From a bacterium (GTDB lineage: Bacteria; Patescibacteriota; Minisyncoccia; Moranbacterales; DUUL01): a DNA stretch of 44,220 nt. Shown piece by piece: positions 1 to 44,220 of the stretch. Position 1 is the first letter of the stretch, and every line of letters begins with the position of its first letter. Both the position numbers and the translations under genes were made by a program. Under the pieces are notes generated by a model, which saw nothing but the letters and a program-made list of their open reading frames with translations, had not been told where the DNA came from and searched no databases. The DNA lies in the NCBI GenBank assembly GCA_018675685.1, contig JABGXP010000011.1, positions 1-44,220 of the forward strand, read 5' to 3'.

Positions 1-1
1 G

Positions 2-613
2 GCTGGGATTAGTTCGGATGCTAGGGTTTTGATTGACAAGGCTAGGGTTATTGCTCAGCAGCATCGAGTTACTTATGATTCTGCTCCGACTACTGAGTCT
101 ATTGTTCGAGATATTGCGGATATTAAGCAGCAGTTTACGCATGCAGCAGAGTTACATGCAGCAGTGGTTTTGAATAATTTTTTCTCACCTCTTAAAAAGA
201 GCGTCACATATGACAAATTTAGTTGGGTGACATACACAACTCCAGAGATTGCAACTTTTGGAATAAACGAAAAAGACCTCAAAAGAAGAGGCTTAAAATA
301 TACGATTATTAAGAAAGACTTTAAAGATGATAACAGAGCTCTCACTGATGATTATCCTGACTCTCTAATGGTTTTGTATATCAGTGAAGACAATAAGTTA
401 TTAGGGGGCAGTATTATTGCACCAAGAGCGGGGGAATTGGCGCAAGAACTTATTCTTGCAATGAGCGCTGGTATAAAAGTGGATCAAGTTTTTTCGAAAA
501 TATACCCCTATCCAACAGCAACAAGAATTAATAAAATTGCGATTAGTCAGTTATTTTCAAAGAAATTAAAATCAAAGTTCAACCGAAGTCTACTCAAACT
601 TTTTTATCATTAA
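2..613 (+). CDS. Partial/chimeric ORF: proteasome alpha-like N-terminal piece (about nt 2-135) joined in frame to the C-terminal dimerisation domain of a pyridine nucleotide-disulfide oxidoreductase
   Basis: Frame 2 is open to the window edge: AGISSDARVLIDKARVIAQQHRVTYDSAPTTESIVRDIADIKQQ resembles archaeal 20S proteasome alpha ([26 protein letters not shown]...). FTHAAELHAAVVLNNFF...FSWVTYTTPEIATFGI...GELAQELILAMSAG...YPYPT resembles the Pyr_redox dimerisation domain. Confidence 0.7.
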   Translation, partial: AGISSDARVLIDKARVIAQQHRVTYDSAPTTESIVRDIADIKQQFTHAAELHAAVVLNNFFSPLKKSVTYDKFSWVTYTTPEIATFGINEKDLKRRGLKYTIIKKDFKDDNRALTDDYPDSLMVLYISEDNKLLGGSIIAPRAGELAQELILAMSAGIKVDQVFSKIYPYPTATRINKIAISQLFSKKLKSKFNRSLLKLFYH

Positions 614-667
614 TTATCTGTAGCGACATGGAACACACCCCAAAAAGTTAAATTTAACAAAAAACCA

Positions 668-988
668 ATGAAAATAACAAAAAAGGAATCAACAAAGGAA
701 AATTGGGAAGGAGTTAAAAGTCGCAATTACAAAATAAAAACATTGGAAAAAAATCACTCAGTGGTTTATGCGGAACTAAAAGGAGTGCACGGAAAAGTTA
801 AAACAAAAGGTATTGAGAGGATCTATTATATCTTAGAAGGGGAAGGATTTTTCGATATCGAAGGTGTTATTAAAGAAGTCGGTAAGGATGACGTGATCAC
901 AATTCCTCCTTGCACCGAATATGATTATGCACCTCTTAAGGACAAGGAGCTGAAAATTCTTTTATTCATGGAGTTTTGGGATAACTAA
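668..988 (+). CDS. Cupin-domain protein
   Basis: 106 aa; GIERIYYILEGEGFFDIEG....VGKDDVITIPPCTEYDY has cupin motif spacing. Confidence 0.7.
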   Translation: MKITKKESTKENWEGVKSRNYKIKTLEKNHSVVYAELKGVHGKVKTKGIERIYYILEGEGFFDIEGVIKEVGKDDVITIPPCTEYDYAPLKDKELKILLFMEFWDN

Positions 989-1043
989 CATATTACAAGG
1001 CAAGTAAATATGTTTTTTATTTTAATAAAGTACCCATTAGTGG

Positions 1044-1049
1044 TATAAT
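1044..1049 (+). promoter_or_regulatory. Putative -10 box (TATAAT) upstream of the 1081 ORF
   Basis: TATAAT 32 nt before the ATG; the -35 is weak. Confidence 0.4.
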
Positions 1050-1080
1050 TAGGGAGTGCTTAACTATTAACTTTAAATTT

Positions 1081-1395
1081 ATGGGTTTTGAAAGTGAAAT
1101 CAATAAGCCAGGCGAGAAGCTTAGTGATAAAGAAGAAGTAGAGAGATTGGGCAATCAACTAGAAGGAGAGGCAAATGAACATTTTGCAGAGGACTGGGGA
1201 ATCAAAGAAACTCTTGATGCTTTTGAAGGGGCTGTGGGTTTTGAAGCTAAAAAACAGGAACTATTAAACGAATTGAAGGAATTTGCAGAAAGCAAAGTTG
1301 AGCCAGAGGAAGGAGATCTCAATATCAGCAAAGAACAATGGAATGATCAGATGAAAAAAACAATGGAGCAAAAAATTAGAGTTGCGTTTGAATAA
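1081..1395 (+). CDS. Hypothetical acidic helical protein
   Basis: 104 aa ORF with promoter-like sequence upstream and a terminator downstream. Confidence 0.6.
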   Translation: MGFESEINKPGEKLSDKEEVERLGNQLEGEANEHFAEDWGIKETLDAFEGAVGFEAKKQELLNELKEFAESKVEPEEGDLNISKEQWNDQMKKTMEQKIRVAFE

Positions 1396-1419
1396 ACTTG
1401 CTATAGAAAAACTTGTTTT

Positions 1420-1467
1420 AGCATATTAAAAAACCACAAGCGAAAGCTAGTGGTTTTTTAATATGCT
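1420..1467. terminator. Bidirectional intrinsic terminator between convergent genes
   Basis: Perfect 18-bp arms AGCATATTAAAAAACCAC / GTGGTTTTTTAATATGCT. Confidence 0.9.
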
Positions 1468-1479
1468 TTGGTAACGTTT

Positions 1480-1914
1480 TTAAACAAAGAGCTGGATACA
1501 TAGCCAGGAGAAAATAAAACCAAACAACACACCGCAGACAACTTCACTTATTCGATGACCAACGTGTTCTTTCAGTCGAGGATATTTTTTTGGATCGAGG
1601 TTTAGTGTTTGAGTTAACATATTCAGAAATCTTCCTTGATCTCCAAGGTACATACGAATTCGGACTGCATCGTCTAAAATGATCAGCGCTAGAACAACTG
1701 CAATCATGAATTCTCCAGAGCCAATTCCTTCAGAATATCCGATGGTAGTAACCAAGGAAGTAGCAAGAGCACTATGCGTTGACGGCATGTGTCCATGAGT
1801 CATTATGTAATTCCAACGAATTCCACCACTTTTAAAAGTGAAGATGATAAATTTTGTTAATTGCGCTAATCCCATTACAAATAAAGGTATTAACACTATT
1901 GCTAAGTTTTCCAT
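1480..1914 (-). CDS. Divergent PAP2 family (DUF212/YuiD-like) membrane protein
   Basis: MPSTHSAL motif, DDAVRIRMYLGDQG, HRISEVVCGVLFG. Confidence 0.85.
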   Translation of the reverse strand: MENLAIVLIPLFVMGLAQLTKFIIFTFKSGGIRWNYIMTHGHMPSTHSALATSLVTTIGYSEGIGSGEFMIAVVLALIILDDAVRIRMYLGDQGRFLNMLTQTLNLDPKKYPRLKEHVGHRISEVVCGVLFGFIFSWLCIQLFV

Positions 1915-2077
1915 TAAATTTTGTTTATATGTATATTTATAGTTGAAAGCATTTTAATTATATGTTATTTTTATAAATAGTTCAACTTGTGAATATCAAA
2001 AAGAGGTGCTAGAATAGCTAGACACAGGTTCTTTGTTTGTTTGATAATATAAATAAATATATTTAATAAAACACTAA

Positions 2078-4777
2078 ATGAATAGTTTAAACAAAAATGC
2101 TAATGTTGGTCAGGGCGCTCCAAGCCGACCAATGTCACAACAGGGTAGCGGGCAGAAAGTGGGAGTAAATCTTGGTGCAACAATGAATCAAAAACAAAAA
2201 ATAAATCCTTTACAGAAAAAACAAACTCATAAATTTGGATCTTTTCCAAAGTTCAAACCAGCAGCTCCAAATGATGCTAAGGGCGACAGTTTAGCCATGA
2301 AGATCATTGATATTATCGTTAGATCATCGGTCTTCTTGACTGTTTTTATGTTGCCTTTGTTTTTTGCGCCGAACGTTCCTTCTATACTAGAGCTAAACAA
2401 ACAAGTTTTTCTAGTTTTGATTGTGGGAATTGGGTTTTTAGCATGGGTTGGAAAAATGGCTTGGAAAAATGAAATCAGGTTCAAAAAGGATTTCATTCTT
2501 GTTCCAGTAATCACATTTTTTGTGATTTTTGGATTGAGCACGCTTTTCTCTGAATACCAGGAGCAAAGTTTGTGGGGATTCTTTGGTGGAGAGGGAAGAT
2601 CTTTCGTCACACTTTTGTTTTTTGTTGCGTTCTTTTTCTTAGTGTTAAACACAGTTAGAACTCGCGCAGAAGCATTAAAAGTAGTGGTAGTATTCCTTAT
2701 TAGTGGCTTCATCGCTTCTTTGATTGGAATTTTGCAAATTTGGGAAGTGTATATAATTCCAATGGAGTTTACAAAAACCCCATTTTTTAATACTGTTGGC
2801 TCTGTTTACACATTAGCAATTTATGTAGGAGCACTTTTCCTACTTTCACTTGCGATGTTTTTGAGTGATGTTTCTAAAGTGTTGAAAATAGTACTAATTG
2901 CGCTTGCGTTCTTTTTCTTTTTCGTCTTGATGGTAATTAACTTTAAGATTATTTGGATAGCGCTGATCCTTTGTATGGCATTTTTGTTCGGAGTAACAAT
3001 TATGAGTAGTGGTAAACCTCAAGGTCAAGCCAGAATTTTACCAATGATTTTTTTGGTGTTGGCTCTTTTGATGATTCTTCGTACTAGACCTTTAGTGCAG
3101 AAGAACTTGCCAGTTGAAGCTTTGCTAAATCACAAGACTTCCGCTAGCATTGCAATGGATTCAATTAAGGAAAACCCAATGCTTGGATCAGGCCCAACAA
3201 CATACACCTCTGTTTACCAGAAAAATAGACCTAATAATCTTGGCGACTATTGGGCAGTTAATTTCAATACTGCCTCAAGCTATTTCTTGACACTAGTTTC
3301 AACAACAGGAATTCTTGGTGGATTAACATTTCTATTCTTAGTTGGTTCAGGAGTTTTTGCTCTTTTCAAGGGTGTTGCAAAAAAAGCGAAAAGAGAAGAA
3401 AGTGAAAATGACAGAGATGATTATATGGCTGTGGGAGTTGGAATGGTTTGGTTGTTTGTAACATTACTCCTGTTTGTTTATCTTACAAATATAAGTATTT
3501 TATTCTTATGGTGGTTCAGTTTTGCTCTGTTTCTAGCTTTTTCTACTTTTGACGAAGTTAAGAGTAAGGCGAAGGAGTTTGTAACTACTTCAGCTTCACC
3601 AACCTCATCACTGGTTCTTTCTTTCGTGTTTGTACTGGTGATTATTGGTTTTGTTGCTTCGATTTATCTTGAAAGTCAAAAATATTTTGCAGCAGTTCAC
3701 TTTAATAAAGCTTTGATAGCAGATGCCAAAGGCGACGACTTGGAAACTGTGAGGCTAGAATTAAGTAAAGCTGTCGGATTGGATGTGAATCGAGATGTGT
3801 ATTATAGAAACCTTTCAATTGCTCTTTTCGCACAAGCAAATAAAAAGGTTGCTGAAAGCAAAGGTAAAAAATTAACAGCTGAAGAATCAACTATTGTTAG
3901 TAGTTTGATTAGAGGCTCCATAGAAAGTGCTGCCAGAGCACAAAACTTGAACAAGTTGAATGTTGATAACCATCTAGCACTTGCAAGAGTGTACGAGGGA
4001 GTTTTGGTAACGATGGAGGGGGCAGATGAAAAAGCTGTCGAGGCCTACGAAGAAGCAATTAAGCTTGATCCAAATAATCCAGCCTTGTATCAAAAAATTG
4101 CCAGCATATATGTTTCCTTGTCAGACATCGCAGTTATAACAGCTAGAAGCGAAGGTTCCTTGAAGGAAGGAGAATTGCCTGAAGATAGCATGAAGAATTT
4201 AGCGATTGCAAGAACTAACATCAATAAAGCACTTGAAATTAAACCAGATTACACAGCCGCTAACTTGTTGACAGTCGGAATCTATGAAAGAGAAGGAAAC
4301 ATTGATAGTGCAATTGAAAAGGGTGTAGAAAACAGGAAACAATATCCGAAAGTTGCTAGTATTGCCTTCAGACAAGGATTGTTTTATTACAAAAAAGAAA
4401 TGTTTGTTGAAGCAAAGAAGGAATTTAAGGCTGCTGTGAAACTTGACAAGAACTATGCAAATGCTCGATATTTTCTTGGACTAGTTCTCGATAAGGATGG
4501 AAACAAGAAGGGTGCGTTGGAACAATTTGAAGCGGTTGCAGCCTTAAACCCTGACAATACTGATCTAGATAAAATTGTTAACAATCTCCAAAGCGGGAAA
4601 GACGCTCTTGATGGATTGGGTGAAGGAACTGCAATTGAAGAAGGAGCAGCTCAAAATGCACAACCAGGAATCAATCCAGGAGTTGAAACAGGTCCAATTC
4701 CAGAGGAAGCGACACCTTCCCCAGAAGATATTCAGCCAGATGAAAGAGACACTGAGTACAATAACTTGGAAGAATAA
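2078..4777 (+). CDS. O-antigen ligase/polymerase-like multi-TM protein with C-terminal TPR repeats
   Basis: 899 aa; many TM helices; ENPMLGSGPTTYTSVYQKNRP Wzy_C-like region; C-terminal TPRs (AVEAYEEAIKLDPNNPALYQKIASIY, ARYFLGLVLDKDGNKKGALEQFEAVAALNPDN). Confidence 0.8.
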   Translation: MNSLNKNANVGQGAPSRPMSQQGSGQKVGVNLGATMNQKQKINPLQKKQTHKFGSFPKFKPAAPNDAKGDSLAMKIIDIIVRSSVFLTVFMLPLFFAPNVPSILELNKQVFLVLIVGIGFLAWVGKMAWKNEIRFKKDFILVPVITFFVIFGLSTLFSEYQEQSLWGFFGGEGRSFVTLLFFVAFFFLVLNTVRTRAEALKVVVVFLISGFIASLIGILQIWEVYIIPMEFTKTPFFNTVGSVYTLAIYVGALFLLSLAMFLSDVSKVLKIVLIALAFFFFFVLMVINFKIIWIALILCMAFLFGVTIMSSGKPQGQARILPMIFLVLALLMILRTRPLVQKNLPVEALLNHKTSASIAMDSIKENPMLGSGPTTYTSVYQKNRPNNLGDYWAVNFNTASSYFLTLVSTTGILGGLTFLFLVGSGVFALFKGVAKKAKREESENDRDDYMAVGVGMVWLFVTLLLFVYLTNISILFLWWFSFALFLAFSTFDEVKSKAKEFVTTSASPTSSLVLSFVFVLVIIGFVASIYLESQKYFAAVHFNKALIADAKGDDLETVRLELSKAVGLDVNRDVYYRNLSIALFAQANKKVAESKGKKLTAEESTIVSSLIRGSIESAARAQNLNKLNVDNHLALARVYEGVLVTMEGADEKAVEAYEEAIKLDPNNPALYQKIASIYVSLSDIAVITARSEGSLKEGELPEDSMKNLAIARTNINKALEIKPDYTAANLLTVGIYEREGNIDSAIEKGVENRKQYPKVASIAFRQGLFYYKKEMFVEAKKEFKAAVKLDKNYANARYFLGLVLDKDGNKKGALEQFEAVAALNPDNTDLDKIVNNLQSGKDALDGLGEGTAIEEGAAQNAQPGINPGVETGPIPEEATPSPEDIQPDERDTEYNNLEE

Positions 4778-4798
4778 ACTTACAAGTTCATAAAGTAT

Positions 4799-4832
4799 AA
4801 AAAAACGGCCCATACATAAAGGCCGTTTTTTT
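4799..4832. terminator. Bidirectional intrinsic terminator
   Basis: AAAAAAACGGCC-CATACATAAA-GGCCGTTTTTTT between convergent genes. Confidence 0.9.
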
Positions 4833-4853
4833 GTGGAGTAATTTTCACAGTGT

Positions 4854-5942
4854 CTAGAACAACTTTCTTAGGACGAGCTCTCTTCTCTTTTTTTCTTCCC
4901 AAGGAATTGAATCATTGAATTTTTCAGCAATTGTTCCAGGACGAGGAGAATATTTATTTAAAAAGGCAGTATGGAAGTGAACTTTCTTAAAAACTTGTAC
5001 AGTTTTTTCGAAATCCTGCAATGTTTCACCAGGAAAACCAATGATTATATCAGTTGATATTTTTGCTGTGGGAATGTTTTTATTTATCTTTTCGATAATA
5101 TTGATGTAGTGTTTTTGAGTGTATTTTCGATTCATTGCTGCAAGAATCTTGTCACTTCCAGATTGAATTGGGAGATGAATCTCCTTTGAAATATTTTTAT
5201 TTTTAGCGATAACTCTAATTAGTTCTTCAGAGAAATCCTTAGGATGAGAAGTTAAAAACCTGAAAGTAATCTTTGGAAAACTATTCGCAAGCAACTTAAG
5301 TAGCGAAGGGAAGTCAATCAATTTAAGCCCTCTTACCCTTTCCTTGGGAGAAAAAGAGTAGCTGTTCACATTTTGCCCTAAGAGAATTATTTCTTTGCAG
5401 TCATTTTTTTCTAAAAAAGTGATTTCTTTGAAAATTTCTTCAAAAGGACGCGACCATTCACGGCCTCTTGCATAAGGAACAACACAATAGGTACAGAAAT
5501 TATTACACCCAGTCATTATTGGGATAAAAACAGTTTCAGTTGATTTATATTTCGGGGTTATCTTAAGATAATCACTACACTCAATTTCTTTAAGTTCCGG
5601 CTCTTTTGTAAGTCCAAGGATTGAACCAAGAAGAGGAATATCTTTAGCGGGAATGAAATGATGAACTTTATCTCCAAGCCTTCGTTGAACATCTTTCCTG
5701 TGTGCTAAACAACCAGTAACAACAATTTTTGTCCCTTTTTTTCTTTTCCAGATATTGTGAATTTGTCCAAACGCTCTGTCTTCAGCTGTTTTTCGGACCC
5801 CACAAGTAGTGAAGATTACTAAGTCAGCTTCTTCGATTTCCGAAGCCTCATGTAAACCACCTTCTTCAAGAAGCGTAGCAATTCTTTCGCTATCAGAAAG
5901 ATTCATTTGACAACCAAATGTTTTAATAAAATATTTTTTCAT
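4854..5942 (-). CDS. miaB: tRNA-2-methylthio-N6-dimethylallyladenosine synthase (radical SAM methylthiotransferase), no C-terminal TRAM domain
   Basis: KTFGCQMNLSDSER, TTCGVR, TGCLAHR, GCNNFCTYCVVPYARGREWSRP; ends at YSPRPGTIAEKF...RKLF*. Confidence 0.9.
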   Translation of the reverse strand: MKKYFIKTFGCQMNLSDSERIATLLEEGGLHEASEIEEADLVIFTTCGVRKTAEDRAFGQIHNIWKRKKGTKIVVTGCLAHRKDVQRRLGDKVHHFIPAKDIPLLGSILGLTKEPELKEIECSDYLKITPKYKSTETVFIPIMTGCNNFCTYCVVPYARGREWSRPFEEIFKEITFLEKNDCKEIILLGQNVNSYSFSPKERVRGLKLIDFPSLLKLLANSFPKITFRFLTSHPKDFSEELIRVIAKNKNISKEIHLPIQSGSDKILAAMNRKYTQKHYINIIEKINKNIPTAKISTDIIIGFPGETLQDFEKTVQVFKKVHFHTAFLNKYSPRPGTIAEKFNDSIPWEEKKRRELVLRKLF

Positions 5943-5989
5943 GCAAGTTTGTTTTTAAATTCTCGCTTAAGCTTACATGACAAGAAAAT

Positions 5990-6021
5990 AAAAGACAACA
6001 GTTGAAATACTGTTGTCTTTT
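5990..6021 (-). terminator. Intrinsic terminator downstream of thrS
   Basis: AAAAGACAACAGT / ACTGTTGTCTTTT perfect 13-bp arms. Confidence 0.85.
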
Positions 6022-6041
6022 CAAGATTCTGTTTGGAAGGT

Positions 6042-7811
6042 CTATTTTTTCTCTACAATTTCTTTTTCCAATAGTTTGTAAAAATCCTCCTTACTCATGG
6101 TCTCATTTTTCCTTTCGCCTCTCCTCCTGACTGCAACTGTGCCATCTTTTTCCTCCTGTTCACCTACAATTATAAGGAAAGGGGCTTTTTGTTTGACGCT
6201 TTCTGCAATTCTTTTGCCGAGCGAATCATCTGAATTAAACATTTCAACTCTGATTCCAAACTGTTTCATCTCCTGCGAAACTAGCTTTGCATAAGCGTCA
6301 AATTTCTCAACAACTGGCAAAATCCCAACTTGAATAGGCGCTAGCCATGTTGGAAATGCTCCAGCATATTTTTCAATCAAGAATGCCATAGTTCTTTCAA
6401 TACAACCGATTGAAGAACGGTGAATAACCATTGGTCTTTGTTTTTCTCCTGCTTTATCAATATAGCTCATTTGAAATTTTTCCGGCATAGCAAAGTCAAT
6501 CTGGATAGTGAAAGCTGTGTCTTCCTTGCCATTAACATTTCTCATCTGTACATCAAGCTTGGGTCCATAAAAAGCTGCTTCATCAACTGCTTCGATATAT
6601 TCCAAGTTCATTTTTTCAAGAATTTTTTGCATTGATGCTTGTGTTCCTTCCCATGCGGATGGATCATTAATGTATTTACCTTTCTTGTTTTCTTTGTCCC
6701 ATTTAGAGAAGCGATACCAATATTCGTCTATTTTCAAAGTTTTCATAACAAATTGTACCAAGTCTACAACTTTCTCGAATTCTTCTTCGACTTGATCGGC
6801 GCGACAAATAATATGAGCATCTGCTAATGTCCAACCACCGGCATGACGAATCAACCCTGAAAGTTCACCGGATTTTTCTTTACGGTAAAGCTTGGCAAGT
6901 TCTGCATAACGCAAGGGAAGTTCTCGGTATGAACGAGGGCGAGAGTTATAGATCTCAAATTGATGTGGGCAGGTCATAGGACGCAAGACATATTGATCAC
7001 CATATAACTCCATCACAGGATACATATCAGCTTGGTAATGTTCCCAATGGCCAGATTTTTTATATAATTCTACCCGAGCGAGATCTGGAGTATGTGTTCT
7101 TAGGTAATCTCTCTTCGTCTCTTCTTCAATAATGAATTTTTCTAATTGCTTCCAAACAGCAGTTCCTTTTGGAGTGAAAAGTGGCAACCCTTTTCCAACT
7201 AAATCAGAAAAAACAAATAAATCCAAATCTTTTCCTATTTTTCGATGGTCCCTCTTTACTGCCTCCTCTTGTTGTTTGAGATATTTTCGCAATTCTTTCT
7301 TATCATTGAAAACTAAACCATAAATTCTTTGAAGTTGCTTGTTTTTTTCGTCACCCTTCCAGTATGCACCAGAAAATTTGGACAAGTTAATTGCAGTTGC
7401 ATTGATTTCTCCAGTTGACTCAAGATGTGGCCCGGAGCAAAGATCTACAAAATTTCCTGATTGATAGATTGTTACATTTTCTTTGCCAGTAATTTGCAAA
7501 TCTTTTATCAATTCCACTTTGTATGGTTGCCCGGCTTCTTCGAAAAGAGAAATTGCTTCATCAACTGAGATGACCCTTTTTTCGAAAGGAAAGTTTCCTT
7601 TGATAATTTCCTTCATTTTACCCTCAAGGATTTCAAGATCCTCTGGAATTAAAGTGCGGGGGAGTTCAAAATCATAATAAAAACCATTTTCGATTGCTGG
7701 TCCAATTGCAAACTTAGTTTCAGGAAACATTTCCAAAACGGCAGCCGCAAGCACATGCGAACAACTGTGTCGAACAATTTCCAATCTCTCCTCACCTTTT
7801 ATTTTTCCCAT
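6042..7811 (-). CDS. thrS: Threonyl-tRNA synthetase (lacks the N-terminal TGS domain)
   Basis: HSCSHVLAAAV editing domain, RPMTCPHQFEIYNSRPRSYRELPLRYAEL, RRRGERKNETM; 589 aa starting directly at the editing domain. Confidence 0.95.
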   Translation of the reverse strand: MGKIKGEERLEIVRHSCSHVLAAAVLEMFPETKFAIGPAIENGFYYDFELPRTLIPEDLEILEGKMKEIIKGNFPFEKRVISVDEAISLFEEAGQPYKVELIKDLQITGKENVTIYQSGNFVDLCSGPHLESTGEINATAINLSKFSGAYWKGDEKNKQLQRIYGLVFNDKKELRKYLKQQEEAVKRDHRKIGKDLDLFVFSDLVGKGLPLFTPKGTAVWKQLEKFIIEEETKRDYLRTHTPDLARVELYKKSGHWEHYQADMYPVMELYGDQYVLRPMTCPHQFEIYNSRPRSYRELPLRYAELAKLYRKEKSGELSGLIRHAGGWTLADAHIICRADQVEEEFEKVVDLVQFVMKTLKIDEYWYRFSKWDKENKKGKYINDPSAWEGTQASMQKILEKMNLEYIEAVDEAAFYGPKLDVQMRNVNGKEDTAFTIQIDFAMPEKFQMSYIDKAGEKQRPMVIHRSSIGCIERTMAFLIEKYAGAFPTWLAPIQVGILPVVEKFDAYAKLVSQEMKQFGIRVEMFNSDDSLGKRIAESVKQKAPFLIIVGEQEEKDGTVAVRRRGERKNETMSKEDFYKLLEKEIVEKK

Positions 7812-7851
7812 AAATATTTTTTAAAAATTAGTTTAAATGTATTTCTTTATA

Positions 7852-8075
7852 AATAAAAAACCTCATCTCAGAATATATCATCAAATACTCAACACAGCAG
7901 TGAAGGGTATTTTTAAATACATTCTGAGACGAGGTTTCTCGCGGTTCCACTCAGATTCCTAGAAGACTTTTCTTCCAAACTCTTGTTTATTTGTTCTGTG
8001 ATTTAGGCGGAAGATTAACTCCGCGTCAGATAACATATGGTTGGTAGCCACATCAATCATCACAAGATGAACTGT
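7852..8075 (-). promoter_or_regulatory. T-box riboswitch leader of thrS (transcription-attenuation type)
   Basis: Minus strand: TCTGAG-TGGAACC-GCG-agaaacct-CGT-CTCAGA antiterminator with a 7-nt TGGAACC bulge. Competing terminator CCTCGTCTCAGAAT...ATTCTGAGATGAGG-TTTTTT. Stem III-like hairpin GGAAGA-AAAG-TCTTCT just upstream. Ends about 40 nt before the thrS ATG. Confidence 0.93.
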
Positions 8076-8079
8076 TTTT

Positions 8080-8107
8080 ATTCTAAGTCTTTTGTGATTT
8101 TTGTCAA
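8080..8107 (-). promoter_or_regulatory. Putative sigma70-type promoter for the T-box/thrS transcript
   Basis: Minus strand TTGACA (8107-8102), 16 nt, TAGAAT (8085-8080). Confidence 0.65.
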
Positions 8108-8121
8108 ATGTTTGTTATAAT
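8092..8121 (+). promoter_or_regulatory. Putative divergent promoter for mscL
   Basis: TTGTGA (8092-8097), 18 nt, TATAAT (8116-8121); overlaps the thrS promoter on the other strand. Confidence 0.5.
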
Positions 8122-8177
8122 AACTTTAAGGTGAAAAGCCACTGAACTGTCCAAGGATAATAATTTATATTAAAATT

Positions 8178-8567
8178 ATGTTAAAAGAATTCAAAAAGTT
8201 CGCTATGCGGGGCAACGTTGTTGATATGGCGGTTGGTATCATTATCGGAGCTGCTTTCGGTAAGATTGTTAGCTCCTTTGTTGCTGATATCATTATGCCT
8301 CCAATCGGAGTTGTTTTGGGAGGGATGGACTTTTCCAATCTTATGATAACGCTAAAGAACACCACTAGCACAACTGAAGCCATCACCATTAACTATGGCA
8401 ATTTTCTCAATACCGTTATTGATTTTGTCATTATCGCATTTGCAATTTTCATAGTGATAAAACAACTCAATAGACTCAAGAAAAAAGAAGAGAAGAAAGT
8501 TAAAAAGACACCAGAAGAAGTTCTTCTTTTAAGAGAGATAAGAGACTCTTTGAAAAATAAAAAATAG
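8178..8567 (+). CDS. mscL: Large-conductance mechanosensitive channel
   Basis: [44 protein letters not shown]. Confidence 0.95.
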
Positions 8568-8573
8568 TAAAAA

Positions 8574-9716
8574 ATGATTTTAAGAAAAAAGAAAACCATA
8601 TTCTCTTTGTTATTTTTTTGTGTTGTCGCGATACTAGCTTTATCTGGAAAAGAAAATGGAGAGTTCGAGGTTAAAAATGAGTTTAAAATTATTAAGAGCT
8701 CTTCAATTAAGAAGGACGATAAGCAGTACAACTATAAGTTGATTAGACTGGAAGGAGAAAATGATCCAGCATATGCAGTTTATTATCCTAATCAAAATGC
8801 CAAAGAAACAATTCTAATCACAGCTCCATATGAAAAGATTGATTGGAGTGGAGAACGGATTGATTCTCATCATTGGAAACCACATTCAGTTGTTGATGCC
8901 ACAGAAAGCGCAAATTTGTCTTTAATAAACGGATTTGCAGTATTGCTTGTATACGCACGTTTCTATGAAGGTGGTAATATTAATAATGATATTGAGGATA
9001 TTGTGGCAGGTTTAAAGTTTCTAGAGAACAAAACGGAGAAAATTGGAATTTATGGTGGTTCTTGGGGAGGATTTGAAGCGTTGTATGGAGCAGTGAACTC
9101 ATCAGTAAAACCAGTTGTTGGAGTCGCTTTCTATCCACCAAGCGACATGGAGTCTTGGCTGAATTGGACAAAGGAGTCCCCAGGTGAAGATTTCTGGAAG
9201 CCATATCAAAAAAGAGTAGAAGAAGGTGCAAAAAATGAATATGAGAAGTGGAACCATGAGTACATTGCTAGAAACCTAGAGACAAATTTCCTGATTGTGC
9301 ATGCCTATCAAGACACACTCGTTCCTTTCTCTCAGTCATATGATTTAGTGAATAGTTCGGATAGATTTGACGAAATGTGGCTATTAAAAAAAGAGGAAAA
9401 GTTGAGTCATGGAAAGTCATTGCATGCTGAAAAAATTTCAATGGAAACTATGAGTTCATTTGTGTATCTGATGAGAGGTCTCACGGATAGAGAACTACTT
9501 ATGATTTTTGATAGAGTTGGTGTCGATAACTATCTTGCTGATTTAGAAGTGCTGAAAGAAGGGGGCGAAGACATTAGCTGGAGCAAATCTTTATTTGAGA
9601 AAATGTTTTCACCAAATATCAACTATTATGATGTGGAAACTGCTAAAATTGTGACAAGTCAAGAACTCAAAAAAGAATATCAAGAAGGAATTGAAAAGTT
9701 GGAAGTGAGTTTGTGA
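8574..9716 (+). CDS. Alpha/beta hydrolase (prolyl-oligopeptidase/dienelactone hydrolase-like) with N-terminal signal/anchor
   Basis: GIYGGSWGGFEALYGA nucleophile elbow, HAYQDTLVP Asp motif, hydrophobic N-terminus. Confidence 0.75.
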   Translation: MILRKKKTIFSLLFFCVVAILALSGKENGEFEVKNEFKIIKSSSIKKDDKQYNYKLIRLEGENDPAYAVYYPNQNAKETILITAPYEKIDWSGERIDSHHWKPHSVVDATESANLSLINGFAVLLVYARFYEGGNINNDIEDIVAGLKFLENKTEKIGIYGGSWGGFEALYGAVNSSVKPVVGVAFYPPSDMESWLNWTKESPGEDFWKPYQKRVEEGAKNEYEKWNHEYIARNLETNFLIVHAYQDTLVPFSQSYDLVNSSDRFDEMWLLKKEEKLSHGKSLHAEKISMETMSSFVYLMRGLTDRELLMIFDRVGVDNYLADLEVLKEGGEDISWSKSLFEKMFSPNINYYDVETAKIVTSQELKKEYQEGIEKLEVSL

Positions 9717-9904
9717 CTTTGAATAATATATGGATTTTTGTTATAACAACAAAAAAAGTAGGATAAAAACAAAGTATTTAAAGCCTCTCGTTATAAGTTC
9801 TAGTAAAAAATCTTAATAATTCTGGCGATTTACTCTCTTGACCAGTCTAAGTGTCACTTTTTAGTTATCGGGGCATGTAACAACAAATGATTTGATTGGA
9901 AGAT

Positions 9905-9938
9905 AGAGGACTCTATAGATGTCACTATAGAGTCCTCT
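9905..9938. repeat. Perfect 14-bp inverted repeat without U-tract
   Basis: AGAGGACTCTATAG-ATGTCA-CTATAGAGTCCTCT. Confidence 0.9.
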
Positions 9939-9952
9939 AAAACATAAAAGAT

Positions 9953-9979
9953 AAAAAACAGACTAGTTGTCTGTTTTTT
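9953..9979. terminator. Bidirectional intrinsic terminator (mscL-hydrolase side / dnaE side)
   Basis: AAAAAACAGAC-TAGTT-GTCTGTTTTTT. Confidence 0.85.
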
Positions 9980-9999
9980 ATTATAAAGAAAGTTATATA

Positions 10000-12900
10000 T
10001 TACTCAAAAACAACATTTCCATTTCCCACAATTCCTTTAATCTTCTCAATAGTATCAAGATTGAAAGTAATACGATGTGGAGTTTCCAATTTGCCTCCGA
10101 TTTCAGGAGCTGTTATAAACACACTGCAAAGACCTTTTTTGTTGGTTTGCAAAATTTTTGATATTTTCTCTAGCGTGACTTTGTCACACCCAGTGTTAAT
10201 CGTGATTAAAATATTTTTCTGGATAGTTTCTTCCTTGGAAGACTTAGGTGCTGAAGCGGGGCGATTTGATGGATGTTTGAATTTCTCTAAAGTAGGCGTA
10301 GTCTCTTTGATTTCCTTTTTCTTGTAGCGCCACAATTCTTTTTCATCGACTTCCAATGCTTCTTCTGTGAGAAGTTTCAATTCATCATCTTTTTCTGAAA
10401 GTTTACCAGTCAAAAGCAAGATCTTCTCCTCAACCCAAACGTCCCCAGTCCTCTCGATTGTTTTTGGAAAAACAAGGGCTTCAAGCTTACCGAGTCCATC
10501 TTCAATGGTGACAAAATACATCAACTGATTTCTTCTAGTGTAGATTTTTTGCATCTTAGTGATGATTCCACCAACTGTTACCTTATGATTAACGTGTGAT
10601 GCAGAAAGTTTTTGAATCGGAGTCGCAAACTTCTTGAAGTAGTCTTGATAACCACGCAGTGGATGATCAGAGATATAAAGACCCAAAAGCGCTTTCTCCC
10701 AAGAGAGTCGTTGTTTTTTGGGAACCGCATCAGCTTCATGCAGAGTTATTTTTGGCATCATATCTTCCTCCCCGTCTGCAGAGCCAAAGAGAGAAGATTG
10801 ACCAGCTAAGGCATTCTTTTGAAAATCTTTTGCATAATTAAGTAGCGTTTCAACATTCTGAATGACTTTATTTCTAGAAATAATACTATCGAGCGCACCA
10901 CTCATTGCAAGAGCTTCAAGTGATTTTTTATTCATATCCTTCTCCTGAACACGCTCTAACATGTCAATAATGTCTTTGTATTTTCCATTTTCCTCTCTTT
11001 CGATTATTATCTTTTGAGCAATATTAGTCCCAACTCCCTTGATACCCTCCAATCCAAAACGAATTTTAATTTTATCGTCTTTAGAATCTTTCTCGGGGAA
11101 AAGTACTGCAAATTGACTGAAACTTTCATTTACATCAGGAGGCAGAACTTCAATTCCCATTTCGCGAGCTTCTTCAATTTCAATTGCAATTCGATCGATA
11201 TCATCCTTGTCTGAATTTAAAAGCGCTGCTACAAATTGGGCAGGGTAGTGAGCTTTTAGGAAAGCTGTTTGATAACCGATTAGCGCATAACAAGCCGCAT
11301 GAGAACGGTTAAACCCATAACCAGCGAATGGTTCAATGAAAGAGAATACTTTTTTGGCCAACACTTCAGATACTTTATTTTTAACACACCCTTCAATGAA
11401 TTTTTGCTTTTGTTTCTCAATCATCTCAACAATTTTTTTACCCATCGCCTTCCTTAAAACATCAGCTTCTCCAGGAGTAAAACCAGCAAGTTCCTGGGAG
11501 ATTTTCATCACCTGCTCTTGGTAAACAACAACGCCATAAGTATTTTCAATGATTGGCTTAAGCTTGGGGTGGAAATAATCAATTTTCCTTTTCCCATGCT
11601 TTCCATCAACGAAGTCAGGGATCCATTCCATTGGTCCTGGGCGATACAAGGCAACCATTGCAATGATGTCCTCAAAGACAGTAGGTTTGAGTTTTTTTAA
11701 ATACCTCTTCATTCCCGAAGATTCTAATTGAAAAACACCAGTAGTAGAACCTTTCTGTAATAATTCATAGGTCTTTGAGTCATCAAGAGGCAGGGTATCA
11801 ATATCAATTACATCGCCAGTTGTTTTTTCAATTATTTTCAATGCATTTTCAATAATAGTAAGGTTTTTAAGACCCAGAAAATCCATCTTCAAGAGGCCAA
11901 TTTTTTCTACATAAGAAGCTTTTGAGGAAGAAGCGTATTGAGTTACAATAGATGGCTCAGTTCCTTTTTTCCCAGTCATATACTGCAAAGGAGAGTATTC
12001 CACGACAGGCTCATCTGTGATTACAACACCACATGCATGTACAGAAGCATGGCGAGCGACACCTTCCAGACGAAGAGCTGCATCGATGATACGTTTAGCA
12101 TTCGTATTGCCATTGTATTCCATTATTAGTTCTTTTGACGTTTCAAGTGCTGTTTGAAGGTTTGTGAATTGAGGAATCATCTTAGCCAATTTGTCACAGT
12201 AGGTATATTCTACATCCAAAACACGGCCAACATCACGAATTGCAGCTCGAGCCGCCATTGTTCCAAAGGTTATGATTTGAGCGACATGATCATACCCATA
12301 TTTTTTACGACAATATTGCAAAACCTCATCTCGACGATGATCAGCAAAATCAGCATCGACATCTGGCATCGAGATTCTATCTGGATTTAAGAAACGTTCA
12401 AAAAGCAGGCCATATTCTAGTGGGTCAAGATTCGTTATTCCAGTTAAATACGAAACAAAACTTCCAGCAGCGCTTCCACGTCCAGGGCCAACAATAATTC
12501 CTTGCTTCTTAGCCCAATTCATGAAATCTTGGACAATCAAAAAATATCCTGAGAATCCCATTCTCGAAATTACACCTAGTTCAAATTCCAGTCTTTCTTT
12601 GTGTTCTTTGTTGTATCCGCCATTCTTATACCTTTCTTTAATTCCTTTTTCACAAAGACTTAAGAGATATGAGTCTGCAGTGAAACCTTCAGGCACATCG
12701 AAGTGTGGAAGTTTGGTATTGCCAAATTCGATTGTCACATCGCATCTCTTTGCAATCTCTTGTGTATTTTCAATCGCCTCAGGAACATCCTTGAAACATT
12801 CGCACATTTCTTCGGGGCTCTTTAGGTATAGGTCAAAATCCATCATACTCATTCGATTCGGCTCGTCTTTTTTACGCCCAGTTTGTAAGCAAAGAAGAAT

Positions 12901-13569
12901 ATCTTGAACATCCTTGTCTTCAGGGTTAACATAATGAAGATCAGCAGAAGCAACAAGCGGAATCCCCGTTTCTTTGGAAATCTTTCGAAGGCCTTTGTTA
13001 GCAATAAGCTGTTTATCTAAACTTGGTAAGTATTGAATTTCCAAAAAGAAACTACCTTTCCCGAGAATTTTTTGATACTCCAAGGCTTTATTTTTTGCTT
13101 CTTCATATTTTCCTCCAATTATAATTTGTGCGATTTCTCCTTGAACACAACCGCTAAGTCCAATAATGCCCTTGCTGTATTTTTTAAGAAGTGAGAGATC
13201 AATTCTTGGTTTATAATAAAATCCTTCCAGATGAGCTGTTGTCGAGAGCTTCATTAGATTTCGATACCCTTCATTTGTTTCGGCGAGCAATGTAAGATGA
13301 TAACGGTCTTCGTCCACACGCGGTTGTTTGTTGTGTAGACCATTGGGAGCGACATACATCTCGCACCCCAAGATAGGCTTAATTCCTCTTTGTGTTGCTT
13401 TATCGTAAAATTCAGGGACTCCATACATCGTTCCATGATCAGTAATTGCGATTGAGTCCATTCCAAGTTCTTGCACACGATCAAGAATATCGTCGATTTT
13501 TCCTAAACCGTCGAGGAGACTATAATGCGTGTGGACATGGAGATGAGTGAATTTTTGTTTTGATGACAT
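10000..13569 (-). CDS. dnaE: DNA polymerase III subunit alpha
   Basis: PHP start FTHLHVHTHYSLLDGLGKIDD; GPGRGSAAGSFVSYLTGITNLDPLEYGLLFERFLNPDRISMPDVDADFAD; 1189 aa. Confidence 0.97.
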   Translation of the reverse strand: MSSKQKFTHLHVHTHYSLLDGLGKIDDILDRVQELGMDSIAITDHGTMYGVPEFYDKATQRGIKPILGCEMYVAPNGLHNKQPRVDEDRYHLTLLAETNEGYRNLMKLSTTAHLEGFYYKPRIDLSLLKKYSKGIIGLSGCVQGEIAQIIIGGKYEEAKNKALEYQKILGKGSFFLEIQYLPSLDKQLIANKGLRKISKETGIPLVASADLHYVNPEDKDVQDILLCLQTGRKKDEPNRMSMMDFDLYLKSPEEMCECFKDVPEAIENTQEIAKRCDVTIEFGNTKLPHFDVPEGFTADSYLLSLCEKGIKERYKNGGYNKEHKERLEFELGVISRMGFSGYFLIVQDFMNWAKKQGIIVGPGRGSAAGSFVSYLTGITNLDPLEYGLLFERFLNPDRISMPDVDADFADHRRDEVLQYCRKKYGYDHVAQIITFGTMAARAAIRDVGRVLDVEYTYCDKLAKMIPQFTNLQTALETSKELIMEYNGNTNAKRIIDAALRLEGVARHASVHACGVVITDEPVVEYSPLQYMTGKKGTEPSIVTQYASSSKASYVEKIGLLKMDFLGLKNLTIIENALKIIEKTTGDVIDIDTLPLDDSKTYELLQKGSTTGVFQLESSGMKRYLKKLKPTVFEDIIAMVALYRPGPMEWIPDFVDGKHGKRKIDYFHPKLKPIIENTYGVVVYQEQVMKISQELAGFTPGEADVLRKAMGKKIVEMIEKQKQKFIEGCVKNKVSEVLAKKVFSFIEPFAGYGFNRSHAACYALIGYQTAFLKAHYPAQFVAALLNSDKDDIDRIAIEIEEAREMGIEVLPPDVNESFSQFAVLFPEKDSKDDKIKIRFGLEGIKGVGTNIAQKIIIEREENGKYKDIIDMLERVQEKDMNKKSLEALAMSGALDSIISRNKVIQNVETLLNYAKDFQKNALAGQSSLFGSADGEEDMMPKITLHEADAVPKKQRLSWEKALLGLYISDHPLRGYQDYFKKFATPIQKLSASHVNHKVTVGGIITKMQKIYTRRNQLMYFVTIEDGLGKLEALVFPKTIERTGDVWVEEKILLLTGKLSEKDDELKLLTEEALEVDEKELWRYKKKEIKETTPTLEKFKHPSNRPASAPKSSKEETIQKNILITINTGCDKVTLEKISKILQTNKKGLCSVFITAPEIGGKLETPHRITFNLDTIEKIKGIVGNGNVVFE

Positions 13570-13733
13570 AGTTTAGAAAAAGAGTGCCTTTAAAAGTAAG
13601 AAAGCTTTTTTTGGATCCCCCAAAAATAGCTTTTCCCCATCTAGCGTTTTTTAAGTATACAATCTTTATCCATAGTTTTCAATATTTGATTTTTTGATAA
13701 AATGTGGTGTAAAAAGAATTTACAAAAAAACAA

Positions 13734-13763
13734 CTCCCTTGCAAAACAATGAATGCAAGGGAG
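13734..13763 (-). terminator. Intrinsic terminator of the small membrane-protein gene
   Basis: CTCCCTTGCA-AAACAATGAA-TGCAAGGGAG; on the minus strand followed by TTGTTTTTTT. Confidence 0.8.
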
Positions 13764-13784
13764 GCTGAATATAAAAACTGGAAT

Positions 13785-13976
13785 TTATCTGTTGCGGACT
13801 GCAACAACAAAAGTGATCACGGGAGCAGGGAGCATCATAAGTATCAGCCAAAAGTTAGTTATAATTGGCTGGTTTTTAATTCCCATAGCCATTTTATTTG
13901 CTGCATCAAATGGTGCTGCGATAAACAAATAGCTTACAAGAATTGCCAAAGCAACTTTTACGATAATTTTAGTCAT
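13785..13976 (-). CDS. Small two-TM-helix membrane protein (63 aa)
   Basis: MTKIIVKVALAILVSYLFIAAPFDAANKMAMGIKNQPIITNFWLILMMLPAPVITFVVAVRNR; followed by a terminator on the same strand. Confidence 0.65.
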   Translation of the reverse strand: MTKIIVKVALAILVSYLFIAAPFDAANKMAMGIKNQPIITNFWLILMMLPAPVITFVVAVRNR

Positions 13977-14105
13977 GATTTAGTCCCTCTCCTTTATGAG
14001 TTTGTCTAAAAAATTCTCTTTATTTAACGTTCTATTTATATTATAGCACTCTTTGTATATTTTGTCAATAGAAAAGAAATGACAAAGTAAGAAATGTTTA
14101 AACAA

Positions 14106-14141
14106 AAAAACACGGCTACCAAGAATGGTGACAGTGTTTTT
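14106..14141 (-). terminator. Terminator-like hairpin downstream of tRNA-Lys
   Basis: AAAAACAC...ACCA-TTCT-TGGT...GTGTTTTT (minus strand), imperfect stem. Confidence 0.55.
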
Positions 14142-14146
14142 GTTTG

Positions 14147-14219
14147 TACGCGCAGAGGGATTTGAACCCCCGACCTTCTGCTTAAAAGGCAGTTGCTCTA
14201 CCAACTGAGCTATGCGCGC
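14147..14219 (-). tRNA. tRNA-Lys (anticodon TTT)
   Basis: Minus strand GCGCGCA TA GCTCAGTTGGTAGAGC A ACTGC CTTTTAA GCAGA AGGTC GGGGG TTCAAAT CCCTC TGCGCGT A; cloverleaf folds with an A27-A43 mismatch; CCA not encoded. Confidence 0.95.
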
Positions 14220-14403
14220 ATAAATGGATTGTCAAAATGCTTGAAAAATATTTCTCATTAAAACAAAAACATCACTTGAAAAGTGGATTTGAGAGCTATT
14301 ATTTTTCAAACATTTCTAATTATATACAAACTTGCGGAAATGTCAACGGAGAAGTATAATTGAGAAAGAAAAAGAAAATTTCATTAAAATATTAAACAAA
14401 AAA

Positions 14404-15663
14404 ATGAAAATAAAAAATATTGATGCGCACGAAATTTTAGATTCTCGTGGGATTCCTGCGTTGGAAGTTAAGCTTACATTAGAGGACGGCAGAACTGTAA
14501 AAGCAGCTGTGCCTTCTGGTGCTTCAACTGGAACAAAAGAAGCTCTTGAAATGAGAGATGGCGATGAAAGATTCGGAGGCAAAGGTGTTTTAAAGGCCTG
14601 TGCTCATGTTATGGAGGATATTTTACCGCAAATTAAAGACATGGAGGTTGAAGACCTTATTGCAATCGATGAAGCCATGATCCAGCTTGACGGAACAGAG
14701 AATAAGGCAAAGTTGGGGGCAAATGCAATTTTGGGTGTTTCATTGGCAGTCGCAAGAGCGGGGGCAATTTCAAAAGGAGTTGAACTTTGGCAGCACTTAC
14801 AAGAGATCTATAAGTTTGAAAGACCAGAAAATTGGAACTTTCCAGTTCCAATGATTAATGTCGTTAATGGTGGAGAACATGCTGACAGCGGCTTAGACAT
14901 TCAAGAATTTATGCTAGTTCCTTCTGGATTCAATACTTTTGCCGAGAGATTGCAGGCGGGGGCAGAAACGTACCAAGCATTAAAAAAAGTTTTAACAGGA
15001 AAAGGCTATCGTGTTGCAGTTGGTGATGAAGGTGGTTTTGCTCCAGCTCTCAATGCTAACGCTGAAGCTCTAGAGCTAATCATAGAAGCAATCGGAGAAA
15101 CTAAGTATGAAGCTGGGACTCAAATAAAAACAGGAATTGATGCAGCTGCAAGTGAATTTTTTGACAAAGAGACAGGGATGTATAACTTAAAATTAGATAA
15201 TGTTTCTTTGGATAGTGAACAGATGAGCGCCATGTATCGCGAATGGATAGAGAAATATCAAATGGAGCTTATTGAGGATCCAATGAGTGAATTTGATTGG
15301 GATGGATGGAAAATGTTTAACGAACAATCAGGAGGAGACATTTCTGTTATTGCAGACGATCTAACGGTGACTAACAAAAAGATTCTAGATGAAGCAAAAG
15401 AAAAAAATGCAGCTAATGCAATTTTGATAAAAGTTAATCAAATTGGTTCAGTTACTGAAACTGCTAGATGTGTACGAGCAGCGAAAGAATATGGAATGAA
15501 AGTCGCCGTTTCTCATAGAAGTGGCGAAACAACTGATGATTTCATTGGCGATTTAGCCGTTGGTTTTTTTGCTGATTATGTGAAATTTGGAAGCACGGCG
15601 AGAGGGGAAAGAGTGTGTAAGTATAATCGAGTTGCCGAGATAGAAAGAGAGACTAATAAATAG
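14404..15663 (+). CDS. eno: Enolase (start placed at the internal ATG of the 14332 ORF)
   Basis: MKIKNIDAHEILDSRGIPALEVKL, VPSGASTGTKEALEMRDGD, VGDEGGFAP, VSHRSGETTDDFIGDLAV. Confidence 0.96.
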   Translation: MKIKNIDAHEILDSRGIPALEVKLTLEDGRTVKAAVPSGASTGTKEALEMRDGDERFGGKGVLKACAHVMEDILPQIKDMEVEDLIAIDEAMIQLDGTENKAKLGANAILGVSLAVARAGAISKGVELWQHLQEIYKFERPENWNFPVPMINVVNGGEHADSGLDIQEFMLVPSGFNTFAERLQAGAETYQALKKVLTGKGYRVAVGDEGGFAPALNANAEALELIIEAIGETKYEAGTQIKTGIDAAASEFFDKETGMYNLKLDNVSLDSEQMSAMYREWIEKYQMELIEDPMSEFDWDGWKMFNEQSGGDISVIADDLTVTNKKILDEAKEKNAANAILIKVNQIGSVTETARCVRAAKEYGMKVAVSHRSGETTDDFIGDLAVGFFADYVKFGSTARGERVCKYNRVAEIERETNK

Positions 15664-15773
15664 TTTCTGAAATTTTTAAAATAAATACCAGGGTGCTTAT
15701 CGTTGTAAATGCAATAACGCACTGAGGTACTTTTTTCGTAGCTGAAAATAAAAAATGAAATAGAAGAATAGAC

Positions 15774-17348
15774 ATGAGAGATCAAAGCAAAAAAAATCCA
15801 CTTGTTCTGGCAATTCTAGATGGATGGGGCGTTGGCCCTGAGAGTGAAAAAACAAATGCAATTTTTGCAGCAGACACACCGTTTTTTGATGCAGCTGTTA
15901 AAAAATATCCAAACACCACATTATTAGCCTCTGGTCATGATGTTGGACTTGAGAAGGGTCAAATGAGTGGTTCTGAAACAGGACATATCAACATTGGTGC
16001 AGGAAGAGTTGTAAAACAAGACGTCCGAATGATCCTAGAAGCTATTGACAATGGAAGCTTTTTTCGCAACAGCGCGCTTCTAAGCGCAGTAGAGCATGCT
16101 AAAAACAACAATTCAAATATTCACTTGGTGGGGCTTTTAGGGAATAGCGACAGCCCTCATGCACATCCAGACATTCTATTGGCATTACTAATATTGCTCA
16201 AACAACAAAACTTAAAGGACCGAGTTTTTTTGCATCTTTTCACAGATGGAAGAGATTCATATCCGCAAAGTGCCTTAGAACATTGGAAATCTCTGGAAAA
16301 TCAAATAAAATATGAAGGACTAGCAAAACTAGCTTCCGTCAGCGGAAGATTCTATGGAATGGACAGAATAAAAAAATGGGATAGATTGATTTGTGCATAT
16401 AATGCAATGGTGTTAGGGAAAGGAGAAAAATTCAGTACATTCGATGAAATTATTAAGAGTAATTACGAAAAAGAAAGAACGGACGAATTCATCGAACCAG
16501 CTGTACTTGTTGATGAAGAAGGAGAGCCCATAGGAAGAATAAAGGACAATGACAGTGTAATCTTTTTCAATTTTCGTTCGGATCGAGCAAGACAAATGTC
16601 CAAGTTATTCATAGGGAATAATACGGCAAAAGAAATAAATTTCCCCAAGCTGGATCTTTTGAAAAACTTAGAATTTGTAGCAATGACAGAGTTCGGCTCT
16701 GATTTGAATCTAAAAACAGCGTTTGTAAGTGCACCACTGATTGGCACGTTACCACTAGCACTTGCCCCTTTGAAGCAGTTATATATATCTGAAACAGAGA
16801 AATATGCACATGTTACATATTTCATCAACGGAGGATACGCTGATTCAGTCGGAGGAGAAGATAGAGTCCTAGTAAAGTCACCAGAAGTTCGTTCCTATAA
16901 AGAAGCCCCTCAAATGGCTGCGAAGGAAATTACGAGAATTGTTTTGGATAGTTTAAAAAACCAGACACATGAGTTTATCTGTTTAAATTATCCCAATGCT
17001 GATATGGTCGGGCACACAGGAGATTTTGAGAAGACAAAAAAAGGAATCGAAGTGATAGACAGTCAACTTGAAAAAATAAATGAGTTAGTTAAAAAGAAAA
17101 GTGGAACCTTGGTAATTACAGCTGATCATGGAAACGCCGACATTCTTTTCAATGAAGAACTTCAATTGCCTTACACGTTTCATACGAAGTGTGAAGTGCC
17201 TTTTGTTGTTATTTCCTATAATGCTAAGTTCAAGGGAATTAAACTCAAAGAAGGCGGAAAACTAGGAAATGTTTCGCCAACAATCTTGCAGATTTTGGGT
17301 ATCGAGAAACCTAAGGAAATGGAATTAGATTCTCTGATTAAAGAATAA
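15774..17348 (+). CDS. gpmI: 2,3-bisphosphoglycerate-independent phosphoglycerate mutase
   Basis: LAILDGWGVGPESEKTNAI, GQMSGSETGHINIGAGRVVKQD, ITADHGNAD. Confidence 0.95.
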   Translation: MRDQSKKNPLVLAILDGWGVGPESEKTNAIFAADTPFFDAAVKKYPNTTLLASGHDVGLEKGQMSGSETGHINIGAGRVVKQDVRMILEAIDNGSFFRNSALLSAVEHAKNNNSNIHLVGLLGNSDSPHAHPDILLALLILLKQQNLKDRVFLHLFTDGRDSYPQSALEHWKSLENQIKYEGLAKLASVSGRFYGMDRIKKWDRLICAYNAMVLGKGEKFSTFDEIIKSNYEKERTDEFIEPAVLVDEEGEPIGRIKDNDSVIFFNFRSDRARQMSKLFIGNNTAKEINFPKLDLLKNLEFVAMTEFGSDLNLKTAFVSAPLIGTLPLALAPLKQLYISETEKYAHVTYFINGGYADSVGGEDRVLVKSPEVRSYKEAPQMAAKEITRIVLDSLKNQTHEFICLNYPNADMVGHTGDFEKTKKGIEVIDSQLEKINELVKKKSGTLVITADHGNADILFNEELQLPYTFHTKCEVPFVVISYNAKFKGIKLKEGGKLGNVSPTILQILGIEKPKEMELDSLIKE

Positions 17349-17367
17349 ATAATATAATTTTTTTAAA

Positions 17368-18378
17368 ATGAAGAAAGTAATTTGCATTGGTTCGATCACA
17401 AAAGATATTTTCATTTCAACAGGAGAAGCAAAAGTTGTTGACAATAAAGGGGACATGGCAGTTCAAAAATTAATTGGTTTTGAATTTGGTGCAAAGATAT
17501 ATGCCGATAGTTATCGAGAGTCTCTCGGTGGAAGCGCGGTTAATGTTTCAGCGGGGTTGTCGCAATGTGGAATATTGCCCCTTATTTTTTCAAGAGTATC
17601 CAACTCGGATACTGGAGACTGGCTTTTAAAAAAAATTGGTAAAGAGAAATTGAAAAAAAGGTTTATTCAACGAAATGGAAAAGTTGAAAGTGAAATATCG
17701 ATTATTATCTCTGATTCAGTCCATAATGACCATGTAATTTTTCGCACTGGTGATTCAGTGGAGCGATTTGATTTAGCAAAAGCATTGAGAAAATTTAAAT
17801 TCAATGCGGAAGGAATCTATATTGGGTCACAGAAAGAGGGCTGGGAAGAAAAATTCAAGACTTTAATCGAATTCTCAAAAGCAAAAAAAATTAAAGTGGC
17901 CTGCAATCCTTCAGGTTTTCAAATCAAAAATAACCCAAAAAGTTTATTGGCAATGTTTGGTGATTTTGAAATCATTTTCTTGAATCGTGATGAAGCAATT
18001 GAACTTTTGCAAAATTCCGAGGAAAATATAACAAATGAGGTAGGACCTATTTTTGAGGCACTTCTAAACTACAAACCGAAAGTTCTGGTTATTACTGATG
18101 GAAGGAAAGGCGCATATGTCGCTGAGGGAGAAAATATTTATCATATTAAAGCAGGAGCCACTGAAATTATGGATACGGTGGGCGCAGGAGATGCTTTTTC
18201 AAGCGGTTTTTTTGCTGCATATCTTGAATATAATGATGTAAAAAAAGCTATTTGTTGGGGAGTAATGAATAGTGTATCAGTGATCTCAGCTATGGGAGGA
18301 ACAAATGGTTTATTGAAAAAGAAAGAACTAATAGCGCTGGAAAAAGATACATTATCAACAATCAAAAAGATTAAATAA
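17368..18378 (+). CDS. PfkB-family carbohydrate/nucleoside kinase
   Basis: GGSAVNVSAGL; DTVGAGDAFSSGFFAAYL PfkB signature. Confidence 0.88.
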   Translation: MKKVICIGSITKDIFISTGEAKVVDNKGDMAVQKLIGFEFGAKIYADSYRESLGGSAVNVSAGLSQCGILPLIFSRVSNSDTGDWLLKKIGKEKLKKRFIQRNGKVESEISIIISDSVHNDHVIFRTGDSVERFDLAKALRKFKFNAEGIYIGSQKEGWEEKFKTLIEFSKAKKIKVACNPSGFQIKNNPKSLLAMFGDFEIIFLNRDEAIELLQNSEENITNEVGPIFEALLNYKPKVLVITDGRKGAYVAEGENIYHIKAGATEIMDTVGAGDAFSSGFFAAYLEYNDVKKAICWGVMNSVSVISAMGGTNGLLKKKELIALEKDTLSTIKKIK

Positions 18379-18384
18379 CAAACA

Positions 18385-20436
18385 ATGAAAAAAATTCTAA
18401 ATCCAGATTCAGTCGCAATTATTGGCGCTACTGATACAGAGGGCAAGATTGGAAATATTCTTTTGAAAAATATTTCTCAAAATGACACAATAACAATCTA
18501 TCCAGTCAACCCAAAGCACGAGGAAGTTGGAGGATTGAAGGCTTATGCTAGTGTTTTGGATATTGAAAGGGAGGTAGACTTAGCAGTTATCGCTGTACCA
18601 GCTAAATTTGTGAACGGAGTTGTTGATGATTGTGCTAAAAAAAATATTCCAATTAAAAACATCGTTATTATATCGGCTGGTTTTTCAGAAGAAAGTGAAG
18701 AAGGAGCTAAACGAGAAAAGGAACTAAAAGTTCTAGCGAAGGAGCATGAGATAAGAATCGTTGGACCGAATTGCTTGGGCGTAATTAACACAAGCGAAAA
18801 TTTCAACGCATCATTTGCTGGAGGCAAAATTCCTGCCGGAGGTGTTGGCTTGGTTATGCAATCGGGAGCTCTGACGACAGCACTTTTTGATATGGCTGCT
18901 GATGGAAAGTTTGGATTTTCTCTCGTAACAACACTCGGCAACAAGGCTGTTGTCAATGAAAATGATCTTTTGGATTATTACATGCAAGATGAAAAAACAA
19001 AAATCATAGCATTGTATTTGGAAGATATTGCAAACGGAAAGGAATTTGCTAAAAAATTAGACGAAATCACAAAAATTAAACCAGTTGTTATCCTGAAAGC
19101 TGGGGTTTCCGAGAAAGCTCAGATAGCAATTCAATCACACACAGGAGCAATGGCTGGAGACGCAGCTGTTACAAAAGAAGTAATCGAAGCAAAAGGTGGA
19201 GTGTATTGTAAAAACCTACAAGAATTTTCAGGAGCGATTTCTTTATTGAACAGTTTTTCATTGCCCAAAAATGAAAAAATTGTCATTGTTACAAACGCTG
19301 GAGGCCCAGGTGTTGTAGCAACAGATATCATAGAAAGTGATTCTAAATTGAAAATGTTTGAAATTCCCGTAGAAGATCAAAAGAGAATTGAAACTGGTTT
19401 GCCATCAGAAAGTTCCGCTAAGAATCCAGTTGATGTTCTTGGAGATGCAATGGATGATCGTTATCGACAAACCTTGGAAACATTAAAGAGTGTACCTGGA
19501 ATAGGTGCTGTTTTGGTCATTGTTACACCACAAGCCCAAACTCCAATAGAAGCTATCGCCCAAGTCATAGTTGGCATGAATGAAGAAATGTCGGTGCCTG
19601 TTATACCTGTATTTATAGGAGGGGCCGCTGCTAGGTGTGCAGAAGAATACCTTGCGAAAAGGGGATTGAGCAATTTCCGCTTTGCGTATAGCGCAATAAG
19701 AGCTCTAGAGAAAGCACTAGAGTTTGTTAATGCAAAGCAGCTTGATGAAACAGAAGCGTCGGTAATCTCTGCTACTTCAGAAGAGAAACAGGAAAAGGAT
19801 GTAATTATTTCAAAACTCAAAGAAGAAGGAAGAGGTGTTTTTTACTATGATGAAGCAACAGAACTTGGAAATAAATTTGAATTAAATATTTTAAAAGCAA
19901 CCTATCTAGTCCATGGAGCCTCTGAGTACACAGGCGAGTACCCTGTAGTCTTGAAGTTGGACAGCCCCACTGTTTTGCATAAAAACGCCAAAGATGCTTT
20001 ATATCTTTATATCAAAAATGAAGACGAGCTAGAAGAGAAAAGATTGGGATTAAAAGAGTCTTTTCCTGGGGAAAGAATGTTGGTCCAACCAATGATTCAT
20101 GCTGGTTTCGAAGTAATCATTGGCATCAAAGAAAATAAGTCTTTTGGACACGTTCTAATGGTTGGTCTTGGAGGAATATTTACTGAACTTTTTGACACAA
20201 AATTGCTTTGGCTCCTACCTATAAGTGAAGAAGAAATTAGCAGGAAAATTAAGAATTCTCTTCTAGGGAAAGTTTTGAAAAAACAGAAAATTGATATAAA
20301 CTTAGTTGCTTTGGAAGCACAGAGAGTCGCAAAGTTATCTATGTGTAATCCAGAGATTAAAGAGCTTGATATCAACCCAATAATGTTGTACCCGAAAGAG
20401 CATCCAATGGTTGTTGACATTAAGATTTTAATTTAA
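18385..20436 (+). CDS. Acetate/acyl-CoA ligase (ADP-forming), fused alpha-beta type
   Basis: N-terminal CoA-binding domain, HTGAMAGD, TNAGGPGVVATD, C-terminal ATP-grasp region; 683 aa. Confidence 0.9.
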   Translation: MKKILNPDSVAIIGATDTEGKIGNILLKNISQNDTITIYPVNPKHEEVGGLKAYASVLDIEREVDLAVIAVPAKFVNGVVDDCAKKNIPIKNIVIISAGFSEESEEGAKREKELKVLAKEHEIRIVGPNCLGVINTSENFNASFAGGKIPAGGVGLVMQSGALTTALFDMAADGKFGFSLVTTLGNKAVVNENDLLDYYMQDEKTKIIALYLEDIANGKEFAKKLDEITKIKPVVILKAGVSEKAQIAIQSHTGAMAGDAAVTKEVIEAKGGVYCKNLQEFSGAISLLNSFSLPKNEKIVIVTNAGGPGVVATDIIESDSKLKMFEIPVEDQKRIETGLPSESSAKNPVDVLGDAMDDRYRQTLETLKSVPGIGAVLVIVTPQAQTPIEAIAQVIVGMNEEMSVPVIPVFIGGAAARCAEEYLAKRGLSNFRFAYSAIRALEKALEFVNAKQLDETEASVISATSEEKQEKDVIISKLKEEGRGVFYYDEATELGNKFELNILKATYLVHGASEYTGEYPVVLKLDSPTVLHKNAKDALYLYIKNEDELEEKRLGLKESFPGERMLVQPMIHAGFEVIIGIKENKSFGHVLMVGLGGIFTELFDTKLLWLLPISEEEISRKIKNSLLGKVLKKQKIDINLVALEAQRVAKLSMCNPEIKELDINPIMLYPKEHPMVVDIKILI

Positions 20437-20476
20437 TCTTTAAATAAGTTGATTCACAAATAAACAAAATAAAAAA

Positions 20477-21046
20477 ATGGAAAAAAACAGAAAACAAAAA
20501 ATTCTTATCGTTGACGATGATGAGCAAATACGTTCAATGTATTCCGAATTATTTCGTCAAAGTGGATTGGGTGTAATTGAGAGAAAAGACGGGATAGAAG
20601 GTCTTGAAGTTGCAACTAGTGAAGAAGTCGATGGTATCTTCACAGGGATTATTATGCCAAGAATGAATGGATTTGATTTTGTAAAAGCACTGAAGGAATA
20701 TAAAAACACTGTTGATATTCCGATTATTGTGAATTCTCACCTTGGAAGAGAGGAGGACCGAACAGCAATGGAGAAGCTAGGTGTCAATGATTTTATTATT
20801 AGAGGCCTTATCTCCCCAGCTGAAATTATCAGGAGAGTTATTAATGTTATGAATGCAGAGGCATATTTTTTTAAGGTTGACAAAGAGTCTAAAGATGTGG
20901 AAAGATTCATGAGGGAGCAAAGAATGCCAGACGGATTTTTATGTGATGAGTGTAGCACTGAGTTGGCAATTAAACTTAAAACAACTGACAAGGACTATTT
21001 CAGGGGTTCTGTTCGTTGCCCTTCTTGCAACAAAAGATTTAATTAA
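20477..21046 (+). CDS. Response-regulator receiver-like protein with C-terminal zinc ribbon
   Basis: ILIVDDDEQIRSMYSELF...IFTGIIMPRMNGFDFVKAL; tail CDECSTEL...VRCPSCNKRFN. Confidence 0.85.
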   Translation: MEKNRKQKILIVDDDEQIRSMYSELFRQSGLGVIERKDGIEGLEVATSEEVDGIFTGIIMPRMNGFDFVKALKEYKNTVDIPIIVNSHLGREEDRTAMEKLGVNDFIIRGLISPAEIIRRVINVMNAEAYFFKVDKESKDVERFMREQRMPDGFLCDECSTELAIKLKTTDKDYFRGSVRCPSCNKRFN

Positions 21047-21049
21047 GAA

Positions 21050-22831
21050 TTGGTTGATTTCAAGGAATGCTTTGAAATTTATTTTAAGAATTATAGACAG
21101 GAAATGAAACAAAATTGGAAGGTGAGACAGCAGAATTCTCTGGAAAACAGAATATTCCTAGATTTAGAAGAGGAGATAGAAGAATTATTATTAGCCAAGG
21201 GTATTGACAGTGAGGAAGCAAAAAAAGCTTTTATAGATCCTGGATATGATGCAATCTCAATCGATCCATTTTTACTAACGGATATGGATTTAGCAGTCAA
21301 AAGGACGTTGGTTGCTATTGAAAAAGGTGAAAAAATTTGTGTATATGGTGATTATGATGCGGATGGTGTAACAGCATCTGCCTTGCTACTAGATTTTTTT
21401 CAGCAGATTGAAGTTGAAACAGTTGCTTATCTGCCAGATCGTGCGACTGAAGGGTATGGATTAAATAAAGAGGCCTTAGAATACATAAAAGACAAAGAAG
21501 CCACTCTCATTATTACTGTTGATTGTGGAGTTTCAAACTCAGAGGAGGTTGAGTATGCGAAAGAACTTGGAATCGATTCTGTTATTTTGGACCACCACCA
21601 CTTACCAGAAAATATGCCGAAAGCAGTCGCCGTTGTTGATCCAAAAAGATCTGGCGATAAATATCCAAACAAAGATTTAGCGGGGGTCGGTGTCGCCTTT
21701 AAGTTTTTGCAAGCAATAGCACCTAAAGTTGATAATTATGACAGTGCACAATTAAAATGGTTTCTAGATCTTGTTGCAATTGGCACAATTGCCGACTGTG
21801 TGGATCTTTCAACAGAGAACAGGATGTTGGTGAAATTTGGTTTATTCGTGCTTTCAAAGACAAGAAGAGTTGGTCTTCATCATTTATTCCAAGTTGGAAA
21901 GATTAATATAGACGAGAAAAACATTCCCTCTAGTTATGATGTTTCGTTCCAAATTGCTCCAAGAATCAATGCTGCAGGAAGAATGGATCATGCTAACGCT
22001 GCCCAAAAGCTATTACTTTGTAACAAATTTCAAGAAACACAAGCTCGATTATTAGCACTCGAGATTGAGGACAAGAATAAATTCCGACAGAAAGTGACAA
22101 AGGAGATTGTAGAGGAAGTTTTTGGAAGGGTTAATAAGAATAAAGATAGAAAGATAATCATAGAGGCTTCTCCTGATTGGAATTTCGGAATTGTTGGTCT
22201 TGCAGCTGGAAGAGTGGCAGAAGCTTTCCATCGGCCAACTATTTTATTCCAAAATCATCAAAAGGATGGTGAAAAATTAATGAGAGCTTCTTGTCGTTCA
22301 ATTCCACAATTCAACATGGTTGAGGCGCTGGAAAGAAACAAAGAATTGTTATTGAAATATGGTGGGCATTCCCAAGCCGCTGGTCTAACACTGAAAGAGG
22401 ATGATTTTGCGGAATTCCAAGAGAAGATGCAAGCAGAAATGAAGAATATTGACGATAAAGATTTGATTAAAGAGATTTTAATCGATAGTTGCATCCCATT
22501 TGAAAGAATCACCGATAAATTAGTTGATGAACTAAGCCTTTTAGAGCCATATGGAGCGGGGAACAAAAAACCAGTTTTCTGTTGTGAAAAACTAAGAGTT
22601 TCGCAAGTAAGAACAGTCGGGAATGGAGATGCTCATTTAAAGATACAGTTGCAAAAGGAAGACGGACAAGGAAAAGTACTAGACGCAATTGGGTTTGGCA
22701 TTGCAAAGCAATTTCAAAAATTAGCCGAAGGGGACATCATCGACCTTGCTTTTAATCTTGAAATGAATCAATGGAATGGAAATAAGAATCCACAAGCGAT
22801 GATTATTGATATTGATACAAGCAATGCTTAG
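21050..22831 (+). CDS. recJ: Single-stranded-DNA-specific exonuclease RecJ (alternative start at ATG 21104)
   Basis: VYGDYDADGVTASALLLDF, ILDHHHLPE, APRINAAGRMDHANAA, GGHSQAAGLTL. Confidence 0.93.
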   Translation: MVDFKECFEIYFKNYRQEMKQNWKVRQQNSLENRIFLDLEEEIEELLLAKGIDSEEAKKAFIDPGYDAISIDPFLLTDMDLAVKRTLVAIEKGEKICVYGDYDADGVTASALLLDFFQQIEVETVAYLPDRATEGYGLNKEALEYIKDKEATLIITVDCGVSNSEEVEYAKELGIDSVILDHHHLPENMPKAVAVVDPKRSGDKYPNKDLAGVGVAFKFLQAIAPKVDNYDSAQLKWFLDLVAIGTIADCVDLSTENRMLVKFGLFVLSKTRRVGLHHLFQVGKINIDEKNIPSSYDVSFQIAPRINAAGRMDHANAAQKLLLCNKFQETQARLLALEIEDKNKFRQKVTKEIVEEVFGRVNKNKDRKIIIEASPDWNFGIVGLAAGRVAEAFHRPTILFQNHQKDGEKLMRASCRSIPQFNMVEALERNKELLLKYGGHSQAAGLTLKEDDFAEFQEKMQAEMKNIDDKDLIKEILIDSCIPFERITDKLVDELSLLEPYGAGNKKPVFCCEKLRVSQVRTVGNGDAHLKIQLQKEDGQGKVLDAIGFGIAKQFQKLAEGDIIDLAFNLEMNQWNGNKNPQAMIIDIDTSNA

Positions 22832-22852
22832 ACGGAGTTTCCTTGCAAACGA

Positions 22853-22881
22853 TTGACTCTTGGTAAATTTTTAAGTATAGT
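22853..22881 (+). promoter_or_regulatory. Putative promoter of tRNA-Glu
   Basis: TTGACT-17 nt-TATAGT. Confidence 0.6.
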
Positions 22882-22941
22882 GGTTAATAGTTTTAAGTTG
22901 AAAACAAGAGCTATATACTTAAGCAAAGAAGACGATTGTTT

Positions 22942-23013
22942 GCCGAATTCGTCTAGTGGTTAGGACGCCAGATTCTCATTCTGGTAACAGGGGTTCGATT
23001 CCCCTATTCGGTA
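22942..23013 (+). tRNA. tRNA-Glu (anticodon CTC)
   Basis: GCCGAAT TC GTCTAGTGGTTAGGAC GCCAGA TTCTCAT TCTGG TAAC AGGGG TTCGATT CCCCT ATTCGGT A; CCA not encoded. Confidence 0.93.
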
Positions 23014-23056
23014 CGAAGTTTTTAATCTAGAATATATAAAAATAATAAACAAAATT

Positions 23057-24127
23057 GTGGAAGCATTAAATTTGTTAAACGACTACAAAGAACGACTGCG
23101 ACCTTTTTTGGAGGAATATTTTAAAGAGAAGATAAGGAAAGCTAAGTTAATTGATCCACTTGCAGAAGAGTCTGTGAAGATGATCAGTAACTTTACGCTC
23201 GCTGGAGGAAAAAGAATTCGTCCTGCAGTAATGTACTACGCATATCTTGGTTGTGGAGGAAAGGATGAAGACAGAATTGTAGAGGCTTCAATGTCGATTG
23301 AATTAGTACACTCCTTCTTGCTTATCCATGATGATATTATTGACAAAGATGAGCTCCGGCATGGTGTGAAAACTCTAAATGCTGAATATGAGGCAATCGC
23401 AAGAAAGTTTTTTCCAAAAACAGACCCTGTACACTTTGGAAACTCAATGGCAATGATAGCAGGCGATCTAGCTGGTTCCATGGCTAGTGAAATTGTTTTT
23501 CATTCCAAATTCGCTCCAGAGACAATCATCAAAGTCCTAGATAAATTGCAAGATATTGTTTATGTAACAATTCCAGGAGAAATGATAGACGTTATCTTGG
23601 AAGCAAAAGGAACAGCCACCGAAGAGGAAATAATGAGAATGTATGAAGGGAAGACCTCGAGATATACATTCGAGGGCCCATCTCATTTAGGTGCGTTACT
23701 AGCAAACTCTGATGAAAGTGTTTTGGCTAATTTCACTGACTATTCAATGCCTCTTGGAGCAGCTTTTCAAATTAGAGATGATGTTCTGGGAATTTTTGGT
23801 GAACAAAAAAAATTAGGAAAACCAGTTGGCAGTGATATTATCGAAGGAAAACAAACATTACTCGTAATAAAAGTTAGAGAATCTGGAACGGCAGCACAGA
23901 AAAAACGAATGGAACAATTGCTTAAAAAGCAGGACATAACTAAAAGTGAAATTGATGAATTCAGACAAATTGTCACAGAATCAGGATCTCTGGATTATGC
24001 AAAAAATCTTTCAGAAAAACTTGTCAGTGATTCAATCAGCGCTTTAGACAAAATCGATTTGCAAAATAAGGACGCCAGAGTTTTCTTTGAAGGAATAGCA
24101 CATTTTATTGTTAACAGACAGCATTAA
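23057..24127 (+). CDS. Polyprenyl (geranylgeranyl/farnesyl) diphosphate synthase family
   Basis: GGKRIRPAVMYYAY, LLIHDDIIDKDELRHGVKT, FQIRDDVLGIFGEQKKLGKPVGSDIIEGKQTLL; GTG start. Confidence 0.93.
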   Translation: MEALNLLNDYKERLRPFLEEYFKEKIRKAKLIDPLAEESVKMISNFTLAGGKRIRPAVMYYAYLGCGGKDEDRIVEASMSIELVHSFLLIHDDIIDKDELRHGVKTLNAEYEAIARKFFPKTDPVHFGNSMAMIAGDLAGSMASEIVFHSKFAPETIIKVLDKLQDIVYVTIPGEMIDVILEAKGTATEEEIMRMYEGKTSRYTFEGPSHLGALLANSDESVLANFTDYSMPLGAAFQIRDDVLGIFGEQKKLGKPVGSDIIEGKQTLLVIKVRESGTAAQKKRMEQLLKKQDITKSEIDEFRQIVTESGSLDYAKNLSEKLVSDSISALDKIDLQNKDARVFFEGIAHFIVNRQH

Positions 24128-24143
24128 AAATTGGAAATAGCTT

Positions 24144-24872
24144 ATGGAAAAAATAGACATAACCTTACCAGAGCATATCGCTATTATTCCAGATGGAAAT
24201 AGGCGGTGGGCGAGGATGAATAATCTAAGTCCATGGAAGGGTCATAAGGAGGGAGCGGACCGTATAGAGGAAATTGTTCGAGAAGCTCTCAATCTGGGGG
24301 TTAAATATCTAACCTTTTGGGGCTCTTCTGCTGACAATTTAGCTAAGAGACCTTTCCAAGAAAAAAAAGCTTTACTAGAGATTTATGAGGAATATTTTCA
24401 AAAATTAATAAACAGTAAGGAAATTTACGAATCACAAGCTAAAATCATAATTTTAGGCGATTGGCGTAACCAATTTCCCGGGAAATTAAAAGATATTCTT
24501 GAAGAGGGAGTAGAGAAAACAAAAAATCATTCTAAGCACGTGCTATGCTTTCTCTTAGCTTATAATGGAGATGATGATATGCTCCACGCTGTTAAGACTC
24601 TTGTTGGCAAGGCGCAAAAAGCAACCAAGAAAATTGTAGTTACAAAAGAAATGATTAAAGATAATTTAATGACAGCGCAGCTCCCGAATGTAGATTTTGT
24701 GATTAGAACTGGAGTTCAAGATGATCCACATAACAGTGCCGGATTCTTGATGTGGCAAACTCAAAACACTCAGTATGACTTTTCCTCTGTAATGTTCCCA
24801 CAGTTTACGAAGGAAGTTTTTAAGGAATCTCTACAAAAGTTTTCTTCAAGAGTCAGAAGACTGGGACATTAG
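24144..24872 (+). CDS. uppS: Isoprenyl (undecaprenyl) diphosphate synthase
   Basis: HIAIIPDGNRRWARMNNLSPWKGHKEGADRIEEIV, FVIRTG...DPHNSAGFLMWQTQNTQYDFS. Confidence 0.92.
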   Translation: MEKIDITLPEHIAIIPDGNRRWARMNNLSPWKGHKEGADRIEEIVREALNLGVKYLTFWGSSADNLAKRPFQEKKALLEIYEEYFQKLINSKEIYESQAKIIILGDWRNQFPGKLKDILEEGVEKTKNHSKHVLCFLLAYNGDDDMLHAVKTLVGKAQKATKKIVVTKEMIKDNLMTAQLPNVDFVIRTGVQDDPHNSAGFLMWQTQNTQYDFSSVMFPQFTKEVFKESLQKFSSRVRRLGH

Positions 24873-24930
24873 GGGTGCACAATCAGCTAGATAAAAAGAG
24901 ATATATTTTATAAAAAGTAAAGAAAAAAAA

Positions 24931-25245
24931 ATGGCTTTAGAATTTAACGATGCAAACTTTGAAGAAGAGGTTTTGAAAAGTGATAAACCAGTTTTGGTGG
25001 ATTTTTGGGCTCCTTGGTGTGGACCTTGTCAAATGATGGGACCTGTGATTGATGAAACTGCCAAAGAAGTCGAGGAAACAGCAAAGGTGGGGAAATTGAA
25101 TGTTGATGAAAATAGCGAGACAGCTCAAAAATACGGGGTGATGTCAATTCCAACATTGATTATTTTCAAAGGTGGCAAAAATGTAAAGCAACTCGTAGGA
25201 GCTCAATCAAAAGAAGTTCTTGTTGAAGAAATGAAAAAGGCGTAG
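24931..25245 (+). CDS. trxA: Thioredoxin
   Basis: [38 protein letters not shown]. Confidence 0.95.
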
Positions 25246-25257
25246 TTTTAATAAAAA

Positions 25258-26184
25258 ATGACAAAAGATAATATGAAAGACCTTATTATTCTAGGTGCTG
25301 GGCCAGCTGGATTAGGAGCATCTATTTATGCTTCCAGATATAAAATTGACCACATGCTTATTGGTAAAGAAGCTGGAGGGTACTTGAACGAGATCCATAA
25401 AATAGAAAACTATTTAGGATTTGAATCAATCACTGGGATGGAGCTAGGTTTAAAGATGCGCTCTCATGTTGAAGGCTTAGGCATCGAACTTCAGCAAGAG
25501 GTTGCTGAAAAAATTGAAGTGGTAGACGGTGGGTTCAAGGTCATAACAGACAAAGGTGAGCACGAAGCAAAGAAGATTTTATATGCAATCGGAACTTCAG
25601 CTAGGAAACTTGATATTGAAGGAGAGGAGAAATTCATGGGAAAAGGTGTCTCGTATTGTGCAACTTGTGACGGGCCATTCTTTAGAAATAAAAAAATCAT
25701 AGTAGTCGGTGGAGGAAACTCTGCTGCAATGGCAGCATTAATGCTCGCTGAATATGCTGAAAAGGTGACTCTTGTTTACAGAGGACCAGAACTAAGTTGT
25801 CTGCCAAGTTATTCAGATAGTTTAAAGGATAACGACAAAATAAAAATTGAGTACAGTAAAAATATAGTGCGAATCGAAGGGGAGAATGTTGTTGAAAAAG
25901 TAATTTTACAAGATCATGAAAAAGAGGAGAGCGAAGTTGAGGCTGACGGGGTTTTTATCGAAATCGGTTCTTTGCCAAACCAAGAAATGTTAGTTTCATT
26001 AGGAGTTGAAATGGATGAACAAGGTTTTGTAAGAACCAGTGCGAATCAATCCACTAGCGTTGAAGGGATCTATGCAGCTGGCGATATCACAACAAATTCA
26101 AATGGATTCAGACAAGTTATTACAGCTGCTGCTGAAGGCGCAGTTGCCACCCTTGAGATCTTTAGAAAATTAAAAGAAAAGTAA
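25258..26184 (+). CDS. trxB: Thioredoxin reductase family NAD(P)/FAD oxidoreductase
   Basis: LIILGAGPAGLGASIYASRY, YCATCDGPFFRNKKIIVVGGGNSAAMAAL, GIYAAGDITTN. Confidence 0.9.
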   Translation: MTKDNMKDLIILGAGPAGLGASIYASRYKIDHMLIGKEAGGYLNEIHKIENYLGFESITGMELGLKMRSHVEGLGIELQQEVAEKIEVVDGGFKVITDKGEHEAKKILYAIGTSARKLDIEGEEKFMGKGVSYCATCDGPFFRNKKIIVVGGGNSAAMAALMLAEYAEKVTLVYRGPELSCLPSYSDSLKDNDKIKIEYSKNIVRIEGENVVEKVILQDHEKEESEVEADGVFIEIGSLPNQEMLVSLGVEMDEQGFVRTSANQSTSVEGIYAAGDITTNSNGFRQVITAAAEGAVATLEIFRKLKEK

Positions 26185-26185
26185 A

Positions 26186-27334
26186 ATGGAAATGGATAAT
26201 TTAGGCAAGGAAGGAAAGAGGGGAGTAATAGAAGTTGTCTCAAAAGAAAAAATTACCAAGGAGAACTTAGCTCAGATTTATACCCCAGGAGTTGCAATGT
26301 TGGTAAAAAAAGTCATGGACAATGAAGAAGCCGTGTATGACTGTACTTGGAAGGGCAACGCAGTTGCTGTTGTTAGCGATGGAAGTGCAATTTTAGGATT
26401 GGGTAATCAAGGACCAAAGGCAGCACTCCCTGTAATGGAAGCAAAGGCCGCTTTATTTAAAGAGCTTGCAGGTGTTAATGCGGTGCCAATTGTGCTTGAT
26501 ACCCAAGATACAGAAGAAATAGTTTCAATTGTGAAAGCAATCTCTCCTGGTTTTGGAGGAATCAACCTTGAAGATATTTCAGCGCCAAGGTGTTTTGAGA
26601 TTTCTAGAAAACTAGAAAAAGAACTGGATATTCCGGTTTTCCATGATGACCAATATGGAACAGCAATTGTTGTTTTGGCCGGACTAATAAATGCTGCAAA
26701 AATTGTCAAAAAGGACTTAAAAAAACTAGAGATTAGAATTTCTGGTGCAGGTGCTGCAGGACTTGCTATCGCAGACTTACTTTTAGAAGAGGGGTGCAAT
26801 GAAATTACTTTGTTTGACTCCAAGGGTGCAATTTATGAAGGAAGAACTGATTTAAACCAAGAAAAAAAGAAAATTGCAAAAATTACAAATAAGACTAGTT
26901 TCAAAGGAACTTTGCAGGAGTCTTTGTATAAAGCAGATGTTTTCATTGGTGTTTCAGCAAAAAATCTACTTACTGCAGACGACATAAGAGGGATGAACGA
27001 AGATGCAATTGTTTTTGCTTTAGCCAATCCAGAACCAGAGATTTTACCGAAAGAAGCTCTTAGGGCAGACAATATTGGAATAATCGCAACTGGAAGATCA
27101 GATTTTTCAAATCAAATTAATAACGCTTTAGTTTTCCCTGGAATTTTTAAAGGTGCTTTACAAAATAGGACAGTGGAAATTACAAATAAGATAAAAATTG
27201 AGATAGCAAAAGCGCTAGCAAACTTAATTAAACAGCCGACTAAAGATAGGATTATCTCCGATGTAGTGGACAAGGGAGTTGTACCAGCTATTGTAAATGT
27301 GTTTGAGAGATTTTATAAGGAGCATAAACAATAA
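26186..27334 (+). CDS. NAD(P)-dependent malic enzyme
   Basis: IYTPGVAMLVKK, VSDGSAILGLGNQGPKAALPVMEAKAALFKELAGV, VFHDDQYGTAIVVLAGLINA. Confidence 0.93.
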   Translation: MEMDNLGKEGKRGVIEVVSKEKITKENLAQIYTPGVAMLVKKVMDNEEAVYDCTWKGNAVAVVSDGSAILGLGNQGPKAALPVMEAKAALFKELAGVNAVPIVLDTQDTEEIVSIVKAISPGFGGINLEDISAPRCFEISRKLEKELDIPVFHDDQYGTAIVVLAGLINAAKIVKKDLKKLEIRISGAGAAGLAIADLLLEEGCNEITLFDSKGAIYEGRTDLNQEKKKIAKITNKTSFKGTLQESLYKADVFIGVSAKNLLTADDIRGMNEDAIVFALANPEPEILPKEALRADNIGIIATGRSDFSNQINNALVFPGIFKGALQNRTVEITNKIKIEIAKALANLIKQPTKDRIISDVVDKGVVPAIVNVFERFYKEHKQ

Positions 27335-27414
27335 TGGTCTCTTGCCAATCACCACTTTTTTGTTTAAACTAGAAATAATAAAGTAGTAGCTAATTTGTAA
27401 AAAAGATAGAAGGT

Positions 27415-27846
27415 ATGAAATTGGTTTTACTTAAAGATGTTAAGGGAGTTGGGAAAGCTGGAGAAATAAAAAATGTTGTTGACGGCTATGCTAGAAATTT
27501 TTTAATCCCGAGAAAATTAGCTGAAGCAGCTACAAAAGGAAACATAAAACGTGTTGAAGAGAATACAAAAAAAGCAAAAAAGAGCGAGGAGGAAAGCTCA
27601 TCCAACAAGAAAGAGGCCGCAAAAAAGCTTGATGGGAAAAGAATTGTGATGGTCGCAAAAGTCCAAGACTCCTCAGAAAAATTATTCGGTTCAATCGATA
27701 AAAAACAAATTGCTGAAAAAATAAAAATTGAAGGGACAAGCATTCGTTTGAAAAAACCAATCAAGGAACTAGGGGAGTATTCATTGAAAGTTGATTTTGC
27801 CCCAGGAATTTCCGCAACTGTAATAATCGTGGTGGAAAAAGAATAG
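27415..27846 (+). CDS. rplI: 50S ribosomal protein L9
   Basis: [53 protein letters not shown]. Confidence 0.95.
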
Positions 27847-27853
27847 GGGAAAT

Positions 27854-27887
27854 AAAAATAGTCGCTACAGAGGGGAGCGACTTTTTG
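27854..27887 (+). terminator. Intrinsic terminator of rplI
   Basis: AGTCGCT-ACAGAGGGG-AGCGACT followed by TTTT. Confidence 0.8.
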
Positions 27888-27963
27888 TGTGAAAATCGAT
27901 GACATTCTTTAGTACCAGATGTGTGCAGGAAATATTTAATATAAAAGTTTAATTTATCTAAAA

Positions 27964-29619
27964 ATGGAGAACAAAAATTGGGCTAAGGATGCCAAATTCA
28001 TCTTTGTTTTCGGGGGTGTAATGAGCGGAATCGGAAAAGGAGTTTCAGCCTCTTCTATCGCTAAAATCATTCAAGCTAGGGGATATTCAGTGACTGCAGT
28101 TAAAATAGATCCCTATGTCAACGTGGATGCTGGAACAATGAATCCAACCGAACATGGTGAAACATTTGTTCTTTCCAGTGGACTGGAAACAGACCAAGAT
28201 ATGGGAAATTATGAAAGGTTTTTGAATGTAAAGCTTCCGCCGACTAATTACATGACAACGGGAAGTATTTACCAAAAAGTAATTGAGAGAGAAAGAAATT
28301 TAGAATACAAAGGAACCTGTGTGCAGATTATTCCACATGTGACCAATGAGGTTATTGAAACCTTAGAAAAAGCAGCTGAGAATAACAAAGCAGATTTTGT
28401 AATCATCGAGGTTGGAGGAACAACTGGTGATTATGAAAACATGCTTTTCACTGAAGCTGCTAGGTTATTAAAACTTCAGCGTGATGAAAATAGTGTATTG
28501 TATGTGACAATTACCTACGTTCCGTATCCTGAAAAAACAGGAGAGATGAAAACAAAACCAACCCAGCAAGCAATTCGTTCTTTGAATTCAGCGGGAATTC
28601 AAACTGACATAATCATTGCTCGAAGTTCAGTACCAATCGATAAAAAAAGGAAAGAAAAAATTGCGCTTTTTTGTAATATTAAAGAAGGGGCAGTGATTTC
28701 TGCCCCTGATATTGAGTCAATTTATGATGTGCCATTAAATTTTGAAAAAGATAATTTAAGTGAACTAATCTTGCAAAAATTGGGAATAGAAGCCAAGAAA
28801 AGCGATCTTAGCGACTGGGAGGAGTTTATCAGAAAGATGAGGAATGCTACAGAAGAGATAAAAATTGGAATCGTTGGAAAATATTTCGGAACAGGGGAGT
28901 GTGTTTTGTCTGATGCATATATCTCAGTAATTGAAGCAGTGAAACACGCAGCAATTGCCGAAGGGAGGAAAGCAAAGATAGAATGGCTAAGTGCTGAGGA
29001 ATATGAACAACATCCCGAAAAATTAGAAAAATTACGTGATTATGCTGGAATTATCGTCCCAGGAGGATTTGGAGAAAGAGGGATTGAAGGAAAAATTGCC
29101 ACAATTAAGTTTGTGCGAGAGAATAAAATTCCATATCTCGGACTTTGCTACGGAATGCAACTCTTAGTTGTTGAGTACGCCAGAAATGTTCTAGGGCTTC
29201 TAGATGCAAACACAGTTGAGATTGACTCAAAAACATTATCTCCAATTATTGATATTATGCCAGATCAAAAAAATAATATTACAAATGGAAATTACGGAGC
29301 GACTATGAGATTGGGCGACTATCCTTGTAAGATTAAAGAAGGAACCCTTGCGTTTGAGGCATACGGAGAGACAATGATCAAAGAGAGACATAGACATCGT
29401 TATGAAGTTAATCCTGCTTACATCGAACGTTTGGAGGAAGCTGGTTTAATTTTCTCAGGAGTCTCTCCGAACGGAACTTTAATGGAAATCGCTGAGCTTC
29501 CAAAGGACCAACACCCTTGCATGTTCGGAAGTCAATTCCACCCAGAGTTGACGTCATCACCGTTACATCCAAGCCCAATGTTCTTGCAGTTTATTAAGAT
29601 TGCTAAAGAGAGGAATTAA
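27964..29619 (+). CDS. pyrG: CTP synthase
   Basis: KFIFVFGGVMSGIGKGVSASSIAKII, KIDPYVNVDAGTMNPTEHGETFVL, GLCYGMQLLVVEYARNV, FHPELTS. Confidence 0.97.
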   Translation: MENKNWAKDAKFIFVFGGVMSGIGKGVSASSIAKIIQARGYSVTAVKIDPYVNVDAGTMNPTEHGETFVLSSGLETDQDMGNYERFLNVKLPPTNYMTTGSIYQKVIERERNLEYKGTCVQIIPHVTNEVIETLEKAAENNKADFVIIEVGGTTGDYENMLFTEAARLLKLQRDENSVLYVTITYVPYPEKTGEMKTKPTQQAIRSLNSAGIQTDIIIARSSVPIDKKRKEKIALFCNIKEGAVISAPDIESIYDVPLNFEKDNLSELILQKLGIEAKKSDLSDWEEFIRKMRNATEEIKIGIVGKYFGTGECVLSDAYISVIEAVKHAAIAEGRKAKIEWLSAEEYEQHPEKLEKLRDYAGIIVPGGFGERGIEGKIATIKFVRENKIPYLGLCYGMQLLVVEYARNVLGLLDANTVEIDSKTLSPIIDIMPDQKNNITNGNYGATMRLGDYPCKIKEGTLAFEAYGETMIKERHRHRYEVNPAYIERLEEAGLIFSGVSPNGTLMEIAELPKDQHPCMFGSQFHPELTSSPLHPSPMFLQFIKIAKERN

Positions 29620-29650
29620 ACTGCAGTTAGTTTTGATAAGGTAAATAAAT

Positions 29651-29680
29651 AAAAACAGTTATCAATTGATAACTGTTTTT
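29651..29680. terminator. Bidirectional terminator (perfect 30-nt palindrome)
   Basis: AAAAACAGTTATCAATTGATAACTGTTTTT between convergent genes. Confidence 0.9.
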
Positions 29681-29702
29681 ATTTAAAGCTTTTTTCTTGT
29701 AT

Positions 29703-30950
29703 TTAACCTGCCATTTCTTCCTCAACTTCTTTTTTTGCAGCTTCTAATTCTTTCTCTGCTGCTCTCTCGGCACTTTCTTCGTAACTTGTTTTTTGATCAT
29801 GTCCAAGCACATGCATCCAAATTTGTCCAGGAACAAAGTGAATTTCTTCACCGCTTGCGTCAAAGAATTCAAACTGATTTGCGAGCCCTTTTGCTCTCTT
29901 CCAAGTGCCTACAATCTCTTCACCATTCAAGAAGAACTTTGCTTCGCCTTCAAATTTTGTGTCGAACCATGGATCACCAAGTTGCATGTTTGGATAACCA
30001 CCACTGTCATTAAGACTGTGTGTGTCGTCTACACCTTCCCATGGATCCTCCAAGCCTTGCCCTTTGTAATCAGTTTCGAGTAGCCAAGTATCCTTCTTAG
30101 TAACAATCGTGATTAAATTCTTGGGAGCATATTGTTTTCCTGTGGCATAATCAATGTCTTTATGTCCACCAATCGAGCGAAGATATGAATTTGTTGCTTT
30201 GTCATAGAGATATTCAGCGCCGATGCTTCTGCTTCCGAATTTCACTCGCAATCTTCCATATTCTGGCCTTTGATCCAAAGGAAGATCTCCTTGATGAGAA
30301 TATCCCCTCAAAGTTGTCTCTTTTCGATATCCAACTTGTTCAGCTTTCTCAATGAGCTTTGAGATGCTTGTGGATGCCTTGATCATGTTGTTGGCTGGAA
30401 TGTCTTGCCTTCGGAAACAAGTTACTCCATCAGAACCACTTGGAGCAACTTCGCCGTTACAATCAATATGATCAACGAGACCTCTTTTTAAGACACCCTT
30501 TGCAATACTTGAGCCTCCCCAAGGAACAAAGATAGCATCTAAAGAACCTGCAATTGAAATATTATCGACTCTTCCAGAACGCATTGGACCAACAACTTCC
30601 GGAGTGTTGCATTGAAAGACACCCATCAGTCGGGGATCTCCATGAACTGCCCGATGTGGCATCTCAAGAACAAAATCTGCCAAAGAAAGATTTGAGAACC
30701 ATTCTCTAGCGGCTGCATCTCCCGAGTACATAACAGCGAAAGGTCGCATCTTATTATTTTCACATGCAAGTCCTGTAATAGGGGAGGCATTTTCAGGGGT
30801 AGTGTATGGAATAAACTCTGCCTTGGAAATTTCTTGTTTTTCAGGAGGTCTAAGTTCCACAGGAACAGCTTCTTTTTTGAAGAAACTGAAGAGAATTACA
30901 ACCATAACAATAGCAATTGGAATTGCTATAAGTGTTTTTTTCTTTCCCAT
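29703..30950 (-). CDS. DUF3048 (YerB-like) membrane-anchored/secreted protein
   Basis: N-terminal TM; RPFAVMYSG..AAREWFSNLSLADFVLEMP, GPMRSGRVDNI, WQ-like C-terminal region. Confidence 0.8.
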   Translation of the reverse strand: MGKKKTLIAIPIAIVMVVILFSFFKKEAVPVELRPPEKQEISKAEFIPYTTPENASPITGLACENNKMRPFAVMYSGDAAAREWFSNLSLADFVLEMPHRAVHGDPRLMGVFQCNTPEVVGPMRSGRVDNISIAGSLDAIFVPWGGSSIAKGVLKRGLVDHIDCNGEVAPSGSDGVTCFRRQDIPANNMIKASTSISKLIEKAEQVGYRKETTLRGYSHQGDLPLDQRPEYGRLRVKFGSRSIGAEYLYDKATNSYLRSIGGHKDIDYATGKQYAPKNLITIVTKKDTWLLETDYKGQGLEDPWEGVDDTHSLNDSGGYPNMQLGDPWFDTKFEGEAKFFLNGEEIVGTWKRAKGLANQFEFFDASGEEIHFVPGQIWMHVLGHDQKTSYEESAERAAEKELEAAKKEVEEEMAG

Positions 30951-31106
30951 TCTAAAATTTTATTATTTGTTAAAAACTAGCATTTATTTAATACGCATTA
31001 AGTATAGAATATTTTTCAAAAAAAGTCATTTCTCTTGATGCCTCTTGAATATTGTCCAACAGCAATATTGTTAAGTGAGCTAAAGGTGAAAGAGAAATAG
31101 AAACAT

Positions 31107-31137
31107 AAAAACACCTTGAGTAAATCAAGGTGTTTTT
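31107..31137. terminator. Intrinsic terminator
   Basis: AAAAACACCTTGA-GTAAA-TCAAGGTGTTTTT. Confidence 0.85.
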
Positions 31138-31175
31138 ATATCTCACAGAGCAATGGAGCGCAGCTCGTTAATCCA

Positions 31176-32189
31176 TTATTCTTTTTCTAGCGTTGCTCTT
31201 ATAACCAACCTCTTCCAAGTTGTATTAAGAGGCCAACAAGTCACCAAGGTGACCACGGGTTCTTCACTACTTTCAAAAATTGAAGGATCATCAGCTTTAA
31301 CAACATCTTTGTTTTTAATGACAAAGTTGTGTTCAAAGGATTTCCCGTTTCGCTGGGTTGTTTTTATTGTAATCTTATCACCGAGCTCTAAGTTGTTTAT
31401 TTTTTTAAAAATATGATTATATTCACCTTTCGCCCAAAGATAGTTACTGGAGTGTCCAGAAATAACAGTATTTCCATTTTGCGTGGGAACCCCAGTTGCT
31501 GGGAGTCTTACTACACCCTCTTCTAGATCTTTAAGCAATTCTTTGTCATCAAGACTTTTTGACCAAACAATTGGTGCATCGACGTCAATTTTCTGGATTG
31601 AAAGTGAAAAGTTTGGTCGGACGTCACCGGCAGCTGTTGGATCATAGCCATTTTTAATCTCTTGCGCATCACTAAAACTATCTCCATCGGAGTCTTTCTT
31701 GAAAGGGTCTGTATGATGTGCAAATTCTAAATAATTGGGTAGCATGTCCTGATCCTGATCCTTGTCCCGATCATTTTCTTTGATACTTAGACCAACTTCT
31801 GTTTCCCAGAAATCTGGCAATCCGTCTTGATCTGTATCAAGCTTTCCCTCACCAATTGGATTATAGCCATCACGAACCTCTTTTCCGTCTCCATATCCAT
31901 CACCATCTGTATCTGGATTTAAGGGATTTGTGGAATTTTCATATTCAGCTAGTAAAGTCAGCCCATCATCGTCAACATCAGACTCTGTTTCTGATTCATT
32001 TTCCAAATCAATTGAGTATCGTTTGAGCCAAGATGTTGGAATCTCACTTTTTTGTCCAAAAGTATTATCACAAATAGAACGAAAGGTTCCGCTAAAAGTA
32101 CCTTTAAAATCAAAATTCAAAAGATAGAAAACAAAAACAGACAGAATGACTAGAGCGATAATGCTAAGAGTTTTTTTCATTATTTTCAT
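31176..32189 (-). CDS. Sortase with N-terminal calcium-binding (thrombospondin type-3-like) repeats
   Basis: Repeats DVDDDGLTLLAEYENSTNPLNPDTDGDGYGDGKEVRDGYNP...DSDGDSFSDAQEIKNGYDP; sortase core VISGHSSNY...VVTLVTCWPLNTTWKRLVIRA (His, Cys, Arg). Confidence 0.9.
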   Translation of the reverse strand: MKIMKKTLSIIALVILSVFVFYLLNFDFKGTFSGTFRSICDNTFGQKSEIPTSWLKRYSIDLENESETESDVDDDGLTLLAEYENSTNPLNPDTDGDGYGDGKEVRDGYNPIGEGKLDTDQDGLPDFWETEVGLSIKENDRDKDQDQDMLPNYLEFAHHTDPFKKDSDGDSFSDAQEIKNGYDPTAAGDVRPNFSLSIQKIDVDAPIVWSKSLDDKELLKDLEEGVVRLPATGVPTQNGNTVISGHSSNYLWAKGEYNHIFKKINNLELGDKITIKTTQRNGKSFEHNFVIKNKDVVKADDPSIFESSEEPVVTLVTCWPLNTTWKRLVIRATLEKE

Positions 32190-32269
32190 TTAATATTTTT
32201 AAAGAATCTGCAGACCACCAATTAAAGCAATCCGCAGATTAGTTAAGTAAGATTTTCGCTAAACTAAAT

Positions 32270-32959
32270 CTAGTAAAGAACCTTTTTAAATTGTTTCAAA
32301 GTTCTTATTGATAGAAGTGAGACTATTCCCGCTACGAAAACTGCAAGTATTCCAGATCCAGTTGCTGGGGTGCTTCGATTAATATAACCAAAATCAGCTT
32401 TTGTATGATCATCATTATCTCCATCTAGATATACCTTTGCTTTGTTGTTAGGCTTTCCATCAGGATCATATACTTGTGTATATCCAGCGACATCACGTCC
32501 TTTAACATAAACTTTATAATCTCCTTCACAAAGATCATCAAATTCATATTTTCCACTTTTGTTTGTGTGAGTTGTTAGTTCTTCATCATCATCGTTATCC
32601 CATCTGTAATCTTCACCAGCCCATTTAAGTGTAATTTTTACATCATCAAGGCCTTTTTCTTCACCGTCTTTAACTCCGTTTTCATTTGCGTCATTCCAAA
32701 CAAGGTTTCCGATTGAACCACTACATTTCGATTTTTTTCTTGATTTTGGCTCAGGTTCAACTTCTGGCTCAGGCTCTGTTGGCTCTGGTTCAGTTGGTTC
32801 AGGTTCCGTTGGTTCCTTGCAAGTTTCGCAGATAAACTCATCAAATTGAGTTTCTTTATCTTTAGACCACTCTTCATATGAAGTGGCAGATGTTTCTTGA
32901 ACAGCAAAAAACGCACTTAGGATGATTGCAACGCAAGCTAGGATAATAACTTTTTTCAT
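32270..32959 (-). CDS. Secreted SdrD B-like domain surface protein with Pro-Glu-rich linker and C-terminal sorting-signal-like tail (start moved to the internal ATG)
   Basis: Signal peptide MKKVIILACVAIILSAFFAVQETSA; EPTEPEPTEPEPTEPEPEVEPEP; IGNLVWNDANENGVKDGEEKGLDDVKITL; C-term STPATGSG-hydrophobic-RTLKQFKK. Confidence 0.88.
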   Translation of the reverse strand: MKKVIILACVAIILSAFFAVQETSATSYEEWSKDKETQFDEFICETCKEPTEPEPTEPEPTEPEPEVEPEPKSRKKSKCSGSIGNLVWNDANENGVKDGEEKGLDDVKITLKWAGEDYRWDNDDDEELTTHTNKSGKYEFDDLCEGDYKVYVKGRDVAGYTQVYDPDGKPNNKAKVYLDGDNDDHTKADFGYINRSTPATGSGILAVFVAGIVSLLSIRTLKQFKKVLY

Positions 32960-33024
32960 AATACTTTTGATAAACTGATTAGTTTTCTTGCCCTTTATTC
33001 TTAAGTTGATTAAGACAATGTTGA

Positions 33025-33053
33025 ACCTTAGCACATCAGGACTAATTTGTCAA
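33025..33053 (-). promoter_or_regulatory. Putative promoter of the surface-protein gene
   Basis: Minus strand TTGACA-17 nt-TAAGGT. Confidence 0.5.
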
Positions 33054-33056
33054 GCA

Positions 33057-33080
33057 TATTTGCCTTAGCTTAGGCAAATA
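33057..33080. promoter_or_regulatory. Palindrome (candidate operator) next to the -35 box
   Basis: TATTTGCCT-AAGCTA-AGGCAAATA (minus strand), 3 nt upstream of TTGACA. Confidence 0.5.
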
Positions 33081-33110
33081 ATTCTCAATAAGATGAAAAA
33101 TTTGTAAAAT

Positions 33111-33136
33111 AAAAACCCCTCTTGAAAGGGGTTTTT
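33111..33136 (-). terminator. Intrinsic terminator of rpmA
   Basis: AAAAACCCCT-CTTGAA-AGGGGTTTTT. Confidence 0.85.
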
Positions 33137-33155
33137 ATAAATAGATCTCCAAGGT

Positions 33156-33437
33156 CTATTTTGATTCTTCTATTTCGATAAACTTCACTTTTCTGATTTT
33201 TCCAGTAAAAAGCTGAATTCTCTTTGTTGCAAAGGCAACAATACCATCTTTTAGTGAAATAATCGTGTCGTCCTTAGTTTGTTTAGTGTTTTTTCCTGCT
33301 CGGAATTTTGAACCACGTTGTCGAATAAGAATTTCTCCTGTTCTAACTACCTGACCCCCAAACCTCTTCACGCCTAGATACTTTGGCCTGGAATCACGGT
33401 TATTATTGGTAGAACCACCGGCTTTACGATGTGCCAT
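33156..33437 (-). CDS. rpmA: 50S ribosomal protein L27
   Basis: [50 protein letters not shown]. Confidence 0.96.
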
Positions 33438-33559
33438 ATTTTTAAACTTTATTCAAATATCACACTAGGTAGGCACGACATTCGTTTAATGTTATAATTC
33501 ACTTAAACAGAAGGATATTTCTTATTAAGTATTTTCCATTATAAATACAAAAAAACATT

Positions 33560-33985
33560 ATGTCAACAGTGCTTAGACATTTTTGGGAGAAATACGGAGG
33601 GGTTGTTTTGATAGTCATAGTCAGTATTCTTATTATTATCGTCGCCTATAGAGTGGGGCAATTGCAAAAAGAAACTGAAAATGCTGCAAAAATAAACATT
33701 TTTTTAGTCAACAAAGAGAAAGTTATTCCCGTAGACCAAAGGGCAAGAGCAATTGACGAAGCTTTGCAGCGAAAGGGGCTTGAAAATAAAATAGAGAAAG
33801 TTGCAAGCAAGGATGTCGATGAACCTAAGAACTGTCTTTTTGTTGCCTCAAAAAACTCGAAGGTGTATCACTTGCCAAGTTGCAAAAATGTAACTAGAAT
33901 AAAAGATAATAACAAGCTTTGCTTTAGTTCTCTCGAAGAAGTAAAAGCGACGAGTCGCGAAGAAGCAAAGTGTTGTCACAAATAG
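33560..33985 (+). CDS. Membrane-anchored protein with C-terminal Cys-rich (Ada-type metal-binding-like) domain
   Basis: N-terminal TM; FVASKNSKVYHLPSCKNVTRIKDNNKLCFSSLEEVKAT...AKCCHK. Confidence 0.7.
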   Translation: MSTVLRHFWEKYGGVVLIVIVSILIIIVAYRVGQLQKETENAAKINIFLVNKEKVIPVDQRARAIDEALQRKGLENKIEKVASKDVDEPKNCLFVASKNSKVYHLPSCKNVTRIKDNNKLCFSSLEEVKATSREEAKCCHK

Positions 33986-34017
33986 TGCTACAATAAATAA
34001 TTCATTAAAAAAAATCC

Positions 34018-34884
34018 ATGGCAGAGCCAATTAATATCGATGCTACTAAAATCAGGAAGAAATTTACCAGTTTTTGGAAATTTTTTCTGCTACTTTTTTT
34101 GGTAGTTGTTTTTGTTCCAAAACTCTTAGTAACAATAGACGCTGGAGAAACTGGAGTCTATTCACTCTTTGGAAAAGTTAAAGACAAGGAGCTTTCTTCT
34201 GGTTTGCACATTGTGAATCCTCTTGGAGTAGTCACGAGAATGAATATTAGGACAGATGAATACACAATGAGTGTGATTCGAGGAGAAGGAAGAAAGCAAG
34301 GAATTGATTCAATCGCAGCTTTAACAAAAGAGGGCTTGAGCATCGATCTAGACATCACAGTACTTTATCACTTAGATGAAGAAGAGGCAGCAAGAGTTTA
34401 CAGGACAGTTGGTTTGGAATATGAAGAAAAAGTGATTCGACCAGAAATCAGAAGTTCCATTAGAGAGATCATTGCTCAATATGAAGCCAAGGACGTCTAT
34501 TCTGAAAAAAGAGAAGAAGCAAATAAGAAATTAAGGGATACATTAGACATTAAGCTTAAAAAAAGAGGGATTGTGCTTGAAGATGTATTGCTTCGAAATG
34601 TTCAATTGCCAGTAAATCTCGCAAGAACAATCCAAGAAAAATTACAAGCAGAGCAAGAATCTCAAAAATATGAATTTATTATAGAAAAAGAAACAAAAGA
34701 GAAGCAGAGAAAGATAATCGAGGCAGAGGGGCAGAGAGAAGCTCAAACAATTATCAATGAAAGTCTTTCTTCAAATTATCTTTATTATCTCTACATTAAA
34801 GACCTGAAAGATAGACAAGGCACAATCTATGTTCCAACAAATCCAAGCACTGGAATGCCTACCTTTAAAGAGCTTGGCAGATAG
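34018..34884 (+). CDS. SPFH/prohibitin family protein
   Basis: VTIDAGETGVYSLFGKV...GLHIVNPL; EIRSSIREIIAQYEAKDVYSEKREE; LEDVLLRNVQLP. Confidence 0.9.
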   Translation: MAEPINIDATKIRKKFTSFWKFFLLLFLVVVFVPKLLVTIDAGETGVYSLFGKVKDKELSSGLHIVNPLGVVTRMNIRTDEYTMSVIRGEGRKQGIDSIAALTKEGLSIDLDITVLYHLDEEEAARVYRTVGLEYEEKVIRPEIRSSIREIIAQYEAKDVYSEKREEANKKLRDTLDIKLKKRGIVLEDVLLRNVQLPVNLARTIQEKLQAEQESQKYEFIIEKETKEKQRKIIEAEGQREAQTIINESLSSNYLYYLYIKDLKDRQGTIYVPTNPSTGMPTFKELGR

Positions 34885-34891
34885 AGCTATT

Positions 34892-34924
34892 AAAAACCCC
34901 TCCTATTAAATAAGAGGGGTTTTT
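34892..34924 (+). terminator. Intrinsic terminator
   Basis: AAAAACCCCTC-CTATTAAATAA-GAGGGGTTTTT. Confidence 0.88.
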
Positions 34925-34970
34925 ATTGAGCGATTTTTAACCAATAACTTAACGTAACAAAAAAGTCTAT

Positions 34971-35675
34971 ATGAAAAATGAAGTATTCGTGGTCTCACTC
35001 GGGGGATCTTTAATTGTGCCTGGAGAAATTAATTGGGAATTTTTGAAAAGTTTTAGAGAGCTTATTATTGAGCAGATTGGCAAAGGAAAGCGTTTCATTA
35101 TTGTTACTGGAGGAGGAGACATTGCAAGAAAATACCAACAAGCAGCTGGAAAGATCACAGCTTTGGAGGATGATGATATGGATTGGTTGGGAATTCACTC
35201 CACCCGTTTAAATGCTCATTTGATTAAGACAATTTTTCGTGATTATGCACATCCACGAATCAATAAAAATCCTCGCACCAAAGAAGATTTAATGGTTCAT
35301 TTTGAGGATGGAGAGGGGATTATGGTTGCCGCTGGTTGGCGACCAGGTTGGTCAACTGACTATGTTTCCACGATTCTTGCCGAAAGACTTGGAGCGAAAA
35401 CAGTGATCAATCTTTCGAATATTAAATATGTTTGTGACAAGGACCCGAATAAATTTGACTATGCTAAAGAATATAAGAATATGCATTGGAACGAGTTTCG
35501 AAAGATCGTGGGCGATAAGTGGGACCCAGGCTTGAATATGCCGTTTGACCCAATCGCTTCAAAGCATGCAGAGGAATTGGGGCTAAAGGTAGTCATTGCA
35601 GAAGGTCGCAAGATAGACAATCTTAGAAATATTTTTGAAGAAAAGGAGTTCGAAGGAACAATTATCGAGGATTAA
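34971..35675 (+). CDS. pyrH: Amino-acid-kinase family UMP kinase, archaeal-type
   Basis: VVSLGGSLIVPGEIN, IVTGGGDIARKYQQAA, STDYVSTILAERLGAKTVINLSNIKYVCDKDPNKF, PGLNMPFDPIASKHAEELGLKVVIAEG. Confidence 0.82.
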   Translation: MKNEVFVVSLGGSLIVPGEINWEFLKSFRELIIEQIGKGKRFIIVTGGGDIARKYQQAAGKITALEDDDMDWLGIHSTRLNAHLIKTIFRDYAHPRINKNPRTKEDLMVHFEDGEGIMVAAGWRPGWSTDYVSTILAERLGAKTVINLSNIKYVCDKDPNKFDYAKEYKNMHWNEFRKIVGDKWDPGLNMPFDPIASKHAEELGLKVVIAEGRKIDNLRNIFEEKEFEGTIIED

Positions 35676-35764
35676 ACCAAAAGTGCAAAAAAGTTTAAAA
35701 TAAACTTAGACAAAGAAAAGAGAAGTTAACCTAAAAAGGTTCAGCCAAAAAAGAGGGAGGTAAC

Positions 35765-35878
35765 GTGAAAGCAGACAACAAAAAAATGACAGAAGCTGCT
35801 GGAGGTCTTCTCATTGTGATACTAGCACTACTAGCTATCGCAGGACTCATCCGCTATGGAGAAGGTTGGACAATGTGA
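35765..35878 (+). CDS. 37-aa single-TM small protein, absent from the supplied ORF track
   Basis: GTG start after a strong SD (GGGAGGTAAC); MKADNKKMTEAAGGLLIVILALLAIAGLIRYGEGWTM*; followed by its own terminator. Confidence 0.65.
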   Translation: MKADNKKMTEAAGGLLIVILALLAIAGLIRYGEGWTM

Positions 35879-35892
35879 TCTTATTTTAACGC

Positions 35893-35926
35893 TCCCTGTT
35901 GGCTATCGGCCAGCAGGGATCTTTTT
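35893..35926 (+). terminator. Intrinsic terminator of the 37-aa ORF
   Basis: TCCCTGTTGGC-TATCG-GCCAGCAGGGA-TCTTTTTT. Confidence 0.88.
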
Positions 35927-36079
35927 TGATAATTTGAGCTTTAACAACGAACCATTCTTGTTTTTTCAGCGCATTATGGTATTATTATGCGTTAACTACA
36001 AAATAGTTAAAAAGTTTTTTTAAAATTTATGATATTTTTTATTTGACACAAAGACATTCAAACAACAGGAGGTAGTCGC

Positions 36080-37693
36080 ATGAAAAAGAAAGAGCAAGAA
36101 AATCCGATAATCAAAGCAATGCTTAAGGGTTATGGAGAAAAATTCCCTTCGTTGGAAGAATTTTTTTCCTTAACAACAAGTCCAGAAGACTTGAGAAGAC
36201 TTCTTTCGCCAATTCCTGAACTCGGCAGATATCTAAATCATGTTGAGTTCCTTGGTGCGGTCACTTCAGATTTGGCATATGCAAAATTGCGCTTTCGCGT
36301 GATGATTGAGTATTTCATTTGTCTTTGCCAGACCATTGGCGAGCGATCTTTTGAAAACAAGGAATTCCTCCCAAGACTAACAAGTGAGGAAATTGAAACT
36401 CTAAGGGCAATTGAAATTGGACCCAATGAAGTTATTCAAGCTCAGTTTATTGAAACTTTCACAGGGCACGACACAGCCGCTGCTGGGGATTTCCTTAAAT
36501 TATTGATTCCTAAAAAAATCCCAAGATTGGCGAATGCGATTGAAGGAGTACATTTTGCAGCAACATCCGAGGATGTGATTGGGAATGTCACGGGATTGAT
36601 GGCTAACAACCTAATCTATCATCACCTCTTGCCAAAAATAATTGATTTCTGGATTTTCACAATCGATTGGAGCCAGAAATGGCAACAAGACGGGAAAGGT
36701 TCGTTGATTTTGCCAGCCTTTACGCACAAGCAATCAGCAGAACCAACTACTCAGAACAAGATGATTTCAGTGCCGTTGTACTCGACGGTCACTTGGATAG
36801 GAATGTTGATACATCCAATGATCCCAAAGTTCCAACCATTCTCAGGAAAGATGGGGGGAGCTGTGGGGAATGGAACTTGTCATTTTGCAGCTTTTCCTGA
36901 ATTCGATTGGGAGACAATTTTTCGTGATTTCGTGGAAGGATTTGGCTTACATTATGACAAAATGACTGATCAGTGTAGTCCATATGTCATGGAAGGATTC
37001 ATCTTGCACATCATCGATGATATGTTAGGGAAAATGGTCAAGTTCGGTGAAGATTTTTGCGATCTCGTCAGTTGCCCAGGACAACTTTTCGTAAAGTTGA
37101 AGAAAAAAGGGCAGAAGGGTTCATCAATTATGCCTGGTAAAACAAATCTGTGGGGCATCGAAGGGGCACTTGTGATGCTCCGGAAAGCTCAAAGTGCAAT
37201 TAGATTTTTTATCTCAGAATTGCAAAACTATCCACATCAAGGGAATATGGCCAGATCATATCTCTTTAGATCACTCGGTGGCGATTTGATGCCTGCCTTT
37301 ATTGCAATTGACAGGATCACCAAAGAACTTGGTGCTTGCGTTCCAAGCGAAAGAAATATTGAGGAATGCCTCAAGAAATACCCTGGAATGTGTGGAAGTT
37401 CATTGCAAACATATCTAAAGGCGATTGGGATTAAGGACGATGCATACCGCCTCATCCAAGAGATTTCAATCAATGAAGATGGATCCTACGCCAATGCAGG
37501 AGAATTTAAAGATAGGCTCCAGAATGTTGCAAAAAAACTCAACCTCTCTTCGAACATCCAAGAAAGATTGATTGAATTAACGGAATTTTCCGTTTTGGTT
37601 GCCCCAGCAGACAGGAAGGCTAAACTCTTTATTGAAGAGACAAGGAAAGATCTTGCGGAGTTTAAAAAAATGTGTGCTCAGGTAAAAATCTAA
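36080..37693 (+). CDS. purB: Adenylosuccinate lyase-like protein (divergent PurB)
   Basis: HFAATSEDVIGNVTGLM, PAFTHKQSAEPTT, GKMGGAVGNGTCHFAAFPEFDWE, GSSIMPGKTN; SD AGGAGGT upstream. Confidence 0.82.
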   Translation: MKKKEQENPIIKAMLKGYGEKFPSLEEFFSLTTSPEDLRRLLSPIPELGRYLNHVEFLGAVTSDLAYAKLRFRVMIEYFICLCQTIGERSFENKEFLPRLTSEEIETLRAIEIGPNEVIQAQFIETFTGHDTAAAGDFLKLLIPKKIPRLANAIEGVHFAATSEDVIGNVTGLMANNLIYHHLLPKIIDFWIFTIDWSQKWQQDGKGSLILPAFTHKQSAEPTTQNKMISVPLYSTVTWIGMLIHPMIPKFQPFSGKMGGAVGNGTCHFAAFPEFDWETIFRDFVEGFGLHYDKMTDQCSPYVMEGFILHIIDDMLGKMVKFGEDFCDLVSCPGQLFVKLKKKGQKGSSIMPGKTNLWGIEGALVMLRKAQSAIRFFISELQNYPHQGNMARSYLFRSLGGDLMPAFIAIDRITKELGACVPSERNIEECLKKYPGMCGSSLQTYLKAIGIKDDAYRLIQEISINEDGSYANAGEFKDRLQNVAKKLNLSSNIQERLIELTEFSVLVAPADRKAKLFIEETRKDLAEFKKMCAQVKI

Positions 37694-37711
37694 AAAATAT
37701 CATAGACAGAG

Positions 37712-37751
37712 AAAAAGGTTATCAGTTTAAATTTAAACTGATAACCTTTTT
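37712..37751. terminator. Intrinsic terminator (perfect 40-nt palindrome) after purB
   Basis: AAAAAGGTTATCAGTTTAAATTTAAACTGATAACCTTTTT. Confidence 0.88.
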
Positions 37752-37857
37752 TATTATAAAATTATATTGTATTATAAATATATGACAAAGATGTAAAGTA
37801 TTTTTGCTTAAAATAAAGCAATGAATAAAATACAAGCAATATAGTGTAGAAATAAAT

Positions 37858-37886
37858 TTGACATTATTTTCATTCAAGAATAATAT
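37858..37886 (+). promoter_or_regulatory. Promoter of the TrmB-like regulator/glmS pair
   Basis: TTGACA-17 nt-TAATAT, flanked by a 10-bp inverted repeat (37839-37848 / 37886-37895). Confidence 0.65.
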
Positions 37887-37929
37887 ATACTATATCGAAT
37901 TTAGAAGTAAAAAGATCAAAATAAAATAA

Positions 37930-38679
37930 ATGAAAAGAACTATTTTTGAAAAGCTTGGACTTTCAGAAAAAGAAACAAAGATATATCTAGCGCTTTTAGA
38001 GAGTGGGGCAATTTCTGTTCGTGGGCTTGCTAATATTACTAAGATAAACAGAGGTTCTGTCTATGATATTTTAAAAAAATTACAAAAAAAGGGCTTGGTA
38101 GCCTTCTATCATCATGAAACGAAACAAAAGTTCATTGCAGAAGATCCAGAAAAGTTGAAAACCTTAATAGAGGAAAAAGAAAGAAAGCTAAAAACAGCCA
38201 AAAGTGATATTGAAAAAATCATTCCTGAACTCCGATCTATTCAAGAGAAAAATGGACAAAAACCAACAACAAAATTCTACGAAGGACGTACGGGGATTAA
38301 GACAATTCTCGACAATGTTTTTGAAATTTTAGCATCAGAAGCTAACACGGAAAAGGAATATTATGTTTATTCAGCAAAAGAAGCAAGTGAAGATATTAAA
38401 GAGGCATATCCAAATTTTACAAAAGACAGGATTAAGCAAGGCATTTCAGTCAAAGCTATTTCGCTGGCTGGTGGAGGTAGAGTGAGTGGATTAGATCAGC
38501 GAAGATGGCTTGGAACAGAACAAAACTCAGCGACATTTATTTTGATATATCCTGGAAGATGCGCTTTTATCTCTCGTGATGTCAATGGGGTGCCAGTCGG
38601 AGTGATTATCGAAAATGAAATGGTTTATGAAACGCAGAAAGTTATTTTTCTGCAACTTTGGAATTTATTGGAGAAATAA
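37930..38679 (+). CDS. TrmB-family transcriptional regulator
   Basis: LGLSEKETKIYLALLESGAISVRGLANITKINRGSVYDILKKLQKKGLV wHTH; C-terminal effector-domain-like region. Confidence 0.9.
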   Translation: MKRTIFEKLGLSEKETKIYLALLESGAISVRGLANITKINRGSVYDILKKLQKKGLVAFYHHETKQKFIAEDPEKLKTLIEEKERKLKTAKSDIEKIIPELRSIQEKNGQKPTTKFYEGRTGIKTILDNVFEILASEANTEKEYYVYSAKEASEDIKEAYPNFTKDRIKQGISVKAISLAGGGRVSGLDQRRWLGTEQNSATFILIYPGRCAFISRDVNGVPVGVIIENEMVYETQKVIFLQLWNLLEK

Positions 38680-38706
38680 TATAATTAAAAACTAAAAAAC
38701 AAAACT

Positions 38707-40527
38707 ATGTGTGGAATTGTTGGCTACATTGGAAAAAATAAAGCGATGCCAGTTTTGCTTGATGGATTAAGAAAATTGGAATATCGAGGCTATGATTCTT
38801 CAGGGGTGGCAATTTTTGGAAAAACATTGCAAACATTCAAGGCAGTCGGAAAAATAAAAGAACTAGAAAAAGTGATCGGAAAAAACAAGTCGGACGGAAC
38901 AATAGGAATTGCTCACACTCGTTGGGCAACTCATGGGAAGCCATCAAAAGCAAATGCACACCCACACTCTGATTGCACAGGAAAAATTCAAGTTGTGCAC
39001 AATGGAATCATCGAAAACCATGCAGAGTTGAGAGAGCTTCTCAAAAAGAAAGGGCATAAATTCCATTCGCAAACTGACACAGAAGTCATCCCTCATCTGA
39101 TTGAAGATCTTTATAAGGGAGATATCACCCAGACACTTCAAGAGGTTTTGCAAATCATCAAAGGCGCGTATGGCTTGGTTGTGTTTTGCCAAGATGAGCC
39201 CGAGAAATTACTCGTAGCTCGTTGCGGAAGTCCTCTTGTGATTGGAATTGGAAAGCACGAGACCGTGATTGCTTCTGATGTGTCAGCAATTTTGCAGCAT
39301 ACCAAACAAGTGATCTACCTTGAAGATGGAGAGATGGCAGAAGTCGGCTATGATAATTTCCGAGTTTTTGATGCAAAGAGAAATTTAATCAAAAAAGATA
39401 TCGAAAGCGTGCTATGGAATATCGAGGAGATTTCAAAGAAAGGATTCGAACATTTTATGTTAAAAGAAATTTTCCAGCAGCCAGAGTCTTTAAAAAACAG
39501 TTTCAATGGAAGAATTTCTTTTGAAAATGGAACGGCAAAACTAGGTGGGTTGACTGAGGTTGCAGACAGACTAAGAGATGTTGAGAGAATTATTATTGTG
39601 GCTTGCGGAACAGCTTGGCACGATGGTCTTGTTGGCGAATACATGCTTGAAGAATATGCAGGAATTCCAGTTGAAGTGGAGTGGGCAAGTGAGTTTCGTT
39701 ATCGAAACCCGATTCTGAACAAGCGAACAGCGGTTATTGCTATAAGTCAATCTGGAGAAACAGCTGATACACTTGCAGGGATTAAAGAGGTGAAAAATAA
39801 AGGGGCACTAGTTTTGGGAATTGTAAACAGCGTTGGATCGACAATTTCACGTGAAACTGATGCCGGGGTGTATAATCACATCGGGCCAGAAATTTCCGTT
39901 GCATCAACAAAAGCATTCACTTCCCAAGTCGCCATTTTGGCACTCTTAACTGTTTTTTTGGGGAGACAAAGGCGAATGTCTCTTGTAATGGGAAAACGCA
40001 TCTTAAAAGAGCTCAGCGACTTGCCTGAGAAAATTGATGAATTTTTAAAAGATAATAATATTGAAAGAATTGCGAAAAAATATCACAAAGCAAAGAATTT
40101 TGCATTCTTAGGAAGAAAATATTGCCAACCACTAGCAAACGAAGGCGCCTTGAAATTAAAAGAAATTTCCTATATTCACGCAGAAGGGTTTGCCTCTGGT
40201 GAAATGAAGCATGGCTCGATTGCGCTAATTGATAAGAAATTTCCTTCGTTTTTCATTGCCCCGAAAGATAGTGTGTATGAAAAAAACCTTAGCAATATTG
40301 AGGAGATCAAATCTCGAAGTGGTGATGTGATTGCTATTACAACTAAGGGGAATAAATCTTTAGAAAAAATAGCAGATGATGTGATTTATATTCCGAAAAC
40401 TTTGGAAATGTTGACTCCAATTCTAGCGACGATCCCATTGCAACTTTTTGCATACCATGTAGCAAGGATAAAAGGTTTTGATGTAGACAAGCCAAGGAAT
40501 CTTGCAAAATCTGTTACTGTTGAGTGA
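38707..40527 (+). CDS. glmS: Glutamine-fructose-6-phosphate aminotransferase (isomerizing)
   Basis: MCGIVGYIGKNKAMPVLLDGLRKLEYRGYDSSGVA; SQSGETADTLAGIKE; DKPRNLAKSVTVE C-terminus. Confidence 0.97.
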   Translation: MCGIVGYIGKNKAMPVLLDGLRKLEYRGYDSSGVAIFGKTLQTFKAVGKIKELEKVIGKNKSDGTIGIAHTRWATHGKPSKANAHPHSDCTGKIQVVHNGIIENHAELRELLKKKGHKFHSQTDTEVIPHLIEDLYKGDITQTLQEVLQIIKGAYGLVVFCQDEPEKLLVARCGSPLVIGIGKHETVIASDVSAILQHTKQVIYLEDGEMAEVGYDNFRVFDAKRNLIKKDIESVLWNIEEISKKGFEHFMLKEIFQQPESLKNSFNGRISFENGTAKLGGLTEVADRLRDVERIIIVACGTAWHDGLVGEYMLEEYAGIPVEVEWASEFRYRNPILNKRTAVIAISQSGETADTLAGIKEVKNKGALVLGIVNSVGSTISRETDAGVYNHIGPEISVASTKAFTSQVAILALLTVFLGRQRRMSLVMGKRILKELSDLPEKIDEFLKDNNIERIAKKYHKAKNFAFLGRKYCQPLANEGALKLKEISYIHAEGFASGEMKHGSIALIDKKFPSFFIAPKDSVYEKNLSNIEEIKSRSGDVIAITTKGNKSLEKIADDVIYIPKTLEMLTPILATIPLQLFAYHVARIKGFDVDKPRNLAKSVTVE

Positions 40528-40658
40528 TTTTTATCTTAATGTTATTGAAAAACAGAAAAGACAGTGCTACAATATAGTGCTGTTCTTTTTTAACTTTAGA
40601 GTTTACCAAGAAGAAGTATAATTGTTTTTAACATTCAACCAACGAAAAGGGGTGTCAA

Positions 40659-41669
40659 ATGAAAAGCAAAGTTAACATGGGTTTTCTTCCAAAGGCTGTC
40701 AGGGCGATTGAGTTAATCGAAAGGTTTGAAGTGGCAGGTCTCCTGCATTTTTCTACAGGAAAAACAAGGGAAATGTTTGAGATTCCGGATAAACCAGAAC
40801 TTCTTTTGATCTATGCAACGGACCGTATCAGCATTTTTGACATCGTGCTCAATGCGCTTATCAAAAGTAAGGGGCATGTTCTTACAGCATCAACCATTTT
40901 TTGGCTGAATCAGTTCAATTTTGGTGCAGGTGACCACTTGATGGCATATGGTTCAGGGATCGATGAATTTCTTCCGAAAGATTTGAGGGGGGATAGCGAT
41001 CTTCAGAAAAGATGTCTTGTTGTTGAAAAAGCCATGGTTTTGCCAATCGAGGCGATCGTAAGAGGAAATCTGACTGGTTCCGGTCTCAATGACTACAAGG
41101 CGACTGGAATGGTTTGTGGACACGAATTGCCACCTGGTCTGCACGACGGAAGTAAATTGCCAGAGGTATTATTCACTCCTTCAACCAAGGCTGAAGCTGG
41201 TGAGAAAGATCGGAACATTGAATTTGATGAAATGGTTGAGCACATTGGCGGCGATTTTGGACTGGCAACAAAAGTGCGCGAAGAGGCAAAAAAAATCTTT
41301 TCCCTTGCGAATGAGATTGCAAACAAAAAAGGCATTGTCATTGCTGACACAAAGTTTGAATTTGGAATGGTCACAAACAAGAGCAATAACACAGTGAAGC
41401 TGGCCCTCATTGATGAAATTCTGACGCCGGATTCTTCTCGCTTCTGGCCGTTTCAGGATGAATATACTTCTGCGCCCGAAAGTTTTGACAAGCAGGGCGT
41501 CCGGGAGTGGGGCAAGAGTGTCGGGATTAAAAAAAATCCCACTATTGTTCCTCCCGAGGAAGTCTTGGATATTGCCACAAAGAAATATCGAGATATCATC
41601 CAACGCTTATCAGGAATGCCACTGGAAAGTTTTTGGCAAACAGAAATGAAGATAGATCTGGCTGCATAA
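40659..41669 (+). CDS. purC: Phosphoribosylaminoimidazole-succinocarboxamide synthase
   Basis: GKTREMFEIPDKPELLLIYATDRISIFDIVL; EAIVRGNLTGSG; IADTKFEFGM; LIDEILTPDSSRFW; SD AAGGGG upstream. Confidence 0.93.
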   Translation: MKSKVNMGFLPKAVRAIELIERFEVAGLLHFSTGKTREMFEIPDKPELLLIYATDRISIFDIVLNALIKSKGHVLTASTIFWLNQFNFGAGDHLMAYGSGIDEFLPKDLRGDSDLQKRCLVVEKAMVLPIEAIVRGNLTGSGLNDYKATGMVCGHELPPGLHDGSKLPEVLFTPSTKAEAGEKDRNIEFDEMVEHIGGDFGLATKVREEAKKIFSLANEIANKKGIVIADTKFEFGMVTNKSNNTVKLALIDEILTPDSSRFWPFQDEYTSAPESFDKQGVREWGKSVGIKKNPTIVPPEEVLDIATKKYRDIIQRLSGMPLESFWQTEMKIDLAA

Positions 41670-41692
41670 ACAGTCATGCTCCAGAAGAATTT

Positions 41693-41730
41693 AAAAGTTA
41701 CCACAACTCATCATAGTCGTGGTAACTTTT
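41693..41730 (+). terminator. Intrinsic terminator of purC
   Basis: AAAAGTTACCAC...GTGGTAACTTTT-CTTTTT. Confidence 0.85.
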
Positions 41731-41743
41731 CTTTTTGTATACT

Positions 41744-41782
41744 AAAAGCTCACGTCACACAGTTTGTGTGTCGTGAGCTTTT
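41744..41782. terminator. Long hairpin terminator (minus-strand side for the 41810 gene)
   Basis: AAAAGCTCACG-T-CACACA-GTT-TGTGTG-T-CGTGAGCTTTT. Confidence 0.85.
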
Positions 41783-41809
41783 GAAAAAACAAGGAAAGAA
41801 TATTAATAA

Positions 41810-42463
41810 TCATTTGATACCTGCAAGAATTTTTTCAATAACGAGAATTTCCTCGTTGATCCCCAGAGCTTTTTGAAGTTCCATCCCCAGTTCTCCCTCT
41901 CCTGAAAAATGTTTTCTAGCGGCATTGATCTTCACCACTATTGGAATTTCCTCAGTCTTTTCGTTGATTCTACTAGCAAAAAGAATACAAGGAGCGTTGT
42001 CATCGGGATCAAGAGCAATGGCTATTGGTTCATCACCATTTTTATTGTTGTTAGGAGAAGAGAAGTGGTTTATCATTACGCCTACATTCAAAGATAGTTC
42101 CTTTGAAATTTGATTAGCTCTCCCTATATTTTTCGGTAAGGGATTCTTCCCTCTGCGCAGTCTTGATATTTGAGTCCGTTGCTTCATGATTTCCCGAATA
42201 GTTGCTAGAACTTGTGGGTCATTGGCAGTATAAGTGATTTTAGGAAAAATCCCTTTTATGTGCATAACCACAACGCCTTGTTCTAGTTTCAATAGAGGAA
42301 CAAACCAAGGCTCAAAAAGAATTTTCTGCTCCTCGGGGTGATGATTGAGGGTTACAGAATTTCTCCCGCTTAAAATCTTTTTGAATTTCTCCAATTCCTC
42401 TAGGAATTTTTTGGAAAAATCCCAACTAGGCACTTCTAAGGACTTGTTTCCCGTGATATCCAT
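41810..42463 (-). CDS. Uncharacterised protein sharing a C-terminal domain with the 42677-44017 product
   Basis: 217 aa; SD AAGGAGAT upstream; PIAIALDPDDNAPCILF...EEIPIVVK...HFSG...LQKALGINEEI. Confidence 0.75.
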   Translation of the reverse strand: MDITGNKSLEVPSWDFSKKFLEELEKFKKILSGRNSVTLNHHPEEQKILFEPWFVPLLKLEQGVVVMHIKGIFPKITYTANDPQVLATIREIMKQRTQISRLRRGKNPLPKNIGRANQISKELSLNVGVMINHFSSPNNNKNGDEPIAIALDPDDNAPCILFASRINEKTEEIPIVVKINAARKHFSGEGELGMELQKALGINEEILVIEKILAGIK

Positions 42464-42615
42464 ATGATATCTCCTTTTGTTAGATTTTCTGATTTAGAGA
42501 ACTTTTTGCCCGTTTCAAAGCATAAGGCAATAATAAAAAATACCCTAAAATAAGAATCTTGTCAATATTCTCAAATTCTTTAGAAAAGAGTTTGGGAAAT
42601 TATTTTTAAAATAAA

Positions 42616-42655
42616 AAAAACCTGCATCACACGATTCGTGCAGTGCAGGTCTTTT
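42616..42655 (-). terminator. Hairpin terminator of the 42677 gene
   Basis: Minus strand GACCTGCACTGCACGAATCGTGTGATGCAGGTTTTTTTT. Confidence 0.85.
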
Positions 42656-42676
42656 AATTAAGCTAGTTTAGCTTTC

Positions 42677-44017
42677 TTACAGACTATCTTTGATCTCTTC
42701 AATGGATGCTTTGCCCTTTTTAATTTGAGCGATTTTTTCATCCAGGCCCAGTGCCTTTTGATAATCCTTGGGCAATGGATTTTTGCCGGAAAGATGACCT
42801 TCAAGCAAACGGCGCTTGATTATTCCAGGAACTTCAGGAAGTTCTGTATCAACTTTTTTCTCAACGATGATACAAGGAGAGCCTTCAAGGTCAAGCCCAA
42901 TGCCGACTGGGTTGCAATCAGCGATCGGATTTCTTTTGAGGTAGCTTCTAATAAAAATCAATGCTTCAAATAAATTTCCTTTTATACTGGAAATTTTCAC
43001 TGAAGTTTCATCAAAGGCTTCCCTTTCTTTTGCGGCCCCTTCTTTCTGTTGTGCAAGGGCTTTCTGAAGACTAAAGAGTATTTCCCCAAAGTCATCGTCT
43101 AGCCTTACTTCAGTTTGAACTTCTCCGTTCAAAACAAATAAGAATTTTGCAACAGCCTCTTTTGAGCTTTCTTTTCCAGCAACAGCTTCGTTCTGCTGCA
43201 CACTGAGCACGTTTTTATCCAAAGAGAGTTCGGCCCAGCCTCTGGAGAAATATCCGTCTAGCTGTCTTTGAAGGCCCTTCTTTGTTCTTTGAATATCCGC
43301 AAATAGGTTTCTTCTTTCCTGTTGGCTTTCGAACAATGCGGAAATTTCATCCTCCAGGCCGATTACCTTGGGAATCAAAGCGGCAATTTCATCATTGCCA
43401 ATCTCGGAAACAACCTTAGTGTAGATGCCTTCAAGGCTAACTGTGACTGAAATATTCCCTTTTTCAGAGGAATCAAATTTCAATCCTTGCACTAAATTCA
43501 GCTCTTCAATGGTATTCATTGCACCATTTTCCAATGGGATATGCTTGCCATTTTTCAAAACTGCAGAAAATTCAGCATTGTCTTTTTGAATATCCTCAGG
43601 TAAAGCTTTTAAAGCAGCCTCTCTCTCCGAGTTATCTGCTTTGTTGCCCATCATTTCCTGCATGATGTCGTCCAAATCATCCTCGGATGAAATAACTCTA
43701 ACATGAGGACTGCCGAAGGGGTTATCACCACCAAGCTCCATGATTTTGCGAATATCTCCGCCGTCCAAGGCATCAATGATCTCCTGAATACTTATTTCAG
43801 GGCCTCCGCCTTCAAGCATCGTGGCAATTTTTTCAAAAGTTCCAGGTGCGCCAGAGAATCCTGGGAAACCGCTGCCTGAAAATGAGAAAGAATCCTTCCC
43901 GCGGGGGGTTCCAAACAATTTTTCAAAAATGTCCACAAAACCTCTCCCGGCTTTATTATCTCCACATACAGGGCAGTTTGGGTCTCCACAACCAGGTTTC
44001 TTAGCTTTCTTCTCCAT
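42677..44017 (-). CDS. Uncharacterised protein: N-terminal zinc-finger-like CxDPxCPVCG motif, G/F-rich linker, coiled region, C-terminal domain shared with the 41810 product
   Basis: 446 aa; SD AAGGAGAG upstream; GCGDPNCPVCGDN; PVGIGLDLEGSPCIIV...PEVPGIIK...HLSGKNPLPKDYQKALGLDEKI. Confidence 0.78.
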   Translation of the reverse strand: MEKKAKKPGCGDPNCPVCGDNKAGRGFVDIFEKLFGTPRGKDSFSFSGSGFPGFSGAPGTFEKIATMLEGGGPEISIQEIIDALDGGDIRKIMELGGDNPFGSPHVRVISSEDDLDDIMQEMMGNKADNSEREAALKALPEDIQKDNAEFSAVLKNGKHIPLENGAMNTIEELNLVQGLKFDSSEKGNISVTVSLEGIYTKVVSEIGNDEIAALIPKVIGLEDEISALFESQQERRNLFADIQRTKKGLQRQLDGYFSRGWAELSLDKNVLSVQQNEAVAGKESSKEAVAKFLFVLNGEVQTEVRLDDDFGEILFSLQKALAQQKEGAAKEREAFDETSVKISSIKGNLFEALIFIRSYLKRNPIADCNPVGIGLDLEGSPCIIVEKKVDTELPEVPGIIKRRLLEGHLSGKNPLPKDYQKALGLDEKIAQIKKGKASIEEIKDSL

Positions 44018-44186
44018 TGATCTCTCCTTTTTCTGATCCTAGGTTAATTGTAAGAGTACTTCTTTCTTTCCATTATTCTCTGCACATTGCAAAAGAATTA
44101 TAAATAATAACACTAACAATTGATTTTGTCAATGTTTTAAAGATATTTCGTTTGCCATATTATTTTCAAAAAAGCTTGCCTTAAAA

Positions 44187-44220
44187 AAGAAAAAGACCCA
44201 TGTCACGCAGTTGCGTAACA
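44187..44220 (-). terminator. Partial hairpin terminator cut by the window edge (minus-strand gene beyond the window)
   Basis: Minus strand TGTTACGCAACTGCGTGACATGGGTCTTTTTCTTTTTT; same design as 41744 and 42616. Confidence 0.5.

Follow-up and report, generated by a model that had tools for sequence, protein, structure and literature searches.

A T-box-type leader with a predicted unusual decoder domain upstream of thrS in a Patescibacteria genome

The window analysed here, i.e., the whole stretch of 44,220 nucleotides, belongs to a bacterial genome of 1.05 Mb that is 96% complete. Its minus strand carries thrS, encoding a threonine--tRNA ligase of 589 aa (6042..7811; TIGR00418 score of 627 bits for a cut-off of 384). 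The leader preceding this gene raises the question of whether it is a tRNA-responsive T-box and, if so, with which structure it would read tRNA-Thr. A first-pass annotation had proposed a T-box riboswitch controlling thrS in a CPR-type genome; the identity of the gene and the best named relatives of its product, found in Parcubacteria/Moranbacteria, agree with this proposal. Elsewhere on the minus strand of the window, two adjoining genes (31176-32189 and 32270-33034) were judged by eye to encode a sortase-like protein and a secreted-looking protein. The secreted-looking protein ends with TPATGSG and a hydrophobic stretch, resembling a sorting signal.

All leader features lie on the minus strand. 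Transcription is expected to start near position 8073, downstream of a putative sigma-70-type promoter (8080..8107) identified only by its match to the consensus (TTGACA at 8107-8102 and TAGAAT at 8085-8080; 11 of 12 positions, with a 16-nt spacer). Sequences resembling a -10 box also lie 0 to 15 nt 5' of helix P1 (see below) in relatives, yet they constitute weak evidence because this DNA is A+T-rich, and near-zero spacing would cut into P1. Further downstream, direct reading and folding revealed Stem III (7979-7972/7965-7958), which together with the preceding AAGAG (RRRxG; 7984-7980) and the following AA (7957-7956) spans 7956..7984. This arrangement and a terminal G-U pair in helix A2, two criteria taken from a 2020 review (PMC7583486), are present in the window and in most relatives, and AA directly precedes A1 in 24 of 25 relatives. 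Three thrS leaders of the type described here (L234, L239 and L241) seemingly miss Stem III, a purine-rich run such as AAAGAGAACAAA directly abutting the antiterminator.

The antiterminator (7923..7955), supported by direct reading, the Rfam model RF00230 and covariation, consists of helix A1 (TCTGAG/CTCAGA; 7955-7950/7928-7923) and helix A2 (GCGAG/CTCGT; 7942-7938/7933-7929, with the G-U pair at 7942/7929), between which lies the 7-nt T-box bulge UGGAACC (7949-7943). Folding also predicts an intrinsic terminator hairpin (7855..7942), the core of which pairs CCTCGTCTCAGAAT (7934-7921) with ATTCTGAGATGAGG (7874-7861), directly followed by a run of six U (T6 in the DNA; 7860-7855). Its 5' strand takes up the 3' strands of A2 and A1, making terminator and antiterminator mutually exclusive. 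The first-pass annotation had placed the promoter, Stem III hairpin, antiterminator and competing terminator exactly where we find them, and the two comparisons that it had suggested, with RF00230 and with the leaders of relatives, bear it out as well (below). It had not noticed the domain at 8064-7997, which contains the threonine codon ACC.

Three results indicate that this leader is more than a chance resemblance. For the 3' half, the folding energy is -53.1 kcal/mol (z = -8.75 relative to shuffled sequences). RF00230 matches the leader at a relaxed threshold with 32.5 bits (E = 2e-5, and 7.1e-6 over the whole genome), a score below the gathering score of 93 bits. Lastly, the antiterminator covaries among 31 thrS leaders: 93.8% of the cells are paired against 73.7% in shuffled alignments, 11 of 11 pairs change on both sides and the UGGAACC bulge is invariant. 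Helices A1 and A2 were aligned jointly for this purpose, given the high null of A1 pairing alone (33% of random positions). Covariation alignments A1 and A2 were hand-made with trimmed loops and alignment A3 was fitted to a model; both procedures favour the structure. Downstream of 89 of 99 T-box cores lies a terminator hairpin ending in a U-run, compared to 22% in shuffles. Matches of micro-RNA families at the leader were rejected as hairpin look-alikes of the terminator.

Nor is the resemblance isolated. The host genome contains four RF00230 matches at E 1e-4, located before ileS, glyS, thrS and a cysK-cysS operon; at E <= 0.01, a match is also present in 45 of 57 relatives. No match exceeds the Rfam gathering cut-off in this order, as searched in these 57 relatives; consequently, routine annotation would miss these T-boxes. 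Judging by N-terminal sequences, the genes located 3' of 86 matches in the order are mainly ileS, glyS, thrS, aspS and cysK. A weak match (L005) overlapping a tRNA-Gln gene was dropped. Two matches (L122 and L130) have a different, longer leader, similar to those of L141, L144, L159 and L165, and precede a gene resembling anthranilate phosphoribosyltransferase/thymidine phosphorylase. At the scale of the phylum, RF00230 matches were found in 129 of 384 Patescibacteria genomes (E <= 0.001), whereas about 0.4 genomes would be expected by chance. Thirteen of the 384 (L201-L213) exceed the gathering score and are probably ordinary long T-boxes. The first-pass annotation had considered horizontal transfer, which these distributions do not support; given the matches in 45 of 57 relatives and 129 of 384 genomes, a system long established in this lineage would fit better. 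The thrS element is nevertheless patchy in Patescibacteria, since no T-box core could be recognised ahead of thrS in the loci of the closest ThrS relatives (L009-L016).

The 5' part of the leader forms a predicted decoder domain (7997..8064), supported by covariation and by a score of 59.3 bits with R1, a covariance model that we built from 10 hand-aligned sequences with trimmed loops. Its elements are ordered P1 – RRUUG – specifier hairpin – P2 – P3 – CUAA – P1'. P1 is formed by strands P1a (8064-8059) and P1b (8002-7997), and the conserved strands are GATTG (RRUUG; 8058-8054) and CTAA (CUAA; 8006-8003). The specifier hairpin S1 (8053-8048/8040-8035) comprises 6 bp and a 7-nt loop, P2 occupies 8034-8025 and P3 pairs 8024-8019 with 8012-8007. 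P2 has only 3 pairs in the window, where the single-sequence fold of the decoder favours a slightly different pairing at this place, and in some relatives P2 is minimal or missing. S1, P2 and P3 are contiguous in most members, with no unpaired bases between them, and a compact junction is therefore likely. By-eye comparison of thrS leaders indicates that the ACC hairpin of the window subtype is enclosed by P1 and is not a K-turn-based Stem I. In a second type of thrS leader (L111, L127, L142, L148, L160, L038 and L049), the ACC hairpin rises from a base resembling a K-turn (UGA / GAG), and P1 does not enclose a P2 and P3.

Covariation supports the decoder junction itself. In the decoder alignment, 93.3% of the cells are paired versus 58.2% in shuffles, and 20 of 20 pairs change on both sides; fitting this alignment to the model favours the structure, yet controls slid along the sequences reach only 34-44% pairing. 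The 15 held-out sequences behave similarly (93.6% versus 59.7%), L242 and L243 being partly misaligned at P3/P1b. These 15 copies beyond the training set comprise L044, L055 and 13 others (L231-L243) retrieved by searching 384 and 289 Patescibacteria genomes, a lower bound since scoring was limited to the best 13-18 candidates in each genome. All 15 lie upstream of thrS, as read from N-terminal sequence, with a GNAT-like gene interposed in L233; the independent count is 13 of 13, as L044 and L055 had already been fetched as thrS loci. No R1 match was obtained from 200 genomes sampled in the phylum to which Clostridium belongs, and searches via loci, covering genomes of Clostridium, other Clostridia and Bacteroidota, gave none either. 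Absence from these groups is weakly evidenced by these searches, because the filter was strict and had no positive control in those genomes.

The leader would recognize tRNA-Thr at two sites. First, the specifier loop (8041..8047) reads CUACCAA, in which ACC (8045-8043) is complementary to the anticodon of the host tRNA-Thr(GGU). All 25 sequences compared have this loop or a close variant, always with ACC. The other leaders of the host genome also display a cognate codon in a hairpin loop, i.e., AUC before ileS, GGC before glyS and UGC before cysK-cysS. A cognate codon occupies the loop in 26 of the 31 leaders for which a Stem I hairpin could be recognised and the gene classified; when the labels were permuted 20,000 times, the count averaged 12.0 and never exceeded 22. 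This test covers part of the leader set, as a simple Stem I hairpin rule recovered only 40 of 86. In the aspS leaders, the specifier loop contains the Asn codon AAC in L118, L106 and L129 and GAC in L094; this pattern would be consistent with an AspRS that charges tRNA-Asn as well. Second, the bulge letter matches the discriminator base. Host tRNA-Thr(GGU), tRNA-Thr(UGU), tRNA-Gly and tRNA-Cys have U73 while tRNA-Ile has A73; as the thrS, glyS and cys leaders present UGGA and the ileS leader UGGU, all four match. By gene, this letter is A in 29 of 29 thrS, 16 of 16 glyS and 5 of 5 cysK leaders, and U in 27 and C in 2 of the 29 ileS leaders.

Taken together, the comparison reveals mutually exclusive predicted structures, covarying or conserved helices, a cognate codon and a matching discriminator base; from these we infer tRNA-Thr binding, sensing of its charging and read-through into thrS. 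We thus consider the leader very likely to be a tRNA-Thr-responsive transcription attenuator of the T-box type, with a probability of roughly 0.9. RNA polymerase would first produce the compact decoder, in which the specifier hairpin, P2 and P3 meet in a junction closed by P1, and the hairpin loop would present ACC to the anticodon GGU of tRNA-Thr. The 3' end of an uncharged tRNA-Thr, U73-C-C-A, would then pair with UGGA in the 7-nt bulge and stabilise the antiterminator, allowing transcription of thrS. When the tRNA is charged or absent, the long terminator hairpin would capture the 3' strands of the antiterminator and transcription would stop at the U6 run.

The main rival is an attenuator paced by ribosomes, in which a short leader peptide containing threonine codons would control the terminator and ACC would merely be one of these codons. 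ACC does lie within an open frame of 34 codons (VMIDVATNHMLS..., window 8063-7959), the length and stop of which are kept in L149 from the same genus, and an in-frame ATG, GTG or TTG precedes ACC in 20 of 25 leaders. However, the identity and position of this start vary, a Shine-Dalgarno-like sequence was seen in 1 of 25 leaders, and most frames end anywhere and contain one or two threonine codons without any run of them. A leader peptide would also leave unexplained the UGGAACC bulge, its match to U73 and the covariation of P1, S1, P2 and P3, making this explanation very improbable. Most changes between the 34-codon frame and its counterpart in L149 are transitions that would also keep the RNA pairs.

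Slightly less credible still is a canonical T-box whose Stem I is ordinary and located at about 8100-8060, where Rfam aligned it, which would leave nothing unusual about the decoder. The RF00230 alignment indeed spans the full model length, from 8100 to 7922, but the 'Stem I' so placed includes the promoter's -10 box (8085-8080), and most of the 72 distal positions of the model have no counterpart in the sequence. The threonine codon ACC falls outside it, in the loop of the covarying domain, which begins at 8064. We reject this placement because of its overlap with the promoter and the omission of the codon. Neither the canonical Clostridium thrS leaders among the searched loci nor the Clostridium genomes gave an R1 match, which also speaks against a canonical T-box. 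Least plausible of all is an autoregulatory operator bound by ThrRS through a hairpin mimicking tRNA-Thr, as in E. coli: the gene is thrS and CU-ACC-AA is laid out like a 7-nt anticodon loop, yet its triplet is a codon for threonine and not an anticodon, leaders preceding other genes display codons of their own, and both T-box bulge and terminator would be left unexplained.

The T-box-type attenuator thus being the preferred reading, we predict with reasonable though distinctly lower confidence that its decoder represents an undescribed class, in which up to four helices (P1, the specifier hairpin, P2 and P3) form a junction with conserved RRUUG and CUAA strands that replaces both Stem I and Stem II and grips tRNA-Thr loop-to-loop, through two 7-nt loops. 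Such a contact between CU-ACC-AA and the anticodon loop of tRNA-Thr is suggested by the 7-nt anticodon-loop layout of the specifier loop and its triplet complementary to GGU. A transcriptional family lacking a long elbow-binding Stem I makes it directly testable how little an RNA needs in order to read a tRNA. T-boxes were abundant only in Firmicutes in a 2008 survey (PMC2494555), whereas T-box control is indicated here in one third of the sampled Patescibacteria genomes, which bears on how amino-acid starvation responses are viewed in bacteria with very small genomes. A literature search confined to open-licence papers yielded none reporting T-boxes in Patescibacteria/CPR. The T-box database TBDB mentions matches to the standard model with truncated Stem I (PMC7778990), and some short-Stem-I elements outside Actinobacteria may therefore already be catalogued.

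How does this leader compare to known systems? It shares with the canonical RF00230 T-boxes of Bacillota thrS the 7-nt UGGNACC bulge between A1 and A2, the G-U end of A2, RRRxG-Stem III-AA, the competing terminator, a cognate codon, a bulge letter matching base 73 and the kind of target gene. Unlike them, it has neither the long elbow-binding Stem I nor the Stem II S-turn, and its codon is displayed by the loop of a hairpin that shares a junction, closed by P1, with P2 and P3. In the window, the specifier hairpin of 6 bp and 7-nt loop leaves no room for a distal arm, and no long Stem I with interdigitated T-loops was found. Likewise, only 12 nt separate P1b from RRRxG, with no separate Stem II with an S-turn or Stem IIA/B, and the loops of P2 and P3 show no conserved S-turn motif at the sequence level. 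According to the 2020 review (PMC7583486), T-boxes that act on transcription generally depend on a long Stem I whose apex binds the tRNA elbow, whereas those that act on translation can do without it. A short or ultrashort Stem I displaying the codon in its apical loop is typical of this translational kind, which occurs mostly in Actinobacteria and mainly before ileS. The thrS leader resembles these ultrashort elements in that a very short hairpin bears the codon in its apical loop and no elbow-binding apex is present. They act by sequestering the Shine-Dalgarno sequence, however, whereas the thrS leader ends in a putative intrinsic terminator with U6, and they possess a separate Stem II with an S-turn instead of P1, P2 and P3. 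The ileS leaders of the host genome and its relatives (L001 and others among L089-L119) look closest to the actinobacterial type, with an ultrashort Stem I and apparent Stem II and IIA/B, yet they end in a terminator. By sequence comparison, the charge-sensing half of the thrS leader thus appears to be that of a textbook T-box, while its decoder half departs from the canonical class and matches no T-box type that we found described. In the E. coli thrS operator, a hairpin of the leader RNA mimics tRNA and is bound by ThrRS. Both systems would control thrS through a hairpin in the leader RNA, but the E. coli operator presents an anticodon whereas the present leader displays a codon and would act via a T-box antiterminator and terminator.
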